In this document: positions 1-64,000 of the stretch, in pieces
How positions within the stretch are numbered: position 1 is the first letter of the stretch
Layout of the letters: each line of letters begins with the position of its first letter
Assembly: GCF_013155295.1 (NCBI RefSeq)
Contig: NZ_JABJXT010000006.1
Coordinates: 1 to 64,000, forward strand
DNA: 64,000 nucleotides
Direction of reading: 5' to 3'
From: Pseudogemmobacter hezensis
GTDB lineage: Bacteria > Pseudomonadota > Alphaproteobacteria > Rhodobacterales > Rhodobacteraceae
Notes under the pieces: model-generated
Database searches by the model: none
The model's input: the letters and a program-made list of their open reading frames with translations, nothing else
What the model was told of the DNA's origin: nothing
Position numbers and translations under genes: made by a program

Positions 1-239
1 CCAGTGGCGGAACCTGGCTCGATTTGTCGAAGCGGCAGCCCGAACAGAACCTTCACCATCAGGCAAAACTGGATCGCGGCATCGCTGAACACAGCCGGTC
101 GGCCATTGCCACCGGCCTTCGGCGCAAACCACGTCATGTCCTTGTCCAACCAGATCAACAAGGAACCACGCCGCTTCAGGGCATCGTTGTAACTCTTCCA
201 GTTCGTCGTCCGATAGCGGGTAGGGGCAGGTCGCGTCAT
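1..239 (-). CDS. IS5-family transposase, N-terminal part (runs off window)
   Basis: Reading from the ATG at 239-237, the protein starts MTRPAPTRYRTTNWKSYNDA and continues through FSDAAIQFCLMVKVLFGLPLRQ. This is the N-terminal (DUF772-like) region of IS5-family DDE transposases; no catalytic DDE residue is inside the window. After GLPLRQ, relatives normally continue into a stretch like TTGFVESLL, but here the frame reads IEPGSAT. The coding sequence may therefore be broken near position 25, or the member may simply be divergent. Family assignment is fairly sure; intactness is unknown. Confidence 0.6.
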   Translation of the reverse strand, partial: MTRPAPTRYRTTNWKSYNDALKRRGSLLIWLDKDMTWFAPKAGGNGRPAVFSDAAIQFCLMVKVLFGLPLRQIEPGSAT

Positions 240-306
240 CGCAGACCATTAGCCCTATGGATTCCTCGTGTGAATCCTGCTCGCGGGGGGATTCTGCAAC
301 AACGCC
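1..306 (-). mobile_element. IS5-family insertion sequence end (partial)
   Basis: The segment carries the start of an IS5-type transposase on the minus strand and, beyond it, a terminal-repeat-like sequence reading GGCGTTGTTGCAGAATC on the minus strand (290-306), which resembles IS5/IS903-group ends. The rest of the element lies outside the window, so its other end and the target duplication cannot be seen. The element abuts the small-RNA array that begins at 352. Confidence 0.6.
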
Positions 307-351
307 GATGCTGAGCAACGCCATTCAGATGCGAAATGAAGAGGGGGGAGG

Positions 352-424
352 GCGGCGGTTCCGAGGGAGGAGGAGAGGAACCGCCGCATGTTCCGGTGGC
401 GCAAGGGAGGAGGAGAGCGCCGCC
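352..424 (-). ncRNA. CcsR/cuckoo-type small RNA, fourth copy (distal)
   Basis: Two hairpins lie 7 nt apart. The one at 395-424 has an 8-bp stem with one C-A mismatch on the transcribed strand; the one at 352-387 has a perfect 11-bp stem. Both loops carry CUCCUCCUCCC on the minus strand. The double hairpin with an anti-Shine-Dalgarno-like loop is the hallmark of the CcsR (cuckoo) RNAs known from Rhodobacter sphaeroides. This copy is last in the array and nearest the insertion sequence. Confidence 0.75.
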
Positions 425-470
425 GAACTGGTCGGGCAACCAACCTTGCGGTCTTGCCCAGATGGTTAGC

Positions 471-544
471 GCGCGACAGCTCCTGGGAGGAGGAGCGGAG
501 CTGCCGCGCATTCCGGCCACCCCAGGGAGGAGGAGAGGGGCGCC
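471..544 (-). ncRNA. CcsR/cuckoo-type small RNA, third copy
   Basis: Hairpin 515-544 (stem with a G-U pair and a bulge) is followed after 5 nt by hairpin 471-509, a 13-bp stem whose one non-Watson-Crick pair is a G-U only when the minus strand is transcribed. Both loops contain CUCCUCCUCCC on the minus strand. About 46 nt separate it from the copies on either side. Confidence 0.75.
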
Positions 545-591
545 GAAGCCGTGAGGTCCTGATCCAGAGAAGATCCTGACCGGTATCTGAT

Positions 592-661
592 GCGGCGACC
601 CCAGGGAGGAGGAGGGGGGTCGCCGCTGGTTCGAAGGCCCAGGGAGGAGGAGAGGGCCACC
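592..661 (-). ncRNA. CcsR/cuckoo-type small RNA, second copy
   Basis: Hairpin 636-658 (5-bp core, extendable with a bulge to 628-661) is followed by hairpin 592-626 with a perfect 11-bp stem GCGGCGACCCC/GGGGTCGCCGC. Both loops read CUCCUCCUCCC on the minus strand. As in the other copies, the second hairpin is the stronger one. Confidence 0.75.
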
Positions 662-697
662 GAATAAGAGGGATGCCATTCGCATCCGCTATAAAGT

Positions 698-767
698 GGC
701 GCCACCTGGGAGGAGGACGGTGGCGCCGTCTTCACCCCGGGCTCAGGGAGGAGGAGAGAGCCCGGTG
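698..767 (-). ncRNA. CcsR/cuckoo-type small RNA, first copy (next to DUF1127 gene)
   Basis: Hairpin 737-765 (perfect 8-bp stem CCGGGCTC/GAGCCCGG) is followed by hairpin 698-727 (perfect 9-bp stem GGCGCCACC/GGTGGCGCC). Both loops carry the CUCCUCCUCC motif on the minus strand. It begins about 10 nt after the stop codon of the DUF1127 gene, which fits co-transcription with that gene and later processing, as known for the R. sphaeroides locus. Confidence 0.8.
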
Positions 768-775
768 CGAGAAAC

Positions 776-997
776 TTATTTGCCGTAAGCCGCTTCGCGG
801 GCGACTTCGTTAATCATCGAGCGCGACATGCCCAGATCCGAGAGATCGCGGTCGGAAAGAGCGCGCAGCTCTTCCAGGGTGCGCAGGTAAAGTTTGCGCC
901 GTGCGACTGCGTTGCGGATGGCCTCAACCACGTCGCCGATCAGCGAAGGGCGGGCAATGGCGGCGCGGGAAGTGTTTACATATGCCATGTTCTTCAA
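776..997 (-). CDS. DUF1127 small protein (CcaF1-like)
   Basis: The 73-residue protein has the DUF1127 core near its C-terminus (LEELRALSDRDLSDLGMSRS). In Rhodobacter sphaeroides the DUF1127 protein encoded just upstream of the CcsR RNAs (CcaF1) is an RNA-binding protein involved in maturation of those RNAs. The same order here, with the eight-hairpin array directly downstream on the same strand, suggests the same role. The start at 997 has AGAGG 5-6 nt upstream; a second ATG three codons in (MAYVN) is possible. In the known system expression is driven by stress (RpoH) sigma factors; I could not fix a promoter in 998-1200. Confidence 0.85.
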   Translation of the reverse strand: MKNMAYVNTSRAAIARPSLIGDVVEAIRNAVARRKLYLRTLEELRALSDRDLSDLGMSRSMINEVAREAAYGK

Positions 998-1257
998 GCC
1001 TCTGCGTCAGGTCCGGCGTTTCAGTCTGCCGATATGTTCCTGTCTGTTGTCGCTAACATGCGGGCTTTTCTGCGCTTGCACAATAGACGACCAAACAATG
1101 CTGCCATGCAGCAATCGCATGGCTGTTTTCACAGCTATGTCATTGATATAAACAGAAATGGTTAATCTTTGGGCAGTCTGCGAACAGTTCATTCTCCAAC
1201 CCTTGCCCTTTCCTTAAAAACTACCGAGTCTGTGGCGGCAAACTCTCGGGGGACGTG

Positions 1258-2400
1258 ATGACAGCCACGCGCGAAACGGTGACGAATACTCTTGCAGGCA
1301 TTGCCCTGCCGGATGGGGGCAGCCTTGTCTCGCGCGATTTGATTCGTGCGCTGGTGGTTGAGGCGGGCGTGGTGCGCTTTGTGATCGAGGCGGAATCGGC
1401 CGATCACGCGAGGGCGCTGGCCCCGGTGCAGGCGGCGGCCGAGGCACAGCTGAAGGCCTTGCCGGGCGTGACCGCGGTGCAGATCGTGATGACCGCGCAT
1501 GGCCCGGCGCCCAAGGCGCCCGCCCGCGCAGCGGCACCTGCCGGGGATCCGCCACAGATCAAACGCTCATCCGGAGAGGGGCATGTGCCCCCGCCCAGCC
1601 TGAAGATCGGCGGCCATCCGACGCCGCAGCAGGGGGGCGCGCAGAAATTGTCGGGGATCGACCGCATTATCGCCATCGGCTCGGGCAAGGGGGGCGTTGG
1701 CAAATCGACCGTCAGCTCGAACCTTGCGGTGGCGCTGGCGAAACAGGGGCGGCGCGTCGGGCTTTTGGATGCCGATATATATGGCCCCAGCCAGGCGCGG
1801 ATGATGGGGGTGTCAAAGCGCCCCTCCAGCATCGACGGCAAGATCATCGAGCCGCTTCGTGCCCATGGCGTCACCATGATGTCGATGGGCCTTCTGATGA
1901 AAGAGGGCGAGGCGGTGATCTGGCGCGGCCCGATGCTGATGGGGGCGATCCAGCAGCTTTTGTCGCAGGTGGCCTGGGGCGAGCTGGATATTCTGCTGAT
2001 CGACCTGCCGCCCGGCACTGGCGATGTGCAGCTGTCGCTGTCGCAGCGGGTGCAGCTGACGGGGGCGCTGGTCGTCTCGACGCCGCAGGATGTGGCGCTG
2101 ATCGACGCGCTGAAGGCGATCGACATGTTCAACAAGCTGAAAACCCCGATCCTGGGGCTGATCGAGAATATGTCGACCTATGTCTGCCCGAATTGCGGCC
2201 ATGAGGCGCATATCTTCGGCCATGGCGGCGTGGCCCAGGAGGCGCAGCGCCTTGGAGTGCCGTTCCTTGGAGAGCTGCCGCTGGCGCTGGATGTGCGGAT
2301 CGCGGGCGACGATGGCACGCCGATTGCCGCAGGCGACGGCCCTCTGGCCGAGGCCTATGCAAAGCTGGCGCAGCGTCTGATCCAGGGCGGCATGGCTTAA
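1258..2400 (+). CDS. mrp: Mrp/ApbC/NBP35-family Fe-S cluster carrier ATPase
   Basis: A cytoplasmic P-loop ATPase that carries and delivers iron-sulfur clusters to apoproteins. Length is about 380 aa. Residues 1-90 resemble the MIP18/DUF59 domain. A linker follows, then a deviant Walker [12 protein letters not shown] at 141-151, the DADIYGPSQ segment, and the C-terminal CPNC pair at 310-313 that binds the cluster in this family. ATG 1258 is chosen because CGGGGGA precedes it; a GTG at 1255 is in frame. The gene stands alone, with a good terminator at 2499-2528. Confidence 0.93.
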
Positions 2401-2498
2401 GGCCAGGTGAAAGCCGCCCGGCTGACACTCTGTTCAGGGGTCTGACCGCAGGTTGCTTTGCACAGGTTGATATCTGTTCGACCGGGGATCGGTTCAGT

Positions 2499-2528
2499 AA
2501 AAGCCCGTCGCTATTGCGGCGGGCTTTT
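2499..2528 (+). terminator. Intrinsic terminator of mrp
   Basis: AAAAGCCCG and CGGGCTTTT pair around CGC-TATT-GCG, ending in a T run. It lies about 100 nt after the mrp stop codon. Confidence 0.85.
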
Positions 2529-2624
2529 CATTTGTCGCCGCATCTGTGGCGCGGCGCGGTTCGGATGGGCCGATCTGGCCCGATCTGGCCCGGCCTGGGT
2601 CGGGCAGGGCGGACAGCTCTGCCC

Positions 2625-2663
2625 GGGATGGGATGGGACGGGATGGGTCCGGGATGGGATGGG
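2625..2663 (+). repeat. Tandem GGGAT array with G-quadruplex pattern
   Basis: Eight GGG runs (at 2625, 2630, 2635, 2640, 2645, 2651, 2656 and 2661) are separated by 2-3 nt, mostly AT. This satisfies the standard intramolecular G-quadruplex pattern twice over. It lies in the gene-free interval after mrp. Confidence 0.7.
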
Positions 2664-2999
2664 CCAGCGGTGGGCCGGGATGGCGCGAATCATTCGGCAT
2701 GGAATCTCATGGAATCGAAGTGCCATTTTCGCCTCAGGCGAGAGTTTTGGCGTGGTGATACATTGTAAAACAGACATTGTTGGCCGGATGGCCTTGACTC
2801 ATCCCGGAAAACAGGCCCGGCCTGGCGAAAAAATTCACACGACCGGGATGGCATGGGATCAGTTGGGTCTTTCAATATATCGGCTCTCTCGGCGCCGTGA
2901 TCCATAGATATGGTGTTGTGATCGCCCGAGAGGCCTACCAGATCCTGTTTTTCGGCCGTTGGGCAAACAAGATATTGCCGGTGCCGCCCAACATTTCCC

Positions 3000-3028
3000 T
3001 TGTCAGACCATGAAATCCCAGGCATGTT
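3000..3028 (+). promoter_or_regulatory. Candidate sigma-70 type promoter for the mraZ leader RNA
   Basis: TTGTCA (3000-3005) and CATGTT (3023-3028) are separated by 17 nt. The -10 match is weak, as is common in this group. A start near 3035 would give a leader of about 220 nt ending at the terminator at 3213-3257. Confidence 0.3.
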
Positions 3029-3034
3029 GGGTGC

Positions 3035-3257
3035 ACGGAAGATGAAGCGGGCAAAAAAGAACGTCAGGGGCGGACGAAGACCCCGAACAAAGGCGAAAAA
3101 AGGCAGCTCATACAGGCAACCGCCTTCATCAGACGACAGAGATCCGGCGCGCGAGCGAGCAGACATCTCCCCCAGGTGGCGCGCGTAGCTGGACGCCCAG
3201 CGATGGGACAGAGGCGGATCGGACAGTGGCAGCAGTCCGATCCGCCCATTTCATTTC
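3035..3257 (+). ncRNA. Candidate UpsM-like leader RNA upstream of mraZ
   Basis: In Rhodobacter sphaeroides the dcw cluster has a long 5' leader that partly terminates before mraZ and gives the abundant small RNA UpsM (about 200 nt). Here the same position holds a gene-free stretch that ends in a perfect 12-bp hairpin with a T-rich tail, about 90 nt before mraZ. The call rests on position and on the terminator; the 5' end is a guess, and sequence conservation with UpsM was not tested. Confidence 0.4.
3213..3257 (+). terminator. Terminator/attenuator in the mraZ leader
   Basis: GGCGGATCGGAC (3213-3224) and GTCCGATCCGCC (3235-3246) form a perfect 12-bp stem with a 10-nt loop, followed by CATTTCATTT. 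The next gene on the same strand (mraZ) begins about 90 nt later, so read-through would be needed to express the cluster. Confidence 0.7.
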
Positions 3258-3344
3258 TGGACCATAAGAATTCGGCCGACGGGCCAAAAGACAAGCGGAC
3301 CGCAGGGTTCAGGGACAGACGCAACAAAGGGCCGGCACAAAGCA

Positions 3345-3848
3345 ATGGCTGAGGCATTCAGAGGCGAATTCTACCAGAAGGTAGATGCTAAGGCGCGGGT
3401 CTCGATCCCGGCGCCTTTTCGCCGTGTTCTGGAGGCTGGTGATGCGGGTGTTGGGTCCTCGCGGCCGCGGGTTGTGATGGTCTATGGCGGTAAGCCCGGC
3501 CAGAAATATGTCGAATGCTATTCCATGGCCGAAATGGCGGTGATGGAGGGCAAGATCCGCAGGCTCGCGCCCGGCACGCCGCAGCGTAAGCTCCTGGAGC
3601 GCAACTATATCACCCTTTCGCAAACGGTTGAGGTTGATGATGACGGGCGCCTCGTGCTGCCCGCCAAAGTGCGCGAGCGGATCGGCCTGACCGACGCGGG
3701 CGAGGCCTGTTTCGCGGGTGCGCTGGACACCTTCCAGATCTGGCTGCGTGAGAATTACGATGCGGAAATGGCGGCTCAGGAAGAGATTGATCTCGACCTG
3801 CCGGAAGGCGCGGACCTGCTCTCGCTTTTGCCGCATGATGAGGCTTGA
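3345..3848 (+). CDS. mraZ: Transcriptional regulator MraZ
   Basis: MraZ is a DNA-binding protein with two SpoVT/AbrB-like domains that assembles as a ring and controls the dcw operon in species where it was studied. This 167-aa protein has the expected two repeats, starting [19 protein letters not shown] and, in the second half, [19 protein letters not shown]. Length is slightly above the usual 145-155 aa. It is the first gene of the cell-wall cluster, and its stop is 2 nt before rsmH. Confidence 0.95.
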
Positions 3849-3850
3849 GA

Positions 3851-4834
3851 ATGGCGGAGAACGCGCCGCATATCCCGGTGCTGCTGAGGCCGCTGCTGGC
3901 AGGCGTCGCCCCGGTTGAGGGGTTTTGGATCGATGGCACTTTCGGGGCAGGGGGCTATGCAAAGGGCCTGATCGGCGCGGGTGCTGATCGGGTGCTGGGC
4001 ATTGACCGTGACCCGCTGGCGCATCAGATGGCGGCGGCCTGGCTGCCGGAATTTGGCGGCCGGATCAGCCTGGCGATGGGCACGTTTTCCGATCTCGACA
4101 CGCTGGCGGGCCAGTCTGCCGATGGCGTCGTGCTGGATCTGGGCGTCTCGTCGATGCAGCTGGATGAGGCGGGGCGCGGCTTTTCCTTCCAGAAAGACGG
4201 CCCGCTTGACATGCGGATGAGCCAGTCCGGCCCCTCGGCGGCGGATCTGGTCAATACCGCCCCCGAAGAGCTGATCGCTGACATCCTTTACAATTACGGC
4301 GAAGAGCGCGCTTCGCGCCGCATCGCGCGGGCGATTGTGGCGGCGCGGCTGGTGCAGCCCTTCACCACCACGCTGCAGCTGGCCGAGGTAGTCGCCAAAC
4401 AGCTGCCGCGCCCGAAATTCGGCGAAAGCCACCCTGCGACCCGCAGCTTTCAGGCGATCCGCATCGCGGTGAATGCCGAGTTTGATCAGCTGGCTGAGGG
4501 CCTTGCTGCGGCTGAACGCATCCTGAAGCCCGGCGGCAAGCTGGCGGTTGTCACCTTCCACAGCCTTGAAGACCGCATCGCCAAGCGATTTTTCCAGCTG
4601 GCCTCGGGGGCAGAGCCTGCCGCCAACCGCTATGCGCCCGCGCGTGACAGCGTGACGCCGCGTTTCCGGCTGATCTCGAAAAAGGCCGTCGGCCCCGATG
4701 AGGCAGAGCTTGCGGAAAACCCGCGCTCGCGTTCGGCGAAACTTCGTATCGGCATCCGCACCGATGCCGCGCCCCTGCCTGCCGATCCGCAGGCTTTGGG
4801 CATTCCCCGGTTTGTGAAGAAAGGACGGTCCTGA
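3851..4834 (+). CDS. rsmH: 16S rRNA (cytosine-1402-N4)-methyltransferase RsmH
   Basis: SAM-dependent methyltransferase (formerly MraW) that methylates N4 of C1402 in 16S rRNA. The 327-aa protein has the SAM-binding motif [12 protein letters not shown] near residues 28-39, [19 protein letters not shown] and, in the C-terminal half, [14 protein letters not shown], all typical of the family. ATG 3851 has GAGG about 7 nt upstream; an in-frame TTG at 3845 is less likely. It sits between mraZ and ftsL as in most dcw clusters. Confidence 0.96.
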
Positions 4835-4835
4835 C

Positions 4836-5237
4836 ATGCGCCCCGTGCTTTACGTTTTCACCTTTCTTGCTGTGATCGCGCTTGGCTTCTGGGCCTACCG
4901 CGAGAATTACGCCACCCAGGAGGTGCTGCGCGAGGTTCGCAGCCTGCAGCGTGAAATCGCGGGCCTGCGTGAGGGGCTTTCGGTGCAAAAGGCTGAATGG
5001 GCCTGGCTGAACCGCCCCGAGCGCCTGCGTGAGCTGGTCTCGCTGAACTTTGAGCGCGTGCCGCTTTTGCCGATGGATCCGGGCCAGTTCGGGGCCACGG
5101 CAGGGGTTGCCTATCCGCCGCCCGCAGTTCCCGCGATTGATGCGCCCGAAGGTCTGGCAGCAGGTCTGGGGGCAGGTCTGGCAGGCCAAATCGGTGCGGT
5201 TCAGGCGGTGATCGCCAGCAGCGAAGAGGGGCTTTGA
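4836..5237 (+). CDS. ftsL: Cell division protein FtsL
   Basis: FtsL is a small bitopic inner-membrane divisome protein acting with FtsB, FtsQ and the FtsW-FtsI synthase. This 133-aa protein has one membrane segment at about residues 3-20, then a heptad-like stretch (residues 25-60: REVRSLQREIAGLREGL) and the LNRPERLRELVSLNF segment seen in alphaproteobacterial FtsL. The Ala/Gly/Pro-rich tail after residue 90 is likely disordered. It begins 1 nt after rsmH ends and 3 nt before ftsI. Confidence 0.88.
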   Translation: MRPVLYVFTFLAVIALGFWAYRENYATQEVLREVRSLQREIAGLREGLSVQKAEWAWLNRPERLRELVSLNFERVPLLPMDPGQFGATAGVAYPPPAVPAIDAPEGLAAGLGAGLAGQIGAVQAVIASSEEGL

Positions 5238-5240
5238 TCC

Positions 5241-7031
5241 ATGCGTATTCCGCTTCGCCCGCTTGCCCGCATTCTTGACGCCCGCCAGAAAGGCGAGAAC
5301 CCCGACCTGATCGAGCGCGAAAATCTCGCCCAGCGTCATGAGGTGATCCGCGACAAAGGCCAGCCCCGCGCCTCGGCCCGGCTGGGGCTTCTGGCCCTGG
5401 TATTTGGCTGCGCCTATATGACGATCGGCGTGCGGATGGGCCATCTGGCCGCGTCCGAGCCGGTCGAGCCTGTCGCCTCGGCACCCGGTGCAGAGATTGT
5501 AGCCCAACGCGCTGATATCACCGACAGAAATGGCCGCATCCTTGCGACCAATATGACCACTTCGGCGCTTTATGCGCATCCGCGTGACATGGTTGACCCC
5601 AAGGGCTCGGCGCGAAAACTGGCGGCGATCTTCCCCGATCTGAAGGCCGATGACCTGGAGCGCCGCTTTACCGATGGCCGCCGCTTCCTCTGGGTGCGCA
5701 AGATCCTCAGCCCCGAGCAGATGCAGGCCGTCCATGAGATCGGCGATCCGGGCCTGTTGTTTGGCCCGCGCGAGATGCGGCTTTACCCCAATGGCACCCT
5801 GGCCGCGCATGTGCTGGGCGGCTATTCCTTCGGGGCCGAGGGCGTTCATTCCGCCGAGGTGATTGGCACCGCCGGTATCGAAAAGGCGATGGATGCGCGG
5901 CTGCGCGATCCGGCTCAGGCCGGGAAACCGCTGGAGCTGTCGCTGGATCTGACGGTCCAGGCCACGGTGGAAGAGGTGCTTTCCGCCGGGATCACCATGC
6001 TGAACGCCCGTGGCGGCGCGGCGATTGTGATGGATGTGCGCACGGGCGAGATCATCGCTCTGGCCTCGGCGCCGACCTTTGACCCCAATGATCGCCCCGT
6101 GCCGCTGGTCGGCAAGGATGACGAACCCTCAGACAGCCCGCTGTTCAACCGCGCGGTGCAGGGCGTCTATGAATTGGGGTCCGCCTTCAAGATCTTCGCC
6201 GCCGCCCAGGCGATGGAGCTGGGTCTGGTGACCCCCGACACCATGGTCAACGCCAATGCGCCCATGAGCTGGGGCAAGCATAAGATCAAGGAATTTCAGG
6301 GCAAAAACTACGGGCCGATGCTGTCCGTGCGCGGCGTGATCGAGAAATCCTCGAACGTCGGCACCGCCAATATCGCGCTGATGATCGGGCCGCAGCGCCA
6401 GCAGGCCTTCCTGAAATCGCTCGGCTTTTTTGATCCGACCCCGGTCGAGCTGATCGAGGCCCCCGGCGCGAAACCGCTGATCCCCCGCCGCTGGCCCGAG
6501 ATTGTGACCATCACCACCTCTTACGGCCATGGCATGTCGGCCAGCCCGATGCACCTGGCGGCCGCCTATGCCTCGATCGCCAATGGCGGCATCTATGTGA
6601 AGCCGACGCTGATCAAACAGACCGGCCCGGCCTCTGGCGTGCGGGTGATGAGCGAGAAAGTGGCCAAAGATTCGGTGGCGATGCTGCGCTCGGTCGTGAC
6701 CCATGGCACCGCAAGCCTGGCCGAGGTGAAGGGCTATGAGGTCGCGGGCAAAACCGGCACCGCCGATAAGCCCAAGAAATCCGGCGGCTATTATAAAGAC
6801 AAGGTGATCAATACCTTCGCCTCGACCTTCCCGGCCTCGAACCCGCGCTATGTGGTGATCGTGACGCTGGATGAACCCTCGGACAATTCCGGGCCAAAAC
6901 CCCTGCGCACCGCCGGCTGGACCTCTGTGCCAGTCGCGGCCGAGATGATCCGTCGCATCGCGCCGCTGCTGGACGTGCGGCCGCTGGTTGATCCCATCAC
7001 CGGAACTGCGCTAACAGCCGCGGCGAACTGA
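5241..7031 (+). CDS. ftsI: Peptidoglycan D,D-transpeptidase FtsI (PBP3)
   Basis: Septal class B penicillin-binding protein that cross-links peptidoglycan at division. The 596-aa protein has an N-terminal membrane segment (about 45-65), the PBP dimerisation domain, and the transpeptidase domain with the catalytic SxxK as S314-A-F-K317, SSN at 370-372 and KTGT at 504-507. All three signatures are intact. The basic cytoplasmic N-terminus of about 45 residues is typical of alphaproteobacteria. It is co-directional with ftsL and murE. Confidence 0.96.
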   Translation: MRIPLRPLARILDARQKGENPDLIERENLAQRHEVIRDKGQPRASARLGLLALVFGCAYMTIGVRMGHLAASEPVEPVASAPGAEIVAQRADITDRNGRILATNMTTSALYAHPRDMVDPKGSARKLAAIFPDLKADDLERRFTDGRRFLWVRKILSPEQMQAVHEIGDPGLLFGPREMRLYPNGTLAAHVLGGYSFGAEGVHSAEVIGTAGIEKAMDARLRDPAQAGKPLELSLDLTVQATVEEVLSAGITMLNARGGAAIVMDVRTGEIIALASAPTFDPNDRPVPLVGKDDEPSDSPLFNRAVQGVYELGSAFKIFAAAQAMELGLVTPDTMVNANAPMSWGKHKIKEFQGKNYGPMLSVRGVIEKSSNVGTANIALMIGPQRQQAFLKSLGFFDPTPVELIEAPGAKPLIPRRWPEIVTITTSYGHGMSASPMHLAAAYASIANGGIYVKPTLIKQTGPASGVRVMSEKVAKDSVAMLRSVVTHGTASLAEVKGYEVAGKTGTADKPKKSGGYYKDKVINTFASTFPASNPRYVVIVTLDEPSDNSGPKPLRTAGWTSVPVAAEMIRRIAPLLDVRPLVDPITGTALTAAAN

Positions 7032-7043
7032 ACGGGTGATAGT

Positions 7044-8531
7044 ATGGCGGGCGAAAAGCGGCTCTCGGAACTTGGGCTGAAGGCAAGGCAGGGGCGTGAT
7101 CCGCAGCTGAGTGGCCTGACGGCAGACAGCCGGGCGGTAAAGCCCGGCTTCCTCTTTGCGGCGCTGCCCGGCAGCCTGCGCCATGGCGCGGATTTCATCG
7201 AAACCGCGCTGGAAAAGGGCGCAACCGCCATCCTGACCGACCCAGAGGGCGCGCTGATCGGCACTGCGGCCATCGGCCTGAAAGACATCGCCCTGATCGT
7301 GGTGGATGAGTCGCGCGAGGCGCTCGCCCGCGCCGCCGCACTCTGGTCGGGCGCGCAGCCTGCCGTGATGGCCGCCGTCACCGGCACCAATGGCAAAACC
7401 AGCGTCTCGACCTTCACCCGCCAGATCTGGCAGGCGCTTGGCCACGGCGCGATCAATATCGGCACCACCGGGGTCGAGGGCGACTGGAACGCCCCATCCG
7501 CCCATACCACCCCCGATCCGGTCACCCTGCATGCCATGCTGGCCGAGGCTGCCCGGGACGGCATCACCCATGCGGTGATGGAGGCCTCTTCCCATGGCCT
7601 CGACCAGCGCCGCTTGGACGGTGTGCGGCTGAAAGCGGCGGGCTTCACCAACCTGACCCAGGATCACCTCGACTACCATCACACGATGGAGGCCTATTTT
7701 GAGGCCAAAGCAGCGCTTTTCACCCGGCTTTTGCCCGATGATGCGGTGGCGGTGATCAATCTCGACGGCGCTTATGGCCCGGAAATGGCCGAACGTGCGC
7801 TGGATCGCGGCCTGCCTGTCCTCAGCGTGGGCCGGGGCAATGCGGGCACAAAGCCCGACCTCACCATCAAAGCCACCCGCCCCGATGCGACGGGCCAGGA
7901 GCTGCGCCTTGAATGGCAGGGCAAACCCTTCCAGGCCCGCCTGAACCTGACAGGCTCTTTCCAGGCTGAAAACGTGGCGCTGGCCGCAGGCCTCGTCATC
8001 GCCTGCGGCGAACGGCCAGAGCGGGTGATGGAAACCCTCTCCAGCCTCAAAGGCGTGCGCGGCCGGATGGAGCTTGCCGCCACCCGCAAAAACGGCGCCC
8101 CCGTCTATGTCGATTACGCCCATACGCCCGACGCCATCGCCACCGCGCTCAAAAGCCTGCGCCCACATGTGATGGGCCGCCTGATCATCGTCTTTGGCGC
8201 CGGCGGCGACCGCGACCGCGCCAAACGCCCGCTGATGGGCCAGGCTGCCCAGGACTACGCCGATGTCCTCTTCGTCACTGACGACAATCCCCGCTCCGAA
8301 GACCCCGCCGCGATCCGCGCCGAAATCCTCCGGGCCTGCCCCGAGGCCAATGAGGTCGGCGACCGCGCCGAGGCGATTTTGCGCGCCGTCGACGCGCTCC
8401 AGCCCGGCGACGCGCTGCTGATCGCCGGAAAAGGCCACGAATCCGGTCAGATCATCAGGGGCGAGGTCTATCCCTTTGACGATGTCGAACAGGCCTCGGT
8501 CGCCGTCGCAGCCCTTGATGGCCTGATCTGA
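7044..8531 (+). CDS. murE: UDP-MurNAc-tripeptide synthetase MurE (meso-DAP adding)
   Basis: Cytoplasmic ATP-dependent ligase adding the third residue to UDP-MurNAc-L-Ala-D-Glu. The 495-aa protein has the ATP-binding GTNGKTS at 114-120 and DNPR at 414-417, the motif that marks meso-diaminopimelate specificity. Domain order (N-terminal UDP-binding, central ATPase, C-terminal ligase) is as expected. The gap of 122 nt to murF holds a REP-like element, the only long gap in the cluster. Confidence 0.96.
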   Translation: MAGEKRLSELGLKARQGRDPQLSGLTADSRAVKPGFLFAALPGSLRHGADFIETALEKGATAILTDPEGALIGTAAIGLKDIALIVVDESREALARAAALWSGAQPAVMAAVTGTNGKTSVSTFTRQIWQALGHGAINIGTTGVEGDWNAPSAHTTPDPVTLHAMLAEAARDGITHAVMEASSHGLDQRRLDGVRLKAAGFTNLTQDHLDYHHTMEAYFEAKAALFTRLLPDDAVAVINLDGAYGPEMAERALDRGLPVLSVGRGNAGTKPDLTIKATRPDATGQELRLEWQGKPFQARLNLTGSFQAENVALAAGLVIACGERPERVMETLSSLKGVRGRMELAATRKNGAPVYVDYAHTPDAIATALKSLRPHVMGRLIIVFGAGGDRDRAKRPLMGQAAQDYADVLFVTDDNPRSEDPAAIRAEILRACPEANEVGDRAEAILRAVDALQPGDALLIAGKGHESGQIIRGEVYPFDDVEQASVAVAALDGLI

Positions 8532-8560
8532 AGGCCAGATCGGATGCGCGCCACTGCCCC

Positions 8561-8632
8561 TTTCATCTGTCCAAAAATATCCCCGGGGGGTGTCTGCGCA
8601 GCAGACGGGGGGCAGGCAGCCCCCCTTCACCG
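8561..8632 (+). repeat. REP-like intergenic element, copy 1
   Basis: TTTCATCTGTCCAAAAATAT followed by CCCC and GGGGGGTGTCTGCGCAGCAG, then a GC hairpin GGGGGGCAGGCAGCCCCCC. It shares its head with elements at 22619-22740 and 29581-29650. All three lie just after a stop codon. Here it separates murE and murF without an obvious T-run terminator. Confidence 0.65.
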
Positions 8633-8653
8633 CCCATCAAAGGAGGCCCGGCC

Positions 8654-10096
8654 ATGACCCCGCTCTGGAGCGCAAAAGACGCAGCCCTGGCCACGGGTGG
8701 CACGGTCCATGGTGACTGGGCCGCAACCGGCGTCTCAATCGACACCCGCACGCTGCAGCCCGGCGATCTGTTCGTCGCCCTCAAAGACATCCGCGACGGG
8801 CATGAATTCGTGGCCCAGGCGCTGCAAAAGGGCGCAGGCGCGGCGCTGGTCAGCCAGATCCCGGCAGGCCTTGCCCCGGATGCGCCGCTGCTGGTCGTCC
8901 CTGACGTGCTGCAGGCGCTTGAGGCGCTGGCCATTGCCGCCCGTGCCCGCACAAGGGCGAAGCTGGTCGCGGTGACAGGCTCGGTCGGCAAGACCTCGAC
9001 CAAGGAAATGCTGCGCGTCATGCTGGCAGGGCAGGGCAGCACCCATGCCGCCGAGGCCAGCTATAATAACCACTGGGGCGTGCCGCTGACGCTTGCGCGC
9101 ATGCCCAAAGACACCGATTTCGCGGTGATTGAGATCGGCATGTCGAACCCCGGCGAGATCGCGCCGCTTGCGCGTCTGACCCGCCCCCATGTGGCGCTGA
9201 TCACCACGGTTGCCCCGGCCCATATGGCGGCCTTCGGCTCGATCGAAGGCATCGCCCATGAGAAAGCCGCGATATTTGAGGGGCTGGAACCTGGCGGCAC
9301 CGCCGTGATCAACCTCGACCTTGAGACCTCGCCGATCCTGCAAGAGGCGGCGCTTGCCAAAGGCGCAAAGATCCTGGGCTTTGGCGCAGCCCCCTCGGCT
9401 GACTGGCACCTCGATGAGATCCGCCCCGGCGAAGAGATCACCGTGGTGCGCGCCAGCCATGACGGCCAGATCAGCCTCTTCCGCATCGCCTCTTCCGGGG
9501 CGCATTTCGCGCGAAACGCGCTTGGCGCCCTGGCCTCGGTTGCCGCCCTTGGCGCTGATCCGGTGCTGGCCTCCCATGACCTGGGCCGCTGGCGCCCGCC
9601 ATCCGGGCGCGGCACCCGCGAGCGGATCGAGCTCGACACGGTCGAAGAGACCTTCTTCGATCTGATTGACGACAGTTTCAACGCCAACCCCGCCTCACTG
9701 GCGGCCAGCCTCGACATGCTGATCCGGGCGCAGCCCGTTGACGGCATCGGCCGCATCGGGGCCGGGCGGCGCATCGCGGTGCTGGGCGATATGCTGGAGC
9801 TGGGCGATCAGGAACTGGCACTGCATGCCGCCATCGCAGACCATCCCGGGCTGAGCGCCGTCACGCTGATCCATTGCGTCGGTCCGCGCATGCGGGAACT
9901 TTACAACGCACTTCCCCTTGCGCAGCGCGGCGAATGGGTGGAAACGGCGGGCGAGTTGGCGGGCCATGCCCGCAGCCTGATGGACCCCGGTGACACCGTG
10001 CTGGTCAAGGGCTCCAAAGGATCGAAAGTCAGCCTTGTTGCCGAGGCATTGCGCAAATTGGGCACGCCCCGCGTGACAAGCGAAGGAACCGAGTGA
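8654..10096 (+). CDS. murF: UDP-MurNAc-tripeptide:D-Ala-D-Ala ligase MurF
   Basis: Cytoplasmic Mur ligase that adds D-Ala-D-Ala to complete the pentapeptide precursor. The 480-aa protein has the ATP-binding GSVGKTS at 109-115, the following YNNHWGVPLTL segment typical of MurF, and the C-terminal DDSFNANP region. The start at 8654 follows AAAGGAGG. The stop codon TGA is directly followed by the mraY ATG, so the two are translationally linked. Confidence 0.95.
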   Translation: MTPLWSAKDAALATGGTVHGDWAATGVSIDTRTLQPGDLFVALKDIRDGHEFVAQALQKGAGAALVSQIPAGLAPDAPLLVVPDVLQALEALAIAARARTRAKLVAVTGSVGKTSTKEMLRVMLAGQGSTHAAEASYNNHWGVPLTLARMPKDTDFAVIEIGMSNPGEIAPLARLTRPHVALITTVAPAHMAAFGSIEGIAHEKAAIFEGLEPGGTAVINLDLETSPILQEAALAKGAKILGFGAAPSADWHLDEIRPGEEITVVRASHDGQISLFRIASSGAHFARNALGALASVAALGADPVLASHDLGRWRPPSGRGTRERIELDTVEETFFDLIDDSFNANPASLAASLDMLIRAQPVDGIGRIGAGRRIAVLGDMLELGDQELALHAAIADHPGLSAVTLIHCVGPRMRELYNALPLAQRGEWVETAGELAGHARSLMDPGDTVLVKGSKGSKVSLVAEALRKLGTPRVTSEGTE

Positions 10097-11179
10097 ATGC
10101 TTTTCTGGCTGACCGAGCTCTCTGACGGTGGCGATTTCTTCAATCTGTTCCGCTATATCACCTTCCGTGCGGGCATGGCCTTTGGCACGGCGCTGATCTT
10201 CGGCTTCCTGTTCGGCCGCCCGCTGATCAACCTTTTGCGCCGCAAACAGGGCAAGGGCCAGCCGATCCGCGATGATGGCCCGCAAAGCCATTTCGCCAAG
10301 GCGGGCACGCCGACGATGGGGGGGCTTCTGATCCTCTCGGCGCTGACTTTCTCGACGCTTTTGTGGGCGCGGCTGGACAATGCTTACGTCTGGATCGTGC
10401 TTTTGGTGACGCTGGCCTTTGGTCTGATCGGTTTCGCCGATGACTATGCCAAGGTCACCAAACAAAACACCAAAGGGGTCTCGTCGCGCATCCGTTTCGT
10501 GCTGGGGCTGATCATCGCGGGCCTCGCGGCCTATTTTGCCGCCCGCTATCACCCCGAGGGGCTGACCAATCAGCTGGCCTTCCCCTTCTTCAAGGATGCG
10601 CTGCTGAACCTGGGCATTTTCTTCGTGCCCTTTGGTATGATCGTGATCGTCGGCGCCGCCAATGCGGTCAATCTGACCGACGGGCTGGACGGGCTGGCGA
10701 TCATGCCGGTGATGATCGCGGCAGGCACCATTGGGGTGATCTCTTACGCGGTCGGCACCTCGACCATGGCGAATTACCTGGGCGTTCATGCTGTGCCGGG
10801 CACGGCAGAGCTGGTGATCTTCGCCTCGGCGCTGATCGGCGGTGGCCTTGGCTTCCTGTGGTATAACGCGCCGCCTGCAGCCGTGTTCATGGGCGATACC
10901 GGGTCGCTGGCGCTCGGCGGCGCGCTTGGCGCAATGGCCGTCTGCACCAAACATGAGATCGTGCTGGCCATCGTCGGCGGCCTGTTCGTGGTCGAGGCGC
11001 TCAGCGTGATCATCCAGGTGCTTTATTACAAAAAGACCAAAAAGCGGATCTTCCTGATGGCCCCGATCCACCACCATTTTGAGAAAAAGGGCTGGGCCGA
11101 GCCGCAGATCGTCATCCGTTTCTGGATCATCTCGCTGATCCTGGCGATGATCGGCCTTGCGACGCTGAAGGTGCGCTGA
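10097..11179 (+). CDS. mraY: Phospho-MurNAc-pentapeptide transferase MraY
   Basis: Inner-membrane enzyme forming lipid I from UDP-MurNAc-pentapeptide and undecaprenyl phosphate. The 360-aa protein has about ten membrane segments and the family's acidic residues D115-D116 (GFADDYAKV), the TDGLDGLA loop (195-198) and D267 in [12 protein letters not shown], plus the APIHHHFE loop. It is the last gene of this dcw block; a strong terminator follows 25 nt later. Confidence 0.96.
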
Positions 11180-11204
11180 GGCCTGCTCTGCACAAGCTGT
11201 AATG

Positions 11205-11235
11205 AAAAAGGGCCGGGAAATTTCCCGGCCCTTTT
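11205..11235. terminator. Bidirectional terminator between mraY and the OmpA-like gene
   Basis: AAAAGGGCCGGGAAA is followed immediately by its exact reverse complement, ending in a T run on both strands. It can serve mraY (plus) and the convergent lipoprotein gene (minus). Confidence 0.9.
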
Positions 11236-11291
11236 GCTGTCTGCAGCGCCTGAAGGCGCGGTTGCCTGCGGCCTTTGGCTGGCCTGGGGCT

Positions 11292-11942
11292 TTAGTTGGT
11301 CGGGCGGATATAGATCTCGACGCGGCGGTTTTGCGCCTTGCCCTGGGGCGTCAGGTTCGAGGCCACCGGCGCATCCTCGCCACGGCCAATCGCCGAGATA
11401 CGGCCTGCGGGCACGCCATTGTTGCGCAGCACAGTGGCCACCGAATTGGCGCGGCGCTGCGAGAGGTCCAGGTTGTAGGCTGCAGCCCCATCCGAGTCGG
11501 TATGGCCGATGATCTGGATCTGGCTGTTCGGATAGCGGATCAGGCTTTGCGCAACCGCCCCCAGATCCCCCATCAGCGAGCCCGAAAGCGTGGCGCTGTC
11601 GGTTGCAAACAGCAGATCCTGCGGCATGTTCACCAGCAGATAATCGCCGTGGTTGGTGACATTGACGCCCGGCGACATCTGCGAGCGCAGCTCGGCCGCC
11701 TGCTGGTCCAGCGTGGCCCCGATGGCACCGCCCGCCAGCGCCCCGATCACGCCGCCGACAGCCGCCTTGGCCAGACGGTTGTCCCCGCCCGAGCTGGCAC
11801 CGGCCGCCGCGCCGACCAGACCACCCAGAACGGCGCCCTGCTGTTTGCGGGCATTGGGGTTGTCGGGATAGGCATTGGGATCGACGCAGCCCGAAAGGGC
11901 AATGGCTGCGACGGATGCGAGAAGAATGGAAATCCTGGTCAT
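11292..11942 (-). CDS. OmpA-family lipoprotein (glycine-zipper plus OmpA-like domain)
   Basis: A 216-aa envelope protein. A lipoprotein signal ends at LSGC (C19), a glycine-zipper-like stretch with GG repeats follows (about residues 35-80), and the C-terminal 110 residues form an OmpA-like peptidoglycan-binding domain (LFATDSATL, IIGHTDSDGAAAYNLDLSQRRA, QNRRVEIYI). It resembles YiaD-type outer-membrane lipoproteins that tether to peptidoglycan. ATG 11942 is preferred to 11948 because AAGAG lies 7 nt upstream of it. It is convergent with mraY. Confidence 0.88.
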   Translation of the reverse strand: MTRISILLASVAAIALSGCVDPNAYPDNPNARKQQGAVLGGLVGAAAGASSGGDNRLAKAAVGGVIGALAGGAIGATLDQQAAELRSQMSPGVNVTNHGDYLLVNMPQDLLFATDSATLSGSLMGDLGAVAQSLIRYPNSQIQIIGHTDSDGAAAYNLDLSQRRANSVATVLRNNGVPAGRISAIGRGEDAPVASNLTPQGKAQNRRVEIYIRPTN

Positions 11943-12257
11943 GATCATACTCTTGTCTGACAGAGGTCCCGCCCGGATCATTCCAGGGCTTAACCCCGGC
12001 TTATATCATTGCCGCGCCCCTGGTGACAGGGGGCTGCGGTATCGCTGGCGGATGCGCGGCCTCCTGCCGATGACACATCTTTGTGTCTGGTGATTAGTGC
12101 CTGGCTCCGGGTGACTGGCGTTGAGTGTATGTCGCAGAATAGCTGCGCAGAATGGCTGGCGCTAAGTATCTGGCGCCGATCAGCGGGGGCGGGGCGTGCA
12201 GGCCGCCCTGTTGTGAAAGGCTTGTCTCTGATGCGGGCGCCATGGCAGAACGGCGCT
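11943..12257. other. Intergenic interval between divergent lipoprotein and nth genes
   Basis: No gene is supported. It holds a small hairpin GACACA-TCTT-TGTGTC around 12070-12085 and loosely repeated CTGGC/CTGGCG words (12100-12180). An in-frame upstream extension of nth exists but shows no conservation-like composition. Confidence 0.4.
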
Positions 12258-12902
12258 ATGACCCGCCAGCTCGATTATCCAGCCATGCACGCCATATTCA
12301 GCCGCTTCCGTGAAACGGAGGCAGAGCCGAAGGGCGAACTCGATCACACCAATGCTTTCACGCTGCTGGTCGCGGTTGCGCTGTCGGCCCAGGCCACCGA
12401 CAAGGGCGTGAACCGTGCCACGCATGCGCTGTTTGCCATCGCGGACACGCCCGCGAAGATGCTGGCGCTTGGCGAAGAGGCGTTGATTGAGCATATCAAA
12501 ACCATCGGCCTTTACCGCAACAAGGCGAAGAATGTCATCAAGCTCAGCCAGCGCCTGATCGATGAATACGGCGGCGAGGTGCCCTCATCGCGCGCCGCGC
12601 TGATCACCCTGCCAGGCGTCGGGCGCAAGACGGCCAATGTGGTTCTGAACATGTGGTTCCACATCCCCGCCCAGGCCGTCGATACCCATATCTTTCGGAT
12701 CGGCAACCGCAGCGGCATCTGCCCGGGCCGTGACGAGGCGGCCGTTGAACGCGCCATTGAGGACAATGTCCCGGCCGAGTTTCAGCAGCATGCCCATCAC
12801 TGGCTGATCCTGCATGGCCGCTATATCTGCATCGCCCGCAAGCCCAAATGCGCGATCTGCCCGATCAGCGAATGGTGCCTTTACGAGGAAAAGACCGCCT
12901 GA
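12258..12902 (+). CDS. nth: Endonuclease III (DNA glycosylase/AP lyase)
   Basis: Base-excision repair enzyme removing oxidised pyrimidines. The 214-aa protein has the helix-hairpin-helix LPGVGRKTANVV with catalytic K124, the catalytic D142 (VDTHIFR), and four cysteines C191-X6-C198-X2-C201-X5-C207 for the [4Fe-4S] cluster. ATG 12258 is chosen because family members begin close to the first helix; in-frame ATG 12231 is an alternative. Confidence 0.95.
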   Translation: MTRQLDYPAMHAIFSRFRETEAEPKGELDHTNAFTLLVAVALSAQATDKGVNRATHALFAIADTPAKMLALGEEALIEHIKTIGLYRNKAKNVIKLSQRLIDEYGGEVPSSRAALITLPGVGRKTANVVLNMWFHIPAQAVDTHIFRIGNRSGICPGRDEAAVERAIEDNVPAEFQQHAHHWLILHGRYICIARKPKCAICPISEWCLYEEKTA

Positions 12903-13046
12903 TCCCCCGCCAGGTCTGCCATCTGATCTGCCGCCCGCTTGCAGGCCCGGCCCGCGCGGTCGTAAGCTTTCGCCCGAGTGCCTTTCACGCCCTTTGCGCA
13001 AAGGGGGCAGGGGGCGCGTCGCGCCGGTTCACATCAGGGGACGAGA

Positions 13047-13793
13047 ATGACGAAGGCGATGAATTCCCGGCGCTGGCTGTTTGGTGCTGGCACGGCGGCC
13101 TTGCTGATCGGCCTTTTGCCCGGTCTGATGCGCGGCCCGCTGACAAATGCGCTTTCAACCGCGCCGCGCCCGGATCTGTCTGCGCCCGGCACAAAGGCGA
13201 TGGGCCGGATCTTTGAGGCCTTCGGCGCCCCCGCGGGCGAGCCGATGCTTTACGCTGACCTTGCCGCCGCCCTTGCGGCGCGGGGCTTTGTCCAGACCGG
13301 CACGCTGACATCCGGGAGCGGGGCGATCAATACCACCTGGGCCCATGCCGATCAGGATCTGCTGGTCGAGGTCACCACCTGCGAATCCGGCCTCTTGCTG
13401 TCAGACAATCTGGTCGGCCATTACGGCGTCTATTTCGGCATGGCGACAGAAGCGGCGATCCGGCGGGCGACAGAGCCTGGCGCGGCAGCGGTGCTGATCC
13501 CTGACCCGGTGCGCGAGCGTCTGGCGCTGATCCGCGCGGGTTTTGCCGCGGCAGCCGAGGCGGGCGATGTGCAGTCTGAGGGGCTGGGGCATGAGGTGTT
13601 CCTTACCGACCCAACCCCCTATGCGCAGCAGGAGAAACTGCGCGAGACCGCAGGAACGGTCGTCTTTCACATGGCAAGCTATGAGATCCTCGCCGGATCC
13701 GGGGGGGAAACCGGGATGGGCGCGGAGGATTTTGGCCCTGCTTTGGCTTCGGTGCAGACAAACTGCCGCGCGGTCAGCGCCGCGCAGGGATAA
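13047..13793 (+). CDS. Hypothetical exported or membrane-anchored protein
   Basis: I do not recognise the family. The 248-aa protein has an N-terminal hydrophobic segment after basic residues (SRRWLFGAGTAALLIGLLPG, about 7-26), consistent with a signal peptide or anchor. The rest is soluble, Ala/Gly-rich, with two cysteines (in TTCESG and near the end, QTNCRAV). The start follows AGGGG at 13037-13041; a second Met (MNSRR) is possible. It sits alone between nth and the PfkB kinase, 144 nt after nth. Confidence 0.6.
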   Translation: MTKAMNSRRWLFGAGTAALLIGLLPGLMRGPLTNALSTAPRPDLSAPGTKAMGRIFEAFGAPAGEPMLYADLAAALAARGFVQTGTLTSGSGAINTTWAHADQDLLVEVTTCESGLLLSDNLVGHYGVYFGMATEAAIRRATEPGAAAVLIPDPVRERLALIRAGFAAAAEAGDVQSEGLGHEVFLTDPTPYAQQEKLRETAGTVVFHMASYEILAGSGGETGMGAEDFGPALASVQTNCRAVSAAQG

Positions 13794-14033
13794 TTCTGTA
13801 GCCCCCGTCCGCCCATCCCAGACGCATCCCTTGCCCGCCCGCATCCCTTGCCTGCCCACCGTCTTTTTCCGGCAGCCCCTTATACCGTCCGCCCCTTATA
13901 CCATCGGCTACGCGGCGGGGGTTTTATTTCGGGCCCGCTTGCCCTATCCCACTGGGTGATTTTGTGGCGCGATCAGCGCCCGCGATGCACAGCGCAATGA
14001 CGGGCCTTCTGGCCGGTGACATAAGGACAGGTC

Positions 14034-15017
14034 ATGAAGAATTACCAGGTTGTGGGGATCGGCAATGCGATCGTCGACGTGCTTTCCTCCAGCGACGATG
14101 CCTTCCTTGCCCGCACCGGGATCGAAAAAGGCATCATGCAGCTGGTCGAGCGCGAGCGCGGCGAGTTCCTCTATGACGCGATGGAAAACCGCCGTGAGGC
14201 TCCTGGCGGCTCGGTCGCCAATACGATTGCGGGGCTGGGCAGCCTTGGCCTTTCCACCGCTTTCATCGGGCGGGTGCGCGATGATGCGCTTGGGCAGTTT
14301 TACGCGAAAACCATGGCTGAGGGCGGCACCGATTTCGTCAATCCGCCGGTCGCGGGGGGCGAGCTGCCGACCTCGCGCTCGATGATTTTCGTCTCGCCCG
14401 ATGGCGAGCGCTCGATGAACACCTACCTGGGCATCTCATCCGAGCTGGGGCCCGACGATGTCGCTGATGATGTCGCGGGCGCGGCGGGGATCCTGTTCCT
14501 TGAGGGCTATCTTTACGACAAGGATCAGGGCAAGGCCGCCTTTGAGCGCGCCGCGAAACTGACCCGTCAGGCGGGCGGCAAGGCCGGGATCGCGCTTTCC
14601 GATCCCTTCTGCGTTGACCGTCACCGCGACAGCTTTCGCGGCCTGGTCAAAGACCTCGATTATGTGATCGGGAATGAGCACGAATGGGCCTCGCTTTATC
14701 AGACCGATCTGGATGATGCGCTGGCCCAGGCGGGGCGTGATGCGGGGCTGGTCGTGTGCACGCGCTCGGATGCTGAGGTGATCGTGATCCGGGGCGATCA
14801 GCGCGAGGTGGTGCCTGTCACCCGCATCGTGCCGGTTGATGCGACGGGGGCGGGCGATCAGTTCGCGGCGGGTTTCCTTTACGGGCTGGCCACCAATGCC
14901 TCGCTTGAGCTGTCGGCGCGGATGGGCTGCGTGGCCGCCGCCGAGGTGATCAGCCATTTCGGCGCCCGCCCCGAGACCGACGTCAAAGCGCTGTTCCGCG
15001 CGGCGGGCCTGGTCTGA
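14034..15017 (+). CDS. PfkB-family carbohydrate/adenosine kinase
   Basis: ATP-dependent sugar or nucleoside kinase of the ribokinase (PfkB) family. The 327-aa protein has the first signature around APGGSVANTIAGLGSLGL and the second signature with the catalytic base in DATGAGDQFAAGFLYG near residue 275. In Rhodobacteraceae, close relatives are usually annotated as adenosine kinase; the substrate cannot be read from sequence. A terminator follows at 15111-15147. Confidence 0.85.
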   Translation: MKNYQVVGIGNAIVDVLSSSDDAFLARTGIEKGIMQLVERERGEFLYDAMENRREAPGGSVANTIAGLGSLGLSTAFIGRVRDDALGQFYAKTMAEGGTDFVNPPVAGGELPTSRSMIFVSPDGERSMNTYLGISSELGPDDVADDVAGAAGILFLEGYLYDKDQGKAAFERAAKLTRQAGGKAGIALSDPFCVDRHRDSFRGLVKDLDYVIGNEHEWASLYQTDLDDALAQAGRDAGLVVCTRSDAEVIVIRGDQREVVPVTRIVPVDATGAGDQFAAGFLYGLATNASLELSARMGCVAAAEVISHFGARPETDVKALFRAAGLV

Positions 15018-15080
15018 GGTCCTGGTCTGATACCCAGGTCTGATATCCAAGTCTGGCACTCTGGTCCGACACCCAGGTCT
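15018..15080 (+). repeat. Degenerate CCAGGTCTGATA direct repeats
   Basis: Imperfect copies of TCCTGGTCTGATACCCAGGTC-like words (about 14-20 nt) follow the kinase stop codon. No coding sense is seen. Confidence 0.4.
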
Positions 15081-15110
15081 GCGGCGTCACCTTTTTCCAT
15101 CACAGAAGAC

Positions 15111-15147
15111 AAAAACACGCCGGGCCCTGGGGTCCGGCGTGTTTTTT
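15111..15147. terminator. Bidirectional terminator between PfkB kinase and znuA
   Basis: AAAAACACGCCGG (15111-15123) and CCGGCGTGTTTTT (15134-15146) form a 13-bp perfect stem with a 10-nt loop and T runs on both strands. Confidence 0.9.
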
Positions 15148-15153
15148 CTGATT

Positions 15154-15190
15154 GCCTGATCTGGCCGCCTGATCTGGCCGTCTGATCTGC
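15154..15190. repeat. 13-bp tandem repeat, GCCTGATCTGGCC x3
   Basis: Units start at 15154, 15167 and 15180; the third is degenerate. The GATCTGGCC word also occurs repeatedly near 2570-2605. Confidence 0.5.
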
Positions 15191-15200
15191 AGACGGGCGC

Positions 15201-16436
15201 TCAGGGGGCAACAGGGGCCAGGCAGTCGGCCAGGTTTTGCGCCGTCTCGCGCAGCAGGGTCTCATAAAGATCCGGGCCCGGCCGTATCAGGGTGCCGACC
15301 GGATCCAGCGCTGCGCCGATTTTGACACCGCTGTTTTCCGCGACCCGTTCGGCCAGTTTCGGATCCTGACCTGCCTCGGGGAAGAGGCAGACGATCTTGC
15401 CTGCCGCAACCTGCGCCTGCAGCTCTGTCAGGTGCCTTGCGCCGGGCGTGCTGGCATCCCCGGGAGAGATCGCCCCGGCTGAGGTCAGGCCGTAATGGGC
15501 GACAAAATAGCCATAGGCATCGTGGAAGCTGACAAAGGGCCGATCTGCGACCGGGGCCAGCAGGGCGCGGGCCTGCTGGTCGGCGGCGCTGATTTTTTGG
15601 CGGCCAGCCTCGGCATTGGCGGCATAGGTGGCGGCGTTTTCCGGATCGAGGCGCGACAGCTCTGCCGCGATTGCCAGCAGCCAGAGACGGGCATTCTCGG
15701 GGTCAAGCCAGGCATGCGGGTCAGTGCCGCTGTGATCATGGCCGTGATGGTCGTCATGGCTGGCGTGATCGTGGCCGTCATCTTCGTCGTGGTCGTGGTC
15801 GTGGTCGCTGTGGTCATGATCATGGCCTGCCTTATCTGCGGCATGGCTTTCGTCCTTGTCATGCGCATGATCGTGGCCGTCATGGTCATGGTCATGGTCA
15901 TGGTCATGGTCATGGTCATGGTCATGGTCATGGTCATGGTCATGGTCATGGTTATGGTCATCGTGCCCGTGATCGTCCCCGTGATCATGCGCAGCATTTT
16001 CGGCATAGTTCTGCAGATGGGTGCCCTGTGCCTGCAAAAGCGCCAGCACCGGGCTGCCAGCCGGGCGCAAGGCCAGTGGCTTTTCGATCCAGGGCGTCAG
16101 CTCTGGTCCGATCATCACCACCAGATCCGCCTCGCTCAGCGCCACCGCCTGTGAGGGGCGCAGCTGAAAGTGATGCTCGGACGCGCCCGGCTCCAGCAAA
16201 AGCTGCGGCTGCCCCAGATCGCCCATCACCTGCGAAACCAGCGCATGCACGGGCGGCACATCGGTGACCACATCCGGCACCTCGGCCAGGGCCGCGCTGC
16301 CCATCAGCGCGGCAAATGTCAGCCCCCCGATGGCCGAGCGGGCGGTGACAACGCTGCGGCGCGGGCGCAAAGCCCCGCCCCCCCGCTGGGTGTCGTTTTG
16401 AGATCTGGTCCCGGTGAAGGATATGATATAACGCAT
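15201..16436 (-). CDS. znuA: Zinc ABC transporter substrate-binding protein ZnuA
   Basis: Periplasmic zinc-binding protein feeding ZnuBC. After an N-terminal signal (hydrophobic SAIGGLTFAALMGSAALA), the mature part starts VPDVVTDVPPVHALVSQVMG. The binding-site region GASEHHFQLRPSQA is present, and a very long His/Asp-rich loop (about residues 145-235) splits the two lobes; FHDAYGYF and LFPEAGQDP are in the C-terminal lobe. ATG 16436 gives an unusually long leader. A TTG at 16370 with GGGGCGGGGC upstream would give a normal signal peptide and would place the Zur-like box at 16419 in the promoter, so the start is uncertain. It is divergent from zur. Confidence 0.93.
   Translation of the reverse strand: MRYIISFTGTRSQNDTQRGGGALRPRRSVVTARSAIGGLTFAALMGSAALAEVPDVVTDVPPVHALVSQVMGDLGQPQLLLEPGASEHHFQLRPSQAVALSEADLVVMIGPELTPWIEKPLALRPAGSPVLALLQAQGTHLQNYAENAAHDHGDDHGHDDHNHDHDHDHDHDHDHDHDHDHDHDHDGHDHAHDKDESHAADKAGHDHDHSDHDHDHDEDDGHDHASHDDHHGHDHSGTDPHAWLDPENARLWLLAIAAELSRLDPENAATYAANAEAGRQKISAADQQARALLAPVADRPFVSFHDAYGYFVAHYGLTSAGAISPGDASTPGARHLTELQAQVAAGKIVCLFPEAGQDPKLAERVAENSGVKIGAALDPVGTLIRPGPDLYETLLRETAQNLADCLAPVAP
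15879..15950. repeat. Hexanucleotide microsatellite inside znuA (GTCATG x12)
   Basis: Twelve perfect copies of GTCATG, with degenerate copies on both sides. On the minus strand they encode alternating His-Asp in the zinc-binding loop of ZnuA. The unit length keeps the reading frame if the copy number changes. Confidence 0.95.
16419..16434. promoter_or_regulatory. Zur-box-like site near znuA start
   Basis: GATATGATATAACG shares the GATAT-N-ATAAC word with the site at 16474-16490. It lies inside the longest znuA reading frame but upstream of the alternative TTG start. Confidence 0.35.
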
Positions 16437-16473
16437 TGCAAGGGTCTTTCGCCTGAAGAGCGAGTGACCTATA

Positions 16474-16490
16474 TTATGTGATATCATAAC
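16474..16490. promoter_or_regulatory. Candidate Zur operator between znuA and zur
   Basis: TTATG-TGATAT-CATAA is an inverted repeat in an AT-rich patch of the znuA-zur divergent promoter, 17-33 nt before the zur start. Zur operators in alphaproteobacteria are AT-rich palindromes of this kind. Position supports autoregulated, zinc-repressed expression of both arms. Confidence 0.55.
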
Positions 16491-16506
16491 ACGTCAAGAG
16501 GCCAGC

Positions 16507-17052
16507 ATGGCACATGCGCATGATTCCGACTGCCCGGGCTGTCACGTTCCCGCTGCGGCCTTTGCCCGCCATGACCACGACCACTGCGCCCGCGATGTGC
16601 TGGTGCGGGCCGATCAGCTGGCAGGGGCCAGCGGGGCGCGGCTGACCCCGGTGCGCCGCCGCGTGCTTGAGATCCTGCTGGAAGAGCATCGCGCCATGGG
16701 GGCCTATGATGTGTTGAAACGCCTCGCGGCTGAGGGGTTCGGCAATCAGCCCCCGGTCGCCTATCGGGCGCTTGAATTCCTTGTGGAACAAGGGCTTGCC
16801 CATCGCATTCGCCGCCTGAACGCTTTCGCCGCCTGCATGCACCCGGGCGAGGCCCATGCCCCCGCCTTCCTGATCTGCCGCAGCTGCAACAGCGTGGCCG
16901 AGGCCCCGGCCGAGCCGGTTCGCGCCGCGCTCGACAGTGCGGCGGCGGATCTGGGCTTTGTGATCGAGCGCTCGACCGTTGAGGCGCTTGGCCTTTGCCC
17001 GGCCTGCCTGCAGGCGGAAAAAGCCGGGTCAGCAACCGGGGCAGGCGCATGA
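16507..17052 (+). CDS. zur: Zinc uptake regulator Zur (Fur family)
   Basis: Zinc-sensing repressor of the znu genes. The 181-aa protein has the Fur-type winged helix (LTPVRRRVLEILLEEH, GAYDVLKRLAAEG, PVAYRALEFLVEQGLAHRI) and the structural zinc cysteines CRSC and CPAC. The N-terminal 30 residues are extended and rich in His/Cys (MAHAHDSDCPGCH, HDHDHC), longer than typical. The stop overlaps the znuC start (ATGA). Confidence 0.92.
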   Translation: MAHAHDSDCPGCHVPAAAFARHDHDHCARDVLVRADQLAGASGARLTPVRRRVLEILLEEHRAMGAYDVLKRLAAEGFGNQPPVAYRALEFLVEQGLAHRIRRLNAFAACMHPGEAHAPAFLICRSCNSVAEAPAEPVRAALDSAAADLGFVIERSTVEALGLCPACLQAEKAGSATGAGA

Positions 17053-17840
17053 ACACCCCCCTTTTGCAGGCGCAGAACATCTGCGTCCGGCTGGCTGGCA
17101 CAGAGATCCTGCACAACGTCGCGCTTTCTATCGCGCCGGGCGAGATCGTGACCATCCTCGGGCCGAATGGCTCTGGCAAATCAACGCTGCTGCGCGCGCT
17201 TTTGGGGATCCTGGCCCTGACCCATGGCGAGGTCCGCCGTGCGCCGGGTCTGCGCATCGGCTATGTGCCGCAAAAGCTGATGATCGAGCGCACCATGCCG
17301 CTAAGCCTGCGGCGGTTCCTGTCGCTGCCGATGCGGGTCAGTGACGCGCAGGCCGCCAGGGCGCTGGCGCGGGTCGGGCTGGAGGGCAAGGGCGCTTTGC
17401 AGATGGCGGCGCTTTCGGGCGGGCAGATGCAGCGGGCGCTGCTGGCCCGCGCCTTGCTCGCCGAGCCGCAGCTGCTGATCCTGGACGAGCCCACCCAGGG
17501 CCTGGACCAACCCGGCGAGGCCGCGTTCTACCGTCTGATCGAAGAGGTCCGGGCCGAGACCGGGGCTGCGGTCCTGATGGTCAGCCATGATCTGCATGTG
17601 GTCATGGCCGCCAGCGACCGGGTCATTTGTCTGAACGGTCATATCTGTTGCCAGGGCACGCCGCAGGTGGTCTCGGGCGCGCCGGAATACCGGGCGCTGT
17701 TCGGGCTGGGCACCAAAGGGGCGCTGGCGCTCTATCGCCATGATCACGACCATGAACACGCCGGCCCGCAGGATCACAACTGCAGCCATGACCACCATCA
17801 TCACGACCACCACGACCATAAAGGCGCCCCGCATGTTTGA
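17049..17840 (+). CDS. znuC: Zinc ABC transporter ATP-binding protein ZnuC
   Basis: Cytoplasmic ATPase of the zinc importer. The 263-aa protein has Walker A GPNGSGKST near residues 38-46, Q-loop PQKL, the signature LSGGQMQRALLARALL, Walker B LLILDEP and the H-loop SHDLHVV. The C-terminal 35 residues are strongly His-rich (HDHDHEHAG, HDHHHHDHHDH), as in many ZnuC proteins. It overlaps zur by 4 nt and znuB by 8 nt, so the three are one operon. Confidence 0.95.
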   Translation: MNTPLLQAQNICVRLAGTEILHNVALSIAPGEIVTILGPNGSGKSTLLRALLGILALTHGEVRRAPGLRIGYVPQKLMIERTMPLSLRRFLSLPMRVSDAQAARALARVGLEGKGALQMAALSGGQMQRALLARALLAEPQLLILDEPTQGLDQPGEAAFYRLIEEVRAETGAAVLMVSHDLHVVMAASDRVICLNGHICCQGTPQVVSGAPEYRALFGLGTKGALALYRHDHDHEHAGPQDHNCSHDHHHHDHHDHKGAPHV

Positions 17841-18624
17841 CGATCTGGTGACCCGCGCCACGCTGGCGGGGGCGGGGCTTTCGCTGGCGACGGGGCCTTT
17901 GGGCTGTTTCGTGATCTGGCGGCGCATGGCTTATTTCGGCGATGCGACCGCGCATGCCGCGATCCTGGGTGTGGCGCTGGCGCTGGCGATGGATCTGCCG
18001 GTCACGCTGGGCACGCTGGTTGTGGCGCTGGCGATGGCGGCGACGGTGGCGGGGCTGGCGACGCGCGGCTGGGCGATGGATACCACCCTGGGCGTGCTGT
18101 CGCATTCGGCGCTGGCCTTTGGCCTGGTGGCGGTCAGCTATTTCCCGACGGTGCGCAGTGATCTCTCGGTCTGGCTTTTCGGCGATATTCTTGCGGTCGG
18201 GCGCGGGGATCTGATGTGGATCTGGATCGGCGCCGGGCTGGTGGCGGCGCTGATCGCCTGGCGCTGGCAGGCGCTGCTGACGGCGACGCTGAATGAGGAT
18301 CTGGCGCAGTCGTCGGGCCTGAACCCCGCCCGCGAGCGGCTGGTACTGGTGATCGCGCTGGCGGTGGTGGTGGCCGTGGCGCTGAAGCTGGTGGGCGCAT
18401 TGCTGATCGCGGCGATGCTGATCATCCCGGCGGCGGCGGCGCGCTGGCTTTCCCGCGGGCCAGAGGCGATGGCGCTGCTGGCGGTGCTGATCTCTGTGAT
18501 CTCGGTGGTGCTGGGGCTGCAGCTGTCGCTTTGGCAGGACACGCCGGCCGGGCCCTCGGTCATCGTGGCGGCGGCGGGGATTTTCGCCGTGCTGGGGCTG
18601 GTTTTCGGCCGCAGCCGGGGGTGA
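17833..18624 (+). CDS. znuB: Zinc ABC transporter permease ZnuB
   Basis: Inner-membrane permease of the ABC-3 family (263 aa), with about eight membrane segments and the conserved GDATAHAAILGVALA stretch near residue 38. The start overlaps the end of znuC by 8 nt. It is the last gene of zur-znuC-znuB; no clear T-run terminator is visible before 18780. Confidence 0.94.
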   Translation: MFDDLVTRATLAGAGLSLATGPLGCFVIWRRMAYFGDATAHAAILGVALALAMDLPVTLGTLVVALAMAATVAGLATRGWAMDTTLGVLSHSALAFGLVAVSYFPTVRSDLSVWLFGDILAVGRGDLMWIWIGAGLVAALIAWRWQALLTATLNEDLAQSSGLNPARERLVLVIALAVVVAVALKLVGALLIAAMLIIPAAAARWLSRGPEAMALLAVLISVISVVLGLQLSLWQDTPAGPSVIVAAAGIFAVLGLVFGRSRG

Positions 18625-18780
18625 TTGGGCAATTGGGTGGGGCAGATTTCACCTGATCCCTTTCAGATCCCTGGGTCAGATCCCCGAATGCTGCCGCAGC
18701 TTTGCCCGAGACCTGCCCAAATTGCCGCTTAATCTTATGCGGCCAGGCGATTGGTGTCTGGCTGTTCACAAGAGATATCT

Positions 18781-19851
18781 ATGCGGGTCATCAACTTCCT
18801 CGTCGGCGTCGTGCTGCCAGCGGCTGCCTTTATCGCCTGGCTCTGGTTCGCCCATACAAAGGCCAATGAGACCAATACCGCCCTTGGCCTGCCCGAGGAC
18901 AGTTTTGGCAAATATGCCCTGGGCTGGCTGGGCAGCTTTACCAAAAGTGAAACCGGCTTTGAGACGCTGCTGCCCGCGACGCCGGATGGCTGGACGACCC
19001 GCACCCTGAGCAATGCCGATGTTGCGGCCCTGACGGAAGAGAGCGGCCTTGATCTGCTTTTGCCAAAACTGCTGCCAGAGCCGCTTGAGGTTGACGGCAA
19101 GGTGCCCCCGGGTCAGCTGAGCGAGTTGCGCAGCGGCTGGGGCGGCCCCAAAGGGGTGGTTATCCTTGGCCTGTCGCGCCTCGACGATACGTTTTTCACC
19201 ACGCCTGACGGGCTTGAGACGCTGGCCCTGCGCCAGGAAGCGCTGGCCCGGATCGCGCAAAAGCCGCTGCTGAATATCGCCGGACTTGCGATCAATGAGG
19301 TGACGGTATCGCCAGAGGTGCCCGCGCGTCTGCTGCTGGCCGATCTTGGGCAGCAGATCACGCTGCGGCTGGTGGCCCCGAAAACGATGAGCGACCAGGA
19401 GTTGCGCGATTTCCTTTCGACGCTGAATGTTGCGGGGCTGAATGCGCTGCTGGTCAGCCCGATTTCCGGCATGGGCGAGGTGGCGGTTGCCGGGCAGAAG
19501 GTGGCGCTGCTGACCGATCCCGCCGCAACTGATGCTGCAGCCGGGGCGGGCGAGGCCGAGGCCGCGCTTGCACTGGCCGAGGCGCAAGAGGGCTTTGCAC
19601 GTGAAGAGGCGCGGATCGCAGAACTGCGGGCCGCCATCGTCAAAAATGCCAGGGATGAGGCCGCCGCTGCCGCCGCCAAAAATGGCGAGGGCGCAGAAGA
19701 CCAGGCCCCCGGCGTCGGCATCCGGCGCGGTATCGGCGACGACTCGGGTCGCAGCACATTGAAAACCAATGGCAGCACTGGTTTTAACAGCGGCTGCGAA
19801 GAGGTTGGCGGGCGCAAAGTTTGTGGCGTGATCCCGCGCGTGGCAGAGTGA
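18781..19851 (+). CDS. Hypothetical membrane-anchored periplasmic protein
   Basis: I do not recognise the family. The 356-aa protein has an N-terminal membrane segment (FLVGVVLPAAAFIAWLWF, about residues 5-22), then a soluble region, and an alanine/glutamate-rich helical stretch at about 255-300 that looks like a coiled coil. Two cysteines lie at the C-terminus (SGCEEVGGRKVCGV) and could form a disulfide. The start follows AAGAGATATCT. It stands alone, 156 nt after znuB. Confidence 0.65.
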   Translation: MRVINFLVGVVLPAAAFIAWLWFAHTKANETNTALGLPEDSFGKYALGWLGSFTKSETGFETLLPATPDGWTTRTLSNADVAALTEESGLDLLLPKLLPEPLEVDGKVPPGQLSELRSGWGGPKGVVILGLSRLDDTFFTTPDGLETLALRQEALARIAQKPLLNIAGLAINEVTVSPEVPARLLLADLGQQITLRLVAPKTMSDQELRDFLSTLNVAGLNALLVSPISGMGEVAVAGQKVALLTDPAATDAAAGAGEAEAALALAEAQEGFAREEARIAELRAAIVKNARDEAAAAAAKNGEGAEDQAPGVGIRRGIGDDSGRSTLKTNGSTGFNSGCEEVGGRKVCGVIPRVAE

Positions 19852-19928
19852 TGCCCGCGCTGCCCCTCTGCTCTGCCTGACCGCTTGGTCCGCGAGACCA
19901 AAGCCTGGCGACCAGGGCTGGCAGGCTG

Positions 19929-19944
19929 TTTGCAAAGGATTTGC
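19929..19944. promoter_or_regulatory. TTTGCAAA-type motif upstream of the dehydrogenase gene
   Basis: TTTGCAAAGGATTTGC contains a perfect TTTGCAAA palindrome followed after 3 nt by a half copy. ScfR-family regulators (PccR in R. sphaeroides) bind paired TTTGCAAA words. The distance to the 20098 start is about 155 nt. Confidence 0.3.
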
Positions 19945-20097
19945 GCCCATGTCGTTTTTTGACGCTATCGGTCGCGCGGCGTAGCCCTGCGCGGCCTGTC
20001 TCTGGCACAAAGGTTGGCAAGCGACAGGCTGCGGCAGATCCCGCGTCAGTCACCCTGCACAATTGCCCTGCCAAATCACTCCGCCGGAGAAGCCCTG

Positions 20098-22599
20098 ATG
20101 AAAACCCATGTCAAAGCCCTTGTCGTCGGCGGCGGTGCCGTAGGCACCTCAATCGCCTATCACCTGCAGAAAGCCGGATGGGAGACGATGCTGGTCGAGC
20201 GCGACGAGCTGACCTCTGGCTCGACCTGGCATGCGGCGGGGCTGTTGCCTTTGTTCAACATGGGCTATGCCACCACGCATATCCACAAATACTCGGTCGA
20301 TTTCTACAAAGGGCTTGAGGCTGAGACGGGTCTGAACGCAGGCTTTTCGGTCTGCGGCAACCTGCGCATGGCGCAGACCAAAGACCGGATGGATGAGTAT
20401 ATGCTCTATTCCTCGGTCGCGGAAACGGCGGGGGTTTACCATGAATTCCTCAGCCCCGCGCAGATGAAAGAGCGCTGGCCGCTGCTGAATACCGAGGATC
20501 TGATCGGCGCGCTCTTCCATCCGCAGGACGGCTATATCAATCCCGCCGATGTGACCCAGGCCATGGCCAAAGGGGCGCGTCAGCTGGGCGTGACGATCGA
20601 GCGCAAGATCCAGGTTGATGGCTATCGCTGGACAGGCTCGGAATGGGTCGTTTCCGTCACCAAAATGGCCGATGTCGGCGGCAATCTGGTGCCGACCGAA
20701 GAGAAATATGAGATCCACGCCGAGCATGTCGTCACCGCAACCGGCAACCACTCGCAGCGCACGGCGCGCCTTCTGGGCATCAAGATCCCGGCAATCCCGG
20801 TCGAGCATCAGTTCATCGTGACCGAGCCAGACCCCGCGCTGGTCAAATGGCGCGAGGCCGGTAACCCGGAACACCCGGTCCTGCGCGATGCCGATGCGAA
20901 ATGGTATGTCCGCGAAGAGCGCGGCGGCTGGATCCTTGGCCCCTATGAGCGCGGCGCGCCCGCCCGCTTCCCCTACGGCGTGCCCGACAGCTTCCGCGCT
21001 GACCTCTTCCCGCTGGATCTTGAACGGATCGAGGCGGAATATATGTCGATGATCCACCGCCTGCCGACCTCAGAAGTGGTTGGTCTGAAAGACGATTTCA
21101 ACGGCCCGATCTGCTACACGCCTGACGGCAACCCGCTGGTCGGCCCGGCCCCTGGCCTGCGCAATATGTGGCTGGCCGAGGGCTTTTCCTTCGGGATCAC
21201 GGCAGCAGGCGGCACCGGCTATTACCTCGCGCAGATGATGGTCAATGGCGAGGCCGAGATCGACATGGCGTCCCTTGATCCCAAACGCTACGGGTCCTGG
21301 ATGACCACCGAATATGCGGTGAAGAAGAATGAGGAATGCTATGAGCATGTCTTCATCCTTCACCACCCCGATGAAGAGCGCGAAGCGGCCCGCCCCCTGC
21401 GCACCGCCCCCGCCTATGACCGCCAGCTGGCGCTTGGCGCGCAAATGGGCCAGGTGAACGGATGGGAGCGCCCGAATTACTACGGCCCCCTGGATGCCCC
21501 CGCCGATTTCGACCACAACTCCCGCAGCTTCCGCCGCGGCGCCTGGTGGGAATATGCCGAACGCGAGGCGAAAGCCGTGCGCGAGACCTGCGGCATCATC
21601 GACGCCTCGGCCTTCACCAAGCACCTGGTGCGCGGCCCGGGTGCGACCGCCTTCCTTGACCACTTCACCTGCAACAAGCTGCCGAAAGTTGGCCGCATCA
21701 ATCTGACCTATGCGCTGACCGAGGCCGGGACCACCCGCACCGAATACACCATCGTGCGGCTCTCTGAGAACGAGTATTACCTGATCTCCGCCGGCGCCTG
21801 GACCGCCTATGACGCCGACTTCCTGCACAAAGCGGCCGAGGATTTCATCGCCGGGGGCGGCGGCCACCTCGACATCCATGACATCACCACGCAATGGGGT
21901 GTCTTTGCCCTGGCAGGCCCGACCGCCCGCGCGATTCTCAATGAAGTTGTGAAAGACGCGACCCCGGAAACGGTGCTCTCGAACAAGCGCTTCCCCTGGC
22001 TTTCCTACCGCGACATCGAGTTGGGCATGTGCCCGGTCCGCGCGATCCGTGTGGCCTATACCGGCGAGCTCGGCTGGGAGCTGCACTACCCGATCGAATT
22101 TGGCCGCTACCTCTGGGATCTGCTGATCGAGGCGGGCAAAAAGCACGGCCTCACCCCGGTCGGCGCCCGCGCCCAGAACTGGCTGCGCCAGGAGAAGAGC
22201 TACCGCGCTTTCGGCACCGAACTTGGCCGTGATGCCACTCCGCTTGAGGCCGCGCTGGATCGCTTTGTCGATCTGGAGAAAGACTTCCGCGGCAAACAGG
22301 CGATGCTCGACACCGGGATTCGTGCCAAGTGCGTGACGGTGCTGATCGACGGCCCCTCGGATACCGATCCCTGGGGCAAAGAGGCTATCTTGCTCAATGG
22401 CGAGAAGGTGGGCCGCCTGACCTCGGGTGGTTGGTCGGTGGTCTTCGGAAAACAGATCGGGATGGGCTATGTCCGCCCCGATCTGGCTGAGGTCGGCACA
22501 AAGCTGAAGGTGAAAATGTTGTTGAAAGAGTGGGATGCTGTCGTGGTCGAGGACAGCCCCCACGACCCGACCAATATGCGCATCCGCGTCGACGGTTGA
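20098..22599 (+). CDS. Dimethylglycine/sarcosine dehydrogenase-like FAD enzyme with GcvT domain
   Basis: An 833-aa flavoenzyme of the DMGDH/SarDH type, which oxidatively demethylates N-methylated glycines and passes the C1 unit to folate. The N-terminal FAD-binding domain has VVGGGAVGTSIAYHL (residues 9-23) and STWHAAGL, the region holding the covalent-FAD histidine in this family. The middle FAO_M-like region leads into a C-terminal aminomethyltransferase (GcvT) part with YTGELGWELHYP. Substrate specificity (dimethylglycine or sarcosine) is not decided by sequence alone. The start has CGGAGAAG upstream. Confidence 0.88.
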   Translation: MKTHVKALVVGGGAVGTSIAYHLQKAGWETMLVERDELTSGSTWHAAGLLPLFNMGYATTHIHKYSVDFYKGLEAETGLNAGFSVCGNLRMAQTKDRMDEYMLYSSVAETAGVYHEFLSPAQMKERWPLLNTEDLIGALFHPQDGYINPADVTQAMAKGARQLGVTIERKIQVDGYRWTGSEWVVSVTKMADVGGNLVPTEEKYEIHAEHVVTATGNHSQRTARLLGIKIPAIPVEHQFIVTEPDPALVKWREAGNPEHPVLRDADAKWYVREERGGWILGPYERGAPARFPYGVPDSFRADLFPLDLERIEAEYMSMIHRLPTSEVVGLKDDFNGPICYTPDGNPLVGPAPGLRNMWLAEGFSFGITAAGGTGYYLAQMMVNGEAEIDMASLDPKRYGSWMTTEYAVKKNEECYEHVFILHHPDEEREAARPLRTAPAYDRQLALGAQMGQVNGWERPNYYGPLDAPADFDHNSRSFRRGAWWEYAEREAKAVRETCGIIDASAFTKHLVRGPGATAFLDHFTCNKLPKVGRINLTYALTEAGTTRTEYTIVRLSENEYYLISAGAWTAYDADFLHKAAEDFIAGGGGHLDIHDITTQWGVFALAGPTARAILNEVVKDATPETVLSNKRFPWLSYRDIELGMCPVRAIRVAYTGELGWELHYPIEFGRYLWDLLIEAGKKHGLTPVGARAQNWLRQEKSYRAFGTELGRDATPLEAALDRFVDLEKDFRGKQAMLDTGIRAKCVTVLIDGPSDTDPWGKEAILLNGEKVGRLTSGGWSVVFGKQIGMGYVRPDLAEVGTKLKVKMLLKEWDAVVVEDSPHDPTNMRIRVDG

Positions 22600-22618
22600 G
22601 CCTTGTGACTGGCGTCCG

Positions 22619-22740
22619 GGGCTCTGCCCCGGGCCCCGGGATATTTTCAGACAGATGAAAACCCAAAGGGCCGCCCCGTAAGATCTGGGCGGCCTTTTCA
22701 TCTGTCCTTAAGTATCCCGGGGGTGCGGGGGCTGGCCCCC
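22619..22740. repeat. REP-like element, copy 2 (inverted pair)
   Basis: Two units face each other: GGGATATTTTCAGACAGATG (minus orientation) and CATCTGTCCTTAAGTATCCC (plus orientation), each flanked outward by a CCCCGGGG-type block, with the terminator hairpin between them. It resembles the inverted-pair layout of BIME-type elements. Confidence 0.65.
22665..22696. terminator. Bidirectional terminator between dehydrogenase and GH25 genes
   Basis: GGCCGCCC and GGGCGGCC pair around GTAAGATCT-type loop, flanked by AAAG and CTTTT. The convergent genes on both sides can use it. Confidence 0.8.
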
Positions 22741-22751
22741 GCCTCACAAGG

Positions 22752-23561
22752 TTACGGCGCGCGCGCGGCCAGCCAGGCGTTCCACTGACTGGCATTGCCC
22801 TCGAATACATTGATATCGACCTGACCCGGGATCCCCGGCACCAGCCCCGTCGAGGTGTATTGCCAGAACAGCCAATGCTGGCCGTTGTAGAGATCCTGCG
22901 GATGTTTGGCGACGGCGCGCAGCCAGAAATCGGCACCTGAGACCTTCCACATCTGATTGTCCTCAAAGAAGTCAATCGAGGTGTAGAGAATCGGTTTCTG
23001 GCGGTAATGGCGGGTCAGGATGTCGATGAATATCCGCGCATCCTCACGGATGACCGAGGCCTCGCGCCGCGTTGTGCAGGTGGGCGAGAACGGTGTCCAT
23101 TCCATATCCAGCACCGGCGGCAAGCCGCCTGGAACTTTGGGCACATGGCGGATGAACCAGCGGGCCTGTTCGGCGGCGGACCGGCAATGGTAATAGAAGT
23201 GATAGGCCCCACGGCGCACGCCCGCCTGGCCTGCGCCGCGCCAGTGATCCTCAAACATCGGATCGACGCGGTCACCGCCCTCGGTCGCTTTGATGAAAGC
23301 GAAATTCACCCCATTCGCGCGTGCCGTCGCCCAGTCGACCCCGGTCTGATAACGGGCCACGTCAATCCCGTGCACGGCATAGGCCTGCGGCGGGCGGCCG
23401 CCCCAGTTTTCAATCGGCTTTGCGTCGCCGAAATTGGGGGCCGCAACCACTGTCGCGGCCATGGGGCCAGCGGGGCGGGCCGCAGGTTTTTCACGAGAGA
23501 CCTGGCCGCCACAGGCGGCAAGGGTCAGGCTGAGGGCAAGGCTGATCATGGTGCGTTTCAT
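22752..23561 (-). CDS. GH25 muramidase-like lipoprotein
   Basis: A 269-aa exported protein with a lipoprotein signal (MKRTMISLALSLTLAACGG) and a glycoside hydrolase 25 domain: HGIDVARYQTGVDWATARANGVNFAFIKATEG near the start, then VLDMEW with the catalytic Asp/Glu, and WLFWQYTSTGLVPGIPGQVDINVFEG at the end. It probably cleaves peptidoglycan at the outer membrane or in the periplasm. The start at 23561 is set by the signal peptide. Confidence 0.9.
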   Translation of the reverse strand: MKRTMISLALSLTLAACGGQVSREKPAARPAGPMAATVVAAPNFGDAKPIENWGGRPPQAYAVHGIDVARYQTGVDWATARANGVNFAFIKATEGGDRVDPMFEDHWRGAGQAGVRRGAYHFYYHCRSAAEQARWFIRHVPKVPGGLPPVLDMEWTPFSPTCTTRREASVIREDARIFIDILTRHYRQKPILYTSIDFFEDNQMWKVSGADFWLRAVAKHPQDLYNGQHWLFWQYTSTGLVPGIPGQVDINVFEGNASQWNAWLAARAP

Positions 23562-23646
23562 GCGCCGGATCGTCGCCGATCCTGGCCCTGCTGTCACCTG
23601 GGCAATGCCTGGCCTGCGTGCCTTTTTGCCGCAAGTCGTTTGCGCC

Positions 23647-24732
23647 TCAGAGAAAGCGATCCGGCGAAAGCGCCGCGACCAGCGGCTGCGCCAGATCGGG
23701 TGTCTGACCCAGCAAAAGATCAGCGGCAAGACGGCTGGCGGCTGGTGCGGTCTGGAACCCATAGCCCCCCTGGCCTGCCAGCCAGAAGAAGCCCGCATCC
23801 CCCGGCGCAAAGCCGATCACCGGCACCCGGTCGGGCGCGAAGGTGCGCAGCCCGGCCCAGTTCGCCAGCAGGCGGGTAACGGGCTCGGTCACGAATTCCT
23901 CATAGCGGGCAAGGCCTTCGGCCAGAACCATGTCATCGGCCCAGGCGTCATGGGGCGCGTCAACCGCATCCTCTTCGGCGGGGGAAACGATCAGCGCCCC
24001 GGCATCGGGCTTCATATACCAGCTTTCCGCAGGGCCAAAAACCATCGGCCATTTGCTGACATCCAGGCCCTCAGGCGCCGGGATTCGCGCCATCGAACGG
24101 CGCAGCGGCGCAAATCCGGGCGAGGAGACCCCCGCCAGGGCCGCCACCTGATCCACCCAGGCCCCGGCGGCATTGATCAGGATGCGGCCCTCAGCCTCGC
24201 CACCTGGCCAGCTGACATGCCAGCCTTCGGGGACGCGGTTGATCTGGCTGACCCTGGTCTTTACGCGGATCTCTGTGCCCGCAGCCCGGGCCTCACGGGC
24301 GAAGTTCTGCAGCAAAAGATCGGTGTCGATATCCTCGGCCGCCGTTGAAAGCGCCGCCAGTGTGACCCGCTCCCCGCGCAGGATCGGCACCATCTGCCGC
24401 GCCTCATCGGGGGGGATCTGCTGCATCTCCATCGTCTCGCGGTCGTGATGAAAGGCCTGGGCCTCGGCCTCGCCGGCCACCATCAACAGCCCGCGCGGGC
24501 TGAGGATGCCAGGCTGGCCGCGAAACCAGGCCTCTGACGCCTTTGACAGCCCGACCACCGCCGGATGCCCGTAATTCGGCTCGTATAGCGCGGCAGAGCG
24601 GCCCGAGGCATGATGCGCGAGGCTCTCTTCCTGCTCAAGAACCAGCACCCGCCCGGCCGCTTTTTCCGCCAGCCGCGCCGCAAGGGAAATGCCTGCAATG
24701 CCACCGCCGATGATGATGAAATCGTATGCCAT
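23647..24732 (-). CDS. FAD-dependent oxidoreductase (D-amino-acid oxidase-like)
   Basis: A 361-aa DAO-family flavoprotein. The dinucleotide-binding IIIGGGIAGISLAARLAE lies at residues 6-23, HHASGRSAALYEPNYGHP follows, and GLRTFAPDRVPVIGFAP with FWLAGQGGYGFQTAPA forms the C-terminal FAD-binding part. Such enzymes oxidise glycine, D-amino acids or N-methyl amino acids; the substrate is not evident. It is convergent-neighbour to GH25 on the same strand with an 85-nt gap, so co-transcription is possible. Confidence 0.85.
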   Translation of the reverse strand: MAYDFIIIGGGIAGISLAARLAEKAAGRVLVLEQEESLAHHASGRSAALYEPNYGHPAVVGLSKASEAWFRGQPGILSPRGLLMVAGEAEAQAFHHDRETMEMQQIPPDEARQMVPILRGERVTLAALSTAAEDIDTDLLLQNFAREARAAGTEIRVKTRVSQINRVPEGWHVSWPGGEAEGRILINAAGAWVDQVAALAGVSSPGFAPLRRSMARIPAPEGLDVSKWPMVFGPAESWYMKPDAGALIVSPAEEDAVDAPHDAWADDMVLAEGLARYEEFVTEPVTRLLANWAGLRTFAPDRVPVIGFAPGDAGFFWLAGQGGYGFQTAPAASRLAADLLLGQTPDLAQPLVAALSPDRFL

Positions 24733-24921
24733 GGTCCCTCTGGTTTGCTGCAGGCGCCGCGCGGGGCCTGGTTCGGGGCCTGGTCTGGATGAGGCCCGGC
24801 TTTGATTAGGCATTGTTTCCACGCCTTCGCAAGTGGGCCAATCCAGGCGAGAATTGCGGCGCAGCCAGCGGCTGAATTAACCAGTGACCAATTCTTGTAT
24901 TCTGCACCAGGCGGATTCGTA

Positions 24922-24937
24922 TTAACCTTTTGTTAAC
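24922..24937. promoter_or_regulatory. Full CtrA-type box (TTAA-N7-TTAAC)
   Basis: TTAACCTTTTGTTAAC matches the full CtrA consensus exactly, 88-103 nt upstream of the sulfotransferase-like gene, in a locally AT-rich intergenic patch. A half site TTAACCAG lies near 24878. The response regulator CtrA controls motility and surface functions in Rhodobacterales. Confidence 0.55.
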
Positions 24938-25024
24938 TTTGGGCGCGAATCGCGGCCCGAAGCCGTTTGTATCCTGTTTCTGCGGCGCGCCTGGGCGGGC
25001 CGTCCTGTTGTAACCAGTTCCGCA

Positions 25025-26656
25025 TTGGTTGTGTGTATCGTGGCAGATTTTCCCGCCGGTCAGCCTTCGCTGATCATCCATATCGGTCCGCATAAGACCG
25101 GCTCGACCTCGATCCAGGGCATGCTGCATCAGAATGCGGCGCTGCTGAAATCGGCCGGGGTCGTTACCCTGGCAGGCGAGCTGCCCTCAAAAGCCGGAAA
25201 AGCCGTTGAATCCAGGGATTTCGACTCTGCCAAAGGGCTTTTGTCGCTGATCGAGGATCAGATCGCCCGCAGCACAGCCCCGGTCACCATCCTCTCGCAG
25301 GAGGATTTCGCCGGCGATATGTTCGGGCGGCGCAATGCGACCCAGATCTATCCGACGCTGGTTAAAAACATCCGCATCATGTCGCGGATCTTCGCCCGCC
25401 ATCGCCCGGTTTTCGTGTTCTTTCGCCGTGATGAGACCGAGTGGCTGCAAAGCTGCTATGCCCAGCATCTGCGCTATCGCAACAAATTCTCAAGCTTTGA
25501 GACATTCGCCGCAGCGGTGCAGGGGTTTTCCTGGGATGATATTCTGGGCAAGGTTCAGGAAAATTTCCCGGACAGCTTTTTCGTCGAGGATTATCGGAAA
25601 GAGCCCGAACATGGCGTCACCCGGCTCTTGTCCTATGCGGGTTTCACCGCCTTGCCGCAGGGGTTTGATACCAGCGCAAAGGCCCGCAACACCTCATTGC
25701 CGCCGGCGATGCTGCGCCGATTCGAGCGGTTGAACCGCTTTGCCGATATCCCGAAACTGCTGCCGGTCTACAAAGAGCGTCTGCTGGCGGCGGCGGCGAC
25801 GGCAACAGAAAACGCGCCTGTTGTCCCGGAAGGGCGTAATCCGCAATGGCCCCCCGCGCCAGGCGGCACCGCCCCGGGCCTTGAGGCGCTGTCAAAGCGG
25901 GCGGCAGAGCGGGTTGGTACCCATACCGACGTTGCCGATATGCTGCCCGATCCGGCTGTCGATCTGGCGGCAATGGGGGCGCGCAGCCTGCCCGATGACG
26001 CGCAGATGCCTGCCGCCGGGCGGGCCGATATGCGCGACCAGGCCGGGATCCTGCGCTATCACCTGCGCGGCCGCAGCGAGCTGGCCTGGACCACTGCGCT
26101 TTGCATCTCTTATCTGCGCCGCGACACGCAGCTGACCGAGAAGGCCCGCGACCTTTTCCATCGGATCTGGCGCGAAGAGGGGCAAAACCTGGTGGCCGAA
26201 TTCAGCACCCGCTGGCTGATTTCCAACCTGCAGACCTTCCTCGACCACGGCCGCAATGAGGCGCAGCGGCTGATCGGCGGCATCGGCTATTTCTACGCCA
26301 ATATGATGAAGATCTATGAGGGCGAGCGGGCCATTGAGGGCATCGACGCGGATGCGACCTATGCCGGGCCCGAGCCGCAGACGAAAAGCGGCTTTCGCGG
26401 CATGGACCGCTATACCCTGGGCGGCACGGATCTTTTGCTGAACACCAATGCGCTGGCGCTGAGCTATGCGCAGATGGATCCGGTGGCGGGGCCCATTCTC
26501 GAAGAGCTGCTTTTGCGGGTAAAACACAGCCATTCGGTGTTTTCGCGCAACGATCAGAGCCGGGCACGCCTCGGCGCGTCGCAGCCCGGGTTCCAGAATA
26601 CCTGGACCTTCTTTGAAGAGGTGCAGCCCCCTGTGGCATCCGGTCAGGCCAGCTGA
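25025..26656 (+). CDS. Sulfotransferase-like protein with long C-terminal helical region
   Basis: About 540 aa. The N-terminal part has the P-loop for PAPS binding (IIHIGPHKTGSTSIQGML, about residues 17-34) and VFVFFRRDETEWLQSCYAQHLRYRNKF, which resembles the second PAPS-contact region. Residues 340-540 form an apparently helical region (YLRRDTQLTEKARDLFHRIW and on) that I do not recognise. No signal peptide is seen. The start is unresolved among TTG 25025, GTG 25031 and GTG 25040, none with a good Shine-Dalgarno. A role in sulfating a surface glycan or other acceptor is plausible only from the family. Confidence 0.75.
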   Translation: MVVCIVADFPAGQPSLIIHIGPHKTGSTSIQGMLHQNAALLKSAGVVTLAGELPSKAGKAVESRDFDSAKGLLSLIEDQIARSTAPVTILSQEDFAGDMFGRRNATQIYPTLVKNIRIMSRIFARHRPVFVFFRRDETEWLQSCYAQHLRYRNKFSSFETFAAAVQGFSWDDILGKVQENFPDSFFVEDYRKEPEHGVTRLLSYAGFTALPQGFDTSAKARNTSLPPAMLRRFERLNRFADIPKLLPVYKERLLAAAATATENAPVVPEGRNPQWPPAPGGTAPGLEALSKRAAERVGTHTDVADMLPDPAVDLAAMGARSLPDDAQMPAAGRADMRDQAGILRYHLRGRSELAWTTALCISYLRRDTQLTEKARDLFHRIWREEGQNLVAEFSTRWLISNLQTFLDHGRNEAQRLIGGIGYFYANMMKIYEGERAIEGIDADATYAGPEPQTKSGFRGMDRYTLGGTDLLLNTNALALSYAQMDPVAGPILEELLLRVKHSHSVFSRNDQSRARLGASQPGFQNTWTFFEEVQPPVASGQAS

Positions 26657-26860
26657 TTTTCGGGGCTGGTCCGGGGGGCTGGTCCGGGGCTGATCTGTGG
26701 GGCGGCAGGGCAGGCCAGGCGGGTCTGTGCATTTCTGAACAGGCGCGACGCAGGTTGCAAAGGATGAAATCCGCCGGGATTGCGGTTAGCTTCATGCCAT
26801 AGCAGCAAGCCCGCCCGATCATCGGATGCATCGGGGCCGGGTCTCGCCAGGGAGAATAGC

Positions 26861-27799
26861 ATGAGTTGGAACCCCGCCCTCGATCCCTCGATTCCGATCG
26901 GTGACCAGGTTGACACGATCGAGACGGTGATCGTGCCGCGCGCCCGTGATCTGGGCGGATTTGAGGTGCGCCGCGCTTTGCCCTCGGTGCAGCGGCAAAT
27001 GGTTGGCCCTTTTATCTTTTTCGACCAGATGGGCCCGGCAGAATTCCTGACAGGGCAGGGGATAGACGTCCGCCCGCACCCCCATATCGGGCTGGGCACC
27101 GTGACCTATCTGATGAAGGGCAAGCTGCATCACCGTGACAGTCTTGGCACCGACCAGTGGATCGAGCCGGGCGCGGTCAACTGGATGATGGCGGGTCATG
27201 GCATCACCCATTCCGAGCGCACCGATGGCGAGGCCCGCAAGGCCCCGCTGACGATGTTCGGCCTGCAGACCTGGCTTGCAGTCCCCAAAGACCGCGAGGA
27301 TGATCCCGCCGCCTTTATTCATGTCGGCAAACCCGAGCTGCCCGAACTGGAGGGCGAGGGCAAACAGGTGCGGCTGATCCTCGGCGAGGCCTGGGGCGCG
27401 CGGATGCCGCTGGCGATGCCGTCAGAGGTTTTCTACGCCGATGCCATCCTGCAGCCCGGCGCTTCCATCCCCTTGCCCGACAATCATGAAGATCGCGGCG
27501 TCTATATCCTGACCGGCTCGGTGATCTCGGGCGGCCAAAGCTATGAGGCGGGCCGGATGCTGGTGTTCCGCCCCGGTGACCAGGTATCGGTCAAAGCGGG
27601 CGAAGCGGGGGCGCGGCTGATGCTGCTGGGCGGCGCGACGATGGATGGGCCGCGTTATATCTGGTGGAATTTCGTCGCCTCGTCGAAAGACCGCATCGCC
27701 GCCGCGAAAGAGGCCTGGCGGGCGGGCGACTGGGCGCATGGCCGTTTCAGCCTGCCGCCCGATGACAATCACGAGTTCATCCCCGCCCCCGACACCTGA
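26861..27799 (+). CDS. Pirin family protein
   Basis: A 312-aa bicupin protein. The N-terminal cupin carries the metal-binding residues HPHIG and HGITHSE expected for pirins, and TVTYLMKGKLHHRDSLG lies between them. The second cupin (GVYILTGSVISGG) lacks the metal set, as usual. Pirins are iron proteins with regulatory or quercetinase activity; the role here is unknown. Start 26861 follows AGGGAG. Confidence 0.9.
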   Translation: MSWNPALDPSIPIGDQVDTIETVIVPRARDLGGFEVRRALPSVQRQMVGPFIFFDQMGPAEFLTGQGIDVRPHPHIGLGTVTYLMKGKLHHRDSLGTDQWIEPGAVNWMMAGHGITHSERTDGEARKAPLTMFGLQTWLAVPKDREDDPAAFIHVGKPELPELEGEGKQVRLILGEAWGARMPLAMPSEVFYADAILQPGASIPLPDNHEDRGVYILTGSVISGGQSYEAGRMLVFRPGDQVSVKAGEAGARLMLLGGATMDGPRYIWWNFVASSKDRIAAAKEAWRAGDWAHGRFSLPPDDNHEFIPAPDT

Positions 27800-27942
27800 G
27801 CGGAGAACCGGGCCCGATAGCACCCCCAATAACGCCCCCCGATACATCCTTGTCGGGGGGAACTATGGGGCCGATTACAGGGGCAAATTAACCGGGTTTG
27901 GGTGGCGCGTAAAAAGGATGTGAAAATTCCGCATTGTGGCGC

Positions 27943-27970
27943 TTGACGGGGGGCGATCCCCCCGCTATCT
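27943..27970 (+). promoter_or_regulatory. Promoter of the tRNA-Asp pair
   Basis: TTGACG (27943-27948) and CTATCT (27965-27970) with a 16-nt spacer, 44 nt before the first tRNA. The spacer is GC-rich with an internal GGGGGCGATCCCCC palindrome. Confidence 0.7.
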
Positions 27971-28013
27971 AGCCCCCACGCCCGGTTCGCCGGGAAAACA
28001 AGAGACCAAAAGC

Positions 28014-28090
28014 GCGGTTGTAGCTCAGTCGGTTAGAGTACCGGCCTGTCACGCCGGGGGTCGCGGGTTCGAGCCCCGTCAACCGCGCCA
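28014..28090 (+). tRNA. tRNA-Asp (GTC), copy 1
   Basis: A 77-nt cloverleaf with acceptor GCGGTTG/CAACCGC, discriminator G and encoded CCA. The anticodon loop CTGTCAC sits on the stem CCGGC/GCCGG, giving anticodon GTC. Confidence 0.97.
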
Positions 28091-28120
28091 CTTGTTTTCC
28101 TGCTGATCCGTTGCGCCAGC

Positions 28121-28197
28121 GCGGTTGTAGCTCAGTCGGTTAGAGTACCGGCCTGTCACGCCGGGGGTCGCGGGTTCGAGCCCCGTCAACCGCGCCA
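28121..28197 (+). tRNA. tRNA-Asp (GTC), copy 2
   Basis: Identical in sequence to the copy at 28014-28090, including CCA, 30 nt downstream. The two are probably co-transcribed from the promoter at 27943. Confidence 0.97.
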
Positions 28198-28415
28198 CTT
28201 TCTTCCCTGATGAAATCAGATGCAGATATAGACGCAAGACGCGCCTGTCCTTGCATGTCCGGATGTCTCTGATGCCAGTTTTGCATCAGCCCACCGCCAG
28301 CCCACCGCCGCGAAAGCGCGGATTATGCCACCGCAACCGCCCCATCCCCGGCATCTTCCTTGATCCCGCGCCCGCAACCGTCTAACTGGCGGCCAGCAGC
28401 TTATGGAGGGCCGAT

Positions 28416-29513
28416 ATGGGCTTTAAGATGGGAATTGTCGGCCTGCCGAATGTGGGGAAGTCCACACTCTTCAACGCGCTGACGAAAACGGCGGCCGCCC
28501 AGGCGGCGAACTTCCCCTTTTGCACCATCGAGCCGAACGTCGGCGAGGTCGCGGTCCCCGATGCGCGGCTGGGCAAACTGGCGGCGATTGCGGGTTCAAA
28601 GCAGATCATCCCGGCGCGGATGACCTTTGTCGATATCGCAGGCCTCGTGCGCGGCGCCTCGAAAGGCGAGGGGCTGGGCAATCAGTTCCTGGCCAATATC
28701 CGCGAATGTGACGCCATCGCCCATGTGCTGCGCTGCTTTGAGGATGGCGACATCACCCATGTCGAGGGCCGGATTGACCCCGTGGCCGATGCCGAGACCA
28801 TCGAGACCGAGCTGATGCTGGCCGACCTGGAATCGATCGAGCGTCGCCGCGCCAATCTCGCCCGCAAGATCAAAGGCAATGACAAAGACGCCGCCGACCA
28901 GGACCGCCTGCTGGCGCTGGCGCAAAAGGCGCTGGAAGATGGCCAGCCTGCCCGCGTGGTGAAAGTCTCGGAAGATGACGCCCGCGCCTGGAGCCTTTTG
29001 CAACTGCTGACCGCCAAACCCGTGCTTTACGTCTGCAATGTCGAGGAAACCTCGGCCGAAAGCGGCAATAGCCAATCCGCCCGTGTCGCCGAGATGGCGG
29101 CAAAGCAGGGGGCGGGTACCGTGGTGATTTCGGCCCGTATCGAAGAGGAAATCGCGCAGCTTCCCGATGAGGATGCGGCGGCCTTCCTTGAGGAAATGGG
29201 CCTGCAAGAGGCGGGCCTCGACCGTCTGATCCGTGCGGGCTACGCGCTTTTGGGCCTGCAGACCTATTTCACCATCGGCCCGAAAGAGGCCCGCGCCTGG
29301 ACGATCCTGAAGGGCATGCTGGCGCCCCAGGCCGCCGGGGTGATCCATGGCGATTTCGAGAAGGGCTTCATCCGCGCCGAAACCATCGGCTATGAAGACT
29401 ATATCGCAGGCAAGGGCGAGGCCGGCGCAAAAGAGGCTGGCAAGTTCCGGGTCGAAGGCAAGACCTATGAGGTGAAGGACGGCGACGTCCTGCACTTCCT
29501 CTTTAACGCCTGA
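28416..29513 (+). CDS. ychF: Redox-regulated ATPase YchF (Obg-family)
   Basis: A 365-aa member of the Obg/HflX superfamily that prefers ATP and binds ribosomes. G1 is GLPNVGKST near the N-terminus, the [20 protein letters not shown] switch II region is present, and the C-terminal TGS domain ends in the conserved [18 protein letters not shown]. Length and order are standard. The start has GGAGGG upstream. Confidence 0.96.
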
Positions 29514-29534
29514 TCCCTATCCGGAAAATCGGCA

Positions 29535-29564
29535 GCATCGCCTTGTCATGTGACAGGGCGATGC
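29535..29564 (+). terminator. Hairpin after ychF
   Basis: GCATCGCC (29535-29542) and GGCGATGC (29557-29564) with TGTCA/TGACA continuing the stem inward form an almost loop-free hairpin. There is no T run after it, so Rho-independent termination is not certain. Confidence 0.5.
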
Positions 29565-29580
29565 CCCCCCTGCGGCAGCC

Positions 29581-29650
29581 TTTTCTCCTGTCTGACAATA
29601 TCCCGGGGGGTGAGCTGCATCGCAGCGAGGGGGCGAGCAGCCCCCTTTTT
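29581..29650 (+). repeat. REP-like element, copy 3
   Basis: TTTTCTCCTGTCTGACAATA followed by TCCCGGGGGGTGAGCTGC and a GC hairpin with GGGGGCGAGCAGCCCCC. It shares the head and layout of the copies at 8561 and 22619. Confidence 0.6.
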
Positions 29651-29662
29651 ACGTCAGACCAG

Positions 29663-29798
29663 GCTCACGCCGCCCGAGGCTCAGAGACAGCTCACGCCGC
29701 CCGAGGCTCAGTGCCGGCTCACGCCGCCCGAGGCTTAGTGTCGGCTCACGCCGCCTGAGGCTCAGTTCCGGCTCACGCCGCCTGGGGGCTCAGCCTCG
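29663..29798 (-). repeat. 27-bp tandem repeat derived from the MFS gene tail
   Basis: The word GCTCACGCCGCC recurs at 29663, 29690, 29717, 29744 and 29771 (periods 27, 27, 27, 27), and GCTCACG again at 29799 (28 later). The last unit overlaps the 3' end of the MFS coding sequence (PRLSPQAA and stop); the others are degenerate copies of the same last nine codons including the TGA. Confidence 0.9.
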
Positions 29799-31029
29799 GC
29801 TCACGGATCGGCAGATGCACCAGCGCCGAGAAGGCGCCAACCCCAACCCCGATCCACCAGACCAGATCGTAATTGCCGTTCAGATCATACATCTTCCCGC
29901 CCAGCCAGACGCCCAAGAAACCGCCGATCTGGTGGGACAGGAACACAAATCCGTAAAGCGTGCCCATATAGCGCAGCCCCCAAAGATGCGCGACCAGGCC
30001 TGATGTCAGCGGCACCGTCGCCAGCCACAGCGACCCCATCACCGCTGAAAAGACCAGCACCGAGAGCGGCGTGATCGGCAGCAGGAAGAACACCGCAGCC
30101 GCAATCGTGCGCAGCACATAGATGCCGCAAAGCAGGTATTTCTTGCTCCATCTTTTGCCCAGCCAGCCCGCCAGGACCGTGCCGACGATATTGAAAAGCC
30201 CGATCACCGCAATCGAGACCGCCCCAAGCGCTGAGGTCGTGGTGATTCCGATCATCGCCAGAAAACCTGACGGGTCTATCGCGCCGCAAAAATCGGTCAC
30301 GAAGGCCGGGAAATGCGCGGTGATAAAGGCCAGCTGATAGCCGCAAGAGAAGAACCCCAGGAAAATCAGCGTATAGGACGGGTCTTTGAAGGCGCGCTTC
30401 AGCACCGTGCCGAGGCTTTCCTCCAGCTCGGCCTTGCTGGCCACATGCGCCGAGCGGATGAAGGGCAACGCGAACAGCGTCAGCAAAACCACCCCGGCAA
30501 AAATCACAAAGACCCATTGCCAGGAATAGAATTGCAGCAGGAATTCGGCCATGGGTGCGCCGAAAACCTGCCCCGCCGAGCCTGCCGCCGTGCCGATCCC
30601 AAGCGCCATCGAGCGATGCTCGGGCGCGGCAGCGCGGCCGACGATGGCCAGAATCACCCCAAACCCGGTGCCCGCAATGCCAAAGCCGATCACGATGGCC
30701 AGCCATTGATGCTGCCATGGCTCGGTTGAAAGCGCCGTCAGCACCAGGCCAAGCGCGTAAAGAAGCGCGCCAAGGATGATCGCACGACGGTCGCCGAATT
30801 TCTCGGCCACCGCCCCGAACAGCGGCTGCCCGATCCCCCAGGCCAGGTTCTGGATGGCAATGGCCAGGCTGAACTCACTGCGGGCCCAGCCGAACTCGGC
30901 AGCGACAGGGATCTGAAACACCCCGAAAGAGGCGCGGATCGCAAAGCCGATCATCAGAATGAAAGAGCCGGCGATCAGCACCGGCGTCATCAGGGGGGCC
31001 CTTGCCGGGCTGGCAGTGTTCGGGGTCAT
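29773..31029 (-). CDS. MFS transporter
   Basis: A 418-aa inner-membrane transporter with about 12 hydrophobic segments. The loop between segments 2 and 3 has GAVAEKFGDRRAIILGALL, close to the MFS G-x-x-D-R-x-G/R-R motif. The central loop (RSAHVASKAELEESLGTVLKRAF) separates two halves. It looks like the monocarboxylate/oxalate-formate type, but the substrate is unknown. The gene's last nine codons were copied repeatedly downstream (29663-29798). Confidence 0.87.
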   Translation of the reverse strand: MTPNTASPARAPLMTPVLIAGSFILMIGFAIRASFGVFQIPVAAEFGWARSEFSLAIAIQNLAWGIGQPLFGAVAEKFGDRRAIILGALLYALGLVLTALSTEPWQHQWLAIVIGFGIAGTGFGVILAIVGRAAAPEHRSMALGIGTAAGSAGQVFGAPMAEFLLQFYSWQWVFVIFAGVVLLTLFALPFIRSAHVASKAELEESLGTVLKRAFKDPSYTLIFLGFFSCGYQLAFITAHFPAFVTDFCGAIDPSGFLAMIGITTTSALGAVSIAVIGLFNIVGTVLAGWLGKRWSKKYLLCGIYVLRTIAAAVFFLLPITPLSVLVFSAVMGSLWLATVPLTSGLVAHLWGLRYMGTLYGFVFLSHQIGGFLGVWLGGKMYDLNGNYDLVWWIGVGVGAFSALVHLPIREPRLSPQAA

Positions 31030-31092
31030 AAAGGTGCCTTCTCTTCGCGTGCCCGACCCTGGGCCAGCCCCCGGATCGCGTCAAATGATGAA

Positions 31093-31107
31093 TTGTGATG
31101 CATACAA
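31093..31107. promoter_or_regulatory. GntR-like operator candidate between MFS and alpha-glucosidase genes
   Basis: TTGTGATGCATACAA would be a perfect TTGTATGCATACAA palindrome but for one inserted G. Such sites are typical of FadR/FCD-type GntR regulators. It lies in the divergent promoter region; no GntR gene is in the window. Confidence 0.25.
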
Positions 31108-31205
31108 CTGCCCTCGCCCGGCGACCTGTGGCGCCGCCCCGTGATCCCCATCGCCATCGGGATAAAACCGCGCCATGATGGGGCATCATCTGGCAGGGGG
31201 CGCAT

Positions 31206-32813
31206 GTGAGTGAATGGTGGCGGGGGGCGGTAACCTATCAGGTCTATCCGCGCAGTTTTCAGGACACGAACGGCGATGGCATCGGTGATCTGCCGGGGAT
31301 AACCGCGCGTCTGCCCTATCTGGCCGAACTGGGGGTGGATGCGGTCTGGCTGTCGCCGGTGTTCAAAAGCCCGATGAAAGATATGGGCTATGATGTCTCT
31401 GATTATATCGACATCGACCCGGTTTTCGGCAGCCTTGCGGATTTCGACGCGCTGATCGCAAGGGCGCATGAGCTGGGGCTGAAGGTGATCATCGACCAGG
31501 TGCTCTCACATTCGTCAGACCAGCATCCGTTTTTTGCTGAAAGCCGTGCCTCGCGCGACAATCCCCGCGCTGATTGGTATGTCTGGGCCGATCCGCGCCA
31601 TGACGGCACACCGCCCACCAACTGGCTGTCGGTATTCGGCGGCCCTGGCTGGACCTGGGATGGCCGCCGCCGCCAGTTCTATATGCACAACTTCCTCAGC
31701 AGTCAGCCGGATCTGAACTACCACAATCCGGCGGTGCAGGACTGGGCGCTTTCCGTGCTGCGCTTCTGGCTGGAGCGGGGCGTTGACGGCTTCCGCTTTG
31801 ATACCGTGAACTACTATTTCCACGACCTTAAACTGCGCGACAATCCGGCCGACTGGCGTGACCTCTCAACGCCCGCCGACAATCCCTATGACATGCAGTA
31901 CCACCTCTTTGACAAGAACCGCCCCGAGAACCTGGCCTGGCTGGCGCGGATCCGAACCCTGCTGGATGAATATGGCGCGATGAGCGTGGGCGAGGTCGGA
32001 GAGACCCATCATGCCATTGAGATGATGGGGAAATACTCTGCCCCCGGCCATCTGCACCAATGCTATAGCTTTGAGATGCTGGGCCGCAGCTATACTCCCG
32101 ATTTCTTTCGCAGCCGGATTGAGGGCTTCTTTTCCGCAGCCCCCCAGGCCTGGCCGATGTGGGCCTTTGCCAATCATGACGTGCCGCGTCAGGTGACGCG
32201 CTGGCTGCCCCATGCCGCCAGTCCAGAGGCGCTGGCCAAACAGGCGGGGGCGCTGCTTCTGGCCTTTGAGGGCTCGATTTGCCTGTGGCAGGGTGAGGAG
32301 ATCGGCCAGACAGATACCCAGCTCAGCTATGAGGAACTGACCGATCCGCAGGGGATTGCGTTTTGGCCCGCCCCCGTCGGGCGCGACAATACCCGCACGC
32401 CGATGGTCTGGGATGACAGCGCCAATGGCGGCTTTACCACCGGCACGCCCTGGCTGCCGGTCAAAGCGCCGCAACTGGCCCGCAATGTCGCCTCGCAAGA
32501 GCGCCATCAGGGCAGCGTGCTGGAAAGCTACCGCCAGATGCTGCAGTTTCGCCGGGGCGAAGATGATCTGATCCACGGCAAGACCCGCTTTCTGGAGACC
32601 CCGGATCCGGTGCTGGGTTTTGTCAGGGGCGAGGCAGGACGGGGCGGCATTTTGTGCCTGTTCAACCTTGGCCCCGACGCGGTGACGCTGGATCTGGCCG
32701 CCGAGGGGGCGCAGATCGGCCCCGCGCAAGAGTTTGCGCCCGACAGAAGCCAGATCCGGCTGGGCCCGAATGGGTTTGGCTTTTTGCGGCTCTCTGCGCC
32801 TGTCGGCGGCTAG
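31206..32813 (+). CDS. GH13 alpha-glucosidase (oligo-1,6-glucosidase type)
   Basis: A 535-aa cytoplasmic glycoside hydrolase. The catalytic triad of family 13 is visible as nucleophile D199 (GVDGFRFDTVNYY), acid/base E263 (SVGEVGE) and D325 (FANHDVPR). The N-terminal VTYQVYPRSFQDTNGDGIGDLPGI is typical of oligo-1,6-glucosidases and AglA-like alpha-glucosidases. It starts with GTG after CAGGGGGC. It has no sugar transporter gene beside it apart from the divergent MFS. Confidence 0.92.
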   Translation: MSEWWRGAVTYQVYPRSFQDTNGDGIGDLPGITARLPYLAELGVDAVWLSPVFKSPMKDMGYDVSDYIDIDPVFGSLADFDALIARAHELGLKVIIDQVLSHSSDQHPFFAESRASRDNPRADWYVWADPRHDGTPPTNWLSVFGGPGWTWDGRRRQFYMHNFLSSQPDLNYHNPAVQDWALSVLRFWLERGVDGFRFDTVNYYFHDLKLRDNPADWRDLSTPADNPYDMQYHLFDKNRPENLAWLARIRTLLDEYGAMSVGEVGETHHAIEMMGKYSAPGHLHQCYSFEMLGRSYTPDFFRSRIEGFFSAAPQAWPMWAFANHDVPRQVTRWLPHAASPEALAKQAGALLLAFEGSICLWQGEEIGQTDTQLSYEELTDPQGIAFWPAPVGRDNTRTPMVWDDSANGGFTTGTPWLPVKAPQLARNVASQERHQGSVLESYRQMLQFRRGEDDLIHGKTRFLETPDPVLGFVRGEAGRGGILCLFNLGPDAVTLDLAAEGAQIGPAQEFAPDRSQIRLGPNGFGFLRLSAPVGG

Positions 32814-32832
32814 GCCGGAACTGCGGTGAAAC

Positions 32833-33639
32833 TCAGGCCGCGTTCAGCGGCGCGATGGCCTGCAGCCCGGCCATCAGCGCGGCCTGCATGGGCAAATGAT
32901 GCGGGGTGATCCCCTGTTCTTTCAGCGCAGCCGAGGCCCCGTCATCCTGATCGGTGATCAAAAGCACCTGCTGGCCCAGCCACCAGGGCCTGGCCGCTGC
33001 CAGTTCGGCCCCCAAAAGCCAGCCCGCGACAGAGGCGCGGATCTGGCCCTCATCCGCCCCGCGCAACCGCCGCAGCGCGGGCAGGGCGGCCAGATGGGCC
33101 GACAGCCGCTCGGGCCGGGATAAGGTCTCGGCCAGGGCCTGCAAAAACGCCGCATCCGCGACAACCACGCCCGGGGGCAGCTGGGGGGCAAGCTGGCGGC
33201 GCAGATCCGGCGCTATGCTGCCCAGAATACTGACCACTTCGCCCGCGCTGATCTGCGCCCAAAGCGCACGGGCCTGCCCCCGGATCAGCATCGCGCCATC
33301 AAATTTCGGCGCAATCGACAGGGCACCAACTAGCAGCACCTCTTCGCCTGCGCTCAGCATCAGGGGTGATTCCTGCGAAAACCGTGGCAGGACGCGCCAG
33401 GCTGCGCCGTCATCCACCGCAACCGCGCCGCGCAAAGCCGCAACCGGGTCGCAGGGCAGGGCAACCAGCGGGGCCTCGTCATGGCCCAGAACCAGGCCGA
33501 TCCGCGGCCCATCTGTCAAAAGCGATGCCGCCTGCGCCGGGCTGAGCCCCGCCACAACCTCTGTCTCGCCCGAGGCCGCAATGATCTGACAGAGCCATCC
33601 CGCCCCGTCGGGATGCGCAATCACCCAGCCTGTTGCCAT
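32833..33639 (-). CDS. Degenerate 2-dehydro-3-deoxygalactonokinase-like protein
   Basis: A 268-aa protein with DgoK-family layout in its second half (LSAGEEVLLVGALSIAP, LIRGQARALWAQISAGEVVSILGSI, SVAGWLLGAELAAARPWW). In active DgoK the first of these reads like RGEETQLIGA and the N-terminus carries a DWGSTNLRAW phosphate-binding motif. Here the N-terminus is MATGWVIAHPDGAGW and the Arg/Glu residues are changed. It may be a kinase fold that has lost catalysis. It lies on its own, convergent with the alpha-glucosidase gene (20 nt apart). Confidence 0.6.
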   Translation of the reverse strand: MATGWVIAHPDGAGWLCQIIAASGETEVVAGLSPAQAASLLTDGPRIGLVLGHDEAPLVALPCDPVAALRGAVAVDDGAAWRVLPRFSQESPLMLSAGEEVLLVGALSIAPKFDGAMLIRGQARALWAQISAGEVVSILGSIAPDLRRQLAPQLPPGVVVADAAFLQALAETLSRPERLSAHLAALPALRRLRGADEGQIRASVAGWLLGAELAAARPWWLGQQVLLITDQDDGASAALKEQGITPHHLPMQAALMAGLQAIAPLNAA

Positions 33640-33748
33640 CTCAAAGCCCCCTGTCCATCAACCGCCGCGCCAGTGTTCATGCCCGGGGCAAGTGATCTGC
33701 GCAAACCCCAATCGCATAGTGCCGCGCCTGAAATCCGCCCCGCCAATG

Positions 33749-33781
33749 AAAAAGCGCGGCCCCCGGCGGACCGCGCTTTCC
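33749..33781 (-). terminator. Terminator of bfr
   Basis: AAAGCGCGG (33751-33759) and CCGCGCTTT (33771-33779) form a 9-bp stem with a T run on the minus strand, 25 nt beyond the bfr stop codon. Confidence 0.85.
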
Positions 33782-33805
33782 CTTATCTGACTGCAAAATC
33801 AGCGC

Positions 33806-34291
33806 TTATTCGGCTTCATTCGCGGGCGAGGCATTGAGCAGGCCATAATTCTTGTCGCCCAGCTCTTTATACAGCCCCAGCTGCGTTTCGAGGAAGTCGA
33901 TATGGCCTTCCTCGTCCTGGATCAGCTCGTCAAAGAGGGCCCGGCTGACGTAATCGCCTGCCTCGTCGCAATAGCGGCGTGCCTCGATATAGAGGTCACG
34001 CGCGCCATGCTCGGCGGCCAGATCGGCCTCAAGGATTTCTTTCACATTCTGGCCGATGCGCAGGCTGTCCAGCTTTTGCAGGTTCGGATGGCCTTCGAGG
34101 AAGATGATGCGGGTGATGAACTTATCCGCATGCTGCATTTCCTCGATCGACTCGGCGCGGGCCTTGGCGGCCAGTTTGCCATAGCCCCAGTCGTCGAGCA
34201 GACGATAGTGCAGCCAATACTGGCTGACGGCGGTCAGCTCAGAGCGCAGACCAGCATTGAGATATTCGATAACCTTCTTGTCGCCCTTCAT
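33806..34291 (-). CDS. bfr: Bacterioferritin
   Basis: A 161-aa iron-storage protein forming 24-mer shells with ferroxidase activity. The ferroxidase-site region [21 protein letters not shown] includes the Met used for heme binding, and [17 protein letters not shown] supplies the second half of the diiron site. ATG 34291 was chosen because [12 protein letters not shown] is the standard family start. A perfect Irr-type box lies about 100 nt upstream. Confidence 0.95.
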
Positions 34292-34393
34292 GGCAGACCC
34301 CATTCGTTGCGCGGGGCCCATGGCCCGCCTTGCTGCGTATGGAACAAAGGTAAATCCCCCCATGGGCGCTTGTCCATGGGGGGAATGAAGTTT

Positions 34394-34410
34394 TTTAGAA
34401 TAATTCTAAA
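34394..34410. promoter_or_regulatory. Irr box (iron control element) upstream of bfr
   Basis: TTTAGAATAATTCTAAA has perfect 7-bp arms around TAA, matching the ICE/Irr-box consensus TTAGAA-N3-TTCTAA known from alphaproteobacteria. It sits 103-119 nt before the bfr start. Confidence 0.85.
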
Positions 34411-34485
34411 TCCGACCAAAACACCCGGATATATCAGCAAAACCGGGGGGCTTTTCGGGCGGGGCGCGGGGGCGGGGCGGGGGCC

Positions 34486-34743
34486 TTAGCCCAGCCGCCG
34501 TGCCCGCATCCGTTTCAGCATCGGGATCGCGGGCTTCGCCGGATCATCGGCCACGCCAAAACTGTCGCAGCTGCGCATCGTGTCAAGGAACACCGGCATG
34601 CATCCGCCGCAATCGGCCTTCTTGCCAAGCGCGTGATAGACCTTGCCCGGCGTGATGATCGTCGAGGGATCCGCCGCCCGCATCCAGTCAACGGCGGCGC
34701 GGATTTCGTGATCCGAGATGCTCATACAGTGACAGACGATCAT
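34486..34743 (-). CDS. bfd: Bacterioferritin-associated ferredoxin Bfd
   Basis: An 85-aa [2Fe-2S] protein that donates electrons to release iron from bacterioferritin. The cluster cysteines are CHC at residues 4-6 and CGGC at about 45-48, as in the BFD-like family. It lies between the imelysin gene (31 nt upstream) and bfr on the same strand. The C-terminal 25 residues are an extension of unclear role. Confidence 0.88.
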   Translation of the reverse strand: MIVCHCMSISDHEIRAAVDWMRAADPSTIITPGKVYHALGKKADCGGCMPVFLDTMRSCDSFGVADDPAKPAIPMLKRMRARRLG

Positions 34744-34773
34744 GGCGGCGGCTCTTTCTCAGGCGGGCTGCAC

Positions 34774-36039
34774 TTACTGGAAAACGGCGTTCGGGTTGTC
34801 GAGGCTGTCAGATCCCTCGAAGTCGATCTTCGAGAGGCCCAGCACGCCGACCGCCCGCTCGACCGAGGCGGTCTGGGTCACCAGCGCATCAACCGCGCCC
34901 ATGATCAGCCGCTCGCCCTTTTCACTGCCCGGCTCCAGCATCTGGTCATAGGCAAAGCCCTCTTCGGCGGCGGTCTTGATCGCATTCAGCGCCGCAACCG
35001 AGCTGTCGAGTTCCGCCTTCAGCTGGGTGTCAACTGCGGCGTCTTTGGCCGCCACCAGATCCGAGACCGAGGGGCCGCTCAGCACGGTGCCATCGATGCG
35101 GGTATATTGGCCCAGATAGACGTTCCGAATGCCAACCCCATCATAATAATGGCTGTTGTGGGTGTTGTCAGAGAAGCAGTCGTGCTCTTCTTCCGGGTCT
35201 GAAAGCATCAGGCCCAGCTTCATCCGCTCGCCCGCCAGCTCGCCATAGGACAGGGATCCCATGCCGGTCAGGATCGCCATAAGGCCTGCCTGCGGGTCAG
35301 TTGTCACCGCCTTGCGGGCCTCGCCTTCGGCGCCCCATTCGCCGGTCATTTCCTCAAGATCGGCGATCAGCAGATCCGAGGCCGCCAGCAGATAGGCCGC
35401 GCGGCGGTCACAATTGCCGCCCGTGCAGGCATCGCCCGTGGCGTAATCGGTCCAGGGGCGGTTGCCGGCGCCGGGGCCGGTGCCATTCAGGTCCTGGCCC
35501 CAGAGCAGAAACTCAATCGCATGATAGCCCGAGGCGACATTGGCCTCGATCCCGTCGGCCTCTTGCAGCACATCGGCGATCAGCGCGGGCGTGATCTGGC
35601 TGGCGTCGATCTCTTTGCCCGAGAGGGTGAATTTCGGATTGGCGATCACATTCAGCGTCGCCAGCGGGTTCTCTTCGCTTTCGCCATAGCTGGCCGCATC
35701 GACGTAATCGATCAGACCCTCATCCAGCGGCCAGGCGTTCACCCGGCCTTCCCAGTCGTCAACGATGGCATTGCCGAAACGGAAGGCCTCGGTCTGCTGA
35801 TAGGGCACACGCGAGGCCAGCCAGGCCGAGCGCGCCGCATCCAGCGTCTCTTGCGAGGGCTGCGCCACCAGGTTGCCCAGCGACTCACGCAGCACGCGGG
35901 CGGTGGCGAGGCTGTCACTATAGCCCGCCTCGGCCAGATCTGCGTAATGGGCGACGACCCCGGCAGGCTCTGCGGCAAAGGCCGGGCCTGTCAATGCGGT
36001 GGTCATCAGGGCTGCAGCTGCAAAGCGCAAGTTTCTCAA
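34774..36039 (-). CDS. Imelysin-family iron-regulated periplasmic protein
   Basis: A protein of about 421 aa with a signal peptide (LRFAAAALMTTALTGPAFA). The family motif is seen in GYHAIEFLLWGQDLNGTGPGAGNRPWTDY (HxxE near residue 165). Imelysin/IrpA proteins are linked to iron uptake or sensing, which fits the neighbouring bfd and bfr. A TTG at 36039 with GGAG 8 nt upstream gives a clean signal peptide and is preferred; ATG 36099 in frame is an alternative. Confidence 0.87.
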   Translation of the reverse strand: MRNLRFAAAALMTTALTGPAFAAEPAGVVAHYADLAEAGYSDSLATARVLRESLGNLVAQPSQETLDAARSAWLASRVPYQQTEAFRFGNAIVDDWEGRVNAWPLDEGLIDYVDAASYGESEENPLATLNVIANPKFTLSGKEIDASQITPALIADVLQEADGIEANVASGYHAIEFLLWGQDLNGTGPGAGNRPWTDYATGDACTGGNCDRRAAYLLAASDLLIADLEEMTGEWGAEGEARKAVTTDPQAGLMAILTGMGSLSYGELAGERMKLGLMLSDPEEEHDCFSDNTHNSHYYDGVGIRNVYLGQYTRIDGTVLSGPSVSDLVAAKDAAVDTQLKAELDSSVAALNAIKTAAEEGFAYDQMLEPGSEKGERLIMGAVDALVTQTASVERAVGVLGLSKIDFEGSDSLDNPNAVFQ

Positions 36040-36680
36040 GGGTTTACTCCGAACCGGAAGAGCTTTGGATAATGGGGCCGGACCATGCGCCTGATGCATC
36101 CACAAGCCCTGCCTGCAGGCACCCGCAATGGGGTGGGGCAGAGCGGGACAGGAAATCGCTGCACATTGCGGTCACGTAGCCTCTCATGGGCACTCACTGG
36201 GCAGCGGAAGCGCAAAGAAACCGCTGTCTGGCTTGCAGAATGGATGACAAATTTAATCGGGAAAGTAAAGCTGAGAGTTTTGCCAGGGTAACGCCAGGGC
36301 GGTCACGATTGCCTCAGTTGCAAAGGGGGCGCTGTGCTGATGCGGCGCATTATCGCCCTGTCTGGGGCTTTGCTGAAATGCCAGGCAGTTGCGACAGGGA
36401 GAGGGGGGGGCATGCGCGCCTTCTTGCGCAGCGCATGGACAACCCACCGGCCTGGCGGTAGATTATCGTCGCATCTTGCGGTGCGGGCTGCGGCCCGAGC
36501 AGAGGTAGCCCGCATGGCAAAAGCAGCCTGACTGGCAAAAGACGAGAGGCAGAATTGGAATCGGCCCAAAATCGGGATCTGAGTGTTACAGGGCAGTATC
36601 AATAGATGTGTAATTGATACGTTTATAATGAGATCTGACCATATTGGCAGCCCAGATCCCCGCAGTTTCCGGAGAGAGTT
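36040..36680. other. Gene-free interval before the GSCFA islet
   Basis: No convincing gene is seen. Composition changes from GC-rich to clearly AT-richer toward 36560-36680, where the inverted repeat at 36596-36620 and TTTATAATG (promoter-like) lie. Short open frames on both strands in 36180-36530 lack any recognisable motif. Confidence 0.45.
36596..36620. promoter_or_regulatory. Inverted repeat GTATCAAT-N9-ATTGATAC
   Basis: A perfect 8-bp inverted repeat with 9-nt spacer, directly followed by TTTATAATG, about 60 nt before the GSCFA gene. It looks like an operator of a dimeric regulator at an AT-rich promoter. Confidence 0.5.
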
Positions 36681-37742
36681 ATGAGCAATCCCTATTCGTC
36701 ATTGCCAGCTAAGAAATTCTGGCGCAGCGCGGTCGCTGACCGTCATATGTTTGATGTCAGCGAGCTGTGGGATCCAAAATTCCAGATCCGCCCCGAGGAT
36801 AAGGTTGCGACTTATGGATCCTGCTTTGCCCAGCATATCGGCAGAGCGCTGAAGGCCAATGGGTATCAGTGGCATATTACTGAAAAACCCCCGGTTGGCC
36901 TGTCTGACCCGGAGAAGTTCGGCTATAATGTATTTTCTTCCAGAACGGCGAATATTTATACGACATCGCTTTTGCTGCAATGGGTGAAATGGGCGATTGA
37001 GGCAGAAAGCCCGCCCGCTGAGGTGTGGAACGACAAGGGCAGATCTGTCGACCCGTTCCGTCCCAAAATAGAGCCTGCCGGGTTCGTCTCAGATGAAGAG
37101 ATGAGGCTTTCACGCAAACAGGTCATAAAGTCATTCCGGGACTCTATTACCGGCTCTGATGTGTTTGTCTTTACGCTTGGTCTGACTGAAAGCTGGGTCA
37201 ACAGCGGGTTGGGATATGAATATCCGATGTGCCCTGGAACTGCAGGCGGCACATTCGATGCCAAAAATCACCAGTTCGTAAATCATGACTATGAAATGGC
37301 ACTGTCCAACCTGAGCCAGGCCATAGATCTGATGCGCTCGGTGAATGGAAACCTGAAGTTTCTTGTTACAGTGTCGCCGGTGCCACTGACTGCGACCTAT
37401 ACGGATAACAATGTTATCGTGGCCACTATGGAATCCAAATCGATCCTGCGTGCGGTGGCCGCTAAAATCAGCAAGATGCATGATTTTGTTGATTATTTTC
37501 CATCATATGAAATTATCAACAGCCCGGTTTTCAAAGGGGTGTTCTTTGACCCCAATCAGCGCAATGTGAACCATGCGGGCGTTGATTTTGTGATGAAAAA
37601 TTTCTTCGCATGTCTCAATGGAAAGTTCGGGGGATCCGGCGCAGCGGAGATCAAATCTGCGGCGCAGGCCCAGGCAGACAGCAAGGCTCTTGTCTGTGAG
37701 GAAGAGCTGTTGAATGCATTTGGAAAAGAGAAAAACAAATGA
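36681..37742 (+). CDS. GSCFA domain protein
   Basis: A 353-aa protein with the eponymous motif G46-S-C-F-A50 (VATYGSCFAQHIG). The GSCFA family is distantly related to SGNH/PC-esterase enzymes and is often found near surface-polysaccharide genes. It also has FTLGLTESWV and HAGVDFV motifs. Codon use (AAA, TTT, GAT, ATT) is clearly AT-richer than in the flanking genes. It overlaps the next gene by ATGA (4 nt). Confidence 0.85.
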   Translation: MSNPYSSLPAKKFWRSAVADRHMFDVSELWDPKFQIRPEDKVATYGSCFAQHIGRALKANGYQWHITEKPPVGLSDPEKFGYNVFSSRTANIYTTSLLLQWVKWAIEAESPPAEVWNDKGRSVDPFRPKIEPAGFVSDEEMRLSRKQVIKSFRDSITGSDVFVFTLGLTESWVNSGLGYEYPMCPGTAGGTFDAKNHQFVNHDYEMALSNLSQAIDLMRSVNGNLKFLVTVSPVPLTATYTDNNVIVATMESKSILRAVAAKISKMHDFVDYFPSYEIINSPVFKGVFFDPNQRNVNHAGVDFVMKNFFACLNGKFGGSGAAEIKSAAQAQADSKALVCEEELLNAFGKEKNK

Positions 37743-38452
37743 GAGTTTGTATCATCAGCAATAGCCATGCGGCAGCGCTGAAACAGGGCATTGACGAGTT
37801 GGAATCGCGTCAGATCATTGATGGGCTTGATCTGCACTTCTTTGCTTCACCCGCAAATACGCTTGAAGATACAGCGCTTTTGGATGGGAAAATCGTTCCC
37901 ACCACCGATACCGTCAAAAAATCGTTCGAGATTTCATCCGGCGGTCTCCATGAGATTGTTATTTCCGACTATGATGCCTTTGTCGTGCATGGGGTATTTG
38001 TCTATGAGGGGGCTTTTCGGGCTCTGATGGATGCTGAAAAAGGGGCGACTTTTTATTCGCAGGCCGTCCTGAATGAGCTTGATCCTTTTAACAAAACGAT
38101 TTCATCCAGGATATACAGGCAGATCAGAACCGTCAGCGATGCGGATATTATTGTTTCTGCCAGGCCATATCTGGCGATTAAGCCGACTGATACGCCCAGG
38201 GATGTTGTGGCAAGGGATCGGTTCAGAGCGTATATAAACGAGAGATTTCGGGCAATGCATAAGCTGCATGCCTTTTTCCAGCCGGAAGAAACCGTAACAG
38301 GCGGTGTATTCACAAAGTCTGAATTCAATCAGGGCGCGAAACGGGGCGATGATCGATATCCCGATTTTCAATCCGGCGACGGCATTCACATGAATGGCGC
38401 ATATGGCATACATTATATTGCCGCGTTGAGCCAATTGCTGCGGTCATTGTGA
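37739..38452 (+). CDS. SGNH-like hydrolase, partner of the GSCFA protein
   Basis: A 237-aa protein with an N-terminal strand and Ser-containing turn (CIISNSHAAALKQG) and a C-terminal SGDGIHMNGAYG that fits the Asp-x-x-His of SGNH/GDSL esterases. The family match is weak in the middle. It is translationally coupled to the GSCFA gene, and the AT-rich codon use is the same, so both probably arrived together. Activity is unproven. Confidence 0.6.
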   Translation: MRVCIISNSHAAALKQGIDELESRQIIDGLDLHFFASPANTLEDTALLDGKIVPTTDTVKKSFEISSGGLHEIVISDYDAFVVHGVFVYEGAFRALMDAEKGATFYSQAVLNELDPFNKTISSRIYRQIRTVSDADIIVSARPYLAIKPTDTPRDVVARDRFRAYINERFRAMHKLHAFFQPEETVTGGVFTKSEFNQGAKRGDDRYPDFQSGDGIHMNGAYGIHYIAALSQLLRSL

Positions 38453-38624
38453 CCGTGAATTTTTGGGGGGCCGGAGCGGCCCTCTGATGGCGGTGGCGGG
38501 ATGGGGCCCGCCTCGGGGTGCTGCGCCGGATCACCCGGAAACAACTCTGGGTGGTCTCCGGGTGCGGTCTGCATCATCGACTGGTGCAGGCGGGCATGGC
38601 GTCTGGTGAGGCAGGTTGCGTCCA

Positions 38625-38670
38625 GTTTGCAGCTGCAAACCCGGCCTGCATATTTCGCAAAATTTGCAGG
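38625..38670. promoter_or_regulatory. TTTGC/GCAAA motif cluster upstream of pyc
   Basis: A 16-bp palindrome GTTTGCAGCTGCAAAC (38625-38640) is followed by TTTCGCAAAATTTGCAGG (38653-38670), itself part of a CCTGCA...TGCAGG repeat. The words resemble sites of ScfR-family regulators (paired TTTGCAAA). It lies 80-125 nt before the pyc start. Confidence 0.45.
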
Positions 38671-38750
38671 TTTTTCCCGCTCTGGCCTTGCGCTGCACTG
38701 CAGCAGAAATACAGTGCCCCGCAAAGCAACAGATTCCGGGGAGGTCTGCC

Positions 38751-41700
38751 ATGCCCGAGTTCCACAAGATCCTGATAGCCAACCGCGGTGAGATCGCCAT
38801 TCGCGCGATGCGTGCCGCCAATGAGATGGGCAAAAAGACCGTCGCGGTTTATGCCGAAGAGGACAAGCTCTCGCTGCACCGTTTCAAGGCAGATGAGGCC
38901 TATCTGATCGGCCAGGGCCTCAGCCCGGTGGGGGCCTATCTGTCGATCCCGGAAATCATCCGGGTGGCGCGGCTGTCGGGCGCGGATGCGATCCATCCGG
39001 GCTATGGGCTTTTGTCGGAAAACCCCGATTTTGTTGATGCCTGCGACGCGGCAGGGATCACCTTCATCGGCCCGCGGGCCGAAACCATGCGGGCGCTTGG
39101 CGACAAGGCCTCGGCGCGGAAGGTGGCGATTGAGGCGGGCGTTCCGGTGATCCCGGCGACCGAAGTGCTGGGCGATGACATGGCCGTCATTCGCAAACAG
39201 GCGAAAGAGGTCGGCTATCCTTTGATGCTGAAAGCCTCCTGGGGCGGCGGCGGTCGCGGCATGCGCCCGATCAACAGCGAGGAAGAGCTTGAGGCCAAAG
39301 TGCTGGAGGGCCGCCGCGAGGCAGAGGCCGCTTTCGGCAATGGCGAGGGCTATCTTGAGAAGATGATTCTCCGCGCCCGCCACGTCGAGGTGCAAATCCT
39401 CGGCGACAAACAGGGCAATGTCTGGCACCTGTGGGAGCGGGACTGCACTGTCCAGCGCCGCAATCAGAAGGTGGTGGAACGCGCCCCGGCGCCCTACCTG
39501 ACGCAGGAACAGCGCGAAGCGGTCTGCGAAATGGCGCGGCGCATCTGTAAACACGTGAATTACGAATGCGCGGGCACCGTCGAATTCCTGATGGATATGG
39601 ACAGCCAGGAGTTCTATTTCATTGAGGTGAACCCCCGCGTCCAGGTCGAGCACACCGTCACCGAAGAAGTGACCGGCATCGATATCGTCCAGGCCCAGAT
39701 CCTGATCGAAGAGGGCAAATCGCTGCCCGAGGCGACGGGCGTGGCGTCGCAATCCGAGGTCAAACTGAACGGCCATGCGCTGCAATGCCGGGTGACCACC
39801 GAAGACCCGCTGAACAATTTCATCCCCGATTACGGGCGGCTGACGGCCTATCGCTCGGCCACCGGGAACGGCATCCGGCTTGATGGCGGCACGGCCTATG
39901 CGGGCGGGGTAATCACGCGTTACTACGACAGCCTGCTGGTCAAGGTCACCGCCCATGCCCAGACGCCGGAGAAGGCTTTGTCCAGGATGGACCGGGCGCT
40001 GCGCGAGTTCCGTATCCGGGGCCTGGCTACGAATATCGAGTTTGTTATCAACCTCTTGCAGCACCCGACCTTCCTCGACAGCTCTTACACGACGAAGTTC
40101 ATCGACACGACGCCGGACCTCTTCCACTTCAAAAAGCGCCAGGACCGGGCGACCAAGATCCTGACCTATCTCGCGGATATTTCCGTGAATGGTCACCCCG
40201 AAACCAATGGTCGCGCCAAACCCGCCGAGGCAAAGGCCCCGAAAGCGCCCGTCGCGCAGGCTGGCCAGCCCGCCTATGGCACCCGTAACCTGCTGGAGCA
40301 AAAGGGCCCGCAGGCGGTTGCCGACTGGATGAAGGCGCAGACGCAAGTGCTGCTGACCGACACCACCATGCGTGACGGCCACCAGTCGCTGCTGGCAACC
40401 CGGATGCGCTCGATCGATATGATCAAGGCCGCGCCCGCCTATGCCGCCAATCTGCCGCAGCTCTTCTCGGTCGAATGCTGGGGTGGGGCGACCTTTGACG
40501 TGGCCTACCGCTTCTTGCAGGAATGCCCCTGGCAGCGGCTGCGCGACCTGCGGGCCGCGATGCCGAACCTGATGACGCAGATGCTGCTGCGCGCCTCGAA
40601 CGGCGTTGGCTATACCAATTACCCCGACAATGTCGTGCAGGCTTTCGTCAAACAGGCGGCCGAGACCGGGGTCGATGTGTTCCGCGTGTTTGACAGCCTG
40701 AACTGGGTGGAAAACATGCGCGTCGCCATGGATGCGGTGCTGGAGGCGAACAAGCTTTGCGAGGGCACGATCTGTTATACGGGCGATATGCTCGACCCGG
40801 ATCGTTCAAAATACGATCTGAAATATTACCTCGACCGCGCCAAAGAGCTGAAAGCGGCAGGCGCCCATGTGCTGGGCCTGAAAGACATGGCGGGGCTGTT
40901 GAAACCTGCCGCTGCCCGCGTCCTGATCAAAGCGCTGAAGCAGGAAATCGGCCTGCCGGTGCACTTCCACACCCATGACACCTCTGGCGCGGCGGCGGCC
41001 ACCGTGCTGGCGGCCTGTGATGCGGGCGTCGATGCGATTGACGCGGCGATGGATGCGTTTTCCGGCGGCACCTCGCAGCCCTGCCTTGGTTCCATTGTCG
41101 AGGCGCTGCGCCATACCGACCGCGACACCGGCATCGACATCGCCGCCGTGCGCGAAATGTCGAACTATTGGGAGCATGTCCGCGCCCAATATACCGCCTT
41201 TGAATCGGGCACCGCCGCGCCTGCGTCTGAGGTCTGGCTGCATGAAATGCCCGGGGGCCAGTTCACCAACCTCAAGGCTCAGGCGCGTTCGCTTGGTCTC
41301 GAAGAACGCTGGCCCGAGGTCGCCCAGGCCTATGCCGACGCGAACCAGATGTTCGGCGATATCGTCAAGGTGACGCCCTCGTCCAAGGTCGTCGGTGATA
41401 TGGCGCTGATGATGGTGGCCCAGGGGCTGACCCGCAAACAGGTCGAGGATCCGGGCACCGATGTGGCCTTCCCCGATTCGGTCGTCGATATGCTGAAGGG
41501 CAATCTGGGGCAGCCCTATCAGGGCTGGCCGGAAGGCATCCTGAAAAAGGTGCTGAAAGGCGAAAAGCCCAATACCGAACGCCCCGGCGCCCATCTGCCG
41601 CCCGTCGATCTGGAAGAGACCCGTGCGAAGCTTTCGGCGGAACTTGGCGGCATGAAGATCGATGATGAGGATCTGAACGGCTACCTGATGTATCCGAAGG

Positions 41701-42191
41701 TCTTCCTTGATTACATGGGCCGTCACCGTCTTTACGGGCCCGTTCGCACCCTGCCGACCCGGGCCTTCTTCTACGGGATGGAGCCTGGCGAAGAGATCGC
41801 CGTCGAGATCGATCCCGGCAAGACGCTGGAGATCCGCTTCCTGACGCTGGGCGAGGTGGATGACGCGGGCGAGGTCAAAGTGTTCTTTGAGCTCAACGGT
41901 CAGCCGCGCACGATCCGGGTGGCGAATCGCTCGGTTAAGGCAAAGACGGCGGCGCGGCCCAAGGCGGCAGACGGCAATCCTGCCCATATCGGCGCACCGA
42001 TGCCCGGATCTGTCGCCAGCGTGGCGGTGACTGTCGGGCAAAAGGTCAGGGCAGGGGATCTTCTGCTGACCATCGAGGCGATGAAGATGGAGACGGGCCT
42101 CCACGCCGACCGCGAGGCGGTGGTGAAGGCGATCCATGTCAGCCCCGGCGCGCAGATCGAAGCCAAGGATCTGCTGGTCGAGCTGGAGTAA
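38751..42191 (+). CDS. pyc: Pyruvate carboxylase
   Basis: A 1146-aa biotin enzyme that carboxylates pyruvate to oxaloacetate. Order: biotin carboxylase (FHKILIANRGEIAIRAMRAA at the N-terminus, ATP-grasp GGGGRGMR, RDCTVQRRNQKVVERAPAP), carboxyltransferase (DTTMRDGHQSLLATRMR, GLKDMAGLLKPAA), PC tetramerisation region, and the biotinyl domain with EAMKMETG (lysine 1112). All parts are in one chain, as in alphaproteobacteria. ATG 38751 has GGGGAGG upstream. Confidence 0.97.
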   Translation: MPEFHKILIANRGEIAIRAMRAANEMGKKTVAVYAEEDKLSLHRFKADEAYLIGQGLSPVGAYLSIPEIIRVARLSGADAIHPGYGLLSENPDFVDACDAAGITFIGPRAETMRALGDKASARKVAIEAGVPVIPATEVLGDDMAVIRKQAKEVGYPLMLKASWGGGGRGMRPINSEEELEAKVLEGRREAEAAFGNGEGYLEKMILRARHVEVQILGDKQGNVWHLWERDCTVQRRNQKVVERAPAPYLTQEQREAVCEMARRICKHVNYECAGTVEFLMDMDSQEFYFIEVNPRVQVEHTVTEEVTGIDIVQAQILIEEGKSLPEATGVASQSEVKLNGHALQCRVTTEDPLNNFIPDYGRLTAYRSATGNGIRLDGGTAYAGGVITRYYDSLLVKVTAHAQTPEKALSRMDRALREFRIRGLATNIEFVINLLQHPTFLDSSYTTKFIDTTPDLFHFKKRQDRATKILTYLADISVNGHPETNGRAKPAEAKAPKAPVAQAGQPAYGTRNLLEQKGPQAVADWMKAQTQVLLTDTTMRDGHQSLLATRMRSIDMIKAAPAYAANLPQLFSVECWGGATFDVAYRFLQECPWQRLRDLRAAMPNLMTQMLLRASNGVGYTNYPDNVVQAFVKQAAETGVDVFRVFDSLNWVENMRVAMDAVLEANKLCEGTICYTGDMLDPDRSKYDLKYYLDRAKELKAAGAHVLGLKDMAGLLKPAAARVLIKALKQEIGLPVHFHTHDTSGAAAATVLAACDAGVDAIDAAMDAFSGGTSQPCLGSIVEALRHTDRDTGIDIAAVREMSNYWEHVRAQYTAFESGTAAPASEVWLHEMPGGQFTNLKAQARSLGLEERWPEVAQAYADANQMFGDIVKVTPSSKVVGDMALMMVAQGLTRKQVEDPGTDVAFPDSVVDMLKGNLGQPYQGWPEGILKKVLKGEKPNTERPGAHLPPVDLEETRAKLSAELGGMKIDDEDLNGYLMYPKVFLDYMGRHRLYGPVRTLPTRAFFYGMEPGEEIAVEIDPGKTLEIRFLTLGEVDDAGEVKVFFELNGQPRTIRVANRSVKAKTAARPKAADGNPAHIGAPMPGSVASVAVTVGQKVRAGDLLLTIEAMKMETGLHADREAVVKAIHVSPGAQIEAKDLLVELE

Positions 42192-42210
42192 TCCGGCTTT
42201 TGTGACGCTC

Positions 42211-42241
42211 CATGCGCATCGGGTTCAGCCCGCTGCGCATG
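42211..42241 (+). terminator. Hairpin after pyc
   Basis: CATGCGCA and TGCGCATG enclose CGGG/CCCG, forming a near-perfect hairpin 20 nt after the stop codon. No T run follows, so its role as a terminator is unsure. Confidence 0.4.
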
Positions 42242-42486
42242 GGCAATTCGCGCGATGACGCGCATGCGCCTGATCAAAGGCGCGGGCATCCCCGATATAT
42301 CCATATATGCCGCGGATAATCTGCTTCAGTTGCGGCCAGGGTCTGGTCTGACCAGAAAAACCGTAAGTCTGCCCGCAAAACGCCCAGTATTCTGGTCTTT
42401 CCTTGCCTGTGTGCCGCGCGATGGCGGGGCTGCATTTTTAGCGGGGCAATCGGGCCCTGCGAATGGCAAAGCAGGGTAGATTTTTG

Positions 42487-42930
42487 ATGAAACGAGCTTT
42501 GATTTCCGGGGTCACCCTGTCGGCAGTTCTGGCGCTGGCGGCCTGCGCTCCGGCGCCGCGAATGGCCGTTCCCACCAAGCCCGGCGAATCCTTCCTGTCA
42601 GCCCGCAGCGCGATTGGCTCTTGCGCCCATACAGCGCCCCAGGGCGGCAAGGATGCGGTCGGGTTCAGCTATATCGGCAATATCGTTTACAATGGCGGCC
42701 TGGTCGGGATGATCGGAACCGCAATGACTGAAGATGATATTCGCGCCCGTGGCGAGGCGGGGGCCGTTGATAAATGTCTGAAAAAACAAGGTTTCAAGCG
42801 GCGTCATCTGACAGAGGCGGAAGAGCGGGCCGTCAACAGCGCCCCCCCGGCGCAGCGCACAGCCCTGCTGGACCATCTTGTCGGCGGCGGCACGCTTGAG
42901 ACATTCCCGACCCGCCAGATCCCCTATTGA
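42487..42930 (+). CDS. Small conserved lipoprotein, unknown function
   Basis: A 147-aa protein with a clear lipoprotein signal (MKRALISGVTLSAVLALAACAP; Cys at 20). The mature part contains SARSAIGSCAHTAP, FSYIGNIVYNGGLVG and KCLKKQGFKRRHLT, with two more cysteines that could pair. I do not recognise the family. It stands alone between pyc and tRNA-Gly. Confidence 0.7.
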   Translation: MKRALISGVTLSAVLALAACAPAPRMAVPTKPGESFLSARSAIGSCAHTAPQGGKDAVGFSYIGNIVYNGGLVGMIGTAMTEDDIRARGEAGAVDKCLKKQGFKRRHLTEAEERAVNSAPPAQRTALLDHLVGGGTLETFPTRQIPY

Positions 42931-43117
42931 AAGAGCCGCCGCCCGGGGGCGTGGCCTCACACGTGGTCTGTGGCGGGCTGCGCCACCTGCGGGTGATACT
43001 GCCTTTCCGGGGGTGTTTTGACCAATGCCCTGATGGCGATCTGAAATTCGCGGGGTAACGCAATTTTCCTCTTGCGAAGGTTCGGGGCTTGGCCTAAATG
43101 CAGCACACCGAAACGGT

Positions 43118-43192
43118 GCGGGCGTAGCTCAGGGGTAGAGCATAACCTTGCCAAGGTTAGGGTCGGGCGTTCGAATCGCCTCGCCCGCTCCA
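43118..43192 (+). tRNA. tRNA-Gly (GCC)
   Basis: A 75-nt cloverleaf with acceptor GCGGGCG/CGCCCGC, discriminator T and encoded CCA. The anticodon loop TTGCCAA on stem TAACC/GGTTA gives GCC. A terminator follows at 43204. Confidence 0.97.
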
Positions 43193-43203
43193 GATCGGTT
43201 CGC

Positions 43204-43231
43204 AAAAGGGTGCCATTGGGCGCCCTTTTTG
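43204..43231 (+). terminator. Terminator of tRNA-Gly
   Basis: AAAAGGGTGCC pairs with GGCGCCCTTTT (one U-G pair) and ends in a T run, 12 nt after the tRNA. Confidence 0.85.
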
Positions 43232-43330
43232 CGTTGATGTCCAGGGATTGCGCTATGGCTGGCACTGACAGGCTTGCCGTGTGCGGGGGCTGCTTGTATT
43301 GCCTCGCGTGACAGCCCGGAGGCAGATGAA

Positions 43331-43918
43331 ATGCGCAAAGCCAGTGTAAGCCGCAAGACCGCCGAGACCTCAATCGAGGTATCGATCAATCTTGACGGAA
43401 CGGGGAAATATGACTGCCAGAGTGGGGTCGGCTTTTTCGATCATATGCTCGACCAGCTGGCCCGTCATTCGCTGATCGATATCGAACTGCGGGCGAAGGG
43501 GGATCTGCATGTCGATGATCACCATACCGTCGAGGACAGCGGTATTGCGATCGGCCAGGCCCTGGTGCAGGCGCTTGGCGATAAAAAGGGCATCCGTCGC
43601 TATGGCCATTTCCGGCTGGCGATGGATGACACCCAGGTCGCGGCTGCGCTGGATCTGTCGGCGCGTCCCTATCTGGTCTGGAATGTTGACTTCCCAAGCG
43701 AAAAAATCGGCACCTTCGACACCGAGCTGGTGCGGGAATTCTTCCAGGCCCTGTCAACACATGGCGGGATCACCCTGCATGTTGACCGCCTGCATGGCAT
43801 CAATAGCCATCACATTGCCGAAGCCACCTTCAAGGCCGTGGCGCGGGCTTTGCGGGAAGCGGTTGAGCCTGACCCGCGCATGAACGGTGTGCTGCCCTCG
43901 ACCAAGGGCGCCCTGTGA
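43331..43918 (+). CDS. hisB: Imidazoleglycerol-phosphate dehydratase HisB
   Basis: Sixth step of histidine synthesis, dehydrating imidazoleglycerol phosphate. The 195-aa monofunctional enzyme has the Mn-binding motifs [24 protein letters not shown], and the second histidine cluster [13 protein letters not shown]. First of the local his genes; 118 nt of hairpin-rich sequence separate it from hisH. Confidence 0.96.
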
Positions 43919-43947
43919 TCAATGCGGTGAGCGCAATGAAGCTCGCC

Positions 43948-44016
43948 GCAAATTTCTGTGCAGAAATTTGCCCGGAGTTTTTGAAAACTCCGTCCCGGAA
44001 TTTTGATAAATTCCGG
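43948..44016 (+). repeat. Triple-hairpin cassette between hisB and hisH
   Basis: Three perfect hairpins follow one another 1-2 nt apart: 43948-43971 (11-bp arms GCAAATTTCTG/CAGAAATTTGC), 43973-43992 (9-bp arms CGGAGTTTT/AAAACTCCG) and 43995-44016 (9-bp arms CCGGAATTT/AAATTCCGG). Loops are 2-4 nt. The stretch is AT-richer than its surroundings. It is 20 nt before the hisH start. Confidence 0.9.
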
Positions 44017-44036
44017 CAGCGCCTGTGGGAGTGGAT

Positions 44037-44678
44037 ATGAGCCTGACAGTCCTTGTCGATTATGACAGCGGAAATCTGCATTCGGCCGAAAAGGCCTTCC
44101 AGCGGATGGCGGGGGAAACCGGCGCGGGTGAGGTGATTGTCAGCGCCCGCCCCGAGGATGTTGCGCGGGCGACGCGCATCGTGCTGCCCGGGGATGGGGC
44201 CTTCCCGGCCTGTCGTCGTGCGCTGGATGCGGTTCCGGGGCTTTTTGCCGCAATAGAAGAGGCGGTGCTGCACAATGGGCGCCCGTTCCTTGGCATTTGT
44301 ATCGGGATGCAGATGCTGGCGACGCGCGGGCTGGAATATGGCGAGACCGCAGGATTCGACTGGATCGGCGGCGAGGTCACACGCATCGCGCCGCAGGATC
44401 CGGCGCTGAAGGTTCCTCATATGGGCTGGAATGACCTGCAAATTCACAAGGCTCACCCGGTTATGACGGGGGTGAAAAGCGGTGATCATGCTTACTTCGT
44501 CCACTCCTGGCAGTTTCGCACCGCGAACGCCCCGGATCTGATCGCATCGGTCGATTACGCCGGGCCTGTGACGGCGATTGTTGGCCGTGACAATATCATC
44601 GGCACGCAATTCCACCCTGAGAAAAGCGCAGCGACAGGCCTGCGCATCATCGCAAACTTCCTGACCTGGCGTCCCTGA
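44037..44678 (+). CDS. hisH: Imidazole glycerol phosphate synthase subunit HisH
   Basis: Glutamine amidotransferase subunit that supplies ammonia to HisF. The 213-aa class I amidotransferase has catalytic C88 ([10 protein letters not shown]), H193 and E195 (FHPEKS). The start follows GTGGGAGTGGAT. It is separated from hisA by 85 nt. Confidence 0.95.
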
Positions 44679-44763
44679 GGGGCTGCATGTCTGGCGGTTG
44701 ATCTTTCCTTTGCGGGCGCTCCATGCCAAAGGGGCGCAGACCGATATTCAGCGGAGCCTTGCC

Positions 44764-45480
44764 ATGATCCTTTACCCTGCGATTGACCTTAAGGACGGCA
44801 AATGTGTGCGCCTTTTGCGCGGCGAGATGTCGGCGGCCACCGTCTTTGGCGATGATCCCGCCGCGCAGGCTGCGAAATTTGAGGCCGCAGGGGCCAAATT
44901 CCTGCATCTGGTCGATCTGAACGGCGCCTTTGCCGGAGAGCCGGTGAACGGCGCGGCGGTTGAGGCGATCCTGGCCAGGATCGGCGTTCCGGCCCAGCTG
45001 GGCGGCGGCATCCGTGATATGGCGACGATTGCGACCTGGCTGGAAAAGGGCCTCTCGCGGGTGATCCTGGGCACGGTTGCTGTTGAAAACCCCGCTTTGG
45101 TGCGTGAGGCGGCGCAGGCCTTCCCGGGCAAGGTCGCTGTCGGAATTGATGCGCGCAAAGGGCTGGTTGCCACCCGTGGCTGGGCCGAAGAGACCGACGT
45201 TCAGGTCACCGATCTGGCCCGCAGCTTTGAGGATGCGGGCGTTGCCGCCATCATCTACACCGATATCGACCGCGATGGTGCCATGGCCGGCCCGAATATC
45301 GAGGCGACAGAGGCGCTGGCCCGGGCGGTCTCGATCCCGGTGATTGCCAGCGGCGGCGTCAGCCGGATGGAGGATCTGATCGCTCTGCGTGACACCGGCG
45401 TGATCGCGGGCGCGATCTCGGGGCGGGCGCTTTATGATGGCGCGATTGATCTGAGTGCGGCGCTGCAGGCGCTTGGCTGA
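44764..45480 (+). CDS. hisA: Phosphoribosylformimino-5-aminoimidazole carboxamide ribotide isomerase HisA
   Basis: TIM-barrel isomerase of the fourth step of histidine synthesis (238 aa). It begins [21 protein letters not shown] with the catalytic Asp8, and the second half has [14 protein letters not shown] with the second catalytic Asp. The phosphate loops GGGIRD and ASGGVS are present. Confidence 0.96.
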
Positions 45481-45542
45481 ATGAGGCGGGCTTCGCCAAA
45501 AAGCGGGGCCTTGGCGGTATCACGAAAAGGGCCCTGGGAATT

Positions 45543-46304
45543 ATGCTGAAGACGCGACTGATCCCCTGTCTCGATGTTGCCGATGGCCGCGTGGTCAAGG
45601 GCGTGAATTTCGTCAACCTGGTGGATGCGGGCGACCCGGTGGCGGTCGCCAAAGCATACGACCGCGCTGGCGCCGATGAGATCACCTTTCTCGACATCCA
45701 TGCCACGCATGAAAATCGCGGCACGATGTTTGACCTGGTCACCCGCACGGCCGAGCAGATCTATGTGCCGCTGACCGTCGGCGGCGGCGTGCGCAGCCAT
45801 GAGGACGTGCGGGCATTGCTGCTGGCGGGGGCGGATAAGGTCAGCTTCAACTCGGCCGCTGTCGCCGACCCCGATGTCGTTGCCGCCAGCGCCGACCGCT
45901 TTGGCAGCCAGTGCATCGTGGTGGCGATTGATGCCAAAACCGTAAGCCCCGGAAAGTGGGAGATTTTCACCCATGGCGGGCGCAAGCCCACCGGCATTGA
46001 TGCGGTTGAATTTGCCCGCCTGGTTGAGGCAAAGGGCGCGGGCGAGATCCTGCTGACCTCGATGGACCGTGATGGCACAAAGGATGGCTATAACCTGCCG
46101 CTGACCCGGGCGATCTCGGATGCGGTGGGGATCCCGGTGATCGCCTCGGGCGGCGCGGGCAATCTGGATCACCTGGTTGACGGCATCAAAAAGGGCGGGG
46201 CCTCGGCGGTGCTGGCAGCCTCGATCTTCCATTTCGGCACCTATACGATCGGCGAGGCCAAGGCGCATATGGCGGCCGCCGGCATTGCCATGCGGCTGGA
46301 ATAA
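45543..46304 (+). CDS. hisF: Imidazole glycerol phosphate synthase subunit HisF
   Basis: Cyclase subunit partnering HisH (253 aa). It starts [23 protein letters not shown] with the catalytic Asp11, and [14 protein letters not shown] carries the second catalytic Asp. GGGVRS and ASGGAGN are the phosphate-binding loops. The gene follows hisA by 62 nt. Confidence 0.97.
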
Positions 46305-46355
46305 CGGCCGCCTATCGCCGCAAGAGACGCGGCCAGAGCTTTCGGGGAATGAACC

Positions 46356-46679
46356 ATGACCAGTGCCGCAGACAGCCTGACCCGGCTTGCCGCCACCATC
46401 AATGCCCGCAAAGGGGCGGATCCTGACACCTCCTGGACGGCGAAACTGCTGTCAAAAGGGCCAGAGAAATGCGCCGCGAAGTTCGGCGAAGAGGCGGTCG
46501 AGGCGATCATCGAGGCCATTCGCGGCGACAATCCGCGGCTGATCTCTGAAACGGCGGATGTGCTTTACCATCTGCTGGTGATGCTGGCCTCGCGCGATGT
46601 GGCGCTGGAGGATGTGCTGGCTGAACTGGCCCGGCGCGAAGGCGTCTCCGGCATTGCCGAGAAACAGTCGCGCGGCTGA
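46356..46679 (+). CDS. hisE: Phosphoribosyl-ATP diphosphatase HisE
   Basis: Second step of histidine synthesis (107 aa). The MazG-like helical bundle has the metal-binding [33 protein letters not shown] stretch with its Glu and Asp residues. It is encoded as a single protein, not fused to HisI. It closes the local his block, 51 nt after hisF. Confidence 0.95.
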
Positions 46680-46797
46680 GGCGCGGCCAGATCTGTTCGC
46701 AGGTCTGTTCCGGGGGCAGATTCGCTGCCCGAAAGATCAGCCGCGCTGTTGGCTGGTGATGGAAGGAAATCTCTTTCCCTATCCGCCCCTGAAAAGG

Positions 46798-46876
46798 CGA
46801 TTGAAACAATCGTGATATTTCCCGGATGCTGAGGGGGAACCGTCGCTTTGCCGCAGATCGCGGCACAGGGCGACGG
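46798..46876 (+). promoter_or_regulatory. Structured leader before metY (riboswitch-like, unassigned)
   Basis: A hairpin CGATTG-AAA-CAATCG (46798-46812) is followed by TGATATTT and, 27 nt on, by a nested structure in which CCGTCGC/GCGACGG (46840-46876) encloses GCCGC/GCGGC. The metY ATG is 26 nt further. SAM-responsive riboswitches commonly precede metY, but I cannot match this to a SAM-II, SAM-V or SAM/SAH consensus by eye. Confidence 0.35.
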
Positions 46877-46902
46877 ACCCGCGACAAGCAAAGGAAGAGA
46901 TC

Positions 46903-48228
46903 ATGGCGACCACCAGCCTGCACCCTGAAACGCTGGCCCTGCATGGCGGCAGCTGGCGCACTGACCCGGCGACCGGCTCGCTTGCGGTGCCGATCTATCA
47001 GAACACCTCGTTCCAGTTCGACGACACCGCCCATGCGGCGCGGCTTTTCGCGCTGGAAGAGCTGGGAAATATCTATTCGCGCATCGGCAACCCGACGACC
47101 GACGCCTTTGAAACGCGCCTGGCCCAGCTGGAGGGCGGCGCGGCCGCGCTGGCGCTGGCCTCGGGGCAGGCGGCCACTTTTTTCGCGCTGACCAATCTGG
47201 CGCAGGCGGGCGACAATATCGTCGCCTCAAGCGATCTTTACGGCGGCACGGTCACGCTTTTGTCGCAGACGCTGAAGCAATTCGGCATCGAGGTGCGTTT
47301 TGTCAGCCAGTCTGACCCGCAGAACTTTGTTCGCGCCACGGATGCGAAAACCCGCGCCTGGTTTGGCGAGACCCTGGCCAATCCCCGCCTTGAGGTCTTC
47401 CCCATTGCCGAGGTCGCCGCTTTGGGGCGTGAGATCGGCGTGCCGCTGATCCTCGACAATACCGCCTCGCCCCTGACGGCGCGGCCGCTGGCGCATGGGG
47501 CGGCGGTGGTCGTCTATTCGACCACCAAATATATCGGCGGCCATGGCACGGCGATTGGCGGCGCGATTGTCGATGGCGGCACTTTCGACTGGGCCGCGCA
47601 CCCCGAGCGTTTCCCCCTCCTGACCCAGCCCGATGACGCCTATCACGGCGCGATCTGGACCGAGGCCGCGAAACCCCTGGGCCCGATTGCCTATGTGCTG
47701 CGGGCGCGGGTGAAACTGCTGCGCGATATTGGTGCCTCGGTCGCGCCGCAAAACGCCTTCCTCTTCCTTCAGGGGCTGGAGACGCTGCCGCTGCGCATCC
47801 GCCAGCACAATGAAAACGCGATCAAAGTGGCGGATTACCTGGCAAAGCACCCGCAGGTGACGACGACCATCTTCCCGGGCCTGCAGGCAGATGAGGCCCG
47901 CCGCCGCGCTGACACCTATCTGCAGGGCGGCTTTGGTGCCCTGGTCGGCTTCGAGCTGAAAGGCGGCGTCGAGGCGGGTCGCGCCTTTATCGACGCGCTG
48001 AAGCTTTTCCACCATGTCGCCAATATCGGCGACGCCCGCAGCCTGGCGATCCACCCGTCTTCGACCACCCATCAGCAGCTGACCGAGGCCGAGCAACTGG
48101 CCGCAGGGGTGACGCCTGGCTATGTGCGCCTCTCGATCGGGCTGGAGCATCCCGAGGATATCATTGCCGATCTCGACCAGGCCCTCAGTGCCGCAAGCGT
48201 CCATTCGCAAGGGCGTGTTGCGGCCTGA
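46903..48228 (+). CDS. metY: O-acetylhomoserine aminocarboxypropyltransferase (sulfhydrylase)
   Basis: PLP enzyme of the Cys/Met metabolism family that makes homocysteine (methionine branch) from O-acetylhomoserine and sulfide. The 441-aa protein has the N-terminal ETLALHGG motif, YSRIGNPTTDAFETRLAQLEGG, and the PLP lysine K209 in YSTTKYIGGHGT. Length (about 430-440) favours MetY over cystathionine gamma-synthases. GGAAGAG precedes the ATG. Confidence 0.94.
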   Translation: MATTSLHPETLALHGGSWRTDPATGSLAVPIYQNTSFQFDDTAHAARLFALEELGNIYSRIGNPTTDAFETRLAQLEGGAAALALASGQAATFFALTNLAQAGDNIVASSDLYGGTVTLLSQTLKQFGIEVRFVSQSDPQNFVRATDAKTRAWFGETLANPRLEVFPIAEVAALGREIGVPLILDNTASPLTARPLAHGAAVVVYSTTKYIGGHGTAIGGAIVDGGTFDWAAHPERFPLLTQPDDAYHGAIWTEAAKPLGPIAYVLRARVKLLRDIGASVAPQNAFLFLQGLETLPLRIRQHNENAIKVADYLAKHPQVTTTIFPGLQADEARRRADTYLQGGFGALVGFELKGGVEAGRAFIDALKLFHHVANIGDARSLAIHPSSTTHQQLTEAEQLAAGVTPGYVRLSIGLEHPEDIIADLDQALSAASVHSQGRVAA

Positions 48229-48248
48229 GACAGGCCAGAGGATCGGCA

Positions 48249-48284
48249 GGGCGAGGAAGGTATCCCCCCTTCCTCGCCCCTTTA
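48249..48284 (+). terminator. Terminator of metY
   Basis: GGGCGAGGAAGG (48249-48260) and CCTTCCTCGCCC (48268-48279) form a perfect 12-bp stem, followed by CTTTATG. Confidence 0.8.
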
Positions 48285-48332
48285 TGTCTGGGGAAAGACC
48301 GGCGGGCAGCCCCCGCCGCAGGAGGAACAGAA

Positions 48333-49352
48333 TTGACCACCCAGCTTCCCGTTCTGGATATTTCCCGCTTTCACGCCGGACCTGAGGCCCGCGCGGATTT
48401 CGTCGCCGATCTGCGGGCGGTGCTGCATGACCACGGCTTTTTCTACCTGACCGGCCATGGCATCCCTGACGCGCTGATCACGCAGCTGAAGGCCCTGACG
48501 CGGCAGTTTTTCGCGCTGCCGCAGGCGGATAAGCTGGCGATTGAGATGGTTCGCTCGCCGCATTTTCGCGGCTATAACCGGGCGGGGCTGGAACACACCC
48601 GTGGCCAGCAGGACTGGCGCGAGCAGATCGACATCAATACCGAAGGTGAAGCCATCGGCGGGGGCGAGGCCTGGAACCGCCTTCACGGCCCGAACCAATG
48701 GCCAGAGGCGCTGCCAGAGCTGAAGCCGGTGGCGCTGGACTATCAAAAGCGGGTCACCGATCTGGGCGTCGATCTTTTGCAGGCGATTGCGCTGTCGCTG
48801 GGCCAGGACAGCGATGTTTTCCGCCCGATCTATGACCCGCAGCCGACGCAACTGCTGAAACTGATCCGCTATCCGGGCCGCGATGTCGCCGAAAGCGATC
48901 AGGGCGTTGGGGCGCATAAGGACAGCGGCATCATCACCATCCTGTTGCAAGATGAGGTGGCGGGCCTGCGGGTGCAGAACCTGGCGGGCGAATGGCTTGA
49001 GGTGCCGCCCATTCCCGGCACTTTCGTCATCAACTCTGGCGAGTTGCTGGAGCTGGCGACAAATGGCTTTGTGCGCGCCGATATCCATGACGTGGTCGCC
49101 CCCCCGGCCGGGGTCGAGCGCTATTCCTACGCCTTCTTCCTGGGCGCCCCCTATGAGGCGGTGATCCCGGTGCTGCCCTTGCCCGATGATCTGAAATCGC
49201 GCGAGCGGGGGCTGAGTGTTGATCCCCTGAACCCGCTGTTTCGCAACGTGGGTCTGAACCAGCTGAAAAGCCGGTTGCGCTCGCATCCTGATGTGGCCGA
49301 GGCCCATCACGCCGATCTGCTGGCGGCGGGGCTGGCGGGGCAGGGGCGCTGA
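48333..49352 (+). CDS. 2-oxoglutarate/Fe(II)-dependent oxygenase (isopenicillin N synthase family)
   Basis: A 339-aa non-heme iron oxygenase. Iron ligands are H195-x-D197 (AHKDSG) and H252 (ADIHDVV), and R263-x-S265 (RYSY) would bind 2-oxoglutarate. The N-terminal DIOX_N region reads LPVLDISRF and HGFFYLTGHGIP. The substrate is unknown. Translation begins at TTG 48333, supported by AGGAGGAACAGAA just upstream. Confidence 0.88.
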   Translation: MTTQLPVLDISRFHAGPEARADFVADLRAVLHDHGFFYLTGHGIPDALITQLKALTRQFFALPQADKLAIEMVRSPHFRGYNRAGLEHTRGQQDWREQIDINTEGEAIGGGEAWNRLHGPNQWPEALPELKPVALDYQKRVTDLGVDLLQAIALSLGQDSDVFRPIYDPQPTQLLKLIRYPGRDVAESDQGVGAHKDSGIITILLQDEVAGLRVQNLAGEWLEVPPIPGTFVINSGELLELATNGFVRADIHDVVAPPAGVERYSYAFFLGAPYEAVIPVLPLPDDLKSRERGLSVDPLNPLFRNVGLNQLKSRLRSHPDVAEAHHADLLAAGLAGQGR

Positions 49353-49382
49353 CCCGGCGGATGACCCGAGCGCAAGAATGAC

Positions 49383-49411
49383 AAAAGCCGGGCGATTGGC
49401 CCGGCTTTTTC
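49383..49411. terminator. Terminator between the oxygenase and the small exported protein gene
   Basis: AAAAGCCGGG and CCCGGCTTTTT flank a 7-nt loop; usable in both directions by the convergent genes. Confidence 0.85.
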
Positions 49412-49429
49412 ACATATGCATGGGCAGTT

Positions 49430-49741
49430 TCAGCCGCCGCAATAAGCCTCGGCCATTGAGCCGAACTGCTTATAGCGATCCCAGAAAGCATCATCTGCGG
49501 GCTTTTGCGAGATCCAGACCGTATGGGCCAGATCCGGGTCGCGGAAGAATTTCGCGGCGCGACGCTGATCGCCGCCTTTCAGGGTCATATCGGCAACCTG
49601 CTGGATGCAGCCGCAAAGCGCCCGGTTTGCCGCCTTGCGGTCAGAGCGCATGCAGGCCGATTCAATCGGGCCAGCCGAAGCCGTGGAGATTGTCGAGAGA
49701 AGCACACCGGCGACAAGCGCCAGAGAGGGGATAAGTTTCAT
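49430..49741 (-). CDS. Small secreted cysteine-containing protein
   Basis: A 103-aa protein with a signal peptide (MKLIPSLALVAGVLLSTISTASA) and four cysteines in SACMRSDRKAANRALCGCIQQVADMT and at the end (EAYCGG), suggesting two disulfides. Rhodobacteraceae genomes often carry such a protein, sometimes under the label arginine transporter, for which nothing in this sequence gives support. The function is unknown. Confidence 0.75.
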   Translation of the reverse strand: MKLIPSLALVAGVLLSTISTASAGPIESACMRSDRKAANRALCGCIQQVADMTLKGGDQRRAAKFFRDPDLAHTVWISQKPADDAFWDRYKQFGSMAEAYCGG

Positions 49742-49991
49742 GATGTTCTGCCTCAGGTGCCGCGAGCAGGGAGACCCTCCGCCCGTCGGTCATTTTTCTG
49801 CCAGTGATATTGCCAAAAATCGCCTCTTTTTTCAATCCGCAGATCGCTGCAGGCGGGCTTTTGCCAGGGGCCCTGCGGGGTTTTCCGCCTGACCACTAAG
49901 GATAGCGGAATGCTTCGGCATCTGCCCCTAAATCAGGCACCAGGATCGGGGGGCAGGGCCGCCGAATGGCCCCTGTCCTGCCGCATTCGGG

Positions 49992-51155
49992 CTAGGGCAA
50001 AAGCCGCCAGCTGGCGATTGTCCAGCTGGGCGCGGGCGAGACGGTGATATCGGTCGCGGGGATGATTCGCGCCGTATCCACGCCACCGCAGCCAGGCAGG
50101 CAATCGGCATCCAGCCCCCAGGCGACAAAGCTGCGATGGACCGCATCCGAGAGGCGCAGCATATCCGGTGGCGCCGCAAAGCTGGTATCGATCTTCTCCA
50201 GCAGGGCCGGGATCTGCCCCTCGGGCAGGCTCAGCGTGACCGTGCTGTCCTGCCAGCCAAGCCCGGGCAGGGCGCGGCTGCCATCCTCGTCATACAGATA
50301 ATTGCCGTCTGAAATCACCCAGAATGGCATCGGCATCGAGACATAGAGGTTGAGAATCTCGCCGTCTGTCCCGGCAATCCAGCTTTGGGCGTGCTGGCGC
50401 AGGGCCTCAACCTCTTTGGGGTCGGCGGCGATGGGCAGTTTCAGGGGCTGCCCGGGGGGGGAATCGGCCGCAGGCTCTGGCAGCGCGATCAGCTGCGAGG
50501 GCAGGGTGATATAGACCTGACGCCGCCCGTCATCCGGGGGCTGCAGCGCGTCATTGGTCGGTTCGGCGAACCAGCGCGTGGGATCGGCGGCGATTGACTT
50601 ATGGGCGATCAGATAGGCGTCATAATTCTCAAAATGGCTGGTCATCAGCTCGACCGGCTGCGAGGGCGGCAGCTGCTGGCGCAGCCCCCCCATGCCCCAG
50701 TGTCCCGCATCCTCTCCGGCTGAAAGCCAGTTCAGGCAGTTGATCGACAGGCAGGTGAAGGTCTTTTCGGTCCTGCCATCTTTCAGCAAAACGCCGATCT
50801 CTTTGACGGGCGGCGCCCCCATCATCAGGCCAATGGCCGAGCCGACATAGCTGCCCGCATCGCTTTCGTCGTTATACCAAAGCGAGGGCGCCAGTTGCGC
50901 GAGTGTTTCGGGATCTTCGATCAGGCGCGGCCCGCTTGCGGTAACGAAATCCCCCAGGATCAGCGCATAGTGCCCCGATTGCAGGGCGGCATTATCCAGG
51001 CCCGCCAGCAGCTCAACCCGTTTTGGCGTGCCGGATGTGCCGGAGGTGAAAAATGTCAGCGCACCACCGAAGGCCCCGGCCAGAGCCAGCAGCGCCGCGC
51101 CGCCCGCCAGCCCCCAAAGCAGCGCTTTTTCCCGAGGTTTTTGCATCTTCTTCAT
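49992..51155 (-). CDS. Hypothetical membrane-anchored exported protein
   Basis: I do not recognise the family. The 387-aa protein has one N-terminal membrane segment (ALLWGLAGGAALLALAGAFGGALTFF, about residues 10-35) and a large predicted periplasmic part with two cysteine pairs (FTCLSINCLNW and DADCLPGCGGVD). It is divergent from lepA. The start could also be the third-codon Met (51146), to which AGGATGAAG would act as Shine-Dalgarno. Confidence 0.6.
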   Translation of the reverse strand: MKKMQKPREKALLWGLAGGAALLALAGAFGGALTFFTSGTSGTPKRVELLAGLDNAALQSGHYALILGDFVTASGPRLIEDPETLAQLAPSLWYNDESDAGSYVGSAIGLMMGAPPVKEIGVLLKDGRTEKTFTCLSINCLNWLSAGEDAGHWGMGGLRQQLPPSQPVELMTSHFENYDAYLIAHKSIAADPTRWFAEPTNDALQPPDDGRRQVYITLPSQLIALPEPAADSPPGQPLKLPIAADPKEVEALRQHAQSWIAGTDGEILNLYVSMPMPFWVISDGNYLYDEDGSRALPGLGWQDSTVTLSLPEGQIPALLEKIDTSFAAPPDMLRLSDAVHRSFVAWGLDADCLPGCGGVDTARIIPATDITVSPAPSWTIASWRLLP

Positions 51156-51254
51156 CCTGGTCAGCCGCAGGTCTGAATAAACCACGAAAAACGCAGCTTC
51201 CAGCCTGATTGCCCCTCTTCCCGGCTCTTGCAGATCCCGCTATATCCCACTGCC

Positions 51255-53054
51255 ATGACCCAGCTTGATCACATCCGCAATTTCTCCATCGTCGCCCATA
51301 TCGACCACGGCAAGTCGACGCTGGCCGACCGTCTGATCCAGATGACCGGCACCGTCGCCGAACGCGATATGAAGGCGCAGCTTCTCGACTCGATGGATAT
51401 CGAGCGCGAGCGCGGCATCACGATCAAGGCGAACTCGGTCCGGATCGAATATCCGGCCAAGGACGGTCAGACCTATATTCTGAACCTGATCGACACGCCC
51501 GGCCACGTTGACTTTGCCTATGAGGTCAGCCGCTCGATGCGCGCGGTTGAGGGCTCGCTGCTGGTGGTTGATGCCAGTCAGGGGGTTGAGGCGCAGACGC
51601 TGGCAAACGTCTATCAGGCGCTGGACGCCGGGCATGAGATCGTGCCGGTGCTGAACAAGATCGACCTTCCGGCAGCCGACCCTGACCGTGTGAAGGCCAA
51701 TATCGAGGACGTGATCGGGCTGGATGCCTCGGACGCGATTCCGATTTCGGCGAAATCGGGCCTTGGTATCCCCGACGTGCTGGAGGCCATCGTGCAGCGC
51801 CTGCCGCCGCCCAAAGGCGACCGCGATGCACCGCTGAAGGCGATGCTGGTGGACAGCTGGTATGACAGCTATCTGGGCGTGGTCGTCATGATCCGCGTCA
51901 TGGACGGCGTGATCAAAAAGGGCGACCGCATCCGCATGATGCAAACGAATGCGGTCTATCCCATCGACCGCCTCGCCGTTCTGAAGCCGAAAATGACCGA
52001 TATCGCCGAACTCGGCCCGGGCGAGATCGGCGTATTCACCGCCTCGATCAAACAGGTGCGTGACACCCGCGTCGGCGATACCATCACCCATGAGCGCAAA
52101 GGCACCGAGACGCCGCTGCCAGGCTTCAAGCCTGCGCAGCCGGTGGTCTTCTGTGGTCTTTTCCCCGTTGATGCGGCTGATTTTGAGGCCCTGCGCGACG
52201 CGATTGAGAAACTCGCGCTGAATGATGCGTCGTTCAGCTATGAGATGGAAACCTCGGCGGCACTTGGCTTCGGCTTCCGCTGCGGCTTCCTGGGGCTTTT
52301 GCACCTGGAAGTGATCCGTGAGCGGCTGGAGCGTGAGTTCGACCTGGATCTGATCACCACCGCGCCGAGCGTGGTGTTCAAGCTGCATATGAAAGACGGC
52401 GAGGTGCGCGATCTGCACAACCCCGCCGATATGCCCGACCTGACCTATATCGACCATATCGAAGAGCCGCGTATCAAGGCGACGATCATGGTGCCGGATG
52501 AATATCTTGGCGATATTCTCAAGCTCTGCCAGGACCGCCGCGGCATCCAGCTGAACCTGACCTATGCCGGGCCGCGCGCCATGGTCGAATATGACCTGCC
52601 GCTGGCCGAGGTGGTGTTCGACTTCTACGACCGGCTGAAATCGGTGACCAAGGGCTATGCGTCCTTCGACTATCAGCTGAACGAATACCGCGAGGACAAC
52701 CTCGTGAAGATGTCGATCATGGTGAACGAAGAGCCGGTCGATGCTCTGGCGATGATGGTCCACCGCGACCGCGCCGAGGCACGCGGCCGGGTGATGGTGG
52801 AAAAGCTGAAAGAGCTGATCCCGCGCCATATGTTCAAGATCCCGATCCAGGCCGCCATCGGCGCCCGGGTGATCGCGCGCGAAACGCTTTCGGCAATGCG
52901 CAAGGACGTGACGGCGAAATGCTACGGCGGCGACGCCACGCGGAAGCGCAAGCTTCTCGACAAGCAGAAAGAAGGCAAGAAGAAGATGCGGCAATTCGGC
53001 AAAGTCGAAATTCCGCAGACCGCCTTCATCCAGGCGCTTAAGATGGACAACTAA
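51255..53054 (+). CDS. lepA: Elongation factor 4 (LepA)
   Basis: Ribosome-bound translational GTPase (599 aa). G1 is AHIDHGKST at residues 14-22, DTPGHVD is G3 and NKID is G4. EF-G-like domains III and V follow, then the LepA-specific C-terminus ([20 protein letters not shown]). ATG 51255 is the usual family start; the frame extends upstream without support. Confidence 0.97.
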
Positions 53055-53079
53055 GCCCGCACTGTCGTGGTTTAGTTTC

Positions 53080-53112
53080 AGGGGCCGCGCTGTACTCAGC
53101 GCGGCCCCTTTG
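53080..53112 (+). terminator. Terminator of lepA
   Basis: AGGGGCCGCGCTG and CAGCGCGGCCCCT form a 13-bp stem with a TACT loop and a short T stretch. Confidence 0.85.
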
Positions 53113-53212
53113 ATGTTGCGGGTGACGTTTCGGGCCAGCTGACGTTTCTGGCCAGGTAGCATTTCAGGCCGGGCGGCATTTCGGGCCGGGCCTGCTGGCC
53201 AACCGTCTTTCG

Positions 53213-53353
53213 TTACATATCGGCTTCGGTTTTCCGCGCCTCACTGGTGATCGCATGGCCAGCATCCTGCATGTCGCGCCCTGCGCCAGCGATGGTATTG
53301 CAGGCGCTGGTCGCAAAGATGGCGAGAAGCGAAAGGATAAGGGTCGGGCGCAT
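53213..53353 (-). CDS. Entericidin-like small lipoprotein
   Basis: A 46-aa protein reading MRPTLILSLLAIFATSAC, then NTIAGAGRDMQDAGHAITSE to a short charged tail. The lipobox TSAC and the NTIAGAGRDMQDAGHAI core fit the entericidin EcnA/EcnB family of small outer-membrane lipoproteins. AGGAGG lies 7 nt before the ATG. It sits alone, downstream of lepA on the opposite strand. Confidence 0.85.
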   Translation of the reverse strand: MRPTLILSLLAIFATSACNTIAGAGRDMQDAGHAITSEARKTEADM

Positions 53354-53561
53354 TACATGCCTCCTGGTTGCTGATATCGCAAAGACAACGACCTGGCGGC
53401 GAAGAGGTTCCGGCGGCGTATTTATCTGCGGCGGAAATCGGCTGGTCCCCGCCCGACTGGCCCCTGTCCGACTGGCCCCCGCCTGGCAGACCCCCGCCCG
53501 AGAAATCCCCGCCAGCCATATGTTTGCCTGCCAGATGTTCGTCTGGCAGGCAGGACCTGGA
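53354..53561. other. Intergenic interval with CCCGCCCGACTGG repeats
   Basis: Loosely repeated words of the type GACTGGCCCC (53445-53500) and a perfect 11-bp hairpin at 53525-53552. No gene is visible. Confidence 0.4.
53525..53552 (-). terminator. Hairpin after the methyltransferase gene
   Basis: TGCCTGCCAGA and TCTGGCAGGCA with a 6-nt loop, 10 nt beyond the stop codon at 53562. The T run is poor (AAACAT follows on the minus strand). Confidence 0.5.
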
Positions 53562-54272
53562 TCAGACGTGATCGGCCTCGGTATAATGGCCCTGAACCGG
53601 CATCCGGTAAGGCGGCGCCTTCAGGGGCTTGCGGCAGGCATAGACGATCATATGCGGGCCCGAGAGTGCCCGCTCGCCGCCACGCGGCTGGCCGGTCGGG
53701 TCGTGGATCGGGATGATCCGGCCCGGCTCTTTGCGCGACACAATCGAGACCTCAAGCATCTCATAGCCGCGCGCATGGTGCCAGTAGCGCCAGGGCACAT
53801 CCGGGCCGGTCTGGAAGAACCCATGCCCGAACCAGCCGTCGCAGGCCACGAAAGACATCATCACCCCGCCTGGCTTCAGCAGCTGATGGCAGGTGTCCAG
53901 GGCGGTGCCAATGTGGAAAATATGCTCACTGGTGCCGCCGTCGATCACCAGATCAAACTTGCCATGCAAGGCCTTGGGGCAGGGCAGGTTCAGGTCGTGA
54001 ACATGCTGCGCCCCTTCGGCATCGGTAAAATCCATCGCCTCGATTTCAGGATAGCCGAGACCCTTGAAGAAGGCCTCTGAAAAGCCGTCCTCCTGGGTCA
54101 GCGTGCTTTCGGTAAAGGGAAAGCCCATCCCGTTCATCACCTGCAGGAACCGGGTCAGACGGCGCTGGCGCAGATGCATCTTCTGACGACCGAGAATCAG
54201 GCCGCGTTTGCAATCCTTCACATGACCCGCATTGCGCGCGAGAAACGTGCCGGGAACCATGCTGATCCCCAT
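53562..54272 (-). CDS. SAM-dependent methyltransferase-like protein (glycan locus)
   Basis: A 236-aa protein. FDLVIDGGTSEHIFHIGTALDTCHQLLKPGGVMMSFVACDGWFGHGF is the post-motif I to III part of a class I methyltransferase, although the N-terminal glycine-rich motif I is not canonical (the region MDFTDAEGAQHVHDL lies before it). The remainder includes WRYWHHARGYEMLEV. It follows the glycosyltransferase gene by 35 nt in the same direction. The acceptor is unknown. Confidence 0.65.
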   Translation of the reverse strand: MGISMVPGTFLARNAGHVKDCKRGLILGRQKMHLRQRRLTRFLQVMNGMGFPFTESTLTQEDGFSEAFFKGLGYPEIEAMDFTDAEGAQHVHDLNLPCPKALHGKFDLVIDGGTSEHIFHIGTALDTCHQLLKPGGVMMSFVACDGWFGHGFFQTGPDVPWRYWHHARGYEMLEVSIVSRKEPGRIIPIHDPTGQPRGGERALSGPHMIVYACRKPLKAPPYRMPVQGHYTEADHV

Positions 54273-54307
54273 GGCTCAGCGCCCCCGTCTTTCAGTGCAG
54301 CCCATGC

Positions 54308-55123
54308 TTATTCCTCCAGTGCCAGCGCCGGGTTCAGCCCGATCTCTTCGCACATCCGCGCCGCATAGGACCCGGCCAGCGGCACATTCTTGCGCCACCA
54401 GGGGCGGGTGCCATTGGTGTAAAGATGAACCGACAGCGTTTTATCGGTGAAATGGCCCTCGACCCTTCCATAGGGGTCATAGAAGACATCATTCAGCTGG
54501 AAGGGCACCGGGTAAAGCACATCCGGGGTTTGCGCCTTCTCATAATCGCCGGTCTGCTGGGCGAAATACGTAAAGGCCTGGGGGCCGAAGGCGGTGCGCT
54601 CGGCATTGTAGATCCGCACGGCCTGCGGCAGCGAGCGGTCCTGTTTGTCGATCCGTTTGCGCTGCTGCTTGTTGAACCAGGCCGGAGCCTCGGGCAGGTT
54701 GTCGTAGTAATCCAGCAACTGATGGATCAGCTCGCCATCTTTGGGGATATAGACGACGCCGCAGTTCAGCGCGCCACGAAAACCGTGGCCGGCGAAGATG
54801 TTTTGCATCTCATCGGGGAAGGGGCGGTGGCAATAGGCGTCGCAATCGATCCAGACCGCATCGGTTTTCTGGATCATCTTGTAGCGGAAAACGTTCGACA
54901 GGAAGCTTTCCGAGGTCTGTTCGACAATGCTCATGTCGATATCCATGATCTCGGTCGCTTTGCGCACCTCGACCCCTTCGGGCACATTCGACACCTCTTC
55001 GGTGCAGTAAAGCGTGGTCGGGTGGCCGTGGCGCACATGGCTGAGCAGGCAAAGCTGGTTCAGGTAATGCAGGCGCGGGCCAATCCAGAGAGAGGCGACG
55101 GGGCGACGAACGGGGGTGGACAA
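54308..55123 (-). CDS. Glycosyltransferase-like protein with DxD motif
   Basis: A 271-aa protein with SLWIGPRLHYLNQLCLLSHVRHGHPTTLY at the N-terminus and WIDCDAYCHRPF (D93-x-D95), the layout of GT-A enzymes related to capsular-sugar transfer (Gly_transf_sug type). RGALNCGVVYIPKD follows. It heads a two-gene unit with the methyltransferase-like gene. The sugar and acceptor are unknown. Confidence 0.7.
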   Translation of the reverse strand: MSTPVRRPVASLWIGPRLHYLNQLCLLSHVRHGHPTTLYCTEEVSNVPEGVEVRKATEIMDIDMSIVEQTSESFLSNVFRYKMIQKTDAVWIDCDAYCHRPFPDEMQNIFAGHGFRGALNCGVVYIPKDGELIHQLLDYYDNLPEAPAWFNKQQRKRIDKQDRSLPQAVRIYNAERTAFGPQAFTYFAQQTGDYEKAQTPDVLYPVPFQLNDVFYDPYGRVEGHFTDKTLSVHLYTNGTRPWWRKNVPLAGSYAARMCEEIGLNPALALEE

Positions 55124-55329
55124 GGGCGTTACCTCAACCTGGTTTTGTTTCTTTTTGCGCAGGAATATGCGCGGCGTTTTCAGACATCCCAGAACATATG
55201 GCCCGGGCTTCGTCTTTGATAATAGAGGATGTCCGGGCTAATCCTATGGCTTAAACGTGGCGGGAAGGAGATTTCTGCGCAAGACCTGCCAGAGTTTCAC
55301 CTGCAGCATCCCCCCGCCCGCCGCGCATT

Positions 55330-57606
55330 CTATTTCCTGACCCAGAACAATGTCAGGGCGGAATCAAAGCCAGGTTCTGCGGCGTAACCGGCGCTGAGCA
55401 GGCGTTCATAGTCTGCCAGCTGTGCCCGGTTCGTCTCAAGCAATGGGCCGTAAAGCAGGATCTGCGCCGGATGCTGGCGCGCCAGCAGCTGCGCCAGCAT
55501 CGCAGGCGTGATCCGGGCATCGCCCAGCATCAGCACATCTGCCGCGAGGGGTGCGGGCCAGTCATCCGGGCTGCCCTGAGGGCCGGGCAGCGACCAGTTT
55601 TGCAGAACGCGGTCCGCATCCCGGCCGTTTCTGGCCCAGATCAGCTGCATCGCCTGACGCAGGCCGGGGCTGTCCTCTTGCAGATGCAGCCGCAGATCGG
55701 GGCGCACCCTCGCCAGATGGGCGCCCAGAAAGCCGCAGCCCGCGCCGATCTCCAGCAGGTTTGCGCCTTTTTTCAGAACCATCGGCAGCCGCCGCGCAAG
55801 GCCGCGCTGGAACTTGCCCTTTGCCAGCGCCGCCAGCGAGGGCGTGGTGAAGACCCCGGCATCGGCGGGCAGAAGGATTTCGTGATTGCCCACCCATTCG
55901 CCGCTATAGCCCGGCGTCGGTGCCGCATTGGCGACATAGGTTTCCGAGGGCAGGGCGGGGGGCGGTGCGGCATCGGGATCCGATCCGGCCTTGCGCGCCG
56001 CGCGGGCCCGGTCGTTGCGGGCCTTTTCGACCTCAGACATCTGGGCGGCGATCTTTGCCGGGTCGCGGGCCTGGGGCGGTTTGGCCACCACATTGCCAAT
56101 CGAAACCTGGCCCGCCTTTGCCAGCCCCTCGACCAGCTCTGTATAGGCGGGGGTCTGGCGGATCTCATCCAGCCTTGCCTCGGCCCGCCCGACCGCGGCG
56201 TAATGCAGGCGGTTCAGCACCGGATCGCTTAGCAGCTGTTCGATGATCGCATTGCGCCGCGCGGTATAGCGCAGCATCGTCTCATCGCGCACCTCATTGC
56301 GGTCCTGCAGCGACCAGTAATCGGAATTATACTTGTCTTTCTTGTTGTTGACGTTGCCGCGCAGCTTGCGCAGCGCATAGCTGTCGACCGATTTCACCGC
56401 GTAATGGTTCAGCTGCGCCCAGTCATAGCCCACCGTGCGCACGATCGAGCGCCAGCCGCGAAACTTGAAATACTCCGGCATCTCCTGGCCCGATCCATTG
56501 ATCCAGCGGATCGTATCGGGGAAGTCGGTCTTGACGTGTTTGGCCTTCAGCTTGGGGCGGTGAATGCCCAGCTTCCAATATTCGGGGTCATATTTGAACA
56601 GCGTCTTGACCCCCCAGCCCTTGTTCCAGTCGGGCGGCGCGGCCATCAGATATTGCTCGGATACCGGGGCGCGGCTCCAGGCGACGACATTGCCCGAGCC
56701 GAAAATCCGCCAGGTGATCACCACGCCATTGGCGCCGCGTTCCTTCGCCGAGGCGATCAGATCATCCAGCGTGCCATCGCCATGACGGATCGAGAGGAAC
56801 TCATCGGCGTCAAACACCATCACCCAGTCAGAGCCGCAGACCACCGGCTCTGCCTCGGCATAGTTCAGCGCGGATGGCTGCGGGCGCAGCCCCTCGGGGA
56901 TCACGTTGCGGCGGTGATGGGCCAGGCCCAGCTCTTCCAGCCGGATCAGCATGTCATCAGTGCCGTCCGAGCAGTCATTCGTGTAAACCACCAGATCGGT
57001 GAAGCCGACCGCCAGGTGATGGGCGACCCATTCGATGACAAAGGGCCCCTCGTCTTTCATCATCGAGACAGCGGTCACCTGGCCATGCGGGCTGCTGTGA
57101 CGGGCAAGCGAAAAGGGCACGGTCGCAAAAATATCTGACGCGCCGACGGGCAGGCCCGGCCGGGAAGGGGTAGGGCGGGAAGGGGCGGCTTTGGCCGCAG
57201 GCTTCTTCGCCCCTTTGCCCGCGCCCGGATTGCCGCCTTTGGCACCAGACTTGCGGGCTGCGGGCTTTGCTGCCGCCCCAATTGCCTTTGCCTGCTTTGC
57301 GCCGGAAGAGCCTTTTGTAAGCGCAGCGGCTGGGGCTGCGTCCGGTCTGACAGGGGCTGCGCCTGGGGTCACGGGGGCTGCGTCTGGGCTGGCAGGGGGA
57401 TCGGCAGGCGCATCGGCAGGCGCGCCACGGGTCACAACCCTGACCTTCTTCGCGCCAGCCTTTACACCGGCTTTCACGTCAGCCTTCACATCGGCCCTCA
57501 CATCGGCATCGCCCGGCGCAGATCCTGCCAGAGCCTTCTGATCCGCCAGGTTGCGCGTCTCTTTGTCTGCTTTGCCCTGGCTGGCCTGGGATTTTTTATC
57601 CCTCAT
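55330..57606 (-). CDS. Glycosyltransferase family 2 - methyltransferase fusion protein
   Basis: A 758-aa three-part protein. Residues 1-165 are low-complexity Ala/Lys/Pro-rich. Residues about 170-480 are a GT2-like transferase (VTAVSMMKDEGPFVIEWVAHHLAVGFTDLVVYTNDCSDGTDDM, then WVMVFDADEFLSI with the DxD). After a linker, residues about 575-758 look like a class I methyltransferase (LLEIGAGCGFLGAHLARVRPDLRLHLQED). It lies 206 nt upstream of the GT/methyltransferase pair on the same strand. The fusion order is the unusual part; acceptor unknown. Confidence 0.72.
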   Translation of the reverse strand: MRDKKSQASQGKADKETRNLADQKALAGSAPGDADVRADVKADVKAGVKAGAKKVRVVTRGAPADAPADPPASPDAAPVTPGAAPVRPDAAPAAALTKGSSGAKQAKAIGAAAKPAARKSGAKGGNPGAGKGAKKPAAKAAPSRPTPSRPGLPVGASDIFATVPFSLARHSSPHGQVTAVSMMKDEGPFVIEWVAHHLAVGFTDLVVYTNDCSDGTDDMLIRLEELGLAHHRRNVIPEGLRPQPSALNYAEAEPVVCGSDWVMVFDADEFLSIRHGDGTLDDLIASAKERGANGVVITWRIFGSGNVVAWSRAPVSEQYLMAAPPDWNKGWGVKTLFKYDPEYWKLGIHRPKLKAKHVKTDFPDTIRWINGSGQEMPEYFKFRGWRSIVRTVGYDWAQLNHYAVKSVDSYALRKLRGNVNNKKDKYNSDYWSLQDRNEVRDETMLRYTARRNAIIEQLLSDPVLNRLHYAAVGRAEARLDEIRQTPAYTELVEGLAKAGQVSIGNVVAKPPQARDPAKIAAQMSEVEKARNDRARAARKAGSDPDAAPPPALPSETYVANAAPTPGYSGEWVGNHEILLPADAGVFTTPSLAALAKGKFQRGLARRLPMVLKKGANLLEIGAGCGFLGAHLARVRPDLRLHLQEDSPGLRQAMQLIWARNGRDADRVLQNWSLPGPQGSPDDWPAPLAADVLMLGDARITPAMLAQLLARQHPAQILLYGPLLETNRAQLADYERLLSAGYAAEPGFDSALTLFWVRK

Positions 57607-57964
57607 ATCCGTCTCCTGCGATCCTTGCCCTTACTAGCGCGGCTTTTCGGGCAGCGGTAAGGCGGGAAAGGTATGATTTGTGGCATAATAGAGGGGAATA
57701 TTGCGGCTAAATTGGAAACAATCGGTGGATTTCGGATGGATAGCGCCTGATCAGCGCCTTACTGTTGCCAGCATTCTTTGCCCCAATGGCAACAACAGTT
57801 CCAGACAGGCCAGCCCAGAATGACCCCGCTCTATCGTCTTTGCCCCTGCGCGTACCGATGCGAACTGATGTGCGCGTGTTCGGGCGCGTGTCTGGGCGCA
57901 TATCTGTGCGAATTCCCGGCACACTGCCTGCCGGGCCATGGGCACAGCGGGATTGTCAGGTAAG
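57607..57964. other. Divergent intergenic interval in the glycan locus
   Basis: No gene is seen. It has a hairpin CCCGGCA-N7-TGCCGGG (57915-57935) and repeated GTGCG/GGGCGC words around 57850-57910. It must hold the promoters of both divergent transcription units. Confidence 0.4.
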
Positions 57965-60250
57965 ATGGCCAGGCAGATGACAGTGATGGATGATCAGTTG
58001 ATGGCAGCAGAGCCTGCACCGGACGCGGCCCCCTCAGACGATGCCGGGGCCGCGAAAAAGTCAGGGCCAGCCCCGGCCATTTTCCCCCGCCCCGCCGAAT
58101 CCGCCAGCCTGGCCGAGGCCCTGGGCCAGGACAGTTTCTTCCTGCGTCACGGGCTGGTTGATGGCTGGTTCATCCGGCGCTCGGATGTATTGCTGGTCAG
58201 CTTCGACAATCTCGCGTCGATCGGCGAATATCAGCCACCCCAGCCCTGGATGCAGGCGCGGGCGGCAAAGGCCGGGTTCTCGATCCTGGGGCTGCTTGCC
58301 AGTCGCCGCGACTGGTACCGCAATGAGGATGCGCCCGCGTTTCTGATTGCGCTGCGCGATGCGGGTTTCTTCCGTCAGTTCCGCCGCGTGGTGTTCATCG
58401 GGGCCTCGATGGGGGGCTTTGCGGCCCTGACGCTGGCCTCGCTGGTGCCGGGTGCGGTGGTGCTGGCCTTCAGCCCGCAGTCAACGCTGGCCCCAGACAT
58501 TGTGCCCTTTGAGGATCGCTATCGTTTTGGCAGCCGGAAATGGGACTGGCAAAGCGCCCCCTTGCTGGACGCCGCCGAAACCGCGCCCGACCTCGCCGAG
58601 GCCTATCTGGTCTATGATCCCTTCACCACCGCAGACCGTTTGCATGTCGCGCGGATCAGGGGCCCCAATGTCGTGAGCCTGCGGGCGCCGATGATGGGGC
58701 ACCGGGCGATCCGCCAGATTAAGGCGCTGGGCATGCTGCAGGATCTGATCGAAGCCGTCGGGCATGGCCGGATGAACCCGCAGGATTTCGCCACAAAGAT
58801 GCGGGCAAGGCGCGAACACCTGGGCTGGCAGCGGGGGCTTTTGTCGCTGGCCGAAGAGCGTGGTCACAAAGGAATGGCGTGGCGGGCGGCCAGGCGACTG
58901 CAGGCGATTGATGAAAGCAACCGCTTTGCCCGCCGCTTTGCCCGCCGTCTGCGCCAGGAGCAAAAGGCGGCCAAATCCGACGCGCCCCCACAGACATCAG
59001 ACCGCGCCGAAAGACGGGCGGCCAAACGCGAAAAGGGCCGGGATAGGGGCCGGGATACGGGCAGCGGCACGGGCAGCAGCACGGGCCGGGTGGATCAGGT
59101 GGCGGCCGATCAGATCCGGGTGATCGATCTGCCAGGCACCCTGCCGCCCTTTACCGGCGAGATTGAAACCCTCTCCAACGCGCTTTTGGTGCCCGAGCGC
59201 AAGCATGACCAGCTGATCGCCCAGGGGGTGTTCTACGCCGACGGCCGCTGGTGCGAAAACGCGCGCTGCTGGATCCGCGCTCACCGTCCGGCGCCCATTC
59301 CGACGCTTGCCCCGGATGAGGTGGTCCGGGATCTGCCGGGCACCCATCTTTACGGTGGCCATTTTCGCCGCCATTTCGGCCATTTCCTCGTCGATTCCAC
59401 CTCGCGGCTCTGGGCGCTTGGGCATCTGGGCAAACGCCCGGACAGTCTGATTTACCTGCCCTATCGCGGCGAGGTCGAGCCGATCCGCCGCGCCATCCGC
59501 AATATGGCGCCGTTTTTCCGGCTGCTGGGGGTCGATATCCCGGTTCAGACCTTCGGCGAGCCGCAACGGGTTGAGCGCCTGATCGTGCCAGAGCTGGGCT
59601 TCGGCTGGTCAGAGCGTTACGCCGGGTCGCCCGGATACCGCGATTATATGCAGTCGCATCTGAACGCGGCGGCGCCCGCCGAAGGGGGCGAAAAGCTCTA
59701 TGTCTCGCGTGCGCGGCTGCCTGCGACGCGGGGCGGTGTGCTGGGCGAAGCGCTGATCGAAGAAAACATGGCCCGCGCCGGCTATGAGATCTTCCACCCC
59801 GAGAAGCACCCGCTTGAGGTGCAGATCGCCCGCTATAAGGCGGCGAAATCCATCGTGGCGCTGGACGGCTCGGCTTTGCATCTGGCGGCTTTCGTGATGC
59901 CCCGGGACGGGCGGGTTGCGATGATCCTGCGCCGCTCGGCGGCGAATGTGGATGATTACGACCTGCAATTCCGCTCTTTTATCGGTATCACGCCTGATGT
60001 GGTTCGGGTGATCAAAACCGATTGGGTGGCCGAGGGGCTGGCGCGCTCTGACTTCCGCTCGGTTGGCGAGCTGGACTTCGCAGCGCTGTTTAAGAGGCTG
60101 AAATATTTGAAGTATCTTCCCGCGAATTTTCGCCCGGATCTGCCGGGCGAGGGTGATCTTGCGGCCATTCTGGCCAGCTATCAGGACAAACGCGGCACCC
60201 CGTTTCGGGCGCTGCAACCAGGTGAAAGCCACCAGGAGGATGAAGAATGA
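57965..60250 (+). CDS. Alpha/beta-hydrolase-like - GT61 (DUF563) fusion protein
   Basis: About 761 aa. The N-terminal 300 residues look like an alpha/beta hydrolase with nucleophile elbow G-A-S148-M-G (VVFIGASMGGFAALTLASL) and a possible catalytic His in RAPMMGHRAI. A basic low-complexity linker (about 330-375) follows. The C-terminal 380 residues resemble DUF563/GT61 (HFRRHFGHFLVDSTSRLW, LYVSRARLPATRGGVLGEALIEENM, SIVALDGSALHLAAFVMP). It overlaps the next gene by ATGA. The start (57965, or a Met further in) is uncertain. Confidence 0.65.
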   Translation: MARQMTVMDDQLMAAEPAPDAAPSDDAGAAKKSGPAPAIFPRPAESASLAEALGQDSFFLRHGLVDGWFIRRSDVLLVSFDNLASIGEYQPPQPWMQARAAKAGFSILGLLASRRDWYRNEDAPAFLIALRDAGFFRQFRRVVFIGASMGGFAALTLASLVPGAVVLAFSPQSTLAPDIVPFEDRYRFGSRKWDWQSAPLLDAAETAPDLAEAYLVYDPFTTADRLHVARIRGPNVVSLRAPMMGHRAIRQIKALGMLQDLIEAVGHGRMNPQDFATKMRARREHLGWQRGLLSLAEERGHKGMAWRAARRLQAIDESNRFARRFARRLRQEQKAAKSDAPPQTSDRAERRAAKREKGRDRGRDTGSGTGSSTGRVDQVAADQIRVIDLPGTLPPFTGEIETLSNALLVPERKHDQLIAQGVFYADGRWCENARCWIRAHRPAPIPTLAPDEVVRDLPGTHLYGGHFRRHFGHFLVDSTSRLWALGHLGKRPDSLIYLPYRGEVEPIRRAIRNMAPFFRLLGVDIPVQTFGEPQRVERLIVPELGFGWSERYAGSPGYRDYMQSHLNAAAPAEGGEKLYVSRARLPATRGGVLGEALIEENMARAGYEIFHPEKHPLEVQIARYKAAKSIVALDGSALHLAAFVMPRDGRVAMILRRSAANVDDYDLQFRSFIGITPDVVRVIKTDWVAEGLARSDFRSVGELDFAALFKRLKYLKYLPANFRPDLPGEGDLAAILASYQDKRGTPFRALQPGESHQEDEE

Positions 60251-61173
60251 AGGCTGTCCCCGCCCAGGGCCCCGTGCCGCAGCTGACTTTTTACTTCATC
60301 GTCGAGCCCCCGTCTTATGAGCTGATGGCCTGTTTTCTGGCCGCATCATTGCGCGAACAGTTCGGGGACACTGTGGCGCTGGTCGGCTATTGCCCGGCGC
60401 CAAAATTTGACCTCGTGCAGCAGCCGATCCGCGAAATCCTGCGTCGTCTGAACTGTGATTTGCGCAGCTTTGAGGTCGAGGGCCGCTTTGACCCACCCTA
60501 TCCGCATGGCAATAAGCTGCTGGCAACGCTGGAAAAACGTGACACCGCTTTTTCCTGCTTTGTCGATTCTGATGTGCTGTTTATCCGTCCGAATCTTGTG
60601 GAAAACGTCACAAAGCCCGGCCACGTCAGCCTGTCGAAAGCGGCCTCTATGGTCTGGACCGGCCAGGAGATCTGGGACGATATTTACCGTATCTGCGATA
60701 TGGAAAAGCCGGTCGAGCGTTTCCGCCTGATGAAGCAGGAGCGCGGTGAAAAAGTGATGCCCTATTTCTCGTCCGGCCTGTTCAGCTTCCCCGAGCAGCA
60801 CCGCAACGCCGCCGGGCTGACCTTTCCCGAGGTCTGGATGGAGGTGGCGCAGATGCTGGATGCGGCGCCTGAGCTGCCCAAAAAGCGCCCCTATCTTGAT
60901 CAGATGTCGATGCCGCTGGCGATCCGCCGCGCGGGGCTGGACTGGAATATCCTGCCCGATGAGCAGCATTTCATTCTTGGCGGGCGTTCTCGCGGGCAGC
61001 CGTTGCCTGCAGGCCGTGAGATTTTCACCGTTCATTACCGTCAGTGGGAGGTGTTGAAAGAGGTCGGCCTGACCCGCAAGGCCAAAAACCTGTTAGAGCG
61101 GCATGCGGGCGTGCGCCGTATCGCCCAGGTTGGCGGGCCGCATGACAGTTTTGCCGCCCGCGCAGGGGCCTGA
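60247..61173 (+). CDS. Glycosyltransferase-like protein with DxD motif
   Basis: A 308-aa protein with LTFYFIVEPPSYELMACFLAASLRE at the start and FSCFVDSDVLFIRPNLV (D107-x-D109), as in GT-A sugar transferases. PYFSSGLFSFPEQHRNAAGLTFPEVWMEV follows. It is coupled to the hydrolase-GT61 gene by a 4-nt overlap, suggesting they act on one product. The family is only roughly placed. Confidence 0.65.
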   Translation: MKAVPAQGPVPQLTFYFIVEPPSYELMACFLAASLREQFGDTVALVGYCPAPKFDLVQQPIREILRRLNCDLRSFEVEGRFDPPYPHGNKLLATLEKRDTAFSCFVDSDVLFIRPNLVENVTKPGHVSLSKAASMVWTGQEIWDDIYRICDMEKPVERFRLMKQERGEKVMPYFSSGLFSFPEQHRNAAGLTFPEVWMEVAQMLDAAPELPKKRPYLDQMSMPLAIRRAGLDWNILPDEQHFILGGRSRGQPLPAGREIFTVHYRQWEVLKEVGLTRKAKNLLERHAGVRRIAQVGGPHDSFAARAGA

Positions 61174-61259
61174 GCCGGGGACTGAGCAGGGGCCCCTGAG
61201 CCGGGGGCAGGGAGGGGGGGGCAGAGAGCGGGCGACAGCGTGCCCCCGGGCGCCCGCTG

Positions 61260-62648
61260 TCAGCGCCCGGTCAGGCGATTGGCCAGCCCGGCAAAAACAG
61301 AGGTCTTTGTGCTGCCCGAACGCGCCTCTCGGGCGTCGGCCAGATGATAAAGCCGATACATCCCATGCACGCCCAGCCAGCGCAGCGGTTCGATCTCCCA
61401 TTTGCGGGGACGGCGGTTGACCCAGGGCAGGCTGGTGCGCTCTGTCTCACGGTCAAGCACCAGATCGGCAAGCGTCTGGCCCGAGAAATTTGAGGTCGAG
61501 ACGCCAAGCCCGACATAGCCCCCCGCCCAGCCGATGCCGGTTTTCGGATCCAGCCCGGCGGTGGTGCACCAGTCGCGCGGCACCCCCAGAACGCCGCACC
61601 AGGCATGCTCGATCTTAACGTTTTTGGTTTGTGGCAACATGCGGTGCAGGATGGCGGTCAGCGCCTCGACGGTCGCAGGCTGGGTCTGGCCGTTCACATC
61701 GGTTTTCGAGCCAAAGCGGTAAGGCACGCCACGCCCGCCCATGGCGATGCGGTTGTCTGCCGTGCGCTGCGCATAGCAATAGGCGTGGCTGGCATCGGCA
61801 AGCAGCTGATATTTCTGCCATCCTATCTCATCCCACAGGCTTTCTGGCAGGGGTTCCGTCACGATCTGGGCCGAGTTCAGCGGCAGCCACTCACGCTTTT
61901 GCCCGGCTATGCCATGGGTGAAACCCTCGGTCGCCCGCACGATCCGCCGCGCCCTGATCGTGCCGCGATCGGTGCTGACCTGGCCCGGCGCAATGGCGGT
62001 CACGCAGGTCTGTTCATAAATGGAGACGCCGCGCCGCTCGACCGCATCGGCCAGGCCGCGCACCAGTTTCGCAGGCTGCACCCGCGCCACCTCGTGCCGC
62101 ACCATCGCGCCATGGGCATTGGCGACCTGGATCCTGGCGCTGGCCTCATCGGCCCCGATCAGTTGCAGCCGCGATTGCGGCACCTGCCAGGACATGGCGG
62201 CGGCGTGATCTTGCTGCAGGCGCTGCCACTGGGCCGGGGTCTGGGCGAAAGTCAGGCAGTCGGTCATCAGGAAGTCGCAGTCGATTCCCTCTTTCTGCGT
62301 CACTTTCCCGACCTCGGCGACGGTCTCGCGCAGCATGCGGGCGAAGGTGATCACCCCCTCGCGGCTGCCGGTGGAGAGGTATCGGTCACGGCTCCAGCCG
62401 AACTCGCCCGAGCACCAGCCGCCATTGCGCCCCGAGGCGCCAAAACCGGCAAATTCCTTCTCGACCACCACGATATTCAGCGAGGGTTCGGCCTCTTTCA
62501 GATAATAGGCCGTCCAAAGCCCGGTATATCCGGCCCCGATGATGCAGACATCCGCCTGGATATTTCCAGGCAGCGGCGCCCTGGGCTTCGGCGTGCCGCC
62601 GATATTTTTATACCAGAAAGAGACCCCACCGTTTTGCATCGCCGTCAT
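61260..62648 (-). CDS. FAD-dependent oxidoreductase (PuuB/DAO type)
   Basis: A 462-aa flavoprotein. ADVCIIGAGYTGLWTAYYLKEAEP is the dinucleotide-binding start, FGASGRNGGWCSGEFGW follows as in gamma-glutamylputrescine oxidase-like enzymes, and GWAGGYVGLGVSTSNFSGQTLADLVLD ends the FAD domain. The substrate is an amine or N-methyl amino acid at a guess. ATG 62648 has weak AAAG upstream; ATG 62639 is possible. Confidence 0.85.
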   Translation of the reverse strand: MTAMQNGGVSFWYKNIGGTPKPRAPLPGNIQADVCIIGAGYTGLWTAYYLKEAEPSLNIVVVEKEFAGFGASGRNGGWCSGEFGWSRDRYLSTGSREGVITFARMLRETVAEVGKVTQKEGIDCDFLMTDCLTFAQTPAQWQRLQQDHAAAMSWQVPQSRLQLIGADEASARIQVANAHGAMVRHEVARVQPAKLVRGLADAVERRGVSIYEQTCVTAIAPGQVSTDRGTIRARRIVRATEGFTHGIAGQKREWLPLNSAQIVTEPLPESLWDEIGWQKYQLLADASHAYCYAQRTADNRIAMGGRGVPYRFGSKTDVNGQTQPATVEALTAILHRMLPQTKNVKIEHAWCGVLGVPRDWCTTAGLDPKTGIGWAGGYVGLGVSTSNFSGQTLADLVLDRETERTSLPWVNRRPRKWEIEPLRWLGVHGMYRLYHLADAREARSGSTKTSVFAGLANRLTGR

Positions 62649-62787
62649 ATTCTTTCGCTTTTGTATCCTTTGGGCGCATCCCTTCGGCAGCCGCTCTGGT
62701 CTGAGCGGGGGCGCCATGATGCGCCAGCTTAGGGCCCTGGGGTGGCAGATACCATGACCAGCCACGGACAGGGGGGCGAAAATGCAT

Positions 62788-62820
62788 GCGCCGCCCGCAG
62801 TTCATGCGGGCGGCGCTGAT
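62788..62820. terminator. Terminator of the DUF6778 gene
   Basis: GCGCCGCCCGC and GCGGGCGGCGC flank a 7-nt loop, with T-rich tails (TGATTTTT on plus, TGCATTTTC on minus). Confidence 0.85.
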
Positions 62821-62839
62821 TTTTCAGGCTGATTGTGGC

Positions 62840-63451
62840 TCAGCGACCGAGACGGCTAAAGCTGTTGCGCGGATCCGCGCCATAGCCGCCCAGCCAGTTG
62901 CGGAACACGGTGACCAGATGCTCGGTGATCTCTACCTTCTGGGTAAAACCACGTGCATCGGCATCAGCCGCATCCTGGCCGACAAGGGCTGCAATATCAG
63001 CCTTGATCGGGAATTTCTCGCTGAGCGCCTGGCCCGTACGGCTGTCGAAGATCTGGGCGTCAAAACGAATGTCATGCACGCCGACATTCCCGCCCAGGCC
63101 ACGGGCCTTGGGTGTCAGCGCATGGAATTGGCTAACCACCACACGCAGGGTGACCGGCTGCTTGCCGCGCAGGCCCGAGGTGCCCTCTGCAATCGCCTTG
63201 CGGAAGATCGCCGCGACCTGGGCGTGACGGTCACCGGCCGGATCGCCATGCCAGACGATATCGGCATTCGGCATATAGCTGTTCACCTCAGAAACGCTGA
63301 GTGTGTCGGGCACGATGACCTCGACATTGGCGACGCGCCAGTTTTGCGCGGCACTGCGTTCAACCTGGGTGTAATTGGTTTCAAAATTGCTGCCGCCACA
63401 ACCTGCAAGCATGAGGGCCACACCAAGGGCGGCGGCGATTTTAATCATCAT
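62840..63451 (-). CDS. DUF6778-family lipoprotein
   Basis: A 203-aa lipoprotein (ALGVALMLAGCGGS). The mature part has QNWRVANVEVIVPDTLSVSEVNSYMPNADIVWHGDPAGDRHAQV, which I recognise as the DUF6778 family of Rhodobacteraceae; function unknown. AGGAG lies 10 nt before ATG 63451, and ATG 63448 is equally possible. Confidence 0.75.
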   Translation of the reverse strand: MMIKIAAALGVALMLAGCGGSNFETNYTQVERSAAQNWRVANVEVIVPDTLSVSEVNSYMPNADIVWHGDPAGDRHAQVAAIFRKAIAEGTSGLRGKQPVTLRVVVSQFHALTPKARGLGGNVGVHDIRFDAQIFDSRTGQALSEKFPIKADIAALVGQDAADADARGFTQKVEITEHLVTVFRNWLGGYGADPRNSFSRLGR

Positions 63452-63815
63452 TTCTGCTCTGCTCCTGTTTCGGGCGAATGGCCCTTTGGATCTGAGGTTG
63501 GCCGAGCCGACGAAATATGCGGGCCGTAACCAGATTCTCTGCCGCAGCTATATATGAAAAAGCTGGCAGCTTCATGGCTTTATCACGTCAATACGGGGCA
63601 AATAGCCAGACGAAAAGGGCGGGTCAGGGCGGCGAAACCGGCCTTTTGGGTCGGCCTTCGCGGTTTTCGGGTGGTGAAACACCCTTGGGTTGCAATGCGA
63701 TGCCCCATCGGCCACTCTCGGTTTTGAGATTTGCCCCGGGGCTTTGGCGCGATGGTTCCGGGCGGCACCTGTAACCCGCTTCACGACCGGACCGATCAGG
63801 CCTATATCCCGCTTC
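63452..63815. other. Intergenic interval before the AraC-type gene
   Basis: No gene is supported. It contains an AT-rich patch around 63550-63590 (CTATATATGAAAAAGC) that could hold a promoter, and otherwise nothing recognisable. Confidence 0.4.
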
Positions 63816-64000
63816 ATGCCGAGAAACCGCCTTCACCACCTGGCCTGGCACCATGGGATCGAGCTGTTCGAGGCCGAGTTCAGCAGCCAGACCTTCGCCC
63901 GCCATGCCCATGAGGGCTTTGCCATCGGCGCGATTGCCGAGGGTGCGGGTGGCTATATCTGCCGCGGGGAAAGCATGGTTTTGCCGGCGGGCTCGCTATC
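63816..64000 (+). CDS. AraC-family transcriptional regulator, N-terminal part (runs off window)
   Basis: The first 61 residues read MPRNRLHHLAWHHGIELFEA, then FARHAHEGFAIGAIAEGAGGYICRGESMVLPAGSL. This is the cupin-type sensor domain of AraC regulators (AraC_binding); the helix-turn-helix half is beyond the window. It is probably divergent from the DUF6778 gene with respect to regulation, but no target is apparent. Confidence 0.75.
   Translation, partial: MPRNRLHHLAWHHGIELFEAEFSSQTFARHAHEGFAIGAIAEGAGGYICRGESMVLPAGSL

Follow-up and report, generated by a model that had tools for sequence, protein, structure and literature searches.

In R. sphaeroides, an RpoHI/RpoHII promoter drives ccaF1 and four CcsR RNAs, whose maturation involves RNase E and CcaF1 (PMC10253847, PMC8625941) and PNPase in CcsR turnover (PMC7866481). 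The gene flhR is a CcsR target, and increased amounts of CcaF1 interfere with CcsR maturation (PMC8307010). Hairpins with anti-Shine-Dalgarno loops have been described in rhizobia (PMC3927594), and the cuckoo motif consists of 2–4 hairpins (PMC4504443). The ar14 RNA NfeR1 is repressed by NtrC and silences ntrBC in turn, which results in a double-negative loop (PMC10746234). The signal behind the CcsR RNAs is given as stress sigma factors in the accessible portions of the published CcsR work. For PhaR, CTGCNNNGCAG is the binding sequence of the R. sphaeroides protein, the sRNA MmgR is repressed by PhaR in S. meliloti, and two sites flank the -35 element of S. meliloti phaP1 and phaP2 (PMC12542648).

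In this work, we analyzed a stretch of 64,000 nucleotides from Pseudogemmobacter hezensis (hereafter the window, always at its full length). As in the R. sphaeroides CcaF1-CcsR1-4 locus (CIN1, RF02791), four RNAs come after a small DUF1127 gene and share its strand, an RpoH-like promoter sequence precedes the gene, and RF02791 matches all four units. The DUF1127 (CcaF1-like) small protein is encoded at 776–997 on the minus strand, with a probable ATG at 988 and the stop codon at 776–778, and matches PF06568 with 38.2 bits (cut-off 23.3); it is one of six PF06568 matches in the source genome. A search of named contigs with this protein returned three loci, assigned to Rhodobacteraceae, Sulfitobacter, and Paracoccaceae. 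Directly behind the gene, eight [C/G]UCCUCCUCCC hairpins form four pairs on the minus strand at 346–775, the first motif being located 21 nt past the stop codon. The CCTCCTCCC motifs have their 5' ends at 754, 716, 650, 612, 533, 493, 413, and 373 of the minus strand, with successive distances of 38, 66, 38, 79, 40, 80, and 40 nt. A hairpin is predicted around each of the eight, and no CCTCCTCCC motif was found on the plus strand of the array in the motif and hairpin scan. Paired hairpins with CCUCCUCCC loops, a feature of CcsR RNAs, are thus present at 8/8 motifs in four pairs.

All units are double hairpins on the minus strand, and each folds alone with -39.5 to -45.7 kcal/mol. Unit 1 (691–775; RF02791 45.8 bits, E 8.6e-10; -44.7 kcal/mol) has its loops at 746–756 and 708–718, the second with G for C. 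Unit 2 (587–667; 52.8 bits, E 7.4e-12; -39.7 kcal/mol) has loops at 642–652 and 604–614, unit 3 (468–549; 40.8 bits, E 2.6e-8; -45.7 kcal/mol) at 525–535 and 485–495, and unit 4 (349–428; 40.3 bits, E 3.7e-8; -39.5 kcal/mol) at 405–415 and 365–375. In the fold, each of the three spacers forms an additional small minus-strand hairpin lacking the CUCC loop motif, at 671–687 (-9.3 kcal/mol for a 22-nt stretch; also a terminator-like match with six pairs), 555–581, and 433–460. An earlier reading of the sequence only had described eight hairpins with invariant loops, in pairs 5–10 nt apart and about 38–46 nt between units, with stems differing almost completely between copies. The eight hairpins and their pairing stand. 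The loop is CUCCUCCUCCC in seven of the eight hairpins but GUCCUCCUCCC in that at 708–718, the distances in the full fold are 0–3 nt within units and 33–44 nt between them, and the stems, although different between copies, have a GCGGCG/CGCCGC-like base in common among the 3' hairpins. Identical anti-Shine-Dalgarno loops on divergent stems are also characteristic of ar14/NfeR1 (Smr14C) of S. meliloti (RF02344); unlike the array in the window, NfeR1 is one RNA of three hairpins transcribed from a promoter of its own, and its repressor and target differ.

The 11-mer CTCCTCCTCCC has seven copies in the 4.6-Mb genome, all in the array and all on the minus strand, compared with one copy per strand for its reversed control. 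The 9-mer CCTCCTCCC has 17 copies, eight in the array and nine scattered (reversed control: 11). A leftover fifth unit elsewhere in the genome was considered and rejected, as those nine copies are scattered and at control level, and all eight scattered sites inspected have a single motif per locus. By count, the bare 7-mer CTCCTCC shows no excess in the 64-kb window (15 copies against a shuffle mean of 10.9, with 14 of 100 shuffles reaching 15); all 15 copies fall within 366–756, and it is this clustering rather than the number that is improbable. The hairpin criterion is loose, being passed also by seven of the eight inspected scattered CCTCCTCCC copies and, for a control word, by 6/6 copies on one strand and 2/6 on the other; the case for the array therefore rests on strand asymmetry and on relatives.

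An Rfam scan of the window at gathering scores returned three tRNAs only. Two adjacent tRNA genes, at 28014–28087 and 28121–28194, have equal scores. With an E-value threshold, RF02791 (CcsR1) matched all four units on the minus strand (40.3–52.8 bits, E 7.4e-12 to 3.7e-8), and RF02344 (ar14) had three matches in the window, with unit 2 at 50.6 bits. Unlike the CcsR reference, the four units, at 40–53 bits, are all under the RF02791 gathering score of 65.3 bits (best 52.8), and no match in the window reached the RF02344 gathering score of 58.8 bits. Among 149 genomes of the same family (source genome included), 121 match RF02791 at E ≤ 0.001 and only eight pass the gathering score, so a sub-threshold score is normal here; this gathering score apparently picks out close relatives of the seed, not the family as such. 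In 385 genomes of the class, 20 match and none pass the gathering score; these comprise the source genome, four further members of its family, and 15 genomes from other families, and the latter may be chance matches since the scan finds no CCTCCTCCC hairpin at 12 of the 15 loci. In two genomes (G094 and G088), RF02791 matches are found on several separate contigs or places, which indicates further CcsR-type units besides one array. We also aligned the units with MAFFT (97 units reduced to 74 non-redundant, minus seven more of L021; n = 67), and RNAalifold recovered only four pairs because the variable stems misalign; RF02791 was therefore used in place of a covariance model of our own. The sequence-only reading had named a complete four-copy CcsR/cuckoo array behind a DUF1127 gene and a match to the cuckoo model as its check. 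The check, run with the Rfam CcsR1 and ar14 models, did not refute the reading, although all matches are below gathering score, and the RF02791 matches to all four units, the PF06568 gene upstream, and the same layout across the family agree with the assignment. Assignment of the array to the known CcsR/cuckoo (CIN1) kind is supported.

For comparisons, we collected 41 DUF1127 loci: the window, the best loci found in 29 other family genomes, and 11 from the genus (L062 and L063, both second matches, were left out); closer relatives are over-represented, as the 29 are the best-matching genomes of 134. An array is found downstream on the DUF1127 strand in 39 of the 41 loci, with 1–17 hairpins (median eight, with two zeros counted), and the first motif is a median 21 nt past the DUF1127 stop codon. 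None of the 41 has motif hairpins on the strand opposite DUF1127. One locus has three motif hairpins upstream of its DUF1127 gene and none downstream (L029:1857-1942), and another has no motif hairpin (L033). When sampling started from the RNA, a DUF1127 gene was found upstream on the same strand in 21 of 30 loci, 13 of the 30 being from genomes already in the protein-first set; the remaining nine have no match, within the fetched stretch, to an HMM built from 30 relatives. In L023:735-1279, L025:970-1269, and L022:952-1277, the array consists of near-identical tandem copies of one unit, which points to recent duplication or homogenization, while the four units of the window are diverged.

The 3' end of the array is close to an insertion sequence (1–307, minus strand) that is cut by the contig end and encodes a DDE transposase (gene start 239; PF13737, 67.5 bits). 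Elsewhere in the genome, this element has six matches; in five, the match ends at query position 307–311. Its boundary at about 307 is about 44 nt downstream of the last array hairpin. It is not part of the CcsR system. Truncation of the array by this element was considered and rejected: sister species have five units (L051, L053, and L054) or four (L052), and unit 4 of the window corresponds to the last unit in all four, with one compensatory U-A/C-G difference from them. Because unit 4 is the orthologue of that last unit, the array is complete, as had been claimed. In L051 and L054, the flank on this side has terminator-like hairpins (by eye), unlike the window, where the insertion sequence is just downstream; judged from these flanks, matching terminators of the source strain would lie beyond the insertion sequence, and read-through of the transcript into the transposase is possible. 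In L018, L020, L026, L031, L032, and L037, a T-rich tract adjoins the last paired CUCC hairpin, which may double as an intrinsic terminator. The last hairpin of the window has no T-rich tract.

To assign the transcribed strand, stems were picked on Watson-Crick pairs only, by a rule blind to strand, and G-U pairs were counted against A-C mismatches; with short ungapped stems, 78 of 414 motifs were dropped. The G-U pairs fall on the CCUCC strand rather than the other at 66:7 in the 29 loci and the window (p 4e-13), 22:10 in the 11 genus loci (p 0.05), and 40:4 in 17 further genomes (p 2e-8). In the relatives, this asymmetry indicates that the RNA is read from the CCUCC strand. The window alone stands at 1:1, since by this rule the hairpin at 493 contributes a G-U pair and that at 413 an A-C mismatch. 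The single G-U pair that the sequence-only reading had offered as pointing to the minus strand is consequently no proof by itself, and minus-strand transcription of this array follows from homology with the relatives. For the 336 of 414 motifs retained, 8.5 of the first nine stem positions are paired between a hairpin's own arms, a value inflated because offsets were chosen for fit, compared with 5.17 when arms were re-dealt. The stem pairs are free to vary (third pair from the loop: CG 182, GC 51, TA 43, and AT 37; n = 336), and the loop 9-mer is constant across motifs because it served as the query word. By counting G-U against A-C pairs in relatives, the strand of such symmetric hairpin arrays can be assigned without data other than DNA sequence.

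The upstream regions contain a further conserved feature, located at 1055–1113 in the window and thus beyond 997, where the stretch first described had ended. Among 49 upstream regions (200 nt before the DUF1127 start in the window, the 29 and 11 loci, and eight of the RNA-first set), gapped words are common to up to 36 regions, compared with a maximum of five in 20 letter-shuffled sets, and these words form two blocks. Block 1, TGCTGC-N3-GCAGCA, is perfect in 18 of the 49 and has at most two mismatches in 12 positions in 45, compared with 1.7% of block-shuffled sequences; no dyad within two mismatches was found in L018, L028, L029, and L106. In the window it is the strict dyad TGCTGC-ATG-GCAGCA at 1099–1113 (no strand assigned), which contains CTGCNNNGCAG, so that the site sequence of the PhaR regulon is present in the promoter region. 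Block 2 consists of TTGTGCANNTGCAGCA followed by approximately CCCCATGTT; its part GTGCN4GCAGCA is found with at most one mismatch in 10 positions in 44 of 49 regions, compared with 1.4% of block-shuffled sequences. Both blocks are present in 42 regions, and 41 of these have them 32–33 nt apart, or about three helical turns.

Block 2 resembles a promoter for a heat-shock sigma factor. The consensus of such promoters is TTG ... CCCAT. From position and from the family block, a putative RpoH-like promoter can be placed at 1055–1083 on the minus strand, with TTGTGC at 1083–1078 as the -35-like and CCCGCATGTT at 1064–1055 as the -10-like element, the latter departing from the family CCCCATGTT. The spacing of the two is suited to an RpoHI/RpoHII promoter, for which TTG and TAT are given as elements in the accessible part of PMC10673084; no site was returned by a sigma-70 scan. 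Within 1068–1083 on the minus strand, a second PhaR-like site, GTGCN4GCAG, overlaps the -35 and spacer. The terminator-like hairpins predicted on both strands include the dyad at 1099–1113; its distance to the promoter is fixed, though, and the neighboring gene (from 1255) is divergent. The shorter CTGCN3GCAG occurs six times in the 64-kb window. At the nine CcsR loci without a DUF1127 match, a dyad with at most two mismatches is present in eight, 72–253 nt before the first hairpin (these are best fits in 680 nt, of which about 6% would pass by chance), and the second site is near five. No DUF1127 frame was seen in L090, which has the longest gap between dyad and hairpin. In the sampled loci, the operator accompanies the RNA more than the protein.

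The strict dyad occurs at five places in the source genome, and its reversed control at none. These are the phaZ/phaC intergenic region, a position before phaP with phaR next, the position before the CcsR operon, and two positions inside open reading frames, for a repeat protein and for another DUF1127 protein. The latter (L137:1501-1515; C34:25002 in the source genome) falls within the coding part of a second DUF1127 gene and is perhaps due to chance, although a dyad near another DUF1127 gene is seen in two relatives as well. The source genome has phaR (PF07879, 94.1 bits; PF05233, 44.9 bits), and its phasin match (phaP, 23.3 bits) is just under Pfam's 24.9. In 15 relatives, chosen for having the operon and good assemblies, there are 62 strict dyads and one control match; 17 of the 62 belong to the pha cluster, spread over 14 of the 15 genomes, six are before the CcsR operon, and 39 are beside genes left unclassified, two of these being near another DUF1127 gene (L170 and L193). 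The dyad before CcsR is perfect in only six of the 15 relatives and has 1–3 mismatches in the others. The likeness to the phaP/phaC promoters of the PhaR regulon concerns the dyad itself, which the source genome also has before phaP and in the phaZ/phaC region. Its placement differs: before phaP it is flanked by CTTGAAA and a TATA-like stretch, whereas at the CcsR promoter it precedes the -35, which a weaker site overlaps. Upstream of phaP in L162, L167, L178, L184, L194, L197, L204, and L208, we found CTTGAAA-TGCTGCnnnGCAGCA followed by a TATA-like stretch, and the dyad there looks to be set inside the promoter spacer.

These patterns suggest that the dyad before the CcsR operon is a putative PhaR operator with good specificity, and that the locus is a CIN1-type operon whose promoter would be held by PhaR and relieved by PHB granules, a reading to which we give a probability of about 0.7. 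By analogy with R. sphaeroides, one minus-strand transcript would start at an RpoHI/RpoHII-type promoter and contain the DUF1127 (CcaF1-like) gene followed by four CcsR/cuckoo RNAs; RNase E would cut it into four double-hairpin sRNAs, with the DUF1127 protein modulating this step. The exposed CUCCUCCUCCC loops would then pair with G-rich Shine-Dalgarno sequences and block translation. PhaR, as the sensor of PHB granules, would bind the two sites about three helical turns apart, one of them over the -35 and spacer, and repress the operon when no PHB is stored; PHB granules would titrate PhaR away and so allow CcsR synthesis under stress. The kind of array is known, and the conserved PhaR-type operator would be the added part. 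MmgR belongs to an RNA family other than CcsR and is not known to be part of a DUF1127 operon. The proposed control resembles it in that MmgR, too, is an sRNA under repression by PhaR (AniA) and has a link to PHB accumulation (PMC12542648). The accessible parts of the published CcsR work on R. sphaeroides make no mention of PhaR-type sites, and the word PhaR is absent from those of PMC4344238 and PMC10673084. Within the open literature searched, we found no link of PhaR to CcsR, CcaF1, or DUF1127; the primary CcsR papers, which may mention one, were outside this scope. PhaR sites would tie the stress RNAs to carbon storage, and R. sphaeroides, a laboratory model for both the PhaR and CcsR systems, is where the idea can be tested.

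An ordinary CcsR operon under RpoH alone, with the dyad being a site of another regulator or part of the promoter and no link to PHB, appears unlikely. RpoHI/RpoHII control of ccaF1-CcsR is published for R. sphaeroides (PMC10253847), the second site overlaps the -35 and could itself be promoter sequence, and the 39 of 62 strict dyads in relatives that are beside unclassified genes would also fit. Against these points, the dyad matches the published PhaR site of R. sphaeroides (PMC12542648), two of the three dyads not placed inside an open reading frame belong to the pha cluster of the source genome, and the dyad stays at 8/9 CcsR loci where no DUF1127 gene was found.

If PhaR controls the RNAs, the RNAs may also act on phaR. 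In the source genome, CTGGGAGGAGAGAGGGCATC precedes the phaR ATG and pairs with the CcsR loop at -24.0 kcal/mol, compared with -15.1 for phaC and -8.8 for phaP; the best pairing among the 52 genes of the window is -15.6 kcal/mol, and GGGAGG occurs once among them. In 12 relatives, phaR pairs at -11.1 to -19.1 kcal/mol, with GGGAGG in nine and not in the other three. This gives 9/12 for GGGAGG before phaR compared with 3/73 for other genes in the fetched loci (Fisher p 1e-7), these background genes, like the 52 of the window, having been called by a greedy ORF rule with crude starts; seven of the 73 reach -16 or better. GGGAGG was found before phaP in 0/13 cases and before phaC in 1/4, and the phaC starts in four relatives pair well too (-11.2 to -17.2). 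The G-rich Shine-Dalgarno sequence before phaR may simply mean strong translation. A search of the source assembly for the 16S 3'-end pattern had no match. Blocking of phaR translation by CcsR, which would close a double-negative loop, is accordingly put forward only tentatively from these predicted pairings. With similar reserve, the CcsR/cuckoo RNAs of Rhodobacteraceae could be imagined as members of the PHB-granule regulon at large, turned on by RpoH under stress and silencing phaR through their loops in a double-negative switch. The NtrC-NfeR1-ntrBC circuit has the same shape as that proposed for PhaR and CcsR (PMC10746234), and such a switch between carbon storage and stress would, if true, parallel NtrBC-NfeR1 in rhizobia.

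About as unlikely as control by RpoH alone is a decoy or scaffold role, in which the loops would titrate DUF1127 protein, Hfq, or Shine-Dalgarno sequences generally and array length would set the dose. Freely varying stem pairs around the loop word, array sizes of 1–17 hairpins across loci, near-identical tandem copies in some arrays (L023 and L025), and the RNA-binding nature of CcaF1 (PMC10253847) are compatible with such a role; it is at odds with the 9/30 RNA-first loci that have no neighboring DUF1127 match, with the published mRNA target flhR of CcsR1-4 (PMC8307010), and with the pairing of the related NfeR1 with ntrB (PMC10746234). Many hairpins with GGA loops are the shape of CsrB-type sponges. 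A plus-strand reading, in which GGGAGGAGGAG hairpin loops titrate CsrA/RsmA protein like CsrB or RsmZ, draws on the many GGA loops that this strand of the array would present, but was rejected as extremely improbable: CsrA (PF02599) has no match in the source genome (the control search was positive in 3/14 known genomes), the G-U asymmetry favors the minus strand, and opposite-strand motif hairpins occur in 0/41 DUF1127 loci.

The organization of the arrays differs in several relatives. The longest have 17 hairpins (L024:1754-2516) and 15 hairpins (L021:1719-2327), and the spacings in L024 suggest groups of three hairpins rather than two. L097 (genome G007, minus strand) has a run of four DUF1127 genes in tandem within about 2.1 kb, with eight CcsR-type hairpins after the first and one each after the second and third, and the module of protein plus RNA looks duplicated there.
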